Source: Candidatus Alistipes stercoravium
GTDB taxonomy: Bacteria; Bacteroidota; Bacteroidia; Bacteroidales; Rikenellaceae
Reading direction: 5' to 3'
NCBI GenBank assembly: GCA_019119615.1
Contig: DWWQ01000056.1
Span: 1 to 64,000 of the forward strand
DNA length: 64,000 nucleotides
The notes beneath the pieces were generated by a model. It was not told the origin of the DNA. It ran no database searches and saw nothing but the letters and a program-made list of their open reading frames with translations. The position numbers and the translations under genes were made by a program. Below are positions 1 through 64,000 of this stretch, one piece after another (position 1 is the first letter of the stretch; the number at the start of each line of letters is the position of its first letter).

Positions 1-43
1 GGGTGTCGAAGCCGTCGGAGCCACCCTGCAGACAACTCCGTAA
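1..43 (+). CDS. 3' end of an upstream CDS (partial), C-terminus ...GVEAVGATLQTTP*
   Basis: Open frame from base 2 ending TAA at 41-43; too short to identify. Confidence 0.3.
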   Translation, partial: GVEAVGATLQTTP

Positions 44-142
44 CCGAAATCCGGATGCGCTACGAAGGGGGCTATCGGGCGAAACAGCCCGCAAGAGACC
101 CGCACCGACGCACTCCGACCGAGAAGAAAGACCCACGCAGAT

Positions 143-895
143 ATGGGAAAAGACAAACTCCGCAAATTCCGCGAAAACCTCACCTTCGCCTGCTTCGTAC
201 AACCCGAATTCGACGAAGTATTCCGCCGCGACCACCCTCTGAAAGGACACTGGCACGAGGCGTTTTTCCACAACGACCGTCCGATCGTCCTCGAACTGGG
301 GTGCGGCAAGGGCGAATACACCGTGGCGCTGGCCGAACGCGACCCCTCGCGCAACTACCTGGGCATCGACATCAAGGGGGCCCGCATGTGGCGCGGCGCC
401 AAAACGGCCACTGAACGCGGCATGGCGAATGTCGGCTTCCTGCGCACACGCATCGAGTTCATCAACAGCCTTTTCGCCGAAGGCGAGGTCGCCGAGATCT
501 GGATCACCTTCCCCGACCCGCAGCTCAAGACCCGCAGGGCCAAAAAACGGCTTACGTCGCCCCTCTTTCTCGAATATTACGCCCGCATGCTGCAGCCCGA
601 CGGATTGATCCACCTGAAGACCGACTCGAAGCACCTCTACGCCTACACGAACGAGGTCATCCGCCACTTCGGACTCCCCTGCACCGTGTCGAACGACGAC
701 ATCTACGGCTCGGGGTACGCCGACGAGGTGCTCTCCGTGAAGACCGCTTACGAGAGCCGCTTCCTCGGCATGGGACTGCCGATCACCTACACCTGCTTCT
801 CGCTCGGCGGGCAGCGCGACTTCCCCTGGTTCGACTGGGAAGAGGACGAAAAACTCGAAAAGGACAACGAGGAGGCCCGGCACACGGGGCACTGA
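143..895 (+). CDS. trmB: tRNA (guanine-N7-)-methyltransferase
   Basis: 250 aa; LELGCGKGEYTVALAERDPSRNYLGIDIKGARMWRGA and ITFPDPQLKTRRAKKRLTSP motifs of TrmB. Confidence 0.95.
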   Translation: MGKDKLRKFRENLTFACFVQPEFDEVFRRDHPLKGHWHEAFFHNDRPIVLELGCGKGEYTVALAERDPSRNYLGIDIKGARMWRGAKTATERGMANVGFLRTRIEFINSLFAEGEVAEIWITFPDPQLKTRRAKKRLTSPLFLEYYARMLQPDGLIHLKTDSKHLYAYTNEVIRHFGLPCTVSNDDIYGSGYADEVLSVKTAYESRFLGMGLPITYTCFSLGGQRDFPWFDWEEDEKLEKDNEEARHTGH

Positions 896-919
896 TCGAC
901 AACCCGATACATCGGACCG

Positions 920-957
920 GTCCCGGCAGCGAAAACAGCTGTCGGGACTGTTTTTTA
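920..957 (+). terminator. Rho-independent terminator after trmB
   Basis: gtcccggcagc-gaaaaca-gctgtcgggac stem (one G-U) followed by tgtttttta. Confidence 0.8.
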
Positions 958-985
958 TATAGGTAAATAGCTTTTTTTGCATAAT

Positions 986-1031
986 CTACTAAAATTTTAG
1001 AAGAAAATTTGTTCTTCTAAATTTTTAGTAG
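986..1031. promoter_or_regulatory. Candidate BlaI/MecI-type operator pair (20-bp inverted repeat made of two smaller dyads)
   Basis: ctactaaaattttagaagaa-aatttg-ttcttctaaatttttagtag; arms match 19/20; each arm holds a CTAAAWTTTTAG dyad; directly upstream of the BlaI-like gene. Confidence 0.75.
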
Positions 1032-1066
1032 TAATATTGCGAAGAGAAATCAAAATCAAGCAAACC

Positions 1067-1447
1067 ATGAACACGAAAAACGGCATACCCGAACTGACGC
1101 GCGGCGAAGAGGAGATCATGCAGATCCTCTGGCAGCTGGGCAACGGCGTGGTGAACGAGATCATCGCCCGCACCGACGAGCCGCACCCGAAATACACGAC
1201 CGTGGCCACTTTTCTCAAGATTCTCGAGAACAAGGGATTCATCCGCCACGAGGCCGAAGGGAAGAGCCACCGCTACTACCCCGTCATCAGCCGCGAGGCC
1301 TACAAGCGCGGCGTAATGTCCTCGATGCTCACGACCTACTTCGACGGATCGCTGGCCCAGCTTGTCTCCTTCTTCTCACAGCACGAGCAAATCCCGACAG
1401 GCGAAATGGAGGAGATTCTCGAGATCATGCGGCAGGCCGGAAAATAA
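1067..1447 (+). CDS. BlaI/MecI/CopY family transcriptional repressor
   Basis: LTRGEEEIMQILWQLGNGVVNEIIA...YTTVATFLKILENKGFIRHEAEGKSHRYYPVISREAY, typical of the Penicillinase_R family. Confidence 0.93.
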   Translation: MNTKNGIPELTRGEEEIMQILWQLGNGVVNEIIARTDEPHPKYTTVATFLKILENKGFIRHEAEGKSHRYYPVISREAYKRGVMSSMLTTYFDGSLAQLVSFFSQHEQIPTGEMEEILEIMRQAGK

Positions 1448-1474
1448 TTATCCACCCAACCGAAACCGACCGAA

Positions 1475-3406
1475 ATGAAAGCGCTTCTCGTCTATATGTT
1501 CGAGGCTGCGGTATGCAGCGGCATTCTGCAGGCCGCCTACGCCTGGCTCCTTGAACGGCGCGTACCTCACCGCTGGTGCCGCATCTACCTGCTGCTCTCG
1601 GTACCGCTGGCAGCCGTAATTCCGCTGCTGCGCATACCGGTATGGCCCGGTGAGGTGATCACGATGGCCGCGCCGACGGCCGGCCTGCCGACGGCACAGA
1701 TCGCGGCGGAACCGCTTGCTTCACCGGCATTCGATCCGACAGGGCTGTTTGTCGCCCTGCTCGCACTCGGCACGGCGCTGCTCGCCGGCGTGATGGTGGC
1801 GCAGATCATACGCATCCGACACCTGCGCCGCGGTGCCGAAATCACCCGCACGAGGCGCTTCACGCTCATCAGAACCCTGCAGAAGATCGCCTCCTTCTCG
1901 TTTCTGCGCTCGATCTACGTCTGGCAGCAGACCCCGGCGGAGGAGCTGGAAGCCATCGTGCGCCACGAGATGAGCCACATCGCCCACCGCCATTCGGTCG
2001 AACGGCTCGCCATGGAGTCGATGAAGGCGCTGCTGTGGTGGAACCCCTTCGTATGGATCGCCGCACGGCGCCTGACCGAAGCCGAGGAGTTCGAGGCCGA
2101 CAGCGACGTACTGAAAGAGGGCTACGACAAAGAACTCTACATGCATGTGATATTCAGGCAGCTTTTCGGTTATAGTCCGGAAATAGCCAACGGGCTGCGA
2201 AGTTCATTAACCAAAAAACGATTTCAAATGATGCTTTCACAGACCCCGGGCAGGCATGCCCTGCTCCGCCTCGCGGGAACGCTCCCCGCAATCGCAGGCC
2301 TTCTGTGCGCCTTCTCGTTCACCACACGCGCCGCCGAGATCCGCACGACAACCGAAACCGTCCAGACAGCCGGTAACGGGAAAAACGTCTCCTTCTACAT
2401 CGCGGACAACCAGGACGGGAAACCGCTTTCAGGCACCCTTATCCGAATTGAGGGAATCTCCCGCGGCACGGTTACCGACGAAACGGGATATGCCGAAATC
2501 GAAGCGGCCCCGAGCTCGACGATCCAGATATCCCATATCGGCTACGAAACGAGGGAGGTTCGCGTCTCCGAAGACAACGAGCCGATACGCTACCTCCTTA
2601 TGATGGAGCGTTCCGAGGCTCCGGGCAGGGAGCAGGCCGCAACTCCCGACAACGACGACGATACGGTCCTTGTCGCCGAACAGATGCCCACGTTCCAGGG
2701 CGGCGATCTGAACACCTTCCGCAACTGGGTGCAGGAGGGACTCCGCTACCCCCAAGGGGCGCTTGACGCCGGCATACAGGGCCGCGTGGTCATCACCTTC
2801 GTCGTCGGGAAGGAGGGCAGCATAACGGACATCAAAATTCTGCAGAGCCCCGACACGCGTCTTTCGGACGAAGTGATCCGCCGGCTGCGCGAGTCCCCGA
2901 AATGGACGCCCGCCAGGGACCAGGGGAAGCTCGTACGGATCAAATATGTGATTCCGATCGATTTCCGCCTTCCCCAAAAGCCGGAACAGACGGCTGCGAC
3001 CACAGCTGCGGCAGCGACCAACGACGAACCCTACCTGGTTGTCGAGCAGATGCCCACCTTTCAGGGCGGCGATCTGAACACCTTCCGCAACTGGGTCATG
3101 GCCCACCTGCGCTATCCGCAGGAGGCGGCTAAACAGGGTACTCAGGGCCGTGTGGTCCTCACCTTCGTCGTCGAGAAGAACGGCTCGATCGGAGAGGTCT
3201 GCGTCCTCATGTCGCCCGACGAGCAGCTGGCCGGGGAGGCCGTCCGGGTCGTCCAATCGGCAAGCGGCCTGTGGACGCCCGGCGAACAGCGGGGCGAGAA
3301 GGTGCGGTTGAAATACGCCATCCCGATCGATTTCCGGCTCAATGCGACGAAGACCCCGACCGGAGAGCCGGAAACCGCAACTCCGGCAACGGATGCCATC
3401 GGATAG
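1475..3406 (+). CDS. M56 (BlaR1-like) metallopeptidase with CarboxypepD_reg-like domain and two tandem TonB C-terminal domains
   Basis: 643 aa; HEMSH zinc motif, N-terminal TM segments, then GTLIRIEGISRGTVTDETGYAEI..., then duplicated GGDLNTFRNWV...LRYP...GRVVxTFVV...SI. Confidence 0.9.
   Translation: MKALLVYMFEAAVCSGILQAAYAWLLERRVPHRWCRIYLLLSVPLAAVIPLLRIPVWPGEVITMAAPTAGLPTAQIAAEPLASPAFDPTGLFVALLALGTALLAGVMVAQIIRIRHLRRGAEITRTRRFTLIRTLQKIASFSFLRSIYVWQQTPAEELEAIVRHEMSHIAHRHSVERLAMESMKALLWWNPFVWIAARRLTEAEEFEADSDVLKEGYDKELYMHVIFRQLFGYSPEIANGLRSSLTKKRFQMMLSQTPGRHALLRLAGTLPAIAGLLCAFSFTTRAAEIRTTTETVQTAGNGKNVSFYIADNQDGKPLSGTLIRIEGISRGTVTDETGYAEIEAAPSSTIQISHIGYETREVRVSEDNEPIRYLLMMERSEAPGREQAATPDNDDDTVLVAEQMPTFQGGDLNTFRNWVQEGLRYPQGALDAGIQGRVVITFVVGKEGSITDIKILQSPDTRLSDEVIRRLRESPKWTPARDQGKLVRIKYVIPIDFRLPQKPEQTAATTAAAATNDEPYLVVEQMPTFQGGDLNTFRNWVMAHLRYPQEAAKQGTQGRVVLTFVVEKNGSIGEVCVLMSPDEQLAGEAVRVVQSASGLWTPGEQRGEKVRLKYAIPIDFRLNATKTPTGEPETATPATDAIG
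2696..2730 (+). repeat. Direct repeat copy 1 (TonB_C domain duplication)
   Basis: cagggcggcgatctgaacaccttccgcaactgggt identical to 3062-3096. Confidence 0.9.
3062..3096 (+). repeat. Direct repeat copy 2 (TonB_C domain duplication)
   Basis: Identical 35-nt match to 2696-2730. Confidence 0.9.
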
Positions 3407-3449
3407 AAGCGGATCGCCTCACCGCAGAACCGCTCCGGGCTGCAACGAC

Positions 3450-3483
3450 AGACGGTGCCTTTCCTCTTCGGAAGGCGCCGTCT
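3450..3483. terminator. Hairpin between convergent M56 and alkaline phosphatase genes
   Basis: agacggtgcctttcc-tcttc-ggaaggcgccgtct imperfect stem; weak T-run. Confidence 0.5.
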
Positions 3484-3501
3484 GCGCTATCGTACGGAAG
3501 A

Positions 3502-4608
3502 TCACTCTTCCGTCAGGTCGAGCAGCTGCATGATACGTTGCGCGAGCTCCGTATTGTCCATCATCCCGTGGATGGCTTCGGCTCCGGCTCCGTAGAGATA
3601 AACCGGAAGCAGGATACCCGTATGGCCCTTCGTCGCAAAACGGTAGTCGATACCGCTTTCGGAGAGCGTGAAGTCGGGATTGCCGCTGCAGATCGACAGG
3701 CCGCCCGTCTCATGGTCGGCCGCCACAATGACCAGCGTGCCCGGCGTGCGGTCGGCAAAATCCATCGCGGCAGCTACCGTCTGCTCGAAATCGCGCATCT
3801 CCGCCAACAGCCATACGGCATCGTTCGCATGTCCGCCGCCGTCGATCATCGAGCCTTCGATCATCAGCAGGAAGCCCTCGTCATTTCCGGCGCTCTTTTC
3901 GGCAAGCAGCTCCATGGCCCGTTTTGCGGCACGCGGCAGGAAATCGCCCCGCGCGGGAGCCTTGATCGGGGTCTCCTTCTCATCGACGGCGCACAACAGG
4001 CGCGAGGGTTCGCCCTCCTCCGCCTCTCCGAGCGAGGAGACGACCCGGTATCCGCGCCGCGCGAACGCCTCGGCATAATCACCGCCCTCGTCGCACGACT
4101 TGCCGAGGTTCCGCCATCCGGCGCCGATCATCACATCGATGTCCGACACCAGCATGTCGCGCAGGATACCCTCGGTATCGCGGCGTTTTTCGACATGCGC
4201 ATAGAAGGCCGCCGGCGTCGCATCCTGAAGGGCGCCCACCACAACAAGGCCCGTTGCCATGCCGCGGTCCGCAGCCCGGCGGATCATCGACGTAAGCGGT
4301 TCGCCCGAGGGGGTCTGACCCAGCGTGGAGTTGTTGGTCTTGCCGCCTGTAGCAAGGGCCGTACCGGCCGCTGCCGAGTCGGTAACCCGGTTGTTGGCCG
4401 AATAGCTCGAGATCAGCGCAATGCCCTCGGCCCGGTCGAAAGCCGTCGGCTCGTAGCCGCCTTCGATCTTGAGCATCGAAACCTGCGCGAGGCCCATGCC
4501 GTCGCCGATCAGAAAAATCACGTTGCGCACCTCCCCCGCGGGGTTCTGCGCCGCCAGATTGCCTGCTGCCAGCAGCAATCCGGCTACCAAAAGCATCCAT
4601 TTTTTCAT
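3502..4608 (-). CDS. Alkaline phosphatase
   Basis: Start MKKWMLLVAGLLLAAGNLAAQ (signal peptide); NVIFLIGDGMGLAQ, TDSAAAGTALATG active site, ADHETGG. Confidence 0.93.
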   Translation of the reverse strand: MKKWMLLVAGLLLAAGNLAAQNPAGEVRNVIFLIGDGMGLAQVSMLKIEGGYEPTAFDRAEGIALISSYSANNRVTDSAAAGTALATGGKTNNSTLGQTPSGEPLTSMIRRAADRGMATGLVVVGALQDATPAAFYAHVEKRRDTEGILRDMLVSDIDVMIGAGWRNLGKSCDEGGDYAEAFARRGYRVVSSLGEAEEGEPSRLLCAVDEKETPIKAPARGDFLPRAAKRAMELLAEKSAGNDEGFLLMIEGSMIDGGGHANDAVWLLAEMRDFEQTVAAAMDFADRTPGTLVIVAADHETGGLSICSGNPDFTLSESGIDYRFATKGHTGILLPVYLYGAGAEAIHGMMDNTELAQRIMQLLDLTEE

Positions 4609-4680
4609 ATCGACAACAAAGTTAGCGATATTGAGCCAACTTTTTACTACATTTACATGAATTAACCGCAAAGAAAAGAC

Positions 4681-5343
4681 ATGGAGGTAAAGATCGCCGC
4701 AGACTGGAAAGAAATTCTGGTACCCGAATTCGAGAAACCCTACTTCGCCGCCCTGACCGACTTCGTACGCCGCGAGTACGCCACGCAGCGCATCTATCCC
4801 CGGGGCAGCAACATCTTCCGGGCATTCGACAAATGCCCCTTCGAGAAGCTCAAGGTCGTCATCATCGGCCAGGATCCCTACCACGGACCCGGCCAGGCCA
4901 ACGGGCTCTGCTTTTCGGTCGCGGACGGCATCCCCTTCCCGCCCTCGCTGCAGAACATCTTCAAGGAGGTCGAAAGCGACACCGGAACCCCCATACCCGC
5001 GACGGGAAACCTCGACCGCTGGGCCGAGCAGGGGGTGCTGCTGCTCAACGCCGTACTGACCGTACGCGCACATGAGGCCGCCTCACATGCCGGGCATGGC
5101 TGGGAGACCTTCACCGACGCCGTAGTCCGCGCCATCGCCGAGCGCAAGGAGGGCATCGTCTACATGCTCTGGGGCAGCTACGCCCAGCGCAAGGGAGCCA
5201 TCGCCGACCCGCAGCGCAACCTGATTCTCAAGGCCGTGCATCCCTCGCCGCTCTCGGTATACCGGGGGTTCTTCGGGTGCCGCCACTTCTCGCGCGCCAA
5301 CGAATACCTGCGTTCGGTCGGCAAGGAGCCCATCGTCTGGTAG
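4681..5343 (+). CDS. ung: Uracil-DNA glycosylase
   Basis: VVIIGQDPYHGPGQANGLCFSV, VLLLNAVLTVR, HPSPLSVYRGFFGCRHFSRAN. Confidence 0.97.
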   Translation: MEVKIAADWKEILVPEFEKPYFAALTDFVRREYATQRIYPRGSNIFRAFDKCPFEKLKVVIIGQDPYHGPGQANGLCFSVADGIPFPPSLQNIFKEVESDTGTPIPATGNLDRWAEQGVLLLNAVLTVRAHEAASHAGHGWETFTDAVVRAIAERKEGIVYMLWGSYAQRKGAIADPQRNLILKAVHPSPLSVYRGFFGCRHFSRANEYLRSVGKEPIVW

Positions 5344-5373
5344 ACGGTACATTCAGCGAAGCGCCGCCACCGA

Positions 5374-5410
5374 CAAAAAAACGGCTCCGAAGCAGAGGCT
5401 TCGGAGCCGT
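5374..5410. terminator. Terminator between ung and sigma factor gene
   Basis: Perfect 13-bp stem acggctccgaagc/gcttcggagccgt with A-run on the left (T-run for the minus strand). Confidence 0.85.
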
Positions 5411-5432
5411 TCCATTATCTTGCTTTCGGGGA

Positions 5433-6293
5433 TCAGCCCAAATAGGATTTCAGCAGTTTCGAGCGCGACGAGTGGCGCAGCCGGCGAATCGCCTTCTCCT
5501 TGATCTGACGCACGCGCTCGCGCGTAAGGTCGAACTTCTCACCGATCTCCTCGAGGGTCATCTCCGAGCAGCCGATGCCGAAGAAGTACTTGATGATGTC
5601 GCGCTCACGCTCCGTGAGGGTCTCCAACGCACGGTCCACCTCGGTCGAGAGCGACTCGTTGATCAGCCCGCGGTCGGCGTTGGGCGAATCGGGATTCACC
5701 AGCACGTCGAGTAGCGAGTTGTCCTCGCCGTCGGCGAAGGGCGCATCGACCGAGACATGGCGGCCGGCGACACGCAGCGTGTCGGTAACCTTCTCCTTCG
5801 GGAGTTCGAGTTCCGAAGCCAGCTCCTCGGGGGACGGCGTACGCTCGTGCTCCTGCTCGAAGCGGGCGAAAGCCTTGTTGATCTTGTTGAGCGACCCCAC
5901 CTGGTTGAGCGGCAGACGCACGATACGCGACTGCTCGGCCAAAGCCTGAAGGATCGACTGGCGAATCCACCACACCGCATAGGAGATGAACTTGAAACCG
6001 CGCGTTTCATCGAACTTCTCGGCGGCCTTGATCAGGCCCAGATTGCCTTCATTGATCAAATCCGGAAGGCTCAATCCCTGATTCTGATATTGTTTTGCCA
6101 CGGAAACCACGAAACGAAGGTTCGCTTTCGTAAGTTTCTCGAGGGCTTCCTGATCTCCTTTCTTGATTCGCTGGGCGAGTTCCACCTCCTCCTCCACCGT
6201 GATGAGCTCCTCCTTGCCGATCTCCTGGAGATACTTGTCCAGCGAGGCGCTCTCGCGGTTGGTGATGGATTTCGTAATCTTTAACTGACGCAT
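5433..6293 (-). CDS. rpoD: RNA polymerase primary sigma factor (RpoD/SigA family, short Bacteroidetes type)
   Basis: 286 aa; [44 protein letters not shown], region 4 [28 protein letters not shown]. Confidence 0.96.
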
Positions 6294-6353
6294 TTCTTAT
6301 CTCTCTACTCCAAAAAATTAGTCATACGTTCCAACCCGCCCCGATCGCCGCGG

Positions 6354-7838
6354 CTACTCCACAAGCGTATAGCTTGCCGAGCGACCGTCGGGATAGATGC
6401 CGTCGATCGAGCGGATCTTCTCGGTCATGCGCTCCATGTCCGAGAGCGAGTAAACCGGCGTGTCGTTGATATGCGTAATGACGAAACCCTCTCTTACGCG
6501 TGCCCGGGCCAGGATACCGCCGTTCTTGATTCCGACAACCTGAACGCCGCCCCGGATATCGAGCTCGCGGCAGAGTTTCGTGCCCGCATCGGCCAACTTG
6601 CCACCGAGGGCTTCGACCACATCGACACTCTCGCGGGTGATCAATTCCGTTTTACCTGCCTTATTACGCAAAGTAACGTCAAATTGTTTCACGTCGCCGC
6701 CTCTTTTTACCGACAATTTCACCTTATCATTGGGTCTGTGGCGGGCGATCTGCTCCTGCAGCGTCGCGGCATCGTTGATCTTCAGTCCGTCGATCTCGAA
6801 AATGATGTCGCCCTTGCGGATGCCGGCCTCCGAAGCCGAGCCGCCCTCGACGACGCTGGCCACATAGACACCGCCGATCTGGTCGATGCCCAGCTCCTTG
6901 CCCTCCGTATCGAGGAAGTCCTGATCGACCGGACGGAACATGATGCCCAGCATGGCGCGCTGCACGACGCCGTACTCCTTCAGATCGACCACGACCTTGC
7001 GGACGATCGACTCGGGAATGGCGAACGAATAGCCGATGTAGCTGCCCGTCTGCGACTTGATGAGCGTATTGATGCCCACCAGCTCGCCGTGCGTATTGAC
7101 CAGCGCACCGCCCGAATTGCCGGGATTCACCGCAGCGTCGGTCTGGATGAACGACTCGATGCGGAAATCGTTGGGAATGGCGCCCAGATTACGCGCCTTG
7201 GCGCTCACGATACCTGCCGTGATGGTCGATTGCAGGTCGAAGGGCGACCCGATGGCCAGCACCCACTCGCCCAGGCGCAGCGCGTCGGACGATCCGAAGG
7301 CCAGCGTCGGCAGATCCTCGGCGTCGATCTTCAGCAGCGCCACATCCGTGGCCGAATCCGTACCCACGAGCTTGGCATCGAACGTACGGCCGTCGTTGAG
7401 CTTCACGCGCAGTTTCGAAGCGCCGTCCACAACGTGATTGTTCGTAACGATATAGCCGTCCGCGGAGATGATGACGCCCGAGCCGCCGGCACGCTGCTCG
7501 CGGTACTGCGGGCGGTCGTCGCCGTAGCCGTACTGCTGGGGGATGCCGAAGAACTCGAGGAACGGATCGTAGCTCCGGTTGCGCCGCATCTCGATCTGCT
7601 GGATCGCCTCGATATTGACGACAGCCTTCACGGCATTCTCCGCCGCATAGGTCAGGTCGGGGTATTTCTCACTCTGATATGAGGTAAAGTGCGTACCCAG
7701 CGCCGGCGTACGCTCCACTTCGCGTTCGACATACTCTACGCTGCGACCGCCGCTGTTCTTCGCCACGGCCCAGGCCGTTGCACCGCCGGCTACGGCCGAC
7801 ACGGCGACAAGACCCAAAATCAAAAATGCCTTTTTCAT
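6354..7838 (-). CDS. Do/DegQ-family periplasmic serine endoprotease with two PDZ domains
   Basis: Triad motifs NNHVVDGA, DSATDVALLKI, NPGNSGGALV; PDZ repeats. Confidence 0.95.
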   Translation of the reverse strand: MKKAFLILGLVAVSAVAGGATAWAVAKNSGGRSVEYVEREVERTPALGTHFTSYQSEKYPDLTYAAENAVKAVVNIEAIQQIEMRRNRSYDPFLEFFGIPQQYGYGDDRPQYREQRAGGSGVIISADGYIVTNNHVVDGASKLRVKLNDGRTFDAKLVGTDSATDVALLKIDAEDLPTLAFGSSDALRLGEWVLAIGSPFDLQSTITAGIVSAKARNLGAIPNDFRIESFIQTDAAVNPGNSGGALVNTHGELVGINTLIKSQTGSYIGYSFAIPESIVRKVVVDLKEYGVVQRAMLGIMFRPVDQDFLDTEGKELGIDQIGGVYVASVVEGGSASEAGIRKGDIIFEIDGLKINDAATLQEQIARHRPNDKVKLSVKRGGDVKQFDVTLRNKAGKTELITRESVDVVEALGGKLADAGTKLCRELDIRGGVQVVGIKNGGILARARVREGFVITHINDTPVYSLSDMERMTEKIRSIDGIYPDGRSASYTLVE

Positions 7839-7965
7839 AATAAATCGAGTTTTTGAATTGTACTATATTTATTTCGGAGGCAATTTTACTGCATATACTG
7901 CTGGTTTTTCAAATTCATTTTGAGGATAAACGCAAGCGGAGGGCGGATTAGTATGTCTTTTTTTC

Positions 7966-7997
7966 AAAAAAACGGGGCATTCCGACAGAATGCCCCG
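7966..7997 (-). terminator. Terminator downstream of metK
   Basis: cggggcattc-cgaca-gaatgccccg perfect 10-bp stem with A7 on the left. Confidence 0.85.
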
Positions 7998-8018
7998 AAA
8001 CTTCACGCTGTCAGCGTC

Positions 8019-9323
8019 TTACAACCCGAATTCCTTACGGATGGCATCCACGGCGTCGAGCCGCTCCCAACCGAAGAATTCGATTTCACGCTCGACCTCG
8101 CGACCGTTCTCCCACACCTTCTCGACCTTCCGGTAGGGGCGGTTTCCGAAGTGTCCGTAGGAGGCCGTCGCCTCGAAGATCGGATTCTTCAGACCAAAGC
8201 GCTTGACGATGGCCGCCGGACGCAGGTCGAAGAGTTTTTCGATGCGGCGGGCGATCTCCCCGTCGGTCATTCCGGCGAGGGCCGCCGGACGCTGCGAACG
8301 GTAGGTATCGACATAGACCGAAAGCGGCTGCGCGATACCGATGGCATACGACAGTTCGACGAGCACCTCGTCGGCGACACCCGCCGCCACGAGATTCTTG
8401 GCGATATGCCGCGCGGCATAGGCGGCCGAGCGGTCCACCTTCGAGGAATCCTTGCCCGAGAAGGCGCCGCCGCCGTGGGCACCGCGGCCTCCGTAGGTAT
8501 CGACGATGATCTTGCGGCCCGTGAGGCCCGTATCTCCGTGAGGGCCGCCGATGACGAACTTGCCCGTGGGGTTCACATGCAGGATGTAGTCGCCTGTAAT
8601 CAGGTCGGCAAGTTTGTCGCCGGCACGCTCCAGGCGCGCCTTGACACGCGGGATGAGGATCGTGCGCACATCCTCGCGGATCTGCGCCTGCATCTGCTGC
8701 TCGGCCTGCTTCTCCGTAAGGCCCTCGCCCGGGAGGATAAATTCGTCGTGCTGCGTCGATACGACGATCGTATGGACCCGCAGCGGCTTGCGCGTCTGCT
8801 CGTCGTACTCGATCGTAACCTGCGACTTTGCGTCGGGACGCAGGTAGCGCATCACCTTGCCCTCGCGGCGGATCACCGCCAGCTCCTTGAGGATGACGTG
8901 CGAGAGAATCAGCGTTGCGGGCATGTACTCGCGCGTTTCGTTGCAAGCATAGCCGAACATGATGCCCTGATCGCCGGCTCCCTGCTCCTCCTCCGTCTCG
9001 CGCACGACACCCTGGTTGATGTCGGGCGACTGCTCGTGGATAGCCGAGAGAATGCCGCACGAATTACTGTCGAAACGATACTCGCCCTTCGTGTAGCCAA
9101 TGCGGTCGATGACGCGGCGCGCCACCTCCTGCACATCGACATACGCCTCCGAACGCACCTCGCCCGCAACGACCACCAGGCCCGTGGTGCAAAGTGTCTC
9201 GCACGCTACCTTCGAATTGGCGTCGTGGCGCAGGAATTCATCCAGAATGGCGTCTGAAATCTGATCGGAGACCTTGTCGGGGTGTCCTTCGGAGACCGAC
9301 TCCGATGTAAATAAAAAGCCCAT
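8019..9323 (-). CDS. metK: S-adenosylmethionine synthetase
   Basis: [67 protein letters not shown]. Confidence 0.98.
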
Positions 9324-9465
9324 TGTTATCCGTTTTTTAGGGTTAAACGTATAAAATGGGAAAAATTGACTGTTGGAATAAAAAACGTGCTGTTTTAGCG
9401 ATTTTTTATTGTGGTTGCAAGCAGTCCAAATCTTTCCACATTTCCCCGCTTGACAGACGGGACGG

Positions 9466-9495
9466 CAAAGATAAGGAGTTTTTGCCGATTTGCAA
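9466..9495 (-). promoter_or_regulatory. Bacteroidetes sigma promoter for metK
   Basis: Minus strand TTG-N19-TATCTTTG, exact match to TTG-N19-TAnnTTTG. Confidence 0.8.
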
Positions 9496-9514
9496 AACAT
9501 CCCCGCATATTTCC

Positions 9515-9550
9515 ACAAAAAACCGGGGCCCCGCATGCGCAGAGCCCCGG
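9515..9550 (-). terminator. Terminator downstream of transketolase
   Basis: ccggggc...gccccgg stem with A-run (T-run on minus strand). Confidence 0.7.
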
Positions 9551-9573
9551 AACAGGATTTCTGCCGGCGGCAA

Positions 9574-11607
9574 CTACCGTCCGAGCATCTTCTTCACCTC
9601 GGCAGCCACGGTCTCGCCGTTGTAGCCGAACTTCTCGTCGAGCACCTTGAAGGGCGCCGAATAGCCGAAATGGTTCAGTCCGTGGATCACGCCCGCGTCG
9701 CCCACAAGGCCCCGGAGGTTCACTTCGAGACCCGAGGTCATGCCGTAACGCGGCACTCCCGCAGGCAGCACGCTCTCCTGGTAGGAGCGGGGCTGGTCGC
9801 GGAAGAGCCCCTCGCTCGGAACGCTCACCACGCGAACCGGAATACCTTCGGCAGCCAGCAGGTCGGCACCGTCCGAAAGCGTCGAGACCTCCGAACCGGA
9901 GGCGATAAGCACGGCAGCCGGCTTGGCGGCATCGCGCACCACATAGCCGCCCTTGGCGATCTGCGCGGCCTCCTCGCGGCGGCTCGTCGAGATCGTTTTA
10001 AGGCTGCGGATATTCTGACGCGACAGCACGAGGGCCACGGGACGGTGCTCCTCAAGAGCGAGTTTCCATGCCATAACCGTTTCGTCGGCGTCGGCCGGAC
10101 GCAGCACGAGCATCGAACGCTCGCCCTGATGGTTGCGGACCTGCTCCATCAGCCGGATCTGCGCCTCCTGCTCGATGGGCTGGTGCGTCGGGCCGTCCTC
10201 GCCCACGCGGAACGAGTCGTGCGACCAGACATAGATGACATGCAGGCGCATGAGCGCCGACATGCGGATTGCCGGCTTCATATAGTCCGAAAAGACGAAG
10301 AAGGTGCCGCATACGGGGATCACGCCTCCGTGCAGCGCCATGCCGTTCATCACGCAGGCCATCGTCAGCTCCGAAACGCCGGCCTGGAAGAAGCGACCCG
10401 TAAAGTCGCCCTTTACGAAGGCCTTGGTCTTCTTGAGGAAACCGTCCGTCTTGTCCGAATTCGAGAGGTCGGCCGACGAGACGATCATGTTCTCGACCTT
10501 GTCGGCATAGACGCCCAGCACGGCCGACGAAGCGGCGCGCGTAGCCACGTCGGGCTTTACCTCGATTGCCTTGTAGTCGATTTCGGGAAGTTTGCCCGAG
10601 AGGAAACGGTCGAGTTTGAGGGCCAGATCCTTGTGCTCCGCACGCCACGACTTCTCGGCGGCTGCGCGTTCGGCGGCCCAGGCGCGCAACGCTTCGCGGC
10701 GCTCGGCGAAGACCTCGCGGCTCTCCTCGAAGACGGCAAACGGATCGTCGGGATCGCCGCCCAGATTGCGGATCGTGGCGGCCACGTCGGCACCGGCGGC
10801 CGACAGCGGCTGTCCGTGCGTCGAGACCTTGTCCTCGAAGCTCTCGCCCGAGGGGCCCTTGGCACCCTTGCCCATCACCGTGCGTCCGATGATGAGCGTC
10901 GGACGCTCCATCTCGCTCTCGGCGGCCACGAGCGCCTCACGGATCGCATTGACGTTGTTGCCGTCGATCGTCAGCACGTTCCAGCCCCATGCCTCGTACT
11001 TCATGGCAACATTCTCCGTATCCACCTCGTCCACCTTGGTCGAGAGCTGCACGTTGTTGGCGTCATAGTACATGATGAAGTTCGAGAGGCCGAGGTGGCC
11101 GGCGATGCGGCCCACACCCTGCGAGATCTCCTCCTCGATGCTGCCGTCCGAGACGTAGGCGTATGTACGGTGTGCCATCCACTCCCCGAAGCGCGCCGCA
11201 AGGAAACGCTCGGCGATCGCGGCACCCAGCGCCATGGCATGGCCCTGGCCCAGCGGGCCCGACGTATTCTCCACACCGCGCAGCACATCCACCTCGGGGT
11301 GCCCGGGCGTTACGCTGCCCCACTGCCGAAGCGACTGCAGATCCCCGGTCGTATAGTGGCCGGCGAGCGACAGGGTCGCATAAAGCATCGGCGACATGTG
11401 TCCCGGATCGAGGAAAAAGCGGTCGCGGTGCGGATAGGCCATATTGTCGGGATCGTAGCGCAGGAATTCGGCGAAAAGCACCGTGATGAAGTCCGCGCCG
11501 CCCATGGCTCCGCCCGGGTGGCCCGATTTCGCCTTTTCAACCATCGCGGCCGACAGAATGCGGATATTGTCGGCGACACGCGCAAGTTTGGAATTTGTAG
11601 ATGACAT
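9574..11607 (-). CDS. tkt: Transketolase
   Basis: 677 aa; [23 protein letters not shown]-type TPP motifs, [13 protein letters not shown]. Confidence 0.97.
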
Positions 11608-11699
11608 GAAGTTTTTTGTTTAATGTTCTGTGTAGCAATCGGTTCGCCTGCCGCCGGAACGATCGGCCCGACAAGCCTCTACAAAGATAACAAAAAAAC

Positions 11700-12977
11700 C
11701 TACCCGACCTGCTTTAATTCCAGAATATTTGCTTTCTCCACCTTCTGACGCGCGTAGGGCAGCGTTACGGTGAACTTGCGGGCATCGGTCGAGGGAATCT
11801 CGAACATCGTGTCCATCATGATCGCCTCGCAGATCGAGCGCAGCCCCCGGGCGCCGAGCTTGAACTCCACGGCCTTATCGACAATGTAATCGAGCACCTC
11901 GTCATCAAAGGCCAGCTTCACGCCGTCGAGCGCAAAGAGCTGCACATACTGTTTGATGATGGCATTCCGCGGCTCGGTAAGGATCGAGCGCAGGGCCGTA
12001 CGGTCGAGCGGTTGCATGTAGGTCAGCACCGGAAGGCGTCCTACCAACTCGGGAATCAGTCCGAACGACTTGAGGTCCTGGGGCGTAACGTACTGCATCA
12101 GGTTGCCCCGGTCGATCGGATCGGCCTGGATGCGTCCGTAGCCCATGGCCCGCGTGTTGAGTCGCTGGGCGATGCGTTTCTCGATGCCGTCGAACGCCCC
12201 GCCGCAAATGAAGAGGATGTTGCGCGTATCGACCTGGATGAATTTCTGCTCGGGGTGCTTGCGCCCGCCCTGGGGCGGCACGTTCACCACCGTACCCTCG
12301 AGGATCTTCAGCAGCGCCTGCTGCACGCCCTCGCCCGAAACGTCGCGCGTGATCGACGGGTTGTCCCCCTTGCGGGCGATCTTGTCGATCTCGTCGATGA
12401 AGACAATGCCCCGTTCGGCCTGCGCCACGTCGTAGTCGGCAACCTGCAGCAGCCGCGAGAGGATGCTCTCGACATCCTCGCCGACATAGCCTGCCTCGGT
12501 GAGCACCGTGGCATCGACGATCGTGAAGGGGACCTTCAGCAGCTTGGCAATCGTCCGGGCCAGCAGCGTCTTGCCCGTGCCGGTGGGCCCCACCAGCACG
12601 ATATTCGACTTGTCGAGTTCGACATCCTCCGCCTTCGGCGCATAAACCAGGCGCTTGTAATGATTGTAGACCGCCACGGACATGTAGCGTTTGGCAGCAT
12701 CCTGCCCGATGACGTACTGGTCGAGGAAGGCCTTGATCTCCGCGGGCTTGAGCAGCTCCTCCATCTTCATCGGAGCCGCCGTGGCGTGCCCCTTCCCGTT
12801 GGGGACGAGGTCGTTGTCGCGCATGATCTTGTAGCCGTTCTCGATGCATTTGTTGCAGATCGAGGCGCCGTTCACGCCCTGGAACATGATCTCCACCTCC
12901 GAGCGCCGGGCGCCGCAGAACGAGCAGCACTCCCCGTCGCGGGGCGTCGTGCCGTTGCCGTTTTTATGCTGTGCCAT
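11700..12977 (-). CDS. clpX: ATP-dependent Clp protease ATP-binding subunit ClpX
   Basis: [11 protein letters not shown] zinc-binding domain, [16 protein letters not shown] Walker A, ClpX core. Confidence 0.98.
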
Positions 12978-12982
12978 TCGAA

Positions 12983-13654
12983 TTATTTTTCACGTTTGGA
13001 GAGTACTTCGTCGATCAGGCCGTACTCCTTGGCCTCCTTGGCCGACATCCAGCAGTCGCGGTCGGCATCCTTCTCGATCCTGCGCAGCGGGGCGCCCGTA
13101 TGGGCGGCGAGAATTTCGTAGAGCTCCCGCTTGGTCTTCAGGATCTCGCGCGCCGTGATCTCGATATCGGAGGCCTGACCCTGCGCACCGCCCAGCGGCT
13201 GGTGGATCATCACCCGCGAATGGGGCAGCGCCGAACGCTTGCCGTGTGCACCTGCGGCGAGCAGCACGGCTCCCATCGAGGCGGCCAGACCCGTGCAGAT
13301 GGTCGCCACATCGGGATTGACCAGCTGCATCGTGTCGTAGATGCCCAGACCGGCCGAGACGGAGCCGCCCGGCGAGTTGATGTAGATCTGGATATCCTTG
13401 TCGGGATCGGTCGATTCGAGGAAGAGCAGCTGCGCCTGGATGATGTTGGCGGCATCGTCGTAAATCGGAGCCCCGAGGAAGATGATGCGGTCCATCATCA
13501 GGCGCGAGAAGACATCCATCGTCGCCACGTTGAGCTGGCGCTCCTCGATGATCGTCGGCGAAACGTACGATGCGCTCACCGACTGGAAATCGTGCAGCCG
13601 GAGCGAGCTGATGCCCCGGTGCAGCCGGGCGTATTTTTCAAATTCGGAAGTCAT
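12983..13654 (-). CDS. clpP: ATP-dependent Clp protease proteolytic subunit ClpP
   Basis: [14 protein letters not shown] (catalytic Ser) and [14 protein letters not shown] (catalytic His); start [14 protein letters not shown]. Confidence 0.97.
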
Positions 13655-13675
13655 ATCGCTTGTGCGTTTTCTGTC

Positions 13676-13713
13676 AAAAAAAGGACTTTGCAAACTTCAA
13701 GCCTGCAAAGTCC
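13676..13713 (-). terminator. Terminator between tig and clpP
   Basis: ggactttgca...tgcaaagtcc 10-bp stem with A-run on the left. Confidence 0.7.
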
Positions 13714-13738
13714 GAAGTTACGGATTTTTCCGCAAAAA

Positions 13739-15064
13739 CTAAAGCGCCTGGGCCAGTTTGGCGAAATCGTCGGCAGATACGGCCTTTTCCGTTACCTTGA
13801 CCTTCGACTTCACGTCATCGACGACCTTCACCTCGTAGAGCTTCTCGTAGATCTTCTGTCCCTGCTCCTTGTCGGCGAGGATCTTCTCGGCATAGCCGGC
13901 CAGCATGTCATCGGGAGCCGACGGCATGCCGTACTGCGCGAACTGGGCGGCAGCCAGCGCCTTCGCCTCGGCCTGCGCCTCCTCCTTCGTTACGGTGAGG
14001 TTGTCGGCCTTGATGAAGTGCTTCTGCAGGTAATTCCAAGTAAACATCTTGAGGAACTGGGCAAAGTCCTTCTCGATATCCTCCATCGTGAACTTGCCCT
14101 CGTTGATCGTGTAGAGCCAGCGCTTGAGGAATGCCTCGGGCATCTTCAGGTCTGCTTTCTTGACCAGGTAGTCGCGCACCTCGAGCGTGAAGAGATAGTC
14201 GCTCTCGCGGCGCAGCTCGGACTCGATCTGCGCGTCGATGAACTGCTCGAACTCCTCGGCGCTCTTCACGTTGCCGGCGGGGAAAGCCATCTTGAAGAAC
14301 TCCTCGTTGATCTCCGGCTCGGCGAACTTGCGGATCTTGGTGATCTCCAGCTCGAACTCGGGGTTGATGCCCTCCAATTCCGCCTCCTTGACCTGCAGGC
14401 AGGCGGCACGCTGTGCCGGGTTGCGGTAGAGCTCGTTGATGTTCACCTTCGTCTTGTAGCCCACCTTCTGACCGAGGAAGGGCTTGCGGTCCTCCTCGCT
14501 CATCGAGATCAGACCGACGTAGGCATCCTCGACCTTCATCTCGCCGTTGTCGAGCGTAACGGTCAGCGCCTCGTCCGAGGTAACCTCCCCGGCATCGACC
14601 AGACGGCCGAAGCGGCGCAGGAAGTTCGAACGGTAATCGTCGTGCATCTTCTTCTCGATCTTGATCTTGTGGTAGGTCAGCTTGTCCTTCTCCGACAGGT
14701 CGAGCTTGATCTCCGGAGCCTCGCCGATCTCAAACACGAACTCGAACTCCTTGCCGTTGTCGAAGTCGAAGGCACCCTGCTCCTCCGAAGGGATCACATC
14801 GCCCAGATAGTCGATATTCTCCTTCTGGAGATACTCGAAAACGGCGTTCGACGCCTTGCGGTAGGACTGCTCGGCCAGCACGCCCTTGCCGTACATTTTC
14901 TTGATGATACCCATGGGGACCATGCCCGGGCGGAAGCCCGGAATGTTGGCCTTGCGCTTGTACTCGCGCAGCGCCTTATCGACCTCCTGCGCGTAATCCT
15001 GCTCGCCCACGGTAACCTTGATGAGCGAGGTGTTCTGCTCGCGTTGTTCTCTTACGATATTCAT
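13739..15064 (-). CDS. tig: Trigger factor
   Basis: 441 aa; KANIPGFRPGMVPMGIIKKMYGKGV and PPIase-type domain; upstream of clpP/clpX. Confidence 0.95.
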   Translation of the reverse strand: MNIVREQREQNTSLIKVTVGEQDYAQEVDKALREYKRKANIPGFRPGMVPMGIIKKMYGKGVLAEQSYRKASNAVFEYLQKENIDYLGDVIPSEEQGAFDFDNGKEFEFVFEIGEAPEIKLDLSEKDKLTYHKIKIEKKMHDDYRSNFLRRFGRLVDAGEVTSDEALTVTLDNGEMKVEDAYVGLISMSEEDRKPFLGQKVGYKTKVNINELYRNPAQRAACLQVKEAELEGINPEFELEITKIRKFAEPEINEEFFKMAFPAGNVKSAEEFEQFIDAQIESELRRESDYLFTLEVRDYLVKKADLKMPEAFLKRWLYTINEGKFTMEDIEKDFAQFLKMFTWNYLQKHFIKADNLTVTKEEAQAEAKALAAAQFAQYGMPSAPDDMLAGYAEKILADKEQGQKIYEKLYEVKVVDDVKSKVKVTEKAVSADDFAKLAQAL

Positions 15065-15108
15065 ATTGAATCGGTTGTTATATTGTTTTCACTCTCGGAA
15101 TCGGGCTG

Positions 15109-15139
15109 CAAAGATACGAAATAAAAGAATTAACGGCAA
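15109..15139 (-). promoter_or_regulatory. Promoter for tig
   Basis: Minus strand TTG-N20-TATCTTTG. Confidence 0.65.
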
Positions 15140-15229
15140 TGCAAACCGACAATTATTTTCGCAGGCGGCATACAGCCCCGTCCGAAAGGCCGGAACGGAC
15201 ACCGCCACCCCTTCCGCAGGCAGCGGCGG

Positions 15230-16525
15230 CTACTCCTCAAGCCAGGCGCGCAGCGTCCCGACGGCCTCGCGGCGCATCGAATCGGGAAGCGTCAGGATGC
15301 GCGTGCGGTGGCTGCCGCCGGGCTGGATGAAGGCCTTCATGTTATGCTTGTCGGGCGTTGCGGCCCATGCGGCTCCGGGCGCCGACCAGGGATCGTCGCC
15401 GCCGTAGATGAAGATCATCCGCGGATCGTTGCGTTTCAGGTAGCGGGTCATCCGGCGGCCCAGGCGTTTCGAGAACTTCACATGGCGCAGCTCCTCGGGG
15501 AGGAAGATGCGGCGCAGGTAGTCCCGCGTATCGACCGACGTGTAGGCGCGGAACGGCTCGGCATCATAGGGATAATAGCCCAGCTCGCGGGCTGCCTGCA
15601 CGAAGAAGGGAGCCTGCGCGCTGTCCTTCGAGAAATAGTCCGGCCCGGCGCTGGCGAGCAGGAAGTCGAGCAGCACCTGATCCGAAGCCTCCGTCGAGGG
15701 GAGTTTTTCCGGGTCGAAACCCCACTGCCAGAGGGCGAAACCGACCTCCAGCGTGCAGTAGTCGTAGATCTCCTCCACGGGAATGCGGAACGTATAGCCC
15801 TTCTCGTCGCAGAAGGCGCTGAAACCGGGCAGCAGGTCGGCCTTGCGGCGGAAAAGCTCCGTCTGCAGGGCCCGTACGGCGGCACGGCTCTCGGGGGTTC
15901 CCACCTGTGCGAGATAGGGTTCGAAACGCTTGTCCTCGACGGCACGGCAGACCGGGCCCACATAGGGAACGTAGATATCCACGTCGCCGGGGAAGAAGGT
16001 GGCGTAGAGCATCGTCGTCGTACCGCCCTTGCTGATGCCCGAGGCGATCCACTTGCCCGGGTAGAGCGACGCGAAGAGCGTCCGGATGCGGTGCAGGTCA
16101 TGGGCCGAATTTTCGGCCGTCAGGTATTTCCAGTCGAGCGGATCGGGCGTCGAACGGTCGAAGTAACGGTGTTCGACAAAGACGATATTCGCATCGAAGA
16201 GTTTCGACAGTTCGTCGCGGTAGCGTTCGGGGAGGGCAAAGTTGGCGTCATAGCCCTGCGTGATGAGCACCGTGGGACGGTCCCAGCCGACGTGCATCAC
16301 CAGCACCCGCTGGAGGAAGGTTCCCTTCGCGGGGTGGCGCCAGTCGAGCGGCTGCTCGAGCATAACTTCGTATTTTCCGGCGAATTCGCCCGAGGGGAGC
16401 GCCTTCGTCTCCGTAACGCCTTCGAGAGCGGCGATGCGCCGCTCGATCTCGCCGCCGTCGGCTCCGAAAACGGAGAAGGAGACGGCCAGCAGAAGCAGAC
16501 AAACAAGAGAAAGTCGTTTCAACAT
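15230..16525 (-). CDS. S37-type (PS-10) secreted tripeptidyl aminopeptidase
   Basis: Start MLKRLSLVCLLLLAVSFSVFG; SGISKGGTTTMLYATFFPGDVDIYVPYVGP nucleophile region; HRYF motif. Confidence 0.85.
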   Translation of the reverse strand: MLKRLSLVCLLLLAVSFSVFGADGGEIERRIAALEGVTETKALPSGEFAGKYEVMLEQPLDWRHPAKGTFLQRVLVMHVGWDRPTVLITQGYDANFALPERYRDELSKLFDANIVFVEHRYFDRSTPDPLDWKYLTAENSAHDLHRIRTLFASLYPGKWIASGISKGGTTTMLYATFFPGDVDIYVPYVGPVCRAVEDKRFEPYLAQVGTPESRAAVRALQTELFRRKADLLPGFSAFCDEKGYTFRIPVEEIYDYCTLEVGFALWQWGFDPEKLPSTEASDQVLLDFLLASAGPDYFSKDSAQAPFFVQAARELGYYPYDAEPFRAYTSVDTRDYLRRIFLPEELRHVKFSKRLGRRMTRYLKRNDPRMIFIYGGDDPWSAPGAAWAATPDKHNMKAFIQPGGSHRTRILTLPDSMRREAVGTLRAWLEE

Positions 16526-16552
16526 AGGGATTCGGATCGTTGTTTCAACGGA

Positions 16553-16582
16553 CAAAGATACGCTTTTTTCGACGCCCCGCAA
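16553..16582 (-). promoter_or_regulatory. Promoter for the S37-type peptidase
   Basis: Minus strand TTG-N19-TATCTTTG, exact consensus. Confidence 0.8.
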
Positions 16583-16653
16583 TACAATTCGGGAGTTCCG
16601 TGCGGCAGTATGGCATAAAATAAGTATCTTTGCACGATTATTTCGCAAGGAGA

Positions 16654-17466
16654 ATGAAACGAATCGCACTTATGCTCGCGGCTGCCGCAACCCTGCTTTC
16701 CGCCTGCGGCGGCTCCGCCGCCCGCACGGGCCGTACGGCTGCCGCGACACGCGCTGCCGAAACGGCAAAGCCCGTCTATTATACCTACCGTATTCGGGCC
16801 GTACACCCGCACGCCACCTCTTCCTATACGCAGGGGCTGCAATATGCCGACGGAGCGCTTTGGGAGGGCACGGGAGAGTACGGCGCCTCGGTCGTGCAGC
16901 GCGTCGATCTGGAGACGGGCCGCGCGGAGGTGCTCTTCCGCCTGCCGCGCACGGAGTTCGGCGAGGGCATCACGCTGCTCGACGGCAAGCTCTACCAGCT
17001 GACCTGGCAATCCAATACGGCACACGTCTACGACCTCGCGACCCGGAAGAAGATCCGCGACCACCGCTATGCCGGGGAGGGATGGGGGCTGACGACCGAC
17101 GGCGAGAGACTCTACATGACCGACGGATCGGCCAATCTCTATACGATCGACCCCGAAACGTTCCGCCGCGAGCGGACCACGACCGTAACGCTGCGGGGCG
17201 AGCCCGTCGATTTTCTCAACGAGCTGGAGTGGATCGACGGCAAGATCTGGGCCAACGTCTACACGACCGACCAGATCGTCATCATCGACCCGGCAACGGG
17301 CCGCGTCGAGGGGATCGTCGATCTGACGGGGCTGCTGCCCGCCGAGGAGCGTACGCCGCAGACCGACGTGCTGAACGGCATCGCCTACGACGCCGCGACG
17401 GGACGCATCTTCGTTACGGGCAAGAACTGGAGCAAGCTCTTCGAAATCGAGATCATCCGGCAGTAG
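16654..17466 (+). CDS. Glutaminyl-peptide cyclotransferase (glutamine cyclotransferase family lipoprotein)
   Basis: HATSSYTQGLQYADGALWEGTGEYGAS, ELEWIDGKIWANVYTTDQIVIIDPATG, DVLNGIAYD. Confidence 0.92.
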   Translation: MKRIALMLAAAATLLSACGGSAARTGRTAAATRAAETAKPVYYTYRIRAVHPHATSSYTQGLQYADGALWEGTGEYGASVVQRVDLETGRAEVLFRLPRTEFGEGITLLDGKLYQLTWQSNTAHVYDLATRKKIRDHRYAGEGWGLTTDGERLYMTDGSANLYTIDPETFRRERTTTVTLRGEPVDFLNELEWIDGKIWANVYTTDQIVIIDPATGRVEGIVDLTGLLPAEERTPQTDVLNGIAYDAATGRIFVTGKNWSKLFEIEIIRQ

Positions 17467-17511
17467 GCTGCGGCGTCCGGAGAGGCCACCAACATCGAGA
17501 AACAGAAAAAC

Positions 17512-21150
<3,639 letters not shown>

Positions 21151-21179
21151 CCCGGGATCGGCAAGAAACACGAAACAAC

Positions 21180-22136
21180 ATGAACGTCGTACATATCATC
21201 AACGAAGCCCTCGCCTCGAAACGCACACGCTTCGCCTTCGAGCTGCTGCCGCCCCTCAAGGGAGACGGCATGCAGAAGATTTTCGGAGCCATCGACCCGC
21301 TGGTGCCTTTCGACCCGGCCTACATCAACATTACGTTCCACCGCGAAGGGATCAAGGAGACCGAACTGCCCGACGGAGGCATCGAGTGGCATGTCGTGCG
21401 CCGGCGCCCCGGCACGGTGGGCATCTCGGCAGCCATCCGGCAACGTTACGGCATCGAGGTCGTCCCGCACCTGATCTGCGGAGGACTTTCGAAATACGAC
21501 ATCGAGGACACACTCATCGACATGGATTTCCTCGGGCTGCACAACGTCCTGGCGCTGCGCGGCGACAAGTCGCAGAACGAGCGCCGCTTCATGCCCCATC
21601 CGCAGGGACACGCCCATGCCGTGGACCTCGTGCGGCAGATCGCCGCGATGAACCGCGGGGAGTTCGTGGACGGCGAGGTCGAGGAGTGCCACCACTCGAA
21701 GTTCTCGATCGGCGTGGCCGGCTATCCCGAGGTGCATTTCGAGGCCCGCGACATCACGAGCGACATCCGCCACCTGAAGGAGAAGATCGACGCCGGCGCG
21801 GAGTATGTCGTAACGCAGCTTTTCTTCGACAACCGCAAATATTTCGACTTCGTGCGCCGCTGCCGCGAGGCCGGCATCCAGGTGCCGATCATCCCGGGCA
21901 TCAAGCCCCTCTCGACGCTCCGCCATCTGGAGGTGCTGCCCGAGACCTTTGCCGTGGAGCTTCCCGAGGAGCTGGTCCGCGAGGCCAAGGCCCATCCGGA
22001 TCATGTCCGCGAGGTCGGTGTGGAGTGGGCCATCGCCCAGAGCCGCGAGCTGATGGCCGCAGGCGTTCCCGTGCTGCACTACTACACGATGAGCCGCACG
22101 AACAACATCCAACAGATCGTCAAGGCGGTATTCTGA
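21180..22136 (+). CDS. metF: Methylenetetrahydrofolate reductase
   Basis: 318 aa; RFAFELLPPLKGDG, ALRGDK, FSIGVAGYPEVH, QLFFDN. Confidence 0.96.
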   Translation: MNVVHIINEALASKRTRFAFELLPPLKGDGMQKIFGAIDPLVPFDPAYINITFHREGIKETELPDGGIEWHVVRRRPGTVGISAAIRQRYGIEVVPHLICGGLSKYDIEDTLIDMDFLGLHNVLALRGDKSQNERRFMPHPQGHAHAVDLVRQIAAMNRGEFVDGEVEECHHSKFSIGVAGYPEVHFEARDITSDIRHLKEKIDAGAEYVVTQLFFDNRKYFDFVRRCREAGIQVPIIPGIKPLSTLRHLEVLPETFAVELPEELVREAKAHPDHVREVGVEWAIAQSRELMAAGVPVLHYYTMSRTNNIQQIVKAVF

Positions 22137-22170
22137 AACGGATGCCGCAGACCCATAAACGAAAAAGACA

Positions 22171-23283
22171 ATGACTCCCGTCGAATTTCGCCGCCACCTG
22201 CACGCCCATCCGGAACTCTCGTTCCAGGAGCATGCCACGGCGGCCTTCATCGCCGAACAGCTCTCCGCGCTGGGGATCGAGCACACCCCGGTAGCCGGCA
22301 CGGGCGTTCTGGCACGCATCCCGGGGCGCCGGGCCGTCAAAGACCGGCGCGCCGTAGTGCTCCGCGCCGACATCGACGCCCTGCCGATCACCGAGCAGAC
22401 CGATCTGGCCTGGAGCTCCCGCAACCGGGGCGTCATGCACGCCTGCGGTCATGACATGCACGCCGCCGTGCTCTACGGCGTGTTGCAGCGGCTGGCCGCC
22501 GAGGCCGATTTCGGCGGCACGCTCTTCGGGCTGTTCCAGCCCGGCGAGGAGTGCAATCCGGGAGGGGCCTCGCTCGTGCTGGCCGAAAAGCCTTTCGAAG
22601 GGTACGACATCCGGGCCGTAATCGGCGAACATGTCGAGCCGCAGCTCGAGGTCGGCACGCTGGGATTCCGCGCCGGGAAATACATGGCCGCCAGCGACGA
22701 GCTGCGCCTTTGCGTCCGCGGCACGGGAGGCCACGGCGCCCTGCGCAGCCAGCTCAAGGATCCCGTGGCGGCCGGTGCCGAGCTGCTGACGCGCCTGATC
22801 GCCCTCAACGCCGAGGAGTGCGTGCTCTCGATCGGACGCGTGGAGGCTGCAGGAGCCACGAACGTCGTGCCGGACGAGGTGCGCATGGAGGGGACGCTGC
22901 GCACGTTCGACGAACGCGAACGCGAGATCATCCACCGCCGCATCGCCAACATCGCCGCAGATATCGACAAGCGCCACGGCACTTCGACCGAAGTGGGGAT
23001 CAGCCGGGGCTATCCGTGCGTGGTGAACGACGAGGTACTCGTCAAGCGGGCCACGGCGCTCGCCAAGGAGGCGGGATTGAAGGTCGAGATGCTGCCCCTG
23101 CGCACCACGGCCGAGGATTTCGGATTCTACTGCCGCGTCTATCCGTCGCTCTTCTACCGGCTGGGCGTAGGCCCGGAGGCGGGGCGCACCCACACCTCCC
23201 AATTCATCCCCCGGGAGGAGGCCATCGACACGGGCATCGGCTTCATGAGCCGCCTCGCGTTGCAAATACTCAATCAACAATGA
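22171..23283 (+). CDS. M20-family amidohydrolase / metallopeptidase
   Basis: LHAHPELSFQE, GVMHACGHDMHAA, GEECNPGGA. Confidence 0.92.
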   Translation: MTPVEFRRHLHAHPELSFQEHATAAFIAEQLSALGIEHTPVAGTGVLARIPGRRAVKDRRAVVLRADIDALPITEQTDLAWSSRNRGVMHACGHDMHAAVLYGVLQRLAAEADFGGTLFGLFQPGEECNPGGASLVLAEKPFEGYDIRAVIGEHVEPQLEVGTLGFRAGKYMAASDELRLCVRGTGGHGALRSQLKDPVAAGAELLTRLIALNAEECVLSIGRVEAAGATNVVPDEVRMEGTLRTFDEREREIIHRRIANIAADIDKRHGTSTEVGISRGYPCVVNDEVLVKRATALAKEAGLKVEMLPLRTTAEDFGFYCRVYPSLFYRLGVGPEAGRTHTSQFIPREEAIDTGIGFMSRLALQILNQQ

Positions 23284-25553
23284 ACATGAACAAGAAAAAC
23301 AGCCGGCGTGCTTCGCGCGCCGCATCGAACAAGGACCGCCGGTCCGCCATACTCGCCCTGTTCCGGGAGTTCCCGAACAACAAGTTTTCACTCAAGCAGC
23401 TCGCCTCGGTCTCGGGCGGAGCCTCGAAGGAGGGTCGCCGCGAGACATTCGAGATTCTCGGACAGCTCTTCGAGGAGGGCGTCGTCGAGGAGTGCGCCCG
23501 TGAAAAGTACCGCCTTACGCGGCAGCATCTGCCCCATTACGAAGGCATCGCCGACATGACCACCTCGGGCGCGGTCTTCGTCCGCGTCGAGGGGCTCAAG
23601 GAGGACATCTTCGTCAATCAGCGCAACACGGCCAACGCCCTCGACGGCGACCGTGTCGAGGTTGCCGTCATCCACCGCGGAAGGGACGGACGTATGGAGG
23701 GCGAGATCACCCGCATCGTCGAGCGCAACCGCAAGCCCTATGTGGGCATCGCCGAGGTCGGCGCCCACCAGATCTTCGTACGGGCCGACTCGCGCCGCAT
23801 GCCGATGGACATCTACCTCTCGAAGCGCAACTACCCCGACATCCGCGACGGCGAGAAGGTCGTCGTCCGCATCGCCGACTGGCAGCCCGGAAGCAAGAGC
23901 CCCGTGGGCGAGCTGGTCGAGCGGCTGGGACTGGCCGGCAACAACGATACGGAGATGCACGCCATCCTGGCCGAATACGAACTGCCCTACCGCTTCGAAC
24001 CCGAGGTCGAGGAGGCCGCCGCCGCGATCGACGCCCGGATCACAGCCAAGGAGATCGCCTCGCGCCGCGACTTCCGCGACACGACGACCTTCACGGTGGA
24101 CCCGGCCGACGCCAAGGACTTCGACGACGCCCTCTCGGTGCGCAAGGTGCGCGACGGCGTCTGGGAGGTGGGCGTGCACATCGCCGACGTTACGCATTAC
24201 GTCCGCCCCCACTCGGTCATCGACGACGAGGCCGTCGAGCGCGGCACATCGGTCTATCTGGTCGATCGCACGGTGCCGATGCTCCCCGAGCGGCTCTCGA
24301 ACGAGCTCTGCTCACTGCGTCCCAACGAGACGAGCCTCTGTTTCTCGGCGGTCTTCACGCTCAACGAGCAGCTCGAAATCCTCGACGAGTGGTTCGGACG
24401 CACGGTGATCCACTCCGACCGCCGCTTCACCTATGCCGAAGCGCAGGAGGTGATCGAAACCGGCAAGGGCGACTTCGCCGAGGAGATCCTGACCCTCAAC
24501 CGGCTGGCGCAGGAACTGCGCCGCCAGCGTTTCCGCAACGGGGCGATCTCGTTCGACCGCGAAGAGGTGAAATTCCGCCTCGACGAAGACGGCAAACCCC
24601 TCGGCGTCTACTTCAAGGAGCAGAAGGAGTCGAACCAGATGATCGAGGAGTTCATGCTGCTGGCCAACCGCCGCGTGGCGGAGTTCTGCAGCCACCGCCG
24701 CAGCGAAAAGGGCCGCGCCGTGCCCCGCACGATGGTCTACCGCGTGCACGACACGCCAAGCGAGGAGAAGCTCGACCGCTTCCGGCAGTTCATCCTCCGC
24801 TTCGGACACGTCTTCAAGGCATCGAAGGGGCGTGCCGTGGCCAAGGAGATGAACAAGCTCTTCAAGCAGATCAAGGGTACGACCGAGGAGAACGCCGTAT
24901 CGACGATGGCCGTGCGCGCCATGGCCAAGGCCTACTACTCGACGGACAACATCGGCCACTACGGACTGGCATTCCCCTATTACACGCACTTCACCTCACC
25001 CATACGCCGCTATCCGGACATGATGGTGCACCGCCTGCTGGCCCACTACCTCGCCGGCGGGAAGTCGGTGGACAAGACCGAGATCGACGCCCTGTGCGAA
25101 CGCGCCTCGGACCGTGAGATCGTAGCCGCCGAGGCCGAGCGCGCCTCGATCAAGTACAAGATGGTCGAGTTCATGAAGGAGCACATCGGCGAAGAGTTCG
25201 AGGGCCACATCTCGGGCCTTACGGAGTGGGGCGTCTATGTCGAGCTGGACGAGACGCACATCGAAGGCATGTCGTTCCTGCGCGATGTCGAGGGCGACTA
25301 CTTCGCCTTCGACGAAACGGCCTACGAGATCGTCGGCCGCAGCACGGGACGCCGCCTGACGCTGGGCGACGCCGTGCGCATCCGCGTCAAGCGCGCCGAC
25401 CTGCAGAAACGGCAGCTCGACTTCGAACTGCTGCTCCCCGACACCCCTTCCGCTCGCCGCGGCAAGGGGGCACCGGATCACGAAGACACCCGCGCAGGAT
25501 CCCGGGGGAAGCATATCGAGGTGCGCCGCTCGGCCCGCCGCAACGGAAAATAA
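23280..25553 (+). CDS. rnr: Ribonuclease R
   Basis: RNB catalytic DPADAKDFDDALSV, HIADVTHYV, YTHFTSPIRRYPDMMVHRLL, C-terminal S1 domain; ATGA overlap with the upstream gene. Confidence 0.96.
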   Translation: MNMNKKNSRRASRAASNKDRRSAILALFREFPNNKFSLKQLASVSGGASKEGRRETFEILGQLFEEGVVEECAREKYRLTRQHLPHYEGIADMTTSGAVFVRVEGLKEDIFVNQRNTANALDGDRVEVAVIHRGRDGRMEGEITRIVERNRKPYVGIAEVGAHQIFVRADSRRMPMDIYLSKRNYPDIRDGEKVVVRIADWQPGSKSPVGELVERLGLAGNNDTEMHAILAEYELPYRFEPEVEEAAAAIDARITAKEIASRRDFRDTTTFTVDPADAKDFDDALSVRKVRDGVWEVGVHIADVTHYVRPHSVIDDEAVERGTSVYLVDRTVPMLPERLSNELCSLRPNETSLCFSAVFTLNEQLEILDEWFGRTVIHSDRRFTYAEAQEVIETGKGDFAEEILTLNRLAQELRRQRFRNGAISFDREEVKFRLDEDGKPLGVYFKEQKESNQMIEEFMLLANRRVAEFCSHRRSEKGRAVPRTMVYRVHDTPSEEKLDRFRQFILRFGHVFKASKGRAVAKEMNKLFKQIKGTTEENAVSTMAVRAMAKAYYSTDNIGHYGLAFPYYTHFTSPIRRYPDMMVHRLLAHYLAGGKSVDKTEIDALCERASDREIVAAEAERASIKYKMVEFMKEHIGEEFEGHISGLTEWGVYVELDETHIEGMSFLRDVEGDYFAFDETAYEIVGRSTGRRLTLGDAVRIRVKRADLQKRQLDFELLLPDTPSARRGKGAPDHEDTRAGSRGKHIEVRRSARRNGK

Positions 25554-25580
25554 CCTCGCCATCCGCGTCCCGGACAAACG

Positions 25581-25617
25581 AAAAGCCCCTTCCACCCGAG
25601 TGGTGGAAGGGGCTTTT
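25581..25617. terminator. Bidirectional terminator between rnr and GH125
   Basis: aaaagccccttccacc-cgagt-ggtggaaggggctttt perfect 16-bp stem. Confidence 0.9.
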
Positions 25618-25656
25618 CCTCTCCGGCCGGATCGCAACCGGCCCGGACGGGGTCCG

Positions 25657-27180
25657 CTACTCGATCGTGATCGAATTAAGCAGGCCGACCTTGCCTTCGT
25701 TCACCAGCTTGAGGATCAGCTCGCCGAAGAGCGTGTTCTGCCAGGCGAACCATTCGCGGGTGAAGTGCTCGGGATCGTCCTTGTGGAACGACTCGTGCAT
25801 GAAGCCCGTGCCGGCGTCGGTCGTCATCAGCATCTCCACGCAGCGCTTGATCTCCGCGTCGTCCTGCGACGTGAAGGCCTTCATCATGATGCTCATCGGC
25901 CAGACCATGTCGTAGCCCACATGCGGGCCGCCGATCCCCTCGCCCGCCTTGCCGCGGAAGAAGTAGGGATTCGACTCACTCCAGACGAAACGGCGCGTAT
26001 TCTGATAGACAGGGTCGTCGATCGCCACATCGCCCAGGTAGGGCATCGCCAGCAGCGACGGCACGTTGGCATCGTCCATGAGGAAACGGTTGCCGAAGCC
26101 ATCGACCTCGAAGGCGTAGATCTCGCCGAACTCGGGATGGTCATAGGTTGCGTACTTCTTGAGCGCCTCGGCGACCTCATCGGCCAGGGCCGTGCACTCT
26201 GCGGCCATCTCCGGCTTGTTGTTCACCTCCGTAAGGATCTCGGCGGCCTTGCGCAGCGACGTTACGGCGAAGAAGTTCGACGGGATGAGGAACAGGAAGG
26301 TCGTCGCATCGTCCGACGGACGGAAGACCGAGGCGATCAACCCCACGGGATTCACCGGATTGCCCTTGCCGACGTTGCAGACCGTATCGAGCTGGCGGTC
26401 CGTAACGCGCAGGAAGGTATAGGGACCCACGCCCTCCTTGCGCTGTTGCTCGCGGAAGGTGCGCAGGATGTTTCCGATGGCCGCAAGCCAGTGCTCATCG
26501 AAGACCGAAGCGTCGCCCGTGCGCTTCCAGTATTCGTAGGCCAGGCGGATCGGATAGCACAGCGAGTCGATCTCCCACTTGCGCTCGTAGACCTCGGGAC
26601 GCATCTGCGTACCGTCGCTCTGCCAGTGCGTGTCGGGATTCGGGTCCTCGGGATCGAGGAAGGCGTTGGCATAGGGGTCGAGCGTGATGTACTTGAACTG
26701 GCGGCGGATAACGCCCGCAATCATGCGGCGCAGCTTCTCATCCTGTGGCGAGAGCTGCACATAGGGCCACACCTGGGCCGCGGAGTCGCGCAGCCACATG
26801 GCGTGGATGTCGCCCGTATAGACCACCGTGTCGTCCTTGCCCGCCTCGTCCTGACGCGTCCAGCGGACCGTCGTGTCCAGCGTATTGGGGAAGCAGTTTT
26901 CGAACATCCACGCCAGGCGTGCGTTGGTCAGCAGCGCCTTGATGCGGGCGATCTCGGCCTCGACGGCCTCGGAGGTGAAGAGCCGTTCGGAGGGTGCCGG
27001 GCGGTTCGTCGCGGCGTATTTCGAGACCGCAGCGGGAAGCTGCGTATTGTCGGCAACGGCCTGAACAGGGGTTTTCGGGGCCTGATCCGGTCCCGGGAGG
27101 ATGTCGCGCGCGGAAACCGCCACGGCGGAACAGCATCCGACGGCGGCGAGCAACAGGCGGCAAAGGGTTGTCGTTGTCAT
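25657..27180 (-). CDS. Glycoside hydrolase family 125 (metal-independent exo-alpha-1,6-mannosidase-like)
   Basis: Signal peptide; TGDIHAMWLRDSAAQVWPY, YELDSLCYPI-like EIDSLCYPIRLAYEYWKRTGD, DDANVPSLLAMPYLG. Confidence 0.9.
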   Translation of the reverse strand: MTTTTLCRLLLAAVGCCSAVAVSARDILPGPDQAPKTPVQAVADNTQLPAAVSKYAATNRPAPSERLFTSEAVEAEIARIKALLTNARLAWMFENCFPNTLDTTVRWTRQDEAGKDDTVVYTGDIHAMWLRDSAAQVWPYVQLSPQDEKLRRMIAGVIRRQFKYITLDPYANAFLDPEDPNPDTHWQSDGTQMRPEVYERKWEIDSLCYPIRLAYEYWKRTGDASVFDEHWLAAIGNILRTFREQQRKEGVGPYTFLRVTDRQLDTVCNVGKGNPVNPVGLIASVFRPSDDATTFLFLIPSNFFAVTSLRKAAEILTEVNNKPEMAAECTALADEVAEALKKYATYDHPEFGEIYAFEVDGFGNRFLMDDANVPSLLAMPYLGDVAIDDPVYQNTRRFVWSESNPYFFRGKAGEGIGGPHVGYDMVWPMSIMMKAFTSQDDAEIKRCVEMLMTTDAGTGFMHESFHKDDPEHFTREWFAWQNTLFGELILKLVNEGKVGLLNSITIE

Positions 27181-27276
27181 AATCTTCTTGTTTTTCGAGA
27201 ATTCGTTTCTACAAAGATCGCAAATCGAAAGCAAAGAAAAAACGATTCGCCTCAAAAAAGATTGTTCCGCTCCTAC

Positions 27277-27312
27277 GAAAAAGAGGCGGGACCGCACGAG
27301 CGGTCCCGCCTC
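27277..27312 (-). terminator. Terminator of the V-ATPase operon
   Basis: gaggcgggaccg-cacgag-cggtcccgcctc 12-bp stem with A-run on the left. Confidence 0.85.
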
Positions 27313-27331
27313 CATATCCGTTCGGAAAGGA

Positions 27332-27787
27332 TCAGATGGCACCTGCGATCAGGAAGATGGCAGCCACCGTCAGAATGGCGTACAGCTCCGGGAAGGCTGC
27401 GAGAATCAGCGTCTTACCCATCACGTCGTGGCCGTTACCGATGGCAGCGATACCGTTGGCGCAGATACGGGCCTGATAGTACGACGAGAAGAGGCAGACA
27501 ACCCCCGTCAGAAGGCCCGCACCGAAGATAGCGGCACCCTGCAGCATCGTCATCGACTCCGTGAGGAAGCTCTTGATGATGAAGTAGCCCACGAAACCGT
27601 AGAGACCCTGCGAACCGGGGATGGCCGAAAGAATCATGTAGCTACCGAATGCGCCGCCGTTCTTCTTCATGGCGCCGACCGAAGCCTGTCCGGCGATCGA
27701 GGTTCCGATACAGCTTGCGGCGCCCGAAAGGCCGACCATCAACGCTACGCCGATGTAGCCCAGAATAATTGCAGTTGTTGTTTCCAT
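27332..27787 (-). CDS. ntpK: V/A-type ATPase subunit K (rotor proteolipid)
   Basis: 151 aa; IPGSQGLYGFV, FSSYYQARICANGI, AAFPELYAIL. Confidence 0.95.
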   Translation of the reverse strand: METTTAIILGYIGVALMVGLSGAASCIGTSIAGQASVGAMKKNGGAFGSYMILSAIPGSQGLYGFVGYFIIKSFLTESMTMLQGAAIFGAGLLTGVVCLFSSYYQARICANGIAAIGNGHDVMGKTLILAAFPELYAILTVAAIFLIAGAI

Positions 27788-27806
27788 AGTTGTGAAATGT
27801 TTTTAG

Positions 27807-29654
27807 TTATTGATTTTCGGTTTGATCCATTTTGCACAGGGGATCGAACGATCGCATCGACATTTCGAATCCCGCATTTTTGTAAAACTCCACGAACGTC
27901 AGACGCATCGGATGCACGAACGACGAGATGGTGGACATGAAAAGGTTGATGCCGTGGCCGATGAGCAGAATCGGAATCATGATGAGCAGACGCACCACGA
28001 TATTCGCCCCTTCGGGCACGAATCCGTCGGCCAGGGCGTTGAAGACCGTGGCCAGAATACCGCCCGAAAGGCCGATGGCGAACAGACGGATGTAGGAGAG
28101 TACGTCGGAGAGGATGCCCGTCAGATTATTATAGGTATCCCACAGGCCGAGTCCGAAATTGACAAAGGGATTCTTGCCCGGCGAGTTGAAGAAGAGCATC
28201 AGCACGAAGCCCACGGCCACCGCGGCATAGAAAGCCGGCGAGGAGATCGTAAAGAAGGGAATGCCCCACGAAGGATCGAGCATCGGCAGGCCGGCGGCGA
28301 TACTTGCGGAGAGCAGCACCAGGAACCAGCCCAGCGAAGCCAGCGAGTAACGGAAACCCACCGTCGAGGAGATCGTAATGATCTTGAGCAGCATGCCGAA
28401 GAGGATCTGCACGATGCCGATAGCCAGGGCGATCGAGAAGAACTTGCCCTGGAAATCGAAGAACGGCACCGACGGGAACCACTCCTTCATGTTGATGCCG
28501 AAGCACGAGCCGCAGAAGAGACCGAAGGCCACGGTCACCGCGCCGCACAGCGTGGCGAACCACGCCGCCTGACGCATCATGCCCGGGCGGCGGTTCTTCG
28601 AAAGCATCCACACACCCAGCAGCGTCAGGATGGCACCGTAGCCGGCGTCATTGAGGCAGATGCCGAAAAAGAGCATGTAGAACGGCGCAAAGAAGGGCGT
28701 AAGGTCCAGCGTGCCGTACTTGGGCCGCGCATACATGTCGCCCACAAGTTCGAAGATCCGGGCGAAGCGGTTGTTCTTGAGTTTCACGGGCGTATCATCC
28801 TCGGGGGCGGGGTCGCCCTTGAGGTAGACCACACCCGGATAGGCGTCGAGCAGGGCATCCACACGGTCCGAAGTCTCCGCCTCGGCCCAGCCCTCCATCA
28901 CGACGAGATGGCCTTCGGCCTCCTGACGGGCCGTAGCCTTTACGCGCACGCCCTGCAGGCGCTCCTTGAGCGAGCCGACATATCCCGCAAGAAGTCTCTC
29001 CGAAACGGCGACACGCGAGAAGTCGGCATCGAGCGCCTGAATGTTCTTCCGCGTCTCGGCGATACGCCGCTCGACTTCGCGGATATCCATCCGCGGCGCC
29101 TTGAGCTCCTGGGCGTCGAGCGAAAGTTCCTCGCCGGGAGCCGCCACGACCACGAACCACACGGCAGTATCCGAGCGGTGTATCTCCGAGAGGGTATATT
29201 GCTCACTCCACACCCCGACCTGTTTGTCATACACGTTGCGCGGCGCCGAGAAATAGCGCAGCACGATCCCCTTTTCGGCGAGTGCCTCCAGGCACGAAGG
29301 GTCGAACTCACCCCACGGGCGCAGCTCCTCGGCGCTCTTCTCGAGACGCGAAAGTTCAGCGTGCAGCGCCGTTGCGCTGCGTTGCGCCTTGGTGTAGACC
29401 GCATAGGCCTCCTCGCCCGTAGCGCAGGGCGCAGCCTTCGCATCGAACCGCGCGGCATCCGCACGGAACGTCTTGAGACTCTCCAGCGCCCGCGTGCCAC
29501 CCTCGATGTCGAGCAGCAGCTGGCGGTCCTCATCCGAGGGCTCCCAACCCGAGACGGTGATGTCCACCAGTCCCAGTTCGCGCAGCTTCTCGATGAAGTC
29601 ATCGCTCTGTGCCGCATGGAGCACCAGCGCGTATTTGGTCATTTTCGCTATCAT
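27807..29654 (-). CDS. ntpI: V/A-type ATPase subunit I (a subunit)
   Basis: 615 aa; FAPFYMLFFGICLNDAGYGAIL and SYIRLFAIGLSGGILA membrane domain. Confidence 0.95.
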   Translation of the reverse strand: MIAKMTKYALVLHAAQSDDFIEKLRELGLVDITVSGWEPSDEDRQLLLDIEGGTRALESLKTFRADAARFDAKAAPCATGEEAYAVYTKAQRSATALHAELSRLEKSAEELRPWGEFDPSCLEALAEKGIVLRYFSAPRNVYDKQVGVWSEQYTLSEIHRSDTAVWFVVVAAPGEELSLDAQELKAPRMDIREVERRIAETRKNIQALDADFSRVAVSERLLAGYVGSLKERLQGVRVKATARQEAEGHLVVMEGWAEAETSDRVDALLDAYPGVVYLKGDPAPEDDTPVKLKNNRFARIFELVGDMYARPKYGTLDLTPFFAPFYMLFFGICLNDAGYGAILTLLGVWMLSKNRRPGMMRQAAWFATLCGAVTVAFGLFCGSCFGINMKEWFPSVPFFDFQGKFFSIALAIGIVQILFGMLLKIITISSTVGFRYSLASLGWFLVLLSASIAAGLPMLDPSWGIPFFTISSPAFYAAVAVGFVLMLFFNSPGKNPFVNFGLGLWDTYNNLTGILSDVLSYIRLFAIGLSGGILATVFNALADGFVPEGANIVVRLLIMIPILLIGHGINLFMSTISSFVHPMRLTFVEFYKNAGFEMSMRSFDPLCKMDQTENQ

Positions 29655-30259
29655 AACATCGCGCCCTCCCCGGCACTCTGCTGCTTGGTTTTCACGATCT
29701 TCTGCGCCGACTTCGAGAGGTTCTCCTCATCCTCCATGAAGCGCTTGATCTTCCGGATCGCATCCTCGTAACCGGGGATCTGCACCTTCTCGTAGAGATT
29801 GACCTTCTGCGTGGTCTTGCGCCGGGCAAAGTCGAGCAGCTCCATGCGTCGGTTGGAGACCTCGTACTCGATACCCAAACGCGCCAGACGCTTCAGCAGG
29901 GCCACGCCGTCGGCATACCATACGGGCGACGAGAAGAGGTCGTAGGGCCGCTCCTCGAAAAGCACCTCCTGCAATACCGGCGTGCGGACACCCGCGATCT
30001 TCTGCGTCGAGAGCTCCACGTCGGCCACGCGCAGCAGCCCGGGATCGAACTCGCCCCAGAGCGAAACCATGTAGTCGTACTCGGCCATCAGAGCATCGAG
30101 CCTCCTGTGCAGTTCGCCCGCAGCATCCTTCGCCTTCTTGACCTCGGTACGCAGCGCCGACTCCTTGCTCTTGATCGTAGGGAGTGCCTTCTGGCGCATC
30201 TTCAGCTGCTTTCCGAGTTCGCCCAGCGAGGTTTTGTTGTATTGAAACTTAATTGCCAT
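29651..30259 (-). CDS. ntpD: V/A-type ATPase subunit D
   Basis: FQYNKTSLGELGKQLKMRQKALPTIKSKESALR...; 4-nt overlap with ntpI. Confidence 0.93.
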   Translation of the reverse strand: MAIKFQYNKTSLGELGKQLKMRQKALPTIKSKESALRTEVKKAKDAAGELHRRLDALMAEYDYMVSLWGEFDPGLLRVADVELSTQKIAGVRTPVLQEVLFEERPYDLFSSPVWYADGVALLKRLARLGIEYEVSNRRMELLDFARRKTTQKVNLYEKVQIPGYEDAIRKIKRFMEDEENLSKSAQKIVKTKQQSAGEGAML

Positions 30260-30331
30260 AATCGTTCTGTTTTTCCGGTGGGCAACGCCGGGAGCACACT
30301 CCGCTCACCGGCATCCCGCCCGCAGGCCCCG

Positions 30332-31654
30332 TCAGGCCTCCTTCCAGTACTTCTTGATAAGCTCCTCCTTGATGCCGACCTCCTCCTTCGAGAAGTACTT
30401 GGCAAAGAGCCGCCACGCCGTGTCGAGCATCTCCGTGATGTCGATATTGACGTCGATGGCGAGGAGCTTCTCCGAGTAGTCGTGGGCAAACTTCAGCGTA
30501 CGCTCGTCGTAGTCCGAAAGGTCGAAACCGTTCTCGAGCTTCGTCTTGGCGTTCGCCGCATCGGCGTAGAGGCGCACGCAGGCGTTCATCACCTGCGGGT
30601 GGTCCTCACGCGTCTTCTTGCCGATAACCAGCTGCTTCAGACGCGACAGCGAACGGAACGGATCGACGATCACCTTGCCCGTATCGGAATCGTTGCGCAG
30701 GAAGAGCTGACCCTCGGTGATGTAACCCGTGTTGTCGGGGATGGCGTGCGTGATGTCGCCGCCCGAAAGGGTCGTTACGGCGATGATCGTGATCGAACCG
30801 CCGTTGGGAAGCTGCACGGCCTTCTCGTAGATCTTCGCCAGGTCCGAGTAGAGCGATCCGGGCATCGAGTCCTTCGAGGGAATCTGGTCCATACGGTTCG
30901 AGACGATGGCCAGCGCGTCGGCGTAGAGCGTCATGTCCGTCAGCAGCACCAGCACCTTCTCGCCCTTGTCCACGGCGAAGTACTCGGCGGCCGTCAGCGC
31001 CATGTCCGGAACGAGCAGACGCTCCACGGGCGGGTTCTCCGTCGTATTGACGAACGAAACGATACGGTCGAGCGCACCGGCATTCTCGAAGACCGACTTG
31101 AAGTAGAGGAAGTCGTCGTTCGTGAGGCCCATGCCGCCCAGAATGATCTTGTCGGCCTTGGCACGCAGCGCCACGTTGGCCATCACGGCATTGTAGGGCT
31201 GGTCCGGGTCGGCGAAGAAGGGGATCTTCTGACCCGTAACGATCGTATTGTTGAGGTCGATGCCGGCGATACCCGTGGCGATCAGCTCCGAAGGCTGGAT
31301 ACGCTTGAAGGGGTTCACCGTCGGGCCGCCGATCTCGCGCTCCTCGCCCTCGACGATCTCGCCGCCCTCGAGCGGCTCGCCGTAGGCGTTGAAGAAACGG
31401 CCGGCCAGGTTGTCCGAAACGCGCAGCTTCGGGGGCTCGCCGTGGAAGATGACCTCCGAGTCGGTGGCCAGGCCCTCGGTACCGGCGAAAACCTGCAGCG
31501 TAACGTTCTCGCCCATAATCTTCACCACCTGCGCCAGCTTGCCGCCCACGGTGGCCAGCTCGTCGTTGCCGACACCCTGGGCCTTGAGCGTTACGGTCGC
31601 CTTGGTGATGTTGTCAATCTTGGTATATATCTTCTGAAATGCTCGTGTTGTCAT
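30332..31654 (-). CDS. ntpB: V/A-type ATPase subunit B
   Basis: 440 aa; LNNTIVTGQKIPFFADPDQPYN, VLLTDMTLYADALAIVSNRMDQIPSK. Confidence 0.97.
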   Translation of the reverse strand: MTTRAFQKIYTKIDNITKATVTLKAQGVGNDELATVGGKLAQVVKIMGENVTLQVFAGTEGLATDSEVIFHGEPPKLRVSDNLAGRFFNAYGEPLEGGEIVEGEEREIGGPTVNPFKRIQPSELIATGIAGIDLNNTIVTGQKIPFFADPDQPYNAVMANVALRAKADKIILGGMGLTNDDFLYFKSVFENAGALDRIVSFVNTTENPPVERLLVPDMALTAAEYFAVDKGEKVLVLLTDMTLYADALAIVSNRMDQIPSKDSMPGSLYSDLAKIYEKAVQLPNGGSITIIAVTTLSGGDITHAIPDNTGYITEGQLFLRNDSDTGKVIVDPFRSLSRLKQLVIGKKTREDHPQVMNACVRLYADAANAKTKLENGFDLSDYDERTLKFAHDYSEKLLAIDVNIDITEMLDTAWRLFAKYFSKEEVGIKEELIKKYWKEA

Positions 31655-31657
31655 GGC

Positions 31658-33412
31658 TTATTTCGTTTTTGCGTCCACATACGCTTCGATCTGCTTGCGG
31701 TAATCCTCGAACTTCGCGGACTTCCACTCCGAATAGTTCATCTGACGGAAAAGGTTGATGAGTCCCTTGAAGAACTGCGAACACTCCTCGAAATCGGAGA
31801 AGTCGAACGACTTCCGGCAGACTTCCAGCACCATTTCGTACATCATCTTCTGACGCTCGATCGGGCAGTTGGCGTCGATGTCGTCGAAGGCATCCTGCTG
31901 CAGGATCACGAAGTCGATGAGCTCCGACTTCCAGAACCGCTCGTGGTACTCGACGGGCACGCCGTCGTCGCCCAGGATGTTGATCTGGTCGTTGGCCTCC
32001 TTGCCGCGCTGCACGATCGTCTTGCCGGCATAGACCAGATCCACCCAGTCCTTCTCGATGTGCTCGTCGAGGTAGGTGCGGATCTCCGGATACTCGAGGT
32101 ATTTCGAATAGGACTCCAGCGGGTCGATGGCCGGATAGCGCTTCGAATCGGCACGTCCCTGCGAAAGGGCGTAGAAGCAGCGCGCAGCCTTCTTGGTCGA
32201 TTCCGTAACGGGCTCCTTGAGGTTACCGCCCGCAGGCGACACCGTACCGAGGAAGGTTACCGAACCGGTCTGGCCGTTGGTAAGGCGCACCAGACCCGCA
32301 CGCGAATAGAAGTTCGAGATGATCGCCGAGAGGTCCATCGGGAAGGCGTCCTGTCCCGGAAGCTCCTCCAGACGGTTCGACATCTCACGCAGCGCCTGTG
32401 CCCAGCGCGACGTCGAGTCGGCCATGACGAGTACCTTGAGGCCCATCGAACGGTAGTACTCGCCGATGGTCATACCCGTGTAGACCGACGCCTCACGCGC
32501 CGCAACGGGCATGTTCGACGTATTGCAGATGATGATCGTACGCTCCATGAGCTTGTGGCCCGTGCGGGGATCGACCAGCTCGGGGAACTCCTTGAAGATC
32601 TCGACCACCTCGTTGGCACGCTCGCCGCAGGCCACCATGATGATGACGTCGGCGTCGGCCTGCTTCGAGATGGCGTGCTGAAGCACCGTCTTGCCCGCAC
32701 CGAACGGTCCGGGGATGAAGCCCGTACCGCCCTCGGCCATCGGGTTGAAGGTGTCGATGGCCCGCACGCCGGTCTCCATGACCCGCGACGGGCGCGGCTT
32801 CTCCGTATAGCACCGCACGGCCTGCTTGACCGGCCAGCGCTGCACCATCGTGATCGCATGTTCACGACCCTCGGCATCCGTAACGACGGCAATCGTATCG
32901 GTTACCTTGTATTTCCCGGCAGCGACGACGCTCTTGACCGTATAGGTGTCGGTCATCGTAAAGGGGACCATGATCTTGTGCATGACCCACTGCTCCTTGA
33001 CCTCACCCAGCCACGACGCGGCCGAGACCTTGTCGCCGGCCTTGGCCAGCGGCGTGAACTCCCACTCGGCATCGAAGTCGATCGGATCGGTTACCGATCC
33101 GCGGGCGATGAAGAGTCCCTCCATCTTCTCGAGGTCGTTCTGAAGACCGTCGTAGTTGCGCGACAGCAGGCCCGGGGCAAGCGTTACCTCGAGCATGTGT
33201 CCCTCGAATTCGACCTTGTCGCCGATCTTCAGACCGCGCGTACTGTCGAAAACCTGCACATAGGCCGCATCGCCTATGACCTTGATGACCTCGGCCATCA
33301 TCTTGGTATCCCCCGCGTGCACATAGCAGATCTCGTTCTGCGCCACGGCGCCGTCGGCCTTGACGATCACGATGTTGGAGATGATACCGTTTACACTTCC
33401 CGTTGTTTTCAT
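31658..33412 (-). CDS. ntpA: V/A-type ATPase catalytic subunit A
   Basis: 584 aa; GPFGAGKTVLQHAISKQADADVIIMVACGERANEV. Confidence 0.97.
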   Translation of the reverse strand: MKTTGSVNGIISNIVIVKADGAVAQNEICYVHAGDTKMMAEVIKVIGDAAYVQVFDSTRGLKIGDKVEFEGHMLEVTLAPGLLSRNYDGLQNDLEKMEGLFIARGSVTDPIDFDAEWEFTPLAKAGDKVSAASWLGEVKEQWVMHKIMVPFTMTDTYTVKSVVAAGKYKVTDTIAVVTDAEGREHAITMVQRWPVKQAVRCYTEKPRPSRVMETGVRAIDTFNPMAEGGTGFIPGPFGAGKTVLQHAISKQADADVIIMVACGERANEVVEIFKEFPELVDPRTGHKLMERTIIICNTSNMPVAAREASVYTGMTIGEYYRSMGLKVLVMADSTSRWAQALREMSNRLEELPGQDAFPMDLSAIISNFYSRAGLVRLTNGQTGSVTFLGTVSPAGGNLKEPVTESTKKAARCFYALSQGRADSKRYPAIDPLESYSKYLEYPEIRTYLDEHIEKDWVDLVYAGKTIVQRGKEANDQINILGDDGVPVEYHERFWKSELIDFVILQQDAFDDIDANCPIERQKMMYEMVLEVCRKSFDFSDFEECSQFFKGLINLFRQMNYSEWKSAKFEDYRKQIEAYVDAKTK

Positions 33413-33419
33413 CGTATAT

Positions 33420-34256
33420 TTATTGTTTATTTTCAATCAGTTTGCGGGCATCGAGCGATTCGATGAGGCGCGCGAACAACTCCCGGCCGCGCGCCGCGTC
33501 GAGCCGCGACCAGCGGGCCACGAGGTTCACCCGAACCAGGTAGGAGAGAATGGCGTTGATGTCGAAATAGTCGAACGTGGAGAGCTCCTCGGCCTCGCGC
33601 CAGCGGATACGGTCGATCTTGTGCTCCTTCTCCAGGAGGTTCTGCTCCTCGTTCACGGCCGCAAGGACCGCATCGATACAGGGGAGCTCGCCCCGGAGGC
33701 CGAAGTCGGCCGCCGAGCTGCGCTGCAGCTGTTCGACGACCTCGCCGCCGCCCACAAGCACCTCCTCGACCGGGCGGGAAACCGCACGGGCGGAGATGGC
33801 TGCCGCAATGTTGCGCAGCGTCCGGTCGAAAGCCGACCATTCGCGCAGGAAACGGCTCTCCGCGCCTTCGCACAGTGCATAATAGGCCTCGAACAGCGCC
33901 CGGTCGAACGGCCGCACCGTATCCACCTCCTCGGCATCCTCGCCTTCGGGGTCGGCATAGGCCCGGATGACACGGGCCAGGGGCTCCGGAAGCCGCTTCG
34001 GGCTCTTGAGCTCCTCCTCCAGCTCCTCGCGCGTCAGCAGGCCCAGCGGATTGTGCGCCGTGCGGCCCGCATGCAGCGAGGATAGGTTCTCACAGTCGTA
34101 GTAGCCGTACAGCAGGCGCACCTGCCGGGCATCGCGTGCCGAAACCCCTTCGAGGATCTCGTCGATGAGGGCCCGGGCATCGAAACCCTTCGTGTCGGCC
34201 TCGAGCGCATACTCCCGAAGCCCGGCTACCAGGCAATAATAATCGGTCGCAAACAT
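33420..34256 (-). CDS. DUF2764 family protein of the V-ATPase operon (candidate divergent subunit C)
   Basis: MFATDYYCLVAGLREYALE..., located between E and A genes as in Bacteroidetes V-ATPase operons. Confidence 0.85.
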   Translation of the reverse strand: MFATDYYCLVAGLREYALEADTKGFDARALIDEILEGVSARDARQVRLLYGYYDCENLSSLHAGRTAHNPLGLLTREELEEELKSPKRLPEPLARVIRAYADPEGEDAEEVDTVRPFDRALFEAYYALCEGAESRFLREWSAFDRTLRNIAAAISARAVSRPVEEVLVGGGEVVEQLQRSSAADFGLRGELPCIDAVLAAVNEEQNLLEKEHKIDRIRWREAEELSTFDYFDINAILSYLVRVNLVARWSRLDAARGRELFARLIESLDARKLIENKQ

Positions 34257-34259
34257 CGC

Positions 34260-34874
34260 CTAAGCCTTGAACAACATCTGGGATACTCGGTCGCGGAGAT
34301 ACTCCGAAAGCAGGTTCTCGACATCCTCGTCGGAGAACGAGATGTAGTAACCGCCACCCTTGGTGCCGACCTTGAAACCCGTCTTCACCTCCTTCGACCA
34401 ACCGACCTCGACACCGGCCGCAAGCAGGCTCTTGGCCGAGGCGTCGAACGCCTTGTCGAGCTTCTTGCGCTCCGCCTCGGGCAGCAGCGCCACAAGCTCC
34501 ACCTTGCCCGAAGCGCTCCCGCTCCAGTTCTTCGCCATTGCGAGCAGCATTTCGCGAATGAACTCCGGATCGAGCATCGCCTGCTTCACGCCCTCCGCCG
34601 TAGCCTTGGCCACGATCAGCGAGGCGATCTCCGACTTGATCTTCGCCACGGCCTGCTTGCCGGCCAGGGCGATCTCCGTCATGGTATTCTTTCCGACATC
34701 CTCGGCCTCGGTCTTGGCGCGGCGGAGGATCTCCGCAGCCTCCGCACGGGCGTCGGCCACGATCTTTTCAGACTCCTTGCGGGCATCGGCCAGCACCTTG
34801 TCGGCCTCGGCACGGCCCTTCTCCAAACCCTCGTCGTACAGTTTCCGGGTCAGTTCCTGAAGTTTGTTTTCCAT
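34260..34874 (-). CDS. ntpE: V/A-type ATPase subunit E
   Basis: Coiled-coil LYDEGLEKGRAEADKVLADARKESEKIVADARAEA; first gene of the operon. Confidence 0.9.
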   Translation of the reverse strand: MENKLQELTRKLYDEGLEKGRAEADKVLADARKESEKIVADARAEAAEILRRAKTEAEDVGKNTMTEIALAGKQAVAKIKSEIASLIVAKATAEGVKQAMLDPEFIREMLLAMAKNWSGSASGKVELVALLPEAERKKLDKAFDASAKSLLAAGVEVGWSKEVKTGFKVGTKGGGYYISFSDEDVENLLSEYLRDRVSQMLFKA

Positions 34875-34916
34875 AGCGTTATTTTGTTTTGATTACTATT
34901 TTTCCGAAATCGCACA

Positions 34917-34924
34917 CAAAGATA
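34917..34924 (-). promoter_or_regulatory. Candidate -7 element of the V-ATPase operon
   Basis: Minus strand TATCTTTG; no clear TTG at the correct spacing. Confidence 0.45.
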
Positions 34925-35032
34925 GGAAAGTTTCCCGGATAAAGCCATCACCGAACGATAATTTATCTGATTTTGACAAATTTGAAGAACAATTCGCATA
35001 TCGGAGAAGCCCGGAATCCGCTCCTTCGGACG

Positions 35033-35067
35033 AAAAGGCCCCGTCCGGCAGTTCCGGACGGGGCCTT
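35033..35067 (-). terminator. Terminator downstream of the NAGPA-family gene
   Basis: aaggccccgtccgg-cagtt-ccggacggggcctt stem with A-run on the left. Confidence 0.85.
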
Positions 35068-35072
35068 CGTCG

Positions 35073-36143
35073 TTACTTCGCCTCGGCAATCACCACAGCC
35101 GTGGGGATGCGCCGTTCTTTGATCGTAGCGCCCTCAAGCGTGGTACCGTCGGTATCGCTGGGCATGTTGAGCACCTTGCCGTCCTTGCCCACGAAGGTCG
35201 AGGAACCGCCGCCGTCGAGGTTGATGGCCCGAACACATCCCAACGAGATCATCTTGTCGGCCAGCTCGGGAAGCGTGAAGCCCGCACTGCCCCGCTTGCC
35301 GCGACCGTCGCAGACGAGGACGATCAGCTTGCCGTCGGCCGTGGCGCCGATCGACGTGCGCGGATGGCGCGACATACCCAAAACACCGCCATGCTCGAAG
35401 ACCTCCTTCCAGTAGTTCTCCTCGGCGACATTCTCCCCGTCATACACCAGCATGGGGCCGGCGCCGATGGCATACTCCACCTCCCAGACATGCGCGCCTT
35501 CGGTAGAAGCGGTCGGAGGCTCGGGCATAAAGGTCTCCGTGCGCTCGTCGTTGTCCAGCGGCGACGGATAGGCATAGGGATAGAAGCGGTTGTCCGCCGC
35601 CCGGAGGCAATAGACCCACGCCGTTTCGAAGCTGCCGTCGGCCATCTGACCGAAAGCCGCACGCACGGGATAGTAGGTCTGGCCGTTGCAGACATCCGAC
35701 TGGGCGGCCATCGACTTCATTTCACCATCCTCAACGAGCAGGCTGACGGAGGTCGAACCGCCGAAATAGCCGCCGTTCACCACCACATAGGGCGTACCGT
35801 CGCCCGACTCGGCAAAATCCGCAAAATAGGTCGTCGGCGTCTTCGCCCCCGAGAACTTCGGGCGGAAAAGGAGTTTGGGGTTGGTCTTGAAATCGACCAC
35901 GGCATAGAAACCGAGGCACTGCGCGCCGCCCGACAACTCGTCGGTAAAGGTCTCGACGGTCAGGCCGGCCGGATAGCCGTCCTCATCCTGTCCGTCATCT
36001 CCGCCGTCTCCGCCATCGTCATCGCCGCCGTCGCCCGAAAGCGCAGGAGGCGTCTGATGATCATCGCCGCCGCACGAGGCCAACATACCGCAGGCCAGGA
36101 AGGCCGCCAGAAGGGTTACCCAGAATATTCGCTTGCTTTTCAT
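35073..36143 (-). CDS. Phosphodiester glycosidase family (NAGPA domain) lipoprotein with acidic Gly/Asp linker
   Basis: LASCGGDD lipobox; DGGDDDGGDGGDDGQDEDG linker; VVNGGYFGG, HPRTSIGATADGKLIVLVCDGRG, AINLDGGGSSTFV. Confidence 0.9.
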   Translation of the reverse strand: MKSKRIFWVTLLAAFLACGMLASCGGDDHQTPPALSGDGGDDDGGDGGDDGQDEDGYPAGLTVETFTDELSGGAQCLGFYAVVDFKTNPKLLFRPKFSGAKTPTTYFADFAESGDGTPYVVVNGGYFGGSTSVSLLVEDGEMKSMAAQSDVCNGQTYYPVRAAFGQMADGSFETAWVYCLRAADNRFYPYAYPSPLDNDERTETFMPEPPTASTEGAHVWEVEYAIGAGPMLVYDGENVAEENYWKEVFEHGGVLGMSRHPRTSIGATADGKLIVLVCDGRGKRGSAGFTLPELADKMISLGCVRAINLDGGGSSTFVGKDGKVLNMPSDTDGTTLEGATIKERRIPTAVVIAEAK

Positions 36144-36378
36144 GATTCGATCTGTTTTTTTGACGGCATAAATGTAATAAAATCTTTCTACGAACCAAAC
36201 GAATCATCGTAAATATTTTTAATTTCCATCCAAAAGAAGAGGGTCGGCACCAACGGATCACACCGGGAGAGCGCCTTTTCGGGGAAAACAGCCCGAGAAG
36301 GGGACCCGATTCGAATAATTTTTCCTACTTTTGTTGCATTGGAATTTTCGAAACGAACAACGAATACCCGAACAGCCC

Positions 36379-38565
36379 ATGAAAATCTTTCGACTGCTCC
36401 CCTGTCTGGCCCTCCTTTTCTGCGCCTGCTCCCGCCATGACGATGCGGCGGTGCGCGCCCTGGCACGACGCATCATTCCCGATCATGAAAAAGAGTTCCG
36501 TTTCGAGCGGATGGCCGACTCGGCAGACGGGCCCGACTGCTTCGAGCTGGAGTCCCGCGACGGGAAGATCGTCATCCGCGGCAACAACAGCAATTCGATC
36601 GCCGTCGGACTGAACCACTACCTCAAGAATTACTGCCTGACCACGGTGTCGTGGCTGGCCTGCAATCCGGTGGAGATGCCCGACGTACTGCCGCAGATCG
36701 ACGGCAAGGTCCGCATCGAGGCCCGTACGCAGGAGCGGTTTTTCCTCAACTACTGCACGTTCGGATACACGATGCCGTGGTGGCAGTGGAAAGACTGGGA
36801 ACGCTTTATCGACTGGATGGCCCTCAACGGCGTTACGATGCCGCTCGCCATCACGGGACAGGAGGCCGTATGGCAGCGCGTATGGACCCGCCTCGGCCTC
36901 ACCGACGAAGAGATCCGCGCCTATTTCACCGGGCCGGCACACCTGCCCTGGCACCGCATGTCGAACCTCGACTACTGGCAGGGGCCCCTGCCCCAGGAGT
37001 GGATCGACCATCAGGCCAAGCTCCAGAAGAAGATCGTCGCCCGCGAACGCGAGCTGGACATGAAACCCGTGCTGCCCGCCTTCGCCGGACATGTGCCGCA
37101 GGAGCTCAAGCGTCTCTATCCCGATGCGACGATCACGCGCGTAAGCCGCTGGGGCGGCTTTGCCGACCAATATCGCTGCAGTTTCCTCGATCCGCAGGAT
37201 CCCCTTTTCGACGAGATCCAGAAGGCCTACCTCGAGGAGCAGACCCGCATGTTCGGCACCGATCACATCTACGGCGCCGACCCCTTCAACGAAATCGACG
37301 CCCCGAGCTGGGATCCCGGAACGCTGGCCGGCATGGCCGAGCGCCTCTACGGCTCGATCGCCGCGGCCGATCCCGAAGCAACATGGCTGCAGATGGGTTG
37401 GCTCTTCTACGCCGACCCCACGCACTGGACCCAGGAGAACATCCGCGCCTTCCTGCGCGCCGTACCCCAGGACCGGCTGCTCATGCTCGACTACTTCTGC
37501 GAATTCACCGAGATCTGGAAACAGACCGAGAAGTTTTACGGCCAGCCCTACCTGTGGTGCTACCTGGGCAACTTCGGCGGCAACACGATGCTCACGGGCA
37601 ATTTCCGGAGCGTCAGCGAACGGATCGAAGACGCCTTCGCGAACGGCGGGCAGAACCTCAAGGGGCTCGGCTCGACCCTCGAGGGATTCGGCGTCAATCA
37701 GTTCATGTATGAATTCGTGCTGGACAAGGCCTGGGATTCGGGTCTCGACGACGACGCCTGGATCGACCGGCTGGCCGACCGCCGCACGGGATTCCGCAAC
37801 GAGGCGGCCCGCTCGGCATGGCGCACGATCTGCGACAGCATCTGCACCATCTCCTCGCGCACGGGACACTCGACACTGACCAACGCCCACCCCTGCCTTA
37901 CGGGCAACTGGCACTGGACGACGAAGCCCGACGTCGGCTATGACTTCCCGACGCTGTGGCGCGCCTGGCAGCAGCTGCTGTCGGTCGAAAGTCCGCGCGA
38001 CACCTACCGCTACGACGTGGTGAATGTCGGCCGTCAGGTGCTGGGCGACTACTTCCTCCGCGAACGCGACCGCTTCACGGCGGCCTATACGGCCCGCGAC
38101 ACCGTGGCGCTGGCGCACTCGGGCATACGGATGCGTGAAATCCTCGCAGACCTCGACCGCCTTGTGGCGTGCCATCCCGAATTTTCTCTCGGGGAGTGGA
38201 TCGCGCAGGCCCGGGAGTTCGGCCGAAAACCCGAAGAGAAGGATTACTACGAGACCAACGCACGGACGCTGATCTCCGTCTGGGGCGATTCGAAGGAGCT
38301 TTCCGACTATGCCAACCGCACCTGGGCCGGGATGGTCTCGACCTACTACGCGGAACGCTGGGAGCTCTTCATCGAGCGGGTTACCGAGGCGGTGAAGGCC
38401 GGGCAGGAGTTCGACCAGGAGGCCTTCGACCGCGAAAGCCGCGCCTTCGAATACCGGTGGGCCGACGCCGCGTATCCGCTGACACTTCCCGAAGCCGGCG
38501 ACGCCGTCGCGACGGCCCGCGAGCTGGCCGACAAGTATGCCCCGCTGTTCGACGCGGAGCCGTAA
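36379..38565 (+). CDS. Alpha-N-acetylglucosaminidase (GH89, NAGLU-like) lipoprotein
   Basis: CTFGYTMPWWQWKDWERFIDWMALNGVTMPLAITGQEAVW, YGADPFNEIDAPSW, YLGNFGGNTMLTG. Confidence 0.95.
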   Translation: MKIFRLLPCLALLFCACSRHDDAAVRALARRIIPDHEKEFRFERMADSADGPDCFELESRDGKIVIRGNNSNSIAVGLNHYLKNYCLTTVSWLACNPVEMPDVLPQIDGKVRIEARTQERFFLNYCTFGYTMPWWQWKDWERFIDWMALNGVTMPLAITGQEAVWQRVWTRLGLTDEEIRAYFTGPAHLPWHRMSNLDYWQGPLPQEWIDHQAKLQKKIVARERELDMKPVLPAFAGHVPQELKRLYPDATITRVSRWGGFADQYRCSFLDPQDPLFDEIQKAYLEEQTRMFGTDHIYGADPFNEIDAPSWDPGTLAGMAERLYGSIAAADPEATWLQMGWLFYADPTHWTQENIRAFLRAVPQDRLLMLDYFCEFTEIWKQTEKFYGQPYLWCYLGNFGGNTMLTGNFRSVSERIEDAFANGGQNLKGLGSTLEGFGVNQFMYEFVLDKAWDSGLDDDAWIDRLADRRTGFRNEAARSAWRTICDSICTISSRTGHSTLTNAHPCLTGNWHWTTKPDVGYDFPTLWRAWQQLLSVESPRDTYRYDVVNVGRQVLGDYFLRERDRFTAAYTARDTVALAHSGIRMREILADLDRLVACHPEFSLGEWIAQAREFGRKPEEKDYYETNARTLISVWGDSKELSDYANRTWAGMVSTYYAERWELFIERVTEAVKAGQEFDQEAFDRESRAFEYRWADAAYPLTLPEAGDAVATARELADKYAPLFDAEP

Positions 38566-38569
38566 CGGT

Positions 38570-38578
38570 CCCCCCCCC
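38570..38578. repeat. C9 homopolymer just after the GH89 stop codon
   Basis: taacggtcccccccccggcac. Confidence 0.95.
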
Positions 38579-38611
38579 GGCACAGCGCGGATCTCTCCGA
38601 TATCCCGAAAC

Positions 38612-38650
38612 AAAAACCGCCTCCTCGTTCAAGAGGGGGCGGTTTCATTT
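38612..38650. terminator. Bidirectional terminator between GH89 and the ROK gene
   Basis: caaaaaccgcctcctc-gttcaa-gagggggcggtttcatttt. Confidence 0.75.
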
Positions 38651-38669
38651 TATACGCTCCGGGGGCGGA

Positions 38670-39875
38670 TCAGCAGAGGCCGAGCGCCTTGCTGCGGGCC
38701 AGCAGGCAGGCACCGATGACGCCGGCGCGCTCGCCAAGCGTCGAGAGCTTGATCTGCGTATCCTTGTAGACGAGCATGAGCGAATACTTGTTCACGGCCG
38801 TGCGGATGGGCAGCATCAGCGACTCCCCGGCCACCGAAAGCAGACCGCCGATAACGATCATCTCGGGGTTGAACATGTTGATCAGTCCGGCGATCGCCTT
38901 GCCCAGCGTATGGCCGACCGACTCGAGGATCTCGATGGCCAGCACATCCTCCTTCAGCACGGCGTCCAGAATATCCTTGAGTGAAATCTCCTCGCCTTTC
39001 TTGAATTTGTCCGAAAGCATCGAGACGCTGCCCTGACGCAGCTTCTCGAGGAACAGCCGGTGCAGGGCCGATCCCGAAGCACCCGTCTCCAGGCATCCCC
39101 GCTTGCCGCAGCGGCAGATGATTTCGTTGTCGAGCAGCGGGAAGTGCCCGAACTCGCCCGAGAATCCCGACTTGCCGTAGAAGACCTTGCCGTCGATGAT
39201 CATGCCGAGGCCCAAGCCCCACGAGGCGTTAATGTAGAGCATCGTCTGCTCGTTGTGCGCATCGCCGTACATGTATTCGCCGTAGGTCGCCGCACGGGTG
39301 TCGTTCTCGATGTATACCGGACAGTCGAGCCGCTCCTCCAGAAGCAGCGTCAGCGGCTGCTCCTCGACGAAAAAGTAGCTGTAACTGTATCCCGTGCGCG
39401 AATTCACGCGGCCCGAAATGTTCACACCCACGGCCAGCACCTTCTCATGGGGAATCTTGTGTCCGTCGATGAAGCCGCGGATCGTCTCGCAGAGGCGGTC
39501 GAACGAGTGCGGATCATTGTTCATTTCGAAATCGACGATCGTATCGCACAACAGCTGCCCCTTGAAATTGACGGCCGCAAGGACCAGCGAGTCGGTGCGG
39601 ATCTCCACACCGATGAAATAGCCCGCATAGGGATTCAGACCGTAGATGTTCGGGCGGCGTCCGCCGGCCGAGCCCTGCTCGCCGAAGTTGTGGACGAAGC
39701 CCTCGTCGATCAGCTCACCGATGAGCTTCGTTACGGTCGGCACGCTCAGATTGACCGCGCGGCTGAGGTCCGTAATGCTCAAATCGCCGCTGAAGATATA
39801 CTGACAGATGATCTGCTGCTTGAGAATCGCATTTTTATTGCCTTCCGTAGCCTGTTTCAGGAACGAACTGGTCAT
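38670..39875 (-). CDS. ROK family transcriptional regulator (N-terminal wHTH + sugar-kinase-like domain)
   Basis: 401 aa; ITDLSRAVNLSVPTVTKLIGELIDEGFV HTH; LGLGMIIDGKVFYGKSGFSGEFGHFPLLDNEIICRCGKRGCLETGASG ROK signature. Confidence 0.93.
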   Translation of the reverse strand: MTSSFLKQATEGNKNAILKQQIICQYIFSGDLSITDLSRAVNLSVPTVTKLIGELIDEGFVHNFGEQGSAGGRRPNIYGLNPYAGYFIGVEIRTDSLVLAAVNFKGQLLCDTIVDFEMNNDPHSFDRLCETIRGFIDGHKIPHEKVLAVGVNISGRVNSRTGYSYSYFFVEEQPLTLLLEERLDCPVYIENDTRAATYGEYMYGDAHNEQTMLYINASWGLGLGMIIDGKVFYGKSGFSGEFGHFPLLDNEIICRCGKRGCLETGASGSALHRLFLEKLRQGSVSMLSDKFKKGEEISLKDILDAVLKEDVLAIEILESVGHTLGKAIAGLINMFNPEMIVIGGLLSVAGESLMLPIRTAVNKYSLMLVYKDTQIKLSTLGERAGVIGACLLARSKALGLC

Positions 39876-39892
39876 ATTTCCGTTTTTTTAAA

Positions 39893-39913
39893 TTTACCGT
39901 TTGCACAGGTAAA
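39893..39913. promoter_or_regulatory. Candidate ROK operator: tttacc-N9-ggtaaa dyad over the ROK promoter
   Basis: Inverted repeat between the -7 element and the ROK start codon. Confidence 0.55.
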
Positions 39914-39939
39914 GTTAATAATAAAATGCAAAAAGCCAA
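39910..39939 (-). promoter_or_regulatory. Promoter of the ROK regulator gene
   Basis: Minus strand TTG-N19-TAACTTTA (one mismatch from consensus). Confidence 0.6.
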
Positions 39940-40100
39940 AAGAAAAACCGAGAAATGCAGGCCAAGAAGAATCGATGCGCCCGATTTTCATCGGACGGAT
40001 CACAAAAATTATGCTATGCCGTTCCGACGCACGTTACAAATTAAAAGACATCTCTTTTGAATAGCCCCACGGATTTACCATCGGCTGTTTCGAAACGAAA

Positions 40101-40120
40101 AAATATTATCCAAAATATTT
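40101..40120. promoter_or_regulatory. Inverted repeat aaatatt-N6-aatattt upstream of the susC promoter
   Basis: Perfect 7-bp arms abutting the TTG of the candidate promoter. Confidence 0.4.
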
Positions 40121-40148
40121 GAAATGAAAACTTTTATTAGTAATTTGC
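40119..40148 (+). promoter_or_regulatory. Candidate susC promoter
   Basis: TTG-N19-TAATTTGC; imperfect -7 element. Confidence 0.45.
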
Positions 40149-40508
40149 ACTCGCATTTGATACCCGGAAGAAACATTTCAGATACGATAACGACTGAATT
40201 GTATGTATTTGTGCGAAACCAAGGCATTGAGAAAAACGGTCTGTCAGGAATCCGTTCCGATCGGCATCCACACCTCTGCGGCGCCTGTTCTGCCGGAACC
40301 GGGCAGGCTGTCCCCCTCCCGGGAGGTCTCTTACAAATCCAAACCTGCTGCCGAAAGACAAATACTCACGAACGAATCATTCCTAATATTTATATATTAA
40401 TTAAAACGACCTACAAAACCAGAGAAAAACAATCAAAGCCAAAATCCGACACATCGAAAAGAGGAGTACGACTCCCGCAGACGAAAACTCAAACCTATTC
40501 TTTAATCT

Positions 40509-43500
40509 ATGAGAACAAATTTCCAAAGCAAAACTTCCGGAATGCGTCGTTTGGTTGAACGCACCGCAGTCCTGCTGGTCCTGCTTTTCGCAGGTTCCGG
40601 AATAGCTATGGCTCAAGGGTTTACCGTTACCGGTCGTGTAACGAACACCGAGGGGGGGGGAATTCCTGGAGCCACCGTTGTCGTAAAGAGCGATAACACC
40701 CGGGGCACCACGACGGATGCCATGGGTGCCTATTCGCTCGAAGTAAAATCCCCGAACGACGTTCTGATCTTCAGCTTCATCGGTTACAAGACCGTCGAAG
40801 TTCCCGTAAACAACCGTACGACCATCAACGTCCAGATGAACGAGGACGCCACCGAGATGGACGAAGTCGTGGTGATCGGTTACGGTACGCAGAAAAAGCA
40901 GTTCCTCGTGGGTTCTGTCTCGCAGGTCTCGAACAAGGAGCTGCTCAAGGCCCCGATGACCAACGTCTCGAACATGATGACCGGTAAACTCCCCGGCATC
41001 ACGAGTATCCAGCGCTCGGGACAGCCCGGAGCCGACGAGACATCCCTTCTGGTCCGCGGTGTCTCGACCTTCAACAACTCGAGCCCGCTCTGTCTGGTGG
41101 ACGGTATCGAACGCATGATCAATACCGTAAACCCGAACGACATTGCCTCGATTACGATCCTCAAGGATGCCGCCACCTCGGCCATCTACGGTGTGCGCGG
41201 CGCCAACGGTGTCATCCTGATCACCACCAAGAGCGGTTCGGAAGGCGCCACGACCATCTCCTATGACGGCTCGGTAACCTTCACCACCAACACGGCCCTT
41301 CCCGAGTTCCTCAACGCCCAGGACTATATCGGCTGGCACAACAAGGCCCGTGAAATGGACGGCCTCGCCCCGATGTGGACTGACGAGGTAATCGCCAAGA
41401 TGAAGGCCGACGGCACCTACGGCGAGACCGACTGGGTCAACAGCCTCTTCAAGGACTACGGCTTCACTCATCAGCACAATATCTCGGCTACGGGCGGAAA
41501 CGACCGCATCAAGCACTACACGAGCGTCGGCCTGATGAATCAGGACGGTATCGTGCCGAATACCTCCTACGACCGTATCAACATCCGCTCGAACATCGAC
41601 GCCAAGATTGCCAAGAACATCAACTTCTCGATGAACGTGAGCGGATTCCGCGAGAACAAGAACGCTCCGGGATACCCCATCACCAATCAGTACGACTTCA
41701 ACCCGATCATGCAGGCCTTCTACACCCTGCCGATCCTGGCCAAGACCTACAAGGGCCTGCCGCAGGGCTACATGAACGGCTCCTATACCCAGCAGCCCAT
41801 CGCCGCCGTCGAGGACAGCGGTTATATCCGCGACACGCGCTGGCAGTTCGAGGGTAGTGCCAAGCTGGAGTACGACTTCAGCAGCATCGAGGCACTGAAG
41901 GGTCTGAAGGCAAGCGTCTTTGTCGCCTACGACTACTCCAACTCGACGAATCGCAACTACAACCGTCCGTTCCCGGTCATGTCCTTCTCGACCACGACCT
42001 TCGAATCGACCGAAACGACCGGTTCGGGTATCAACAAGCTGGGAACCTTCAACAAGTCCGCATCGTGGGGCGACAGCTTTACGGTACGTCCTCAGCTGAC
42101 CTACGAGCGCGAATTCGGCAAGCACAACGTCAGCGGTCTGTTCCTCTACGAGCAGCGCAAGAACTACTCCGAGACGATGACCGGCTACAAGAACGGCTAC
42201 TACTCCGACTATCCGGTCGATCTGTCGCACGGTACGACCTGGGAAGGTATCAACACGCCGGTCAGCGGCTCGTTCGGTGAGACGGGTATCGCCAGCTTCG
42301 CCGGCCGTTTCAGCTACGCCTACGATCGGAAGTACCTCGCCGAATTCACTTTCCGCGCCGACGGCTCCTACAAGTTCGCACCGAAGAACCGCTGGGGATT
42401 CTTCCCCTCGGTAGCCCTCGGCTGGGTCGCTTCGGAGGAGGAGTTCTTCAAGCAGGCCCTTCCGAAGGTGGACTTCTTCAAGATCCGCGCATCGTACGGT
42501 GAGCTGGGCTCGGACGATACGGATGCATGGCTCTACATGCAGTCCTACAAATCGACCGCTCCTTCGTACAGCTATATCGTCGGCGGTACGGGACATACGG
42601 CCTACTACACCTCCAACTACGTCTATGACAACCTGACCTGGTCGCGTACGCACAGCTACAACATCGGTTTCGATCTGAGCGTCTGGGAGGGTAAACTCGG
42701 CATCGAGTTCGACTGGTTCTACAAACTCACGGACCACATCCTCGAGCAGGTGGGCGGCACATATGCTCCCTCGCTGGGCGGCAACGTACCGACCTATATG
42801 AACTCCGGTAAGGTGGACAACCGCGGATTCGAACTCGTGCTCAAGCACCAGAACTCGTTTGCAAGCGGCTGGCGCTACTCGCTGACCGGAAGCCTCTCGT
42901 GGGCACGCAACCGCATCCTCGCCAAGCATCTGGCAGACGATCACCCGATGTACCGCGCCGTCCTCGGCCAGCCGATGGGTTCGGTATACGGCTTCAAGGC
43001 CATCGGCCTCTTCCAGACCGAAGAGCAGATCGCCAATACGCCGACGGCTCCCTCGGGCGAGAAGCGCCTCGGCGACCTGATGTACGCCGATATCAACGGC
43101 GACGGCAAGATCGACAGTTCGAAGGACTTCGTGAAGATCGGCAACAGCTACACCCCCGAGATGAACTTCTCGCTCACGATGGACGTATCCTACAAGAACG
43201 TCTACCTGACGGCTCTGTGGCAGGGCGTAGCCATCTGCTCCTACCAGCTCAGCGCCGCCTACAACAGCGGTGTATTCGACAACACGATGTACACGCGTCC
43301 GTTCTACAGCAACGGTAACGCCCCCTACTACCTCGTGGAGGGTGCATGGCGTGAGGACAACCGCAATGCGGAGTACCCGCGTCTGAGCACGGTGGCCAAC
43401 GGTAACAACGCCTGGCCGTCGTCGTGGTGGGTTCGCAACGGCGCCTACCTGCGTCTGAAGAACCTCCAGATCGGTTACACGCTGCCCATGCACTTGCTCG

Positions 43501-43658
43501 GCAAGGCCGGCATCGAGCGTGTAAACATCTACCTCGCCGGAACCAACCTTCTGACGTTCAGCGCATTCAAGTATGTAGACCCCGAGATGCCGTCGGTGAA
43601 CAACGGTTACTATCCGCAGCAGCGCACCTACAGCGTCGGAGTCAACCTCACCTTCTAA
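40509..43658 (+). CDS. SusC/RagA-family TonB-dependent outer-membrane transporter
   Basis: 1049 aa; signal peptide, GATVVVKSDNTRGTTTDAMGAYSLEV carboxypeptidase-regulatory-like domain, plug LLVRGVSTFNNSSPLCLVDGIER, beta-barrel to C-terminal F. Confidence 0.97.
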   Translation: MRTNFQSKTSGMRRLVERTAVLLVLLFAGSGIAMAQGFTVTGRVTNTEGGGIPGATVVVKSDNTRGTTTDAMGAYSLEVKSPNDVLIFSFIGYKTVEVPVNNRTTINVQMNEDATEMDEVVVIGYGTQKKQFLVGSVSQVSNKELLKAPMTNVSNMMTGKLPGITSIQRSGQPGADETSLLVRGVSTFNNSSPLCLVDGIERMINTVNPNDIASITILKDAATSAIYGVRGANGVILITTKSGSEGATTISYDGSVTFTTNTALPEFLNAQDYIGWHNKAREMDGLAPMWTDEVIAKMKADGTYGETDWVNSLFKDYGFTHQHNISATGGNDRIKHYTSVGLMNQDGIVPNTSYDRINIRSNIDAKIAKNINFSMNVSGFRENKNAPGYPITNQYDFNPIMQAFYTLPILAKTYKGLPQGYMNGSYTQQPIAAVEDSGYIRDTRWQFEGSAKLEYDFSSIEALKGLKASVFVAYDYSNSTNRNYNRPFPVMSFSTTTFESTETTGSGINKLGTFNKSASWGDSFTVRPQLTYEREFGKHNVSGLFLYEQRKNYSETMTGYKNGYYSDYPVDLSHGTTWEGINTPVSGSFGETGIASFAGRFSYAYDRKYLAEFTFRADGSYKFAPKNRWGFFPSVALGWVASEEEFFKQALPKVDFFKIRASYGELGSDDTDAWLYMQSYKSTAPSYSYIVGGTGHTAYYTSNYVYDNLTWSRTHSYNIGFDLSVWEGKLGIEFDWFYKLTDHILEQVGGTYAPSLGGNVPTYMNSGKVDNRGFELVLKHQNSFASGWRYSLTGSLSWARNRILAKHLADDHPMYRAVLGQPMGSVYGFKAIGLFQTEEQIANTPTAPSGEKRLGDLMYADINGDGKIDSSKDFVKIGNSYTPEMNFSLTMDVSYKNVYLTALWQGVAICSYQLSAAYNSGVFDNTMYTRPFYSNGNAPYYLVEGAWREDNRNAEYPRLSTVANGNNAWPSSWWVRNGAYLRLKNLQIGYTLPMHLLGKAGIERVNIYLAGTNLLTFSAFKYVDPEMPSVNNGYYPQQRTYSVGVNLTF
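40652..40660 (+). repeat. G9 homopolymer inside the susC coding region
   Basis: acc gag ggg ggg gga att; nine consecutive G. Confidence 0.95.
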
Positions 43659-43679
43659 ATTGTCAAAACTACGGAAATC

Positions 43680-45341
43680 ATGAAAAAATCGATATTGATA
43701 ATGGGTCTGGCAGCCGTTCTCGGCGGAAGTTCCTGTTCCGATGTCCTGGATCTGAACCCGGGAGACCGGTTCTCCCCGGCTACGGTCGGGTCGTCGATGA
43801 CTACCGTGGACAACTATGTGCTCGGCCTCTACTCGATCATCAGTACCAGCTCGGAGGTCTACGGAACGAGTTCGCCCAAACTCTCGGATGCCTTCTCCGA
43901 CATTCTGAAGTGCGGCGACTGGGACCAGTACGGCACAAGCTTCAACAAGGCTCTCTTCCAGTCATCGGCCTTCAACAGCACCAGCGCCGGTGCCTTCGAA
44001 TGCTGGGCCTCGCACTACGACCGAATCCGCCGCGAGAACGAGTTCCTGCGCGATGCCCCCGCCTACAAGGATAAGTTCGGCGAGGATTGGATCAACACCC
44101 GCATGGCCGAGGTGCGCTTCTGCCGTGCCTACGCCTACTTCCTGCTCTGCCGCGTCTACGGAGGTGTCATCCTCCGCACCGAGGTGGACGGCCCCGATAA
44201 AAATAACATGGCACGCTCGTCCGAGGAGGATTGCTGGGACTTCATCATCACCGAGCTTCAGGAGCTGGCCCCGATGCTTCCCATGGGCAACAAGGGCACC
44301 GCTGACGACTGGGACAGCTCGAACTACGGACGTGTTACGCAGCAGTCAGCTTACGGCTTTCTGAGCCGCGTGGCCCTCTACGCACAGCGTTGGGACGTAG
44401 CCGTGGATGCCGCCCGCAAGGTGGCCGAGTGCGGTGCCGACCTCGACTGGTCGGGATACGCCAACGTCTTCAACGGCGATCTGCAGAACAACAAGGAGAT
44501 CCTGCTGGCCGTGGATTTCGCTCAGGATGTCATTACGCACCGCTACGATCTGTATGTACGCCCGAGCGGCGACGGCAAGACGAACGGTTATACCCTCTAC
44601 TCGATCTACGCCCCCACGAGCGAGCTGGTGGACAGCTACGAGATGGCCGACGGTACGGAGTTCAGCTGGGAGAAGTATGGCAGCCACCCCTACGAGAACC
44701 GCGAACCGCGTTTCTATGCCACGATCCTCTACAACGGAGCTTCCTGGATGGGCCGCACGATCGAGAGCTATGTCGGCGGTCTGGACGGCTACAAGGAGTA
44801 TGAGGATGCCGGTGCGGCCAATACGACCGTAACGGGTTACTACCTGCGCAAATACCTCAAGAACGACGATACGAGCTGGATCACCCGCTACTCGGACCAA
44901 ACGTGGATCCTGATTCGCTACGCCGAGGTGCTGCTCAACAAGGCCGAGGCACTCGCCGAGCTGAACTGGAGCCAGAACAGCGCCGAGGCGCTGCAGGCCC
45001 TCAACGACGTACGCCGCCGCGTGGGCCTTCCCGCCCGTCAGACGGCTGACAAGGAGCAGTTCATGGAGTACCTGCGCCACGAGCGTATGGTCGAGCTGGC
45101 CGGCGAGGGCTTCCGCTACTGGGATCTGCGCCGCTGGCGCCTGGCTGTGGATGTCATCAACGGCAGCAACGTTCACGGTGTGAAGATCACCAAGAACGCG
45201 GACAACACCTTCACCTATGAGCAGGTGGATGCCGACGCCGGAAACAAGCGTATCTTCTACGAGCGCTACTACCGTTTTGCCATTCCCGAGGACGAGCGCT
45301 CGAAGAACCCGCTCTGCACCAACAACGAGGGATGGGTATAA
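43680..45341 (+). CDS. SusD/RagB-family surface glycan-binding lipoprotein
   Basis: 553 aa; GGSSCSDVLDLNPGD lipobox and N-terminus; RFCRAYAYFLLCRVYGGVIL; LRHERMVELAGEGFRYWDLRRW. Confidence 0.96.
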   Translation: MKKSILIMGLAAVLGGSSCSDVLDLNPGDRFSPATVGSSMTTVDNYVLGLYSIISTSSEVYGTSSPKLSDAFSDILKCGDWDQYGTSFNKALFQSSAFNSTSAGAFECWASHYDRIRRENEFLRDAPAYKDKFGEDWINTRMAEVRFCRAYAYFLLCRVYGGVILRTEVDGPDKNNMARSSEEDCWDFIITELQELAPMLPMGNKGTADDWDSSNYGRVTQQSAYGFLSRVALYAQRWDVAVDAARKVAECGADLDWSGYANVFNGDLQNNKEILLAVDFAQDVITHRYDLYVRPSGDGKTNGYTLYSIYAPTSELVDSYEMADGTEFSWEKYGSHPYENREPRFYATILYNGASWMGRTIESYVGGLDGYKEYEDAGAANTTVTGYYLRKYLKNDDTSWITRYSDQTWILIRYAEVLLNKAEALAELNWSQNSAEALQALNDVRRRVGLPARQTADKEQFMEYLRHERMVELAGEGFRYWDLRRWRLAVDVINGSNVHGVKITKNADNTFTYEQVDADAGNKRIFYERYYRFAIPEDERSKNPLCTNNEGWV

Positions 45342-45368
45342 TGTCAATCAAGAAAAAAAGAACTGACT

Positions 45369-45764
45369 ATGAAACTTCGTAAATATCTTGCCGTACTGGC
45401 TGCCGCCGCATTTGCGGTATTTGCTGCGGGGTCGTGCGCCGAGCCCGACGATGAGTTCCTTCACACCGACAGCCGGATCCTCTCGATCGAGATCCAGCCG
45501 GCCGAAGGTGGCGCAGGAATCGCGGGTGTCATCGACGAAACTACGGGAGAGATCTATTTCCCGATTCCCAAGAAAGACCGAGAAAAGTACGACATCACCC
45601 GCCTGATGGTTCGTGCCGAGGTTGAGTACGACACCTTCATCAACCCGTCGCTGACCGGACTGAAGGACCTGTCGGACCGCGACAACCCGTTCACGATCAC
45701 CGTAACGGCCGGAGACAAGGGCTCGCGCACCTATTCGCTCTGGGCCTTCTACACCCGCCGATAA
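45369..45764 (+). CDS. Small DUF5018-like lipoprotein
   Basis: AGSCAEPDDEF lipobox; ILSIEIQPAEGG...RDNPFTITVTAGDKGSRTYSL. Confidence 0.6.
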   Translation: MKLRKYLAVLAAAAFAVFAAGSCAEPDDEFLHTDSRILSIEIQPAEGGAGIAGVIDETTGEIYFPIPKKDREKYDITRLMVRAEVEYDTFINPSLTGLKDLSDRDNPFTITVTAGDKGSRTYSLWAFYTRR

Positions 45765-45800
45765 CCCCCAAGTACTAACAAAAACAACAAAAAAACCGAT

Positions 45801-47162
45801 ATGAAAACCTTATTGAAATCCCTCGCTTACGCCGCGCTCGCCGGATTCCTTCTGACCGGATGCTCGGATGACGACACCACGCCCAAGGGCGAAGACGTGG
45901 AACGCGGCGACAAGGCCTGCCGCATCGAAACCTTCATTCTGAACCTCGACAGCGAGACGACGCTCACCGGAGACGTCTACGACTACGACAAGTCGATCGA
46001 CCTGGCCTACACCACCGATCAGCTGGAGCTGATGAAGTCCGCCACGGCTACGCTCACCCTCTCGGAAGGCGCCACCGTATCGCCCGATCCTTCGCAGCCG
46101 GCAGACTACACGCAGCCCATATCGTTCACCGTAACGGCCAAGGACGGGAAGACGACCCGCACCTACACGACCAAGCCCGTGGAGAAGGTGGTAGAACTCT
46201 ACACGAAGGTTGAAGCCGCCCTCTCGAAGACCACGACCGAAATGGGCCTCGGCTCCGTAACCACCAGCGCATCGGAGTACAAGTTCATCGGTGTCAGCGG
46301 CGACAAACTCGTCATCGGCACGAAGGTATTCGACTACAAGACCTTTGCCGCCGTCGGCGAACTGAACATGACCGGATACTCCGATCAGAAGCTGACCGGC
46401 ATGGCCAACGACCATGCAGGCAACCTGATTGCCGCCGTTACCCCGACCGGTGAGGGTACGCCTCCGACGACCATCATCTGCTGGCGGAACGGCTGGGACC
46501 AGGCTCCTTCGGAGTACATCAAGTCCGAGACGAGCTTCATCGGCAAACTGATCTCCGCAGGCGGTAACATCTTCGAGGGTCAGGCTATCGTAAGCGCCAT
46601 GGGCGGAACCGGCCCTGCAGGAGCTCACTTCGTATTCGAGCGTCTGGACGGCAATGCCAACGGCTTCCACGCCGTGGAGACCAAGCACCCGTCGAACGAC
46701 GGTAACTGGTCGCAGATGATCTCGCCCTGCTCGAGCGATCCGCTGGGCACCTGGTTCATGTTCGAATCGGTTGCTGGCGGTTCCGAGATCTACACCTGGA
46801 CCGGATGGTCGGCTCCCAACTCGATCTCCATGACGCAGATCCCGGGTGTGCTCTCCGGCAAGGGCCCGGCCAACTGGGGTAACTTCACGCTGGGTGCGAT
46901 CCGCGGCTTCACCTACAACGATACGGCATATGCAGCCATCGTAACCGCCGGATGGCCCGAAACCTATATCTCGATCGTCAATAAGGACGGTGAGTTCCTG
47001 CTCAACCCCAACGACACCATCACGACCGCTCCTCACACGGGATCCGAGGCGATCATGCAGATCACCTATGCATACGACGAGGAGAAGAACGAAGGCTATG
47101 TCTTTGTTCTCGAGCCCGGTGTATTCGTGAAGAGCTGGAAGCTGACCGTTGCAGCCGAGTAA
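45801..47162 (+). CDS. DUF5018-domain lipoprotein, putative surface glycan-binding protein
   Basis: LTGCSDDD lipobox; ADYTQPISFTVTAKDGKTTRTYT; SusE/F-like position after susD. Confidence 0.7.
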   Translation: MKTLLKSLAYAALAGFLLTGCSDDDTTPKGEDVERGDKACRIETFILNLDSETTLTGDVYDYDKSIDLAYTTDQLELMKSATATLTLSEGATVSPDPSQPADYTQPISFTVTAKDGKTTRTYTTKPVEKVVELYTKVEAALSKTTTEMGLGSVTTSASEYKFIGVSGDKLVIGTKVFDYKTFAAVGELNMTGYSDQKLTGMANDHAGNLIAAVTPTGEGTPPTTIICWRNGWDQAPSEYIKSETSFIGKLISAGGNIFEGQAIVSAMGGTGPAGAHFVFERLDGNANGFHAVETKHPSNDGNWSQMISPCSSDPLGTWFMFESVAGGSEIYTWTGWSAPNSISMTQIPGVLSGKGPANWGNFTLGAIRGFTYNDTAYAAIVTAGWPETYISIVNKDGEFLLNPNDTITTAPHTGSEAIMQITYAYDEEKNEGYVFVLEPGVFVKSWKLTVAAE

Positions 47163-47172
47163 GACCTCTTCT

Positions 47173-47215
47173 TCGGGAAAATGCTGTCTGCACGGCGGAC
47201 GGCGTTTTCCCGAAA
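47173..47215 (+). terminator. Intra-operon hairpin after the DUF5018 lipoprotein gene
   Basis: ttcgggaaaatgct-gtctgc-acg-gcggac-ggcgttttcccgaa extended imperfect stem, weak T-run (ccctttac). Confidence 0.5.
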
Positions 47216-47318
47216 CCCTTTACAATCCGCGTTTTTCCGGCCCGGGGCCGCACCCGGCCGGAGAGATGCGGATCTTTTGAAATAGCAAATCCGATTCATG
47301 TATCAGTTAGTTAGGTTT

Positions 47319-48605
47319 ATGAAATTCCGTATCCACGTTCTGGCAGCACTTTTGGCGGCTGCCTGCTGTCCGGCCTGCAGCGGAGGCACGCAAAACCCTC
47401 CCCGGGCCCAAGAGAGCCAATTCGCCAAATACCTCTGGTTCGATGCCGAGGCAAACTTCGCACGCTTCGCCTCGCAGGATTCGATCCGCTACTGGCTCGA
47501 CCGCACGGTCGAGGCCGGATTCAACCGCATCGTCGTCGACGTGAAGCCCGTCGAAGGAGATGTGCTCTACAAGAGCGATTTCATGCCCGAGCTCGTGGAT
47601 TTCCGCGGCACGAAGGTAGACCGCACCTGGGACTACCTGCAGGTCTTTCTCGATGAGGCAGCCAAACGCAACCTGCGGGTTACCGTCTCGACGACGATCT
47701 TCCCGGTAGGACTTACGGCAACCCGACAGGGCCCCGTCTACCGCGACTCTACCTTCGACGGACGCACCTGCATCCAATACAAACCCGAAGGGTTGATGGA
47801 TATCCGCGACGACAAGCCCGTCGATATCGCCTTTCTCAACCCGGCGATGCCCGAAAACCAGGAGTGGGCCCTGCGCTTCGTCCGCGAAATCCTCTCGAAA
47901 TACCGTTTCGATGCCTACGCGCTCGACTACTGCCGCTATCCGGGCGCCACGGCCGATTTCTCGGAGTTCTCGCACCGCGATTTCGAGAAGTTCCTCGGAC
48001 ACGCCGTCGAGCGTTTCCCGGAAGATATCTTCACCTACGACAAGGAGGGGAAACATGTTCCGGGCAAATACTACAAGCAGTGGTGGGAGTACCGCGCCAA
48101 GGTCATCCGCAACTTCATCGCGCGCGTACGCAACGAGATCGACTCGCTGCAGCCCGGCGTAGCGCTCGAATACTGGGCCGCCTCGTGGCTCCATGCCATC
48201 CACGCGAACGGCCAGAACTGGGCAAGTCCCCGCTCGGACTTCTCGCGCGAATACCTCGACAGTTGGGCGACGCCGGGCTACAAGGAGGCCGGATTCGCCG
48301 ACCTGCTCGACGTATTCATCACCGGGACCTACCTTGAACGGGTCTGGGGCGCCGATGATCCCGAATCGGTGGAATTCGGGCTGAACCGTTCGCTGCGCGA
48401 CGTGCAGGGCGACTGTACGGTATACGGATCGCTCTATGCGAAGAACCATCTTGACCAATTCGACGACGCGGTGTATCTTTGTCTTCGGAAAACGAAGGGT
48501 GTGATGGTCTTCGACATCGTACAGGTAATCGACAACAACCTTTGGGATGCCATCCGGCGGGGTATCGACCGCGCCGAAGCCGAAGCCGCATCCCGGAACA
48601 AATAA
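47319..48605 (+). CDS. GHL10/DUF187-like putative glycosyl hydrolase lipoprotein (paralog 1)
   Basis: YLWFDAEANFARF, AGFNRIVVDVKPVEGDVLY, DAYALDYCRYPG, lipobox PACSGG. Confidence 0.75.
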   Translation: MKFRIHVLAALLAAACCPACSGGTQNPPRAQESQFAKYLWFDAEANFARFASQDSIRYWLDRTVEAGFNRIVVDVKPVEGDVLYKSDFMPELVDFRGTKVDRTWDYLQVFLDEAAKRNLRVTVSTTIFPVGLTATRQGPVYRDSTFDGRTCIQYKPEGLMDIRDDKPVDIAFLNPAMPENQEWALRFVREILSKYRFDAYALDYCRYPGATADFSEFSHRDFEKFLGHAVERFPEDIFTYDKEGKHVPGKYYKQWWEYRAKVIRNFIARVRNEIDSLQPGVALEYWAASWLHAIHANGQNWASPRSDFSREYLDSWATPGYKEAGFADLLDVFITGTYLERVWGADDPESVEFGLNRSLRDVQGDCTVYGSLYAKNHLDQFDDAVYLCLRKTKGVMVFDIVQVIDNNLWDAIRRGIDRAEAEAASRNK

Positions 48606-48621
48606 AAAACCGACAAACGAC

Positions 48622-49998
48622 ATGATCCTTACAATCAAACGACTGTTTCCGGTGCTGTGCGCCCTGCTGCTGATCGGGGCCGGCGCCTGCTCGGAGGAGC
48701 ACCAGACCCCGCCGCCGATCGACAGCGGGGAAGAGGAGGGCGGGGAAAAGCCCGTCGAACCGGACGACAAGCCGGTAAGCGAAAAGGAGAAGATGCTGTG
48801 GTTCGATGCCGAAGCCAACTTCGACCGCTTCCGGACCCAGCAGGGCATTACGGAGATGCTCGACAAGACCGTGGAGGCCGGATTCAACAAGATCGTCGTG
48901 GACGTAAAACCCGTCGAGGGCGATGTCCTCTACGAGAGTTCGTTCATGACGCAGGCAACGCAGATCGGCGACGTCAGCGTTCCGAACCGCGGCTGGGACT
49001 ACCTGCAGTTCTTCCTCGACGAGGCCCACAAGCGCGGTCTGAAGGTTACCGTCTCGACAACGATCTTCCCGATGGGTATGCCCAACCGCCGGCAGGGGCC
49101 CGTATACCGGGATGCGAAGAAGTGGGAAGGCATGACCTGCCTGCAGAATAAGCCCCGCAGCGGCGGAGGCAGCCAGATGGTGGATATCAAGGATGATCCC
49201 ACAAAGGTGGCGGCCTTCCTCAACCCGGTGCTGCCCGAAGTCCGCGAATTCGCGCTGAAATTCATCCGCGAGATCGTTACCAACTACGACTTCGACGCCT
49301 ATGCACTCGACTACTGCCGCTTCCCGGACAACCAGAGCGATTTCTCGGAGGCCTCGAAGAGTGCTTTCGAGGATTACATCAAGGCCAGTGTCGGCACCTG
49401 GCCCGATGACGTCTTCACCTACGATGCCTCGGGAAATATCGTTCCTGGCGTCTACTACAAGCAGTGGTGGGAGTTCCGCTCGATGATCATCCGCGACTTC
49501 GTGGCCGAGGTGCGCCGCGAAATCAAGGCCATCAAGCCCGACGTGAAGCTCGAGTACTGGGCCGCCTCGTGGTGGGGAGCTCTCTATGCCAACGGGCAGA
49601 ACTGGGCCAGCAACTCATACATGCCTCTTGAGGATGTCGAATCAAGCTATTACTACATCTGGTGCTCGAACAACTACTACCGGACCGGATTCGCCGAAGA
49701 ACTCGATACATTCCTGCTCGGCGCCTACCTCGAACGCATCTACGGCGCCGATGACAACGAGTCGGTCGAGTACGCCATCAACCGGGCCGAGCGCATGTTG
49801 CGCAACGCCTGCACCATGTACGGCACCATCCAGTGCGCAGATCCGAATTTCGACATCGAGGAGGCCTGCTACTACTGTCTCAAACGCACGGCCGGACTGA
49901 TGGTCTTCGATATCGTACATGTAATCAACAACAACAAGTGGTCCGCCATCAAGCGCGGTATCGACCGTGCCCTGGCCGAGGACAGGGCGAACGAATAA
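48622..49998 (+). CDS. GHL10/DUF187-like putative glycosyl hydrolase lipoprotein (paralog 2)
   Basis: MLWFDAEANFDRF, AGFNKIVVDVKPVEGDVLY, DAYALDYCRFPD; colinear with the preceding gene product. Confidence 0.75.
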   Translation: MILTIKRLFPVLCALLLIGAGACSEEHQTPPPIDSGEEEGGEKPVEPDDKPVSEKEKMLWFDAEANFDRFRTQQGITEMLDKTVEAGFNKIVVDVKPVEGDVLYESSFMTQATQIGDVSVPNRGWDYLQFFLDEAHKRGLKVTVSTTIFPMGMPNRRQGPVYRDAKKWEGMTCLQNKPRSGGGSQMVDIKDDPTKVAAFLNPVLPEVREFALKFIREIVTNYDFDAYALDYCRFPDNQSDFSEASKSAFEDYIKASVGTWPDDVFTYDASGNIVPGVYYKQWWEFRSMIIRDFVAEVRREIKAIKPDVKLEYWAASWWGALYANGQNWASNSYMPLEDVESSYYYIWCSNNYYRTGFAEELDTFLLGAYLERIYGADDNESVEYAINRAERMLRNACTMYGTIQCADPNFDIEEACYYCLKRTAGLMVFDIVHVINNNKWSAIKRGIDRALAEDRANE

Positions 49999-50029
49999 CG
50001 CAATGACGAAACCAACGACAATACGAACC

Positions 50030-51994
50030 ATGAAACGACTGCTTCTTCTTGCCGCTGCGCTGACGGCCGCAACCGCGATATCAGCCAAGGATTACAAGGT
50101 CGCCTCACCCGACGGACAGATCGAGGTCAAGGTCTCTACCTACCCCGAGCTGCGCTGGAGCGCCTCGCGAGCCGGCGAGCCGCTGCTCGACGAGAGCCGT
50201 ATCGGGATGACCTTTGCCGGAGAGGTTCCCCTGGGAGCGGCGCCGGCCGTACGGAGTGCCCGGACGAAGGCCATCGACGAGCGTTCGACGGCCGAGGTCC
50301 CCACCAAGTTCCGCGAGCTGCACGACCGCTGCAACGAACTCGAAATCGCCTTCCGCGGCGACTGGGCCCTGCGCATGCGCGTCTATGACAATGGTGTGGC
50401 CTACCGCTTCGAGACCTCGCGCAAGGGTGATGCGGTGGTCGTGGACGAGACTGCGGAGTTCAATTTCGCCGCCGACAACGACACCTACTGGACCCGCGAG
50501 CGCAACCCGGACTTCATCTCCCACTGCGAAGCCTTCTTCGAGCGCAAGCGCCTCTCGGAGCTCGAGCGTTCGGTCTATGCCTTCCTGCCGGTCTACTTCG
50601 CCACGCCCCAGGGTACGCGCATGGTCGTTACGGAGACCGATCTGGAGGATTACCCCTGCATGTTCCTCTTCGGAGGCGAGGGCAGCAAGCTCCATGCGGA
50701 GTTTCCGCCCGTGGTGCTCGAAAGCCGCCTGAAGGAGGGTTCGGACCGCAACGAGGAGTTCCTGCGCAAGGCCGACTACATCGCCGCGACGAAGGGCACG
50801 CGTACCTATCCGTGGCGTGTGGTTACGATCGACGGCAGCGACCGCGAGCTGCTCGAGAACTACCTCCCCTACCAGCTGGCCGCCCCGGCCATCGAGGGCG
50901 ACGCCTCGTGGGTGCGTCCCGGAAAGATCGCCTGGGACTGGTGGAACGGACTCAACGTCTACGGCGTCGATTTCCAGGCCGGCGTGAACACTGCGACCTA
51001 CAAGTACTTCATCGACTTTGCCGCGAAGTACGGCATCGAGTACATCCTGCTTGACGAGGGGTGGTCCGTAAGCACGCTCAACATCCGCGAGCCACGCAAG
51101 GAGGTCGATCTGCAGGAGATCATCCGCTACGGCAACGAGAAGGGTGTCGGCGTCGTGCTCTGGACCCTCTGGAACCCGATGAAGAAGGATCTCGAAGGTA
51201 TCCTCGACACCTATCAGAAGTGGGGCGTCAAGGGCATCAAGATCGACTTCATGCAGCGCTCCGACCAGGAGATGGTCAATTTCTACGAGCAGATCGCCCG
51301 GGCGGCCTTCGACCGCGGGCTGCTGGTCGATTACCACGGTTCGTTCAAGCCCGCGGGTCTGCAGCGCAAATACCCCAACGTCCTGTCGTTCGAGGGCGTT
51401 TACGGTATGGAGAACGACAAGTGCTCGAAGGACATCACCCCGGGGCATGACTGCGTGCTTCCCTTCACGCGCATGGTCGCCGGCCCGATGGACTACACGC
51501 CCGGCGCCACGGTGAACGCTACGGCCGCCGACTTCTCGATCAGCTGGAGCCACCCCATGAGCCAGGGTACCCGCGCCCATCAGGCGGCGCTCTACGTCGT
51601 TTACGAAAGCCCGCTGCAGATGCTCTGCGACTCGCCGTCGCACTACCTCCGCACGCCCGAATTCACGGGATTCATCGCCGCCATCCCTACCGTCTGGGAC
51701 GAGATCGTGGCCCTGCACGCCTCGGCCGGCGAGTATGTCGCCGTGGCACGCCGCAACGGCGACAAGTGGTACATCGGCGCCATCACCGACTGGACGGGCC
51801 GCGATCTGGAGATCGACCTCTCGTTCCTCGGCGAGGGCAGCTACCGCATGCAGAGTTTCGAGGACGGCGTGAATGCCGACGTCTATGCGCAGGATTTCCG
51901 CACGGCCGAACGCACGGTCAGCCGCAACGACCGCATAACGATCCACCTCGCCTCCGGAGGCGGATGGGCCGCCATTCTGACCCCTGAAAAGTAG
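50030..51994 (+). CDS. GH97 family glycoside hydrolase, retaining type (alpha-galactosidase-like)
   Basis: LLDEGWS, GVKGIKIDFMQRSDQEMVNFYE, VDYHGSFKPAGLQRKYPNVLSFEGVYGMEND, AGPMDYTPGA. Confidence 0.9.
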   Translation: MKRLLLLAAALTAATAISAKDYKVASPDGQIEVKVSTYPELRWSASRAGEPLLDESRIGMTFAGEVPLGAAPAVRSARTKAIDERSTAEVPTKFRELHDRCNELEIAFRGDWALRMRVYDNGVAYRFETSRKGDAVVVDETAEFNFAADNDTYWTRERNPDFISHCEAFFERKRLSELERSVYAFLPVYFATPQGTRMVVTETDLEDYPCMFLFGGEGSKLHAEFPPVVLESRLKEGSDRNEEFLRKADYIAATKGTRTYPWRVVTIDGSDRELLENYLPYQLAAPAIEGDASWVRPGKIAWDWWNGLNVYGVDFQAGVNTATYKYFIDFAAKYGIEYILLDEGWSVSTLNIREPRKEVDLQEIIRYGNEKGVGVVLWTLWNPMKKDLEGILDTYQKWGVKGIKIDFMQRSDQEMVNFYEQIARAAFDRGLLVDYHGSFKPAGLQRKYPNVLSFEGVYGMENDKCSKDITPGHDCVLPFTRMVAGPMDYTPGATVNATAADFSISWSHPMSQGTRAHQAALYVVYESPLQMLCDSPSHYLRTPEFTGFIAAIPTVWDEIVALHASAGEYVAVARRNGDKWYIGAITDWTGRDLEIDLSFLGEGSYRMQSFEDGVNADVYAQDFRTAERTVSRNDRITIHLASGGGWAAILTPEK

Positions 51995-52000
51995 CGAACG

Positions 52001-53494
52001 ATGAAAAACTGCCTACGGAAAACCCTTCTTGCGGGATTGTTGCTCGCCTCGGGGCTCCTTGCAGCCCCGGCGGCGGGCGCCCCGAAGGAGCTGCGGGGCC
52101 GCGTAACGGCTGACGGCCGGGGCGTGGCCGGAGTCCGCGTTACGGACGGGCACCGCTTCGTCGAAACCGACCGCCGGGGCTTCTACCGCCTGCCGGCCGC
52201 CGAGGGGGCGGAGTTCGTCTACCTGACCCTGCCCGACGGCTATGAGATTCCCGCCCGGGAGGGTGCCGCCACGCTCTACCGCCGCATCGACCCGGAGCAG
52301 TCGGCACATTACGACTTCACGCTCCGGCGCTCCGCGAAGGAGATGACGCGCCACCGGCTGCTTCTCGTGGCCGATCCGCAGGTCTACTTCGAGCAGGAAC
52401 TCGACAGCGTGCGCCGTGCCGCCGCCGACATGCGGCTGACGGCCGCGGACGGCATGGAGACCTTCGGCGTCGCCTGCGGCGACATCATCGGCGACATCAC
52501 CCGCAAGCCGCTGCTGTTCGAACCCGTACGCGATGCGCTCGCCGAAAGCGGCGCACCCTTCTTCTACGTCTTCGGCAACCACGACATGGATGTCGATGCC
52601 CGGTCGAACGACTACTCGAAGGAGTCGTTCAAGGAGTGTTTCGGCCCCACCTACTACTCCTTCGACCGCGGCCGAATCCACTATGTCGTCCTCGACGACG
52701 TCTTTTTCCTCGCCCGCGGATATCTCTACACGGGGTATCTCGAAGAGCGGCAGCTCCGGTGGCTCGAGGAGGATCTGGCAGCCGTACCGCACGGACGCAC
52801 CGTCGTTGTCTGCTTCCACATCCCCACCTGGTCGCGCGCCGCACGGCAGGGTGAATGGAGCAAGGAGGAGGCCAACAAGGTGCTCAACAACCGCCGGGCG
52901 CTCTACAAGCTGCTCGAACCCTACCGGGCGCACATCCTCTCAGCCCATGAGCACTACAACGAGAACTACCGGCCCGTGGAGCATGTCTTCGAGCATGTGC
53001 ACGCCCCGTTGAGCACGCTCTTCTGGCAGACCCCCTGGAGCATGGACGGCATTCCGGCGGGATATGCCGTCTACGAGGCCGACGGCGACGAGCTGACCTG
53101 GTATTGGAAAGCCGTCGATTACGACCGCGGCCGCCAGTTCACCGCCTACGCCGTGGGGGCCGACCGCCGCAAGCCGGAGGCCGTAACGGTCAATGTCTGG
53201 AACTACGATCCCGCGTGGAAGGTGCGCTGGTACGAGAACGGCGAGCCGCGGGGCGAGATGACCCGCTATACGGGTTACGACGCCTCGATCGCCGACTATG
53301 TAGCCCTCCACAGCCAGCATTTCAAATACAAGTATATCGGAGCCGCACCGACCGAACACCTCTTCATGGCCGTACCCTTATCGCCCGACGCCGACGTGCG
53401 CGTGGAGGTCGAGGACCGCTTCGGCAACCGTTACCTGTGGTCCGAAAAAGAGGGGTACACCTCCTGTCCGGCTGCCGAAAACCCGAACGAATAA
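52001..53494 (+). CDS. Calcineurin-like metallophosphoesterase, secreted, with N- and C-terminal accessory domains
   Basis: VADPQVYF, ACGDIIGDI, YVFGNHDMD, FHIPTW, SAHEHYNENY. Confidence 0.9.
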   Translation: MKNCLRKTLLAGLLLASGLLAAPAAGAPKELRGRVTADGRGVAGVRVTDGHRFVETDRRGFYRLPAAEGAEFVYLTLPDGYEIPAREGAATLYRRIDPEQSAHYDFTLRRSAKEMTRHRLLLVADPQVYFEQELDSVRRAAADMRLTAADGMETFGVACGDIIGDITRKPLLFEPVRDALAESGAPFFYVFGNHDMDVDARSNDYSKESFKECFGPTYYSFDRGRIHYVVLDDVFFLARGYLYTGYLEERQLRWLEEDLAAVPHGRTVVVCFHIPTWSRAARQGEWSKEEANKVLNNRRALYKLLEPYRAHILSAHEHYNENYRPVEHVFEHVHAPLSTLFWQTPWSMDGIPAGYAVYEADGDELTWYWKAVDYDRGRQFTAYAVGADRRKPEAVTVNVWNYDPAWKVRWYENGEPRGEMTRYTGYDASIADYVALHSQHFKYKYIGAAPTEHLFMAVPLSPDADVRVEVEDRFGNRYLWSEKEGYTSCPAAENPNE

Positions 53495-53508
53495 AAACCA
53501 ACGACACG

Positions 53509-55521
53509 ATGAAACGATACCTTACGCTGATTGCCGCCGCCGTTGCGGCGCTCGGTCTCGCGACGGGATGCAGCCCCCGCAGCGCCTCGGTCAGCTCGCC
53601 CGACGGAAGCCTCTCGCTGGAGGTCTCCGTGCGCGACGGCCGCGTCGGCTACACACTCCACCGCGAGGGAAAATCCCTGCTCGACTTCTCGACGCTGGGC
53701 TTCGATTTGAAGGATGCTCCGGCCCTGCGCGACGGGCTGGAGATCTGCGGCACGGAAACGGACTCCTTCGACGAGACCTGGGAGCAGGTCTGGGGCGAGG
53801 AGCACTTCGTCCGCAACCACTACAACGAACTGACCGTCTCGCTGCGCGAGCGGCAGGCCCCGAACCGCCGTTTCGATGTGGTTTTCCGCCTCTTCGACGA
53901 CGGCATGGGATTCCGCTGCGAGTTTCCCGAACAGCCCGACCTCGGGGAGTTCGTCATCATGGACGAGCTGACCGAGTTCCGCTTCCCGGAGGACCACATG
54001 GCCTGGTGGATGCCCACGCGCGAACCCTACTACGAGAGCATCGCCCGCCACACGCCCATCTCGCAGATGGATACGGTGAATACGCCGCTGACGATCGAGT
54101 GCGCCGGCGGGGAGTTCCTCGCGCTGCATGAGGCGAACCTGACGGATTACGCCAAGATGAGCCTCTATCCCGCGGATGGCGGCACGACGCTGCGCTGCTA
54201 CCTCACGCCGTGGTCGAACGGCGTGAAGGTCTATGCCCGCACGCCGTGGCGCACGCCGTGGCGCACGATCGTCGTGGGCGACACGCCGGGCGACCTCGTA
54301 ACCTCGCGGCTGATGCTCAACCTCAACGAACCCTCGAAGATCGAGGACACCTCGTGGATCCGTCCGGGCAAATACATCGGCATCTGGTGGTCGATGCACC
54401 TCTTCCAGGAGACCTGGGCACAGGGCCCGCACCACGGCGCCACGACCGAGAACATGATGCGCTACATCGACTTCGCCGCGGAGAACGGCATCGAAGGAGT
54501 GCTGGCCGAGGGCTGGAATGTCGGCTGGGACGGCGAGTGGACCAAGAACAGCGACAAGATCCGCTTCGCGGAGCCCTACCCCGACTTCGACATCGACCGG
54601 ATCGCCGACTACGCCGCCAAAAAGGGCGTGCAGCTGATCGGCCACCACGAAACGGGCGCCAACACGAAGAATTATGAGGCGCAGATGGAGGAGGCCTTCG
54701 CCTTCTGCCGCCGCCACGGCATCCGGGCCGTCAAGACCGGCTATGTCAATGTCCTGATGGACGGCAAGGAGCTCCACGACAGCCAGTACGGCGTGCGCCA
54801 CTACCGCAAGGTGATCGAGACGGCCGCCCGCTACGGCATCGCGATCGACAACCACGAACCCGTCATGCCGACAGGCCTCGAGCGCACCTGGCCCAATCTG
54901 ATGACCCAGGAGGGCGTGCGCGGACAGGAGTACAACGCCTGGTCGCCCGACGGCGGAAACCCGCCCGAGCATACGACCGTCGTGCCGTTCCTGCGCGGGC
55001 TGGCCGGACCGATGGACTACACGTTCGGCACGTTCGACTTCTCGAATCCCGTATCGCCCTTCGCCCGCGTACAATCGACCATCGCCCGCGAACTGGCACA
55101 TTACGTCGTGATCTACAGCCCGCTGCAGATGGCCTCGGACCTTCCGGAGCACTATGCCGGACAGCCCGCCTTCGCCTTCATCCGCGACGTGGCGACCGAC
55201 TGGGAGCGCACCGTCGTGCCCCAGGCCGTCATCGGCGACTACTGCGTCTTCGCACGCCAGAAGCGCGATTCGCAGGAGTGGTTCCTCGGCGCCATCACCG
55301 ACGAGACGCCCCGCACGCTGACCGTCGCACTGGATTTCCTCGACCCCGAGATGCACTACCGGGCGCAGATCTATGCCGACGGCGAGAAGGCCGACTGGAA
55401 GACGAATCCCTATGACGTGGCGATCAGCGAACGCCGGGTCGCCGCAAGCGACTCGCTGCAGATCCGCATGGCCTCGGGCGGCGGATGCGCCATCCGCTTC
55501 GTACCCGAACCGGAAAAATAA
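53509..55521 (+). CDS. GH97 family glycoside hydrolase, inverting SusB-like (alpha-glucosidase-like) lipoprotein
   Basis: GHHETGANTKNYEAQ, IDNHEPVMPTGLERTWPN, GVRGQEYNAWSPDGGNPPEHTTVVPFLRGLAGPMDYT. Confidence 0.93.
   Translation: MKRYLTLIAAAVAALGLATGCSPRSASVSSPDGSLSLEVSVRDGRVGYTLHREGKSLLDFSTLGFDLKDAPALRDGLEICGTETDSFDETWEQVWGEEHFVRNHYNELTVSLRERQAPNRRFDVVFRLFDDGMGFRCEFPEQPDLGEFVIMDELTEFRFPEDHMAWWMPTREPYYESIARHTPISQMDTVNTPLTIECAGGEFLALHEANLTDYAKMSLYPADGGTTLRCYLTPWSNGVKVYARTPWRTPWRTIVVGDTPGDLVTSRLMLNLNEPSKIEDTSWIRPGKYIGIWWSMHLFQETWAQGPHHGATTENMMRYIDFAAENGIEGVLAEGWNVGWDGEWTKNSDKIRFAEPYPDFDIDRIADYAAKKGVQLIGHHETGANTKNYEAQMEEAFAFCRRHGIRAVKTGYVNVLMDGKELHDSQYGVRHYRKVIETAARYGIAIDNHEPVMPTGLERTWPNLMTQEGVRGQEYNAWSPDGGNPPEHTTVVPFLRGLAGPMDYTFGTFDFSNPVSPFARVQSTIARELAHYVVIYSPLQMASDLPEHYAGQPAFAFIRDVATDWERTVVPQAVIGDYCVFARQKRDSQEWFLGAITDETPRTLTVALDFLDPEMHYRAQIYADGEKADWKTNPYDVAISERRVAASDSLQIRMASGGGCAIRFVPEPEK
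54241..54264 (+). repeat. Perfect 12-bp tandem duplication encoding TPWR-TPWR in GH97
   Basis: acgccgtggcgc x2. Confidence 0.9.
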
Positions 55522-55591
55522 AAGAGTCCGGACCCGCGTGTCGCACAGGCATGCGGGTCTTCATTTCCAACCCCCAAAGAGAGATCCGAAC

Positions 55592-56683
55592 ATGAAAAAA
55601 TACCTTTTGGCAGTAGCCTGGCTGCTGCTTGCGGCGGGCACGGCCGAAGCCCGCAAGACGCAGATGCACTTCACACCGGCCACGGCCCCGGAGATCCGTT
55701 TCGTGGGCCGTTCGGCAACGGGCCCCGACGGCGAGCGGTCGTTCGACTGGAGCGGCACCTACTTCACCTTCCGTTTCGAAGGACGCCGCTGCGCCATGCG
55801 CGCCTCGGACACCAAACGCAACTACTACAACGTCTTCATCGACGGGCGCCGGCACGGCACGGTGGCCGTCACGGGCGGCGACACGACGATCCTGCTGGCC
55901 GACGGCCTTTCGCGCGGCGAGCATACGGTGCTCGTACAGAAGCGCACCGAGGCCGAACAGGGCCGCACGACGCTGCACGGCATCCTGACCGACGGCGCAC
56001 TGCTCCCGGCGCCCGCAGCGCCGGGGCGCCACATCGAATTCATCGGCGACTCGCACACCTGCGGCTACGGCACCGAAGGCAAATCGCCCAAGGAACCCTT
56101 CACCCCCGAGACGGAGAACTGCGACCTGGCATGGGGATGCATCATCGCCCGCTACTTCGATGCCGACTACACGCTCATCGCCCACTCGGGGCAGGGCATG
56201 GTCCGCAACTGGGGCGACCGTCCCGAAGGATCGGCCTGCACGATGCGCGAACGGCTGACCCGGACATTCGACATGGAGGAGGAGCCGCAGTGGGACTTCG
56301 CAGGCTACCGGCCCGACATCGTGGTCATCAAGCTCGGCTCGAACGACTACAGCGAGGACGTATCGCCCTCGAAGGAGGCCTTCAACGGGGCCTATGCCGA
56401 GGCGCTGCGCAAGCTCCGCAAAGCCTACGGCGACGTGCCGGTGCTGTGTGTCGCCCCGTGCGAGAACACCACGGTCTACGGGCACCTGAAGGAGCTGCTC
56501 GAGGAGCTGCAGGACCCGAACCTCCACTGCATGGTGCTCACCCCCGGGCTCTTCAACTGGGACAGCGACATGGGCGCCAATTTCCACGCCAACCACCGCG
56601 GACACCGGAAGATGGCCTCGGCAGTCATCCCCTACATTGCAACCGTCATGGGGTGGGAGATGCCGGAAAAAGTCGTATATTAG
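55592..56683 (+). CDS. SGNH/GDSL esterase with N-terminal jelly-roll domain (CE2-like)
   Basis: Signal peptide; HIEFIGDSHTCGYGTEG, IVVIKLGSNDYSED, NFHANHRGHRKMA. Confidence 0.85.
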   Translation: MKKYLLAVAWLLLAAGTAEARKTQMHFTPATAPEIRFVGRSATGPDGERSFDWSGTYFTFRFEGRRCAMRASDTKRNYYNVFIDGRRHGTVAVTGGDTTILLADGLSRGEHTVLVQKRTEAEQGRTTLHGILTDGALLPAPAAPGRHIEFIGDSHTCGYGTEGKSPKEPFTPETENCDLAWGCIIARYFDADYTLIAHSGQGMVRNWGDRPEGSACTMRERLTRTFDMEEEPQWDFAGYRPDIVVIKLGSNDYSEDVSPSKEAFNGAYAEALRKLRKAYGDVPVLCVAPCENTTVYGHLKELLEELQDPNLHCMVLTPGLFNWDSDMGANFHANHRGHRKMASAVIPYIATVMGWEMPEKVVY

Positions 56684-56711
56684 CACTGCAATTCCATAAA
56701 ACGCAAACAAA

Positions 56712-57407
56712 ATGAACAGCAACCTGAAAAAACTCCTGCTCTGCGCCGCAGGACTCTTTACGGCGACGCTCTGCGCTGCCCAGAAACCGGCCGACTGGGC
56801 GAATTTCGGCCGCTTCGAGGCCGACAACGCCGCCCTCACCGCCGCACCGAAGGTCGTCCTGATGGGCAACTCGATCACCGAGGGGTGGATCGGCAAGCAC
56901 CCCGAATTCTTCAGCAGCCACGGATACGTCAGCCGCGCCATCAGCGGGCAGACCACCTCGCAGATGCTCGTGCGCTTCCGCGCCGACGTCGTCGAGCTCC
57001 ATCCGCAGGTCGTGGTGATCTGCGCCGGTACGAACGACATCGCCCAGAACACGGGCTACATCTCGCTCGAGCATATCCTGGACAACCTCCAGTCGATGGT
57101 CGATCTGGCCCGTGCACACGGCATCCGGCCGATCCTCTGCTCGGTGCCGCCCGCCGGCGACTTCTCGTGGAACCCCGGGCTGGAGCCCGCACCGAAGATC
57201 ATCCGGCTGAACGAGATGATCAAGGCCTATGCCGACGAGGAGGGCATCCCCTATGTCGATTACCACACGCAGATGGCCACCGAGAACGGTGCGATGATCG
57301 CCGCCTACACCTATGACGGCGTCCACCCGACCGAAGCAGGCTACGAGGTCATGGAGCGCATCCTGCCGCCCGTCGTGGAGCAGGTGCTCGCCGAGATCGG
57401 CAAATAG
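56712..57407 (+). CDS. SGNH/GDSL hydrolase, secreted
   Basis: VVLMGNSITEGW, VVVICAGTNDIAQNTG, DGVHPTEAGYEVM. Confidence 0.9.
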   Translation: MNSNLKKLLLCAAGLFTATLCAAQKPADWANFGRFEADNAALTAAPKVVLMGNSITEGWIGKHPEFFSSHGYVSRAISGQTTSQMLVRFRADVVELHPQVVVICAGTNDIAQNTGYISLEHILDNLQSMVDLARAHGIRPILCSVPPAGDFSWNPGLEPAPKIIRLNEMIKAYADEEGIPYVDYHTQMATENGAMIAAYTYDGVHPTEAGYEVMERILPPVVEQVLAEIGK

Positions 57408-57424
57408 GCACGCCTCCGACTGCA

Positions 57425-57468
57425 CAAAAAAGAGGTGCGGACCTGTCGCGGGTCCGCACCTCTTTTTG
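57425..57468. terminator. Bidirectional terminator closing the PUL
   Basis: aaaaagaggtgcggacc-tgtcgcg-ggtccgcacctcttttt perfect 17-bp stem. Confidence 0.92.
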
Positions 57469-57484
57469 CGTATCGTCGGGCTGC

Positions 57485-58918
57485 CTACCGGTGCTGGGGA
57501 CGCAGCAGGTCCTGCACCACCTTGACGGGCGAGAAGGTCGAAACCGGCACATCGACGAAGACCGTATTCCAGCGGGCCATGGCGCCGTTCCACAATCCGG
57601 GAAGCTCCTGGGCGCGCAGCGGACGGCCGCCCGAAGATTTCGACGAGATGAAGCCCGTCGAAGGGTCCGTATAGCGCCGCAGGTCGAACTTGCCTCCCTT
57701 CGAGTCGCGGACGCCGCAGACCAGATCCACCGGATTGAAGTGCGTGGCGGCCTGCATGAGCGGTTGGTCGTCGGGGCCGATCTGGCTCGACTCGGCAATC
57801 TGCAGCGACTCCGTGCCGTCGAGATTCGAGACCCAGAAGGGGCCTCCGCCCGGTTCGCCCTCGTTGCGGACCATGCCGCAGACGCGGATCGGACGGTCGA
57901 GGATGCTGCGCAGCAGTGCCGAATCATAACCGGCCGGCAGCTTGACATGCAGGCGCTGCTCGACGAAGGCGGCGATCGCCTCAAGGTCGGCACCGCCGAC
58001 TTCGAGCGCCTTCAGGTATTCGAACGCCTGCTCCTGCAGTTCGAGCAGCACGCCGGCCAGCAGCTTCTTGCAGCGGACCGTATCGCCGCGCAGGGCGTCG
58101 GTCGTAACGTTGTCGATGTTCTTGATGAAGATCACGTCGGCGTCGATCTCGTTCAGGTTCTCGATCAGCGCACCGTGGCCCGCGGGACGGAAGAGCAGCG
58201 TGCCGTCCTCCTGCCGGAAGGGCGTGTTGTCGGGATTCACGGCCACCGTGTCCGTCGAGGGTTTCTGCACCGAGAACGAGATGTCGTAACGCACGCCGAA
58301 GCGCTTTTCATAAACGGGAACCTTCTCGGCAAGCAGCGCCTCGAAAGCCGCCCGATGCTCGGGCGAAACGGTGAAATGGATACGCACCGCGCCGTTCGAA
58401 GCGGCATAGGCGGCTCCCTCAACCAGGTGCTCCTCGACCGCCTTGCGGGCCCCTTCGGGATAGGCGTGGAAGGTTACCAGTCCTTTGGGCTTATGTCCGT
58501 AGCCGAGGCCGTCGTTCACGATGGCATCCACCGTCGCCCGGTCGTCGGCGCCGGCCGGAAGCACGGCTTCGAGTTCGGGCCAGAAGGCAAATTCGTGCAG
58601 GTGTTCCAGCAAGGTGTCGATGCCCTTGCCGCGCTTGCCCTCGTTCACGAACTCGAACAACTCCTTGAACATGCGCGTCGCGGCGCCCGAGGCCGGGACG
58701 AACTTCACGACACCCAACCGGGCGGTTTCACGTTCGTAACGGGCAATGGCGGCATCGGCCTGCGCCGCATCGAGCATCACGATACCGTCGCCGGGCGAAG
58801 CGGCCCGCACAACCTTCAGATAGGGAAATCCCCGGCGGAAATTCTCCAACTGCTCCTCGACCTGACGGAGGGTCAGGCCGTGGGCCTGGATCTGCTGCAA
58901 ATCTTTCTCGTTGAACAT
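57485..58918 (-). CDS. DUF4301 family protein (UDPGP-like motifs)
   Basis: 477 aa; FVPASGAATRMFKELFEFV, FRPAGHGALIENLNEIDADVIFIKNIDNVTTD. Confidence 0.88.
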   Translation of the reverse strand: MFNEKDLQQIQAHGLTLRQVEEQLENFRRGFPYLKVVRAASPGDGIVMLDAAQADAAIARYERETARLGVVKFVPASGAATRMFKELFEFVNEGKRGKGIDTLLEHLHEFAFWPELEAVLPAGADDRATVDAIVNDGLGYGHKPKGLVTFHAYPEGARKAVEEHLVEGAAYAASNGAVRIHFTVSPEHRAAFEALLAEKVPVYEKRFGVRYDISFSVQKPSTDTVAVNPDNTPFRQEDGTLLFRPAGHGALIENLNEIDADVIFIKNIDNVTTDALRGDTVRCKKLLAGVLLELQEQAFEYLKALEVGGADLEAIAAFVEQRLHVKLPAGYDSALLRSILDRPIRVCGMVRNEGEPGGGPFWVSNLDGTESLQIAESSQIGPDDQPLMQAATHFNPVDLVCGVRDSKGGKFDLRRYTDPSTGFISSKSSGGRPLRAQELPGLWNGAMARWNTVFVDVPVSTFSPVKVVQDLLRPQHR

Positions 58919-59045
58919 GGACTCAGTATTTTTAGGTTTTGGTTACGAAATCGCGCACATCGTCCCACATCACGTCCCTTGTGGAAAAACGAACCGCAGC
59001 CGCGGAAATCTTCCTTCAGAAGAGAGCTTCGCCGCCCCGATCATC

Positions 59046-59073
59046 CAAAGTTACTAAATAATTCCTAACTTTG
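59046..59073. promoter_or_regulatory. Symmetrical divergent -7 elements between DUF4301 and murB
   Basis: CAAAGTTA-N12-TAACTTTG; right half 5 nt upstream of the murB ATG. Confidence 0.5.
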
Positions 59074-59078
59074 CACAT

Positions 59079-60086
59079 ATGATCCGAGAATTTACCCATA
59101 TCGACCTGCGCGACCGCAACAGTTTCGGCGTCGAGCAGCGGGCCGCACGGCTCGTCGAGTTCGAAACGGCCGACGACCTGCGCGAACTCTTCCGCGGGGG
59201 CATCCCCGAACAATGGTACGTCCTGAGCGGAGGCAACAACATTCTCTTCACCCGCGACTACGACGGTGTGCTCATCACCCCCGTGGGCCGGCGGATCACT
59301 CCCCTGCTCGACGACGGAGAGGCGGTTCTCGTACGCGCCGAGGCGGGAGTCGAGTGGGACGACCTGGTCGAGTGGGCCGTCGAACGCGGACTGTGGGGCA
59401 TCGAGAACCTCTCGCTCATCCCCGGCAAGGCGGGCGCCGCTCCGGTCCAGAATATCGGGGCCTACGGCTGCGAGGCGAAGGATGCGATCGAGCGGGTCGA
59501 GATGTTCTGCGTCGAGACGGGCACGATGCTCACGCTCGACGGCCGCCACTGCGGTTTCGCCTACCGCGAAAGCGTCTTCAAGCACGAACTGCGGGGCCGC
59601 GTCATCATCACCTCCGTCGTGCTGCGGCTGCACCGCACCCCGCAGCCGAAGCTGGGCTACGGGGATGTCGAGCGCGAGGTGGAGGCCCGGGGCGGCGTCT
59701 CGCTGCGCAACATCCGCGAAGCGATTTCGGCAATCCGCCGGGCGAAGCTCCCCGACCCGAAGCAGACGGGCAACGCCGGAAGTTTCTTCAAGAACCCCGT
59801 CGTCGAGGCGTCGGTGGCCGAACGGCTGCTGGCCCAATGGCCCGACATGCCGCACTACCCCGCGCCGGAGGGACGCGTGAAGCTCGCCGCGGGATGGCTC
59901 ATCGACCGGGCGGGCTGGAAGGGACACAGCGAGGGACATGTCGGCGTGCACGAACGCCAGGCCCTGGTGCTCGTAAACCGCGGCGGCGCCACGGGCAGCG
60001 AGGTGCTCGCCTTCGCCCGGAAAGTCCAGCAGGCCGTGCGCGAACGCTTCGGCGTGGAGATCGACACGGAGGTGAACATCCTCTGA
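59079..60086 (+). CDS. murB: UDP-N-acetylmuramate dehydrogenase (UDP-N-acetylenolpyruvoylglucosamine reductase)
   Basis: LSGGNNILFTRDYDGV, LSLIPGKAGAAPVQNIGAYG, YRESVFKHELRG, NAGSFFKNPVV. Confidence 0.96.
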   Translation: MIREFTHIDLRDRNSFGVEQRAARLVEFETADDLRELFRGGIPEQWYVLSGGNNILFTRDYDGVLITPVGRRITPLLDDGEAVLVRAEAGVEWDDLVEWAVERGLWGIENLSLIPGKAGAAPVQNIGAYGCEAKDAIERVEMFCVETGTMLTLDGRHCGFAYRESVFKHELRGRVIITSVVLRLHRTPQPKLGYGDVEREVEARGGVSLRNIREAISAIRRAKLPDPKQTGNAGSFFKNPVVEASVAERLLAQWPDMPHYPAPEGRVKLAAGWLIDRAGWKGHSEGHVGVHERQALVLVNRGGATGSEVLAFARKVQQAVRERFGVEIDTEVNIL

Positions 60087-60114
60087 AAAACAGCCCATCA
60101 AAAAAACACCCCAT

Positions 60115-61461
60115 ATGACCTCACTGACAGACGCTTTCAGTCGCTATATCGAAGAGAACCGTCTCGCCACGCACGACGACCGGATCCTGCTTACCGTTTC
60201 GGGCGGCGTGGATTCGATGGTCATGCTCTCGCTTTTCACCCGCTGCGGATATACGGTGGGCGTCGCCCACTGCAACTTCCAACTGCGGGGCGCCGAGAGC
60301 GACGAGGACGAGGTGCTCGTCGAAGAGGAGGCGAAGAAATACGGCGTGCCGTTCTACAACAAGCGTTTCGAGACGGTGGCCGAAATGGAGCGCACGGGCG
60401 AATCGATGGAGATGGCCGCACGGCGGCTGCGCTACGCCTGGTTCGACGCCCTGAGCCGCGAACACGGATACACGGTCATCGCCATCGCCCACCACGCCGA
60501 CGACTCGATCGAAACCTTCTTCATCAACCTGCTGCGCGGCACGGGCCTCCGCGGCCTGACGGGCATCTCGACCCAGGTCGGGCACCTGATCCGTCCGCTG
60601 ATGTTCGCCTCGCGCAAGGAGATCCTCGAATACGCCGTGGCGAACCACATCCCCTTCCGCGAAGATTCGTCGAACCGTTCGACCAAATACCTGCGCAACA
60701 AGATCCGGCTGGGGCTCATTCCCCGTATCCGGGAGATCAACCCCAAATTCACGGAGCTGATGCGCAGCAACCTCGAACGGCTCACCGATGCGCAGCTCTT
60801 CATCAACCACGGCATCGAACGTATCCGGGAGGAGGTCGTCGAAAGCCACGACGGCATCGACACGATCTGCCCGGACCGCATCGACCCGGCCTTCCCCCGG
60901 CAGTTCGTCATCTACGAACTGCTCAACTCGACCTATGGCTTCAAGGGAGACACGGTGGATGCCCTGTACCGTGCGCTGGAGCAGGAGGCCACGGGAAAAC
61001 GTTTCTATGCCCGCGACCGTGTGGCGGTGATCGACCGGGGACGGATCGTCGTGGCCCCGATCACCCCGGACGACGCCTGTCAGGTGAGTGTCGCGAAGGG
61101 AGCCCTGCGCAGCTACTGCGGCAATGCGGTGCTCTACTACGAATACTGCAACATCGACGACATCCGCAACTTCGGCGTGCCGCCGCACATCGCACAGGTC
61201 GATGCCGACAAGCTCCGCTACCCGCTCACGCTGCGCCGCTGGCGCGAAGGCGACTGGTTCATCCCCTACGGCATGACCGGGCGCAAGAAGGTGAGCGACT
61301 CCCTGATCGACGCCAAGGTCTCCGTACCCGAAAAGCAGCGGCAGTTCGTCCTGCTTTCGGGCGACGAGATCGTCTGGCTCGTCGGCCGCCGTATCGACGA
61401 CCGCTACCGCCTGACACACGACACGGAGAACGTCCTGCGCATCACCAAAGAGATCGTATAG
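60115..61461 (+). CDS. tilS: tRNA(Ile)-lysidine synthase
   Basis: LTVSGGVDSMVMLSLF, VAHCNFQLRGAESDEDE, IAHHADDSIETFFINLLRGTGLRGL. Confidence 0.96.
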   Translation: MTSLTDAFSRYIEENRLATHDDRILLTVSGGVDSMVMLSLFTRCGYTVGVAHCNFQLRGAESDEDEVLVEEEAKKYGVPFYNKRFETVAEMERTGESMEMAARRLRYAWFDALSREHGYTVIAIAHHADDSIETFFINLLRGTGLRGLTGISTQVGHLIRPLMFASRKEILEYAVANHIPFREDSSNRSTKYLRNKIRLGLIPRIREINPKFTELMRSNLERLTDAQLFINHGIERIREEVVESHDGIDTICPDRIDPAFPRQFVIYELLNSTYGFKGDTVDALYRALEQEATGKRFYARDRVAVIDRGRIVVAPITPDDACQVSVAKGALRSYCGNAVLYYEYCNIDDIRNFGVPPHIAQVDADKLRYPLTLRRWREGDWFIPYGMTGRKKVSDSLIDAKVSVPEKQRQFVLLSGDEIVWLVGRRIDDRYRLTHDTENVLRITKEIV

Positions 61462-61464
61462 AAG

Positions 61465-62535
61465 ATGGCCAAGAGTGCAGCAAAATTCCGCGACACGGTC
61501 GCCGAATACGAGCGGATCTCGGCGCAGATCGCCGTCCGACAGTTCGCCCCCGTCTACCTGCTCATGGGCGAGGAGGGCTACTTCATCGACGCGCTGGCCG
61601 AGCGCCTCTCGTCGTCGATTCTCGACGAGGCGGCCCGCGCCTTCAACCAGATCACCGTCTACGGACGGGATACCGAAGCCGGGCAGGTCATCAACCTCTG
61701 CCGCCAGATGCCCATGATGGGCTCCTACCAGGTGGTCATCGTCAAGGAGGCCCAACAGTTGCGCGGCATCGAGAAACTCTCGTTTTACACGCAGAAACCC
61801 TCGGCGACGACCGTGCTGGTGATCTGCCACAAGGAGAAGAGCGTCGATCGACGCTCGGCATTCTACAAGGGCTGCGCCGCAAACGGCACGGTTTTCGAAT
61901 CGGTGCGTCCGCGCGACTACGAGATCGCGGCCTGGCTGCAGCAGTTCATCAAGGGGCAGGGGCTCACGATCGACACGAAGGCGCTGTCGATGCTCACCGA
62001 CCACCTCGGGACCGACATCGCGAAGATCGCCAACGAACTGCGCAAACTTACCGTCTCGCTGCCCGAAGGCACCCGGCGCATCACCGATGCGGACATCGAG
62101 GCCCACATCGGCATCTCGAAGGATTTCAACAACTTCGAGCTGTGCAAGGCCGTCGTTACGAAGGACATGTCCCGGGCGTTGATGATCGCCGACCACTTCG
62201 CCCGCAACCCCAAGGACAATCCGCTGCTGCTGACGATCATGGCGCTGTTCGGACAGTTCCGCGACCTGTTCGTGGTCAATTACCTGCGGTGGCTGACCCG
62301 CCACAAGGGCAAGCCCTTCCCGTCGGATCAGGAGCTCATGCGCATCCTGCGCAAGAGCAACACCTTCATCCTCGGGGAGATCAAGCAACAGGCCTCGCTG
62401 TGGGACAACCGCAAGGTGTTCGCCGTACTCGGCCTGCTGCGCGAATACGACGCCAAAAGCAAGGGGCTGAATGCCGGAGGCGCCCCGGACGGCGAGCTGC
62501 TGCGCGAACTGCTGCTGAAAATCTTCCTGCTTTGA
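61465..62535 (+). CDS. holA: DNA polymerase III subunit delta
   Basis: 356 aa; PVYLLMGEEGYFIDALAERL..., ADIEAHIGISKDFNNFELCKAVV. Confidence 0.92.
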   Translation: MAKSAAKFRDTVAEYERISAQIAVRQFAPVYLLMGEEGYFIDALAERLSSSILDEAARAFNQITVYGRDTEAGQVINLCRQMPMMGSYQVVIVKEAQQLRGIEKLSFYTQKPSATTVLVICHKEKSVDRRSAFYKGCAANGTVFESVRPRDYEIAAWLQQFIKGQGLTIDTKALSMLTDHLGTDIAKIANELRKLTVSLPEGTRRITDADIEAHIGISKDFNNFELCKAVVTKDMSRALMIADHFARNPKDNPLLLTIMALFGQFRDLFVVNYLRWLTRHKGKPFPSDQELMRILRKSNTFILGEIKQQASLWDNRKVFAVLGLLREYDAKSKGLNAGGAPDGELLRELLLKIFLL

Positions 62536-63251
62536 ACGAACTCATCCTATACCAGATCGTCCACCTCGCCCGCGGGCGGGCCCGGAATGTCGGGGCGCAT
62601 GCCGCACTGCTCGATGCCGCCGGCCGCGCTCTCTTCCGACGTCCCTACCGCCCCGATCTGCAGGCCCTCGCGACACGCATCGAACGGTGCGCCGCCGCGG
62701 AGCACTACCCCACGGGAGTCTCGGGCTTCATCCGGATAGAGCTGAATGCCGAAGGCGAAGAGCGGCTGCAGCCGGAGGGCATTTCGCTCTATGACGGCTA
62801 CGCGCTGCGGAGCCTCCACCCCGATGCGGCGACAATGCGTTACGAACCGCTCTGTCCCGACCTTCCCACCTCGGCCCGCGAAGCGACCGAACGCCTTGCC
62901 GCGCAAATCGTCCGCCGCCGAAAGGCCGATGTTGCCATACGCTGCGACGAAGAGGGACGGATGCTTACGGCCGACAATGCCCCGCTTTTCGCCCTGTGCG
63001 ACGGGACGATCTACCACGCACCGACCCCGCCGGGCGTCGAGGCGGAGTTGCTGTGCGAGACGATTCGGGAATTGGGCATGCCGTTGCGCGACGAGGCACT
63101 CCGCCGCAGCGACCTGCCCCGCATCGAGGAGCTCTTTTATGTGGACCACCGGGGGATCACCGCCCTCGCCCACTGCGACGGGGCTCCGCTCATGGCGCTG
63201 CGCGCCGAACGCCTCGCGGAGGCGCTTGAGGGGCGTTTTCGCAAAATGTAG
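62532..63251 (+). CDS. Degenerate aminotransferase class IV-like protein (TTG start, overlaps the holA stop)
   Basis: Open frame starts TTG AAC GAA CTC ATC at the holA TGA; class-IV-like DEEGRMLTADNAPLFALCDGTIYHAPTPPGVEAELLCETIRELG. Confidence 0.65.
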   Translation: MNELILYQIVHLARGRARNVGAHAALLDAAGRALFRRPYRPDLQALATRIERCAAAEHYPTGVSGFIRIELNAEGEERLQPEGISLYDGYALRSLHPDAATMRYEPLCPDLPTSAREATERLAAQIVRRRKADVAIRCDEEGRMLTADNAPLFALCDGTIYHAPTPPGVEAELLCETIRELGMPLRDEALRRSDLPRIEELFYVDHRGITALAHCDGAPLMALRAERLAEALEGRFRKM

Positions 63252-63338
63252 AAACCGCATCGCCCCGCCGCATCCTATCTTCGGGGTATGAAACCCGCCC
63301 GCATCGCCGGATGCCGGGCCATTCCAACACCCCGAAAC

Positions 63339-63959
63339 ATGCTCAAAACCCTGATTGGCTACGCCGTAGTCGCCACGGCACTGCTGCTGTGGTGCTTTTA
63401 CGCCTACCGCAGTTCACGCACCGAAAACCGGCGTCTTGCAGAGAACCAGCAGGCGCTCTCGCTCGAAACGGAACACTACCGCACCCGGCTGGGCCAGGAG
63501 GCCGCATCGGTCCAGGCCCTGCGACTCCGCTGCGCGGAGTTCGAGACGCTGCGCGCAGCGGATGCCGAACAAATCCGCGCGCTGGGCATCCGCCTGCGCC
63601 GCCTCGAAGCCACGGCAAAGAACACGACGAAAACCGAACTCGACCTGCGTGCGCCGCTGCGCGATACGCTCGTGGCGGCCGTCGTCCGGAAGGGCGACAC
63701 GACGGCCTGCGCCCCGCACTGGGACACATTGCGCAGTTTCCGCTGGCGCGACCCGTGGGTTACGGTCGAGGGACGCATCGACGGCGACTCGGTGGCCTGC
63801 CGCGTCGTGAGCATCGATACGCTTCATCAGATCGTCCACCGTGTACCGCGCCGTTTCCTCTTCATCCGCTGGGGCACGAAAGCTATCCGGCAGGAGATCG
63901 TCAGCTCGAATCCCCACACGCGGATCGTACACTCGGAATACATACGGCTCGAACGCTGA
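63339..63959 (+). CDS. DUF6549-like membrane-anchored coiled-coil protein
   Basis: N-terminal TM LIGYAVVATALLLWCFYAY, coiled coil, C-terminal HRVPRRFLFIRWGTKAIRQEIVSSNPHTRIVHSEYIRL. Confidence 0.6.
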   Translation: MLKTLIGYAVVATALLLWCFYAYRSSRTENRRLAENQQALSLETEHYRTRLGQEAASVQALRLRCAEFETLRAADAEQIRALGIRLRRLEATAKNTTKTELDLRAPLRDTLVAAVVRKGDTTACAPHWDTLRSFRWRDPWVTVEGRIDGDSVACRVVSIDTLHQIVHRVPRRFLFIRWGTKAIRQEIVSSNPHTRIVHSEYIRLER

Positions 63960-64000
63960 AACCGGAGATTCGCTGACATCCGGGCTGTTCCGGCCCCGGT

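Follow-up and report, generated by a model that had tools for sequence, protein, structure and literature searches.

Does a run of nine guanines near the start of a gene for a SusC-type outer-membrane receptor serve as an ON/OFF switch of that receptor? An original prediction, made from the DNA letters, had taken this G9 tract for the mark of a candidate phase-variable receptor. The window, i.e. the whole stretch of 64,000 nt that was analysed, comes from an Alistipes genome of 2.12 Mb in 64 contigs, and the features of the locus are listed in Table 1.

Table 1. Features at and around the G9 tract of susC (positions in the 64,000-nt window)
Feature	Position	Strand	Basis or remark
Divergent ROK-family regulator (winged HTH and ROK)	38670..39875	-	Pfam; NCBIfam NagC/Mlc-like, below cut-off
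susC: SusC/RagA family TonB-dependent outer-membrane transporter, 1049 aa, signal peptide, CarbopepD_reg_2 and Plug	40509..43658	+	Pfam; TIGR04056
G9 homopolymer tract (GAG GGG GGG GGA), proposed ON/OFF switch	40652..40660	+	susC codons 48-51; sequence, frame outcomes, G9 in orthologs
TAA stop reached with one G fewer (58-aa product)	40684..40686	+	In silico frame reading
TAA stop reached with one G more (62-aa product)	40694..40696	+	In silico frame reading
susD: SusD/RagB family lipoprotein, SusC partner, 21 nt downstream of susC	43680..45341	+	Pfam PF07980, PF14322; SusD_RagB 3e-56
Downstream polysaccharide-utilisation genes: DUF5018, two GHL10 hydrolases, two GH97, metallophosphoesterase, CE2-type esterase	45801..56683	+	Pfam

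The tract decides the reading frame of a full-length susC

The susC product matched TIGR04056 over its full length (model positions 1-981) with 980.8 bits against a cut-off of 368.25, and together with its carboxypeptidase-like and Plug domains and the susD gene directly downstream this assigns it to the SusC/RagA family. The locus is a typical polysaccharide-utilisation locus, of which the divergent ROK-family protein is likely the regulator. The tract was found at exactly the predicted position and in frame, and begins in codon 48 of the 1049-codon ORF, in line with the predicted distance of about 50 codons. Reading of in silico alleles gave a product of 1049 aa for G9, 58 and 59 aa for G8 and G11, which end at the first TAA of Table 1, and 61 and 62 aa for G7 and G10, which end at the second, so that both stops predicted for the loss and gain of one G were correct. 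The tract therefore shows two properties of a contingency locus, namely that a slip-prone homopolymer lies in the 5′ part of the reading frame, and that a change of one unit in either direction shifts the frame and abolishes the product. As had been claimed, the glycine codons of susC are mainly GGC (43), GGT (36) and GGA (16), and two of its only three GGG codons lie inside the tract.

SusC-type genes can also be switched by invertible DNA. For this susC such an inverton was rejected, since a search of 39850-40560 found no clear inverted repeats for it; the only pairs there were AT-rich, imperfect and 14-15 nt long (86-87%). MutS-family genes are present, so slippage would be expected to be partly repaired and to occur at a moderate rate.

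Orthologs of this gene keep nine guanines

G9 is in frame in each of the three nearest orthologs (97.8, 92.4 and 85.6% identity at the DNA level), while their other four-fold sites are conserved at 95, 82 and 62% and their other glycine third positions at 95, 81 and 43%, respectively. Replacement of the tract by mixed glycine codons in orthologs, which the original prediction had named as evidence against a switch, was thus not seen in these three. All four copies of the gene, from one genome per species, are G9 and ON, and no G8 or G10 allele of this susC was seen among the available orthologs, which come from other species with one genome each; a look for further copies in viral contigs gave none. 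Two distant homologs (59 and 46% aa identity) have G9 and G10 at the same place, both in frame, and other homologs are without a tract.

This lack of tract variation among the orthologs would also fit another explanation, namely that a mutational or repair habit of Alistipes makes and holds G9 anywhere, that the tract here is neutral, and that OFF alleles elsewhere are ordinary pseudogenes. We consider this unlikely on the evidence from the sister genes given below.

Runs of nine are far in excess of chance at SusC gene starts

A dinucleotide shuffle of the window yielded an unremarkable result for G8 (4 matches versus a mean of 3.54), by which G8 and G9 would simply be expected; it was rejected as a null, being blind to codon structure and to the missing lengths of 6-8, and was replaced by run-length distributions and synonymous-codon shuffles. 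The window has 50 G/C runs of length five, none of six, seven or eight, and two of exactly nine. The same gap appeared in 202 SusC genes of seven Alistipes genomes, in which 340 G/C runs of five, 13 of six, none of seven or eight, 59 of nine, two of 10 and one of 11 were counted. In 96 SusC genes, 39 runs of at least eight were observed, compared with a mean of 5.7 and a maximum of 11 in 300 synonymous-codon shuffles. This difference and the spike at nine put the tracts far beyond chance, and the shuffles reject glycine codon bias as their source, as the original prediction had held for the tract of susC.

The spike was found outside the SusC genes as well. Over 444 kb of this genome, G/C runs of six, seven, eight and nine numbered 40, 5, 1 and 8, and over 400 kb around the SusC genes of the single-contig relative G153 they numbered 20, 0, 2 and 11, with none longer in either case; the A/T runs of the same 444 kb and 400 kb decayed smoothly without a spike at nine.

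Although G9 is in excess genome-wide, intergenic sites included, as a neutral habit of the genus would have it, the SusC starts are enriched for runs far above the genome average. In this genome an N-terminal G9 or C9 is carried by 6 of the 13 SusC genes with an intact start, and 6 of its 25 tracts of at least nine fall within the 0.28% of its bases that make up the SusC N-terminal parts (Poisson P = 1.4e-10 versus an even spread). Tracts were likewise present in 7 of 12 SusC genes in genome G008, 5 of 11 in G138, 7 of 22 in G007 and 10 of 38 in G153, and genomes G013 and G016, with 106 SusC genes between them, had 18 tracts. Near-start tracts come to about 53 in the 202 SusC genes, about a quarter, in counts that include between-species orthologs and so are not all independent; three relatives that duplicated already counted assemblies (zero mismatches over 4000 bases) were counted once. 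In the first 96 SusC genes, 35 of 39 tracts lie within the first 150 codons, and the gene bodies, with 4 of 39, rarely carry one.

The sister tracts occupy mutually unrelated sites, i.e. the signal peptide, the region just past its cleavage site, an N-terminal extension or the carboxypeptidase-like domain, and show 31 distinct peptide contexts in five genomes. They are runs of either G or C, lie in all three phases and code for Gly, Pro or Arg, so that the DNA run, not the peptide, is their common element. Some relatives encode the Gly-Gly-Gly of sister SusC genes by mixed codons without a run, and hence the protein does not depend on one. These features also bear on a role of the tract in expression, in which the receptor dose would be set by slow GGG codons or by RNA polymerase or ribosomes slipping on the run. 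The tracts lie early, many of them within or close to the signal peptide, a region in which slow translation can have an effect, and this would suit such a role; but the mixture of G and C runs, phases and residues does not, a codon effect needs no unbroken run, and frame-changing alleles exist, which together make it quite improbable.

Natural ON and OFF alleles occur in sister SusC genes

Alleles that differ by one base at the tract were found in sister SusC genes, a further property of a contingency locus. In a pair of 95% aa identity, the G013 gene is G9 and ON, while its G016 counterpart is G10 and OFF, with a stop after 43 aa, and would encode 1043 aa if it had nine. In a second pair (94% aa identity) the states are reversed, C9 and ON in G016 and C10 and OFF in G013, and the aligned flanks differ by substitutions only. 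One mid-gene tract leaves the frame open with G9 in G153 but shifts it with G10 in G009, and a tract in the signal peptide leaves it open with C9 in this genome and G008 but shifts it with C10 in a homolog in G020. In G013 and G016, with their 106 SusC genes, each of the three runs longer than nine (10 or 11) is OFF. Some tracts are OFF at nine (G016:C15, G007:C34 and a mid-gene tract of G153), and in these assemblies about 5 of the 53 N-terminal SusC tracts are OFF.

That nine is kept even in these three OFF frames is again what a neutral run, made and held everywhere, would give. Against OFF alleles being ordinary pseudogenes, however, those examined keep, apart from the tract, an open frame of about 1000 codons and are not decayed, and close species have the alternative frame at the same tract.

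Beyond these pairs, the SusC gene of G007:C34 (L239, upstream of 90356) has both an A9 at its start codon and a G9 after its signal peptide, each out of frame. Two surface genes other than SusC were also OFF at ten; one (L255, in G019) encodes a lipoprotein with a choice-of-anchor J / DUF5017 domain, the other (L249, in G012) an FG-GAP protein.

Length nine is a feature of the genus

Exact G9, G8 and G10 runs numbered 1416, 537 and 94 in 30 Alistipes genomes (this one and those at least 97% complete; sums from tabulated values), and G9 outnumbered G8 in 24 of the 30. The rest of the order, sampled with 69 genomes of at least 99% completeness, gave 201 G9 versus 560 G8 runs, with G9 ahead of G8 in only 6. 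Exact G9 in Alistipes thus outnumbers G8 several-fold and G10 about 15-fold, which sets the genus apart from the rest of the order. Two Alistipes genomes, G001 and G017, do not show this spike, so that it is a feature of the genus, though not of every species.

A trivial source of such a spike would be wrong homopolymer lengths from sequencing or assembly, as many of the relatives are metagenome-assembled genomes and run lengths are error-prone in some technologies. Yet nine recurs independently in many assemblies, including a single-contig genome, A/T runs and the rest of the order are without such a spike, and G9 leaves most SusC frames open, all of which renders an artefact extremely improbable.

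Tracts whose ON frame is at eight or ten were also found at nine, and intergenic runs are likewise nine long. One of these, a C9 (+ strand) at 38570-38578, is found close to a terminator-like hairpin in the gap that separates the convergent NAGLU and ROK genes, a place where a frame switch would be senseless. The presence of G9 at sites where switching makes little sense indicates that a process besides selection on SusC also makes or keeps it, and the sharpness of length nine is not accounted for by the slipped-strand model. As a guess, nine may be the length where growth and shrinkage balance, set by the polymerase and repair of the genus. We also put forward, tentatively and as more doubtful than not, that an active process builds poly-G and caps it at a working length of nine, and that Alistipes uses the tracts as a genus-wide set of switches over a large share of its SusC genes; if so, length nine would be a property of replication or repair in the genus and not of each gene.

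Runs of nine were also observed at genes of other kinds. One immediately precedes the start codon of a lipid A acyltransferase gene (L009:1495-1515; PF03279), a candidate expression switch. Others precede start codons at a short distance (L012, L015, L007) and are candidate promoter or 5′-leader switches; the genes encode a GHL10 lipoprotein, a thioredoxin-like lipoprotein and, with a few nt between run and ATG, an unnamed ORF. In addition, G9 occurs within the signal-peptide sequence of an exported protein of 364 aa (L008:1453-2547) without a Pfam or NCBIfam match.

A slipped-strand contingency locus is the best explanation

Taking these lines together, the G9 tract of susC is most likely, though not with certainty, a simple-sequence contingency locus that switches SusC on and off, and Alistipes probably switches its surface receptors by miscounting Gs. 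The tracts at SusC starts in about a quarter of the genes, the spike in the genus and the one-base ON/OFF orthologs of sister genes all support the candidate phase-variable receptor of the original prediction, and the case is stronger than its author could know, to whom the genus-wide length of nine was invisible.

In the proposed mechanism, the polymerase would slip on the run during replication and so add or drop one G. With nine Gs, susC would be read through and the SusC/SusD transporter made; with eight or ten, translation would end about 60 residues in, hence no transporter would be made, and the closely spaced susD may drop as well. A clonal population would in this way keep a minority of cells without the receptor, possibly as a reserve against phages or toxins that target it, or against the cost of a useless transporter. 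We infer that the tract of susC slips at a useful rate and reverts within a clone, and that selection favours bet-hedging with the receptor. What counts against a contingency locus is that length is pinned at nine in the SusC tracts, unlike in classical contingency loci, whose tract length varies more widely.

SusC transporters determine the glycans that a gut Bacteroidota cell can import, and phages and toxins may dock on them. If a set of homopolymer switches does extend over many SusC genes of Alistipes, a major gut genus, receptor repertoires would vary between individual cells in a manner invisible to surveys of invertons, and many of the 'pseudogenes' in assembled Alistipes genomes may be switched-off genes.

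Comparison with known phase-variable systems

Searches of open-licence full-text literature found homopolymer phase variation described neither for Alistipes nor for SusC genes, and the words homopolymer and slipped are absent from a 2025 review of gut Bacteroidales (PMC12632263). The slippage mechanism itself is known; what appears new, provisionally, is a multi-gene set of homopolymer SusC switches in Alistipes.

The same receptor family is phase-variable in Bacteroides fragilis, in which SusC/SusD expression varies by DNA inversion (Nakayama-Imaohji 2009, as cited in PMC12632263). The bacterial order and the kind of outcome, a variable surface transporter, are also shared; in B. fragilis, however, a site-specific invertase flips the DNA, whereas the in-frame homopolymer switch proposed for Alistipes needs no recombinase.

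With Campylobacter jejuni, Alistipes shares the many G/C tracts per genome and, if the proposed switch holds, the frame switching of surface-related genes. The poly-G genes of C. jejuni serve mainly surface-glycan and flagellar modification and have a wider spread of lengths than those of Alistipes, which are SusC transporters with tracts of nine. C. jejuni NCTC11168 has 29 loci with tracts of seven or more (PMC4965091). A gut commensal with a slippage switch in surface genes is Bifidobacterium breve, whose pilus genes are turned ON and OFF by replication slippage (PMC9187656); it resembles what is proposed for Alistipes in these respects, but the genes are for Gram-positive pili and not for receptors.

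Poly-G phase-variable TonB-dependent receptors are known from Neisseria meningitidis, in which the length of an in-frame poly-G switches translation of the outer-membrane haemoglobin receptors HmbR and HpuAB ON and OFF (PMC3786947). Neisseria belongs to another phylum, and its switching concerns another receptor family, with two systems for haemoglobin, whereas in Alistipes about a quarter of a large SusC repertoire carries a tract, which is almost always nine long.
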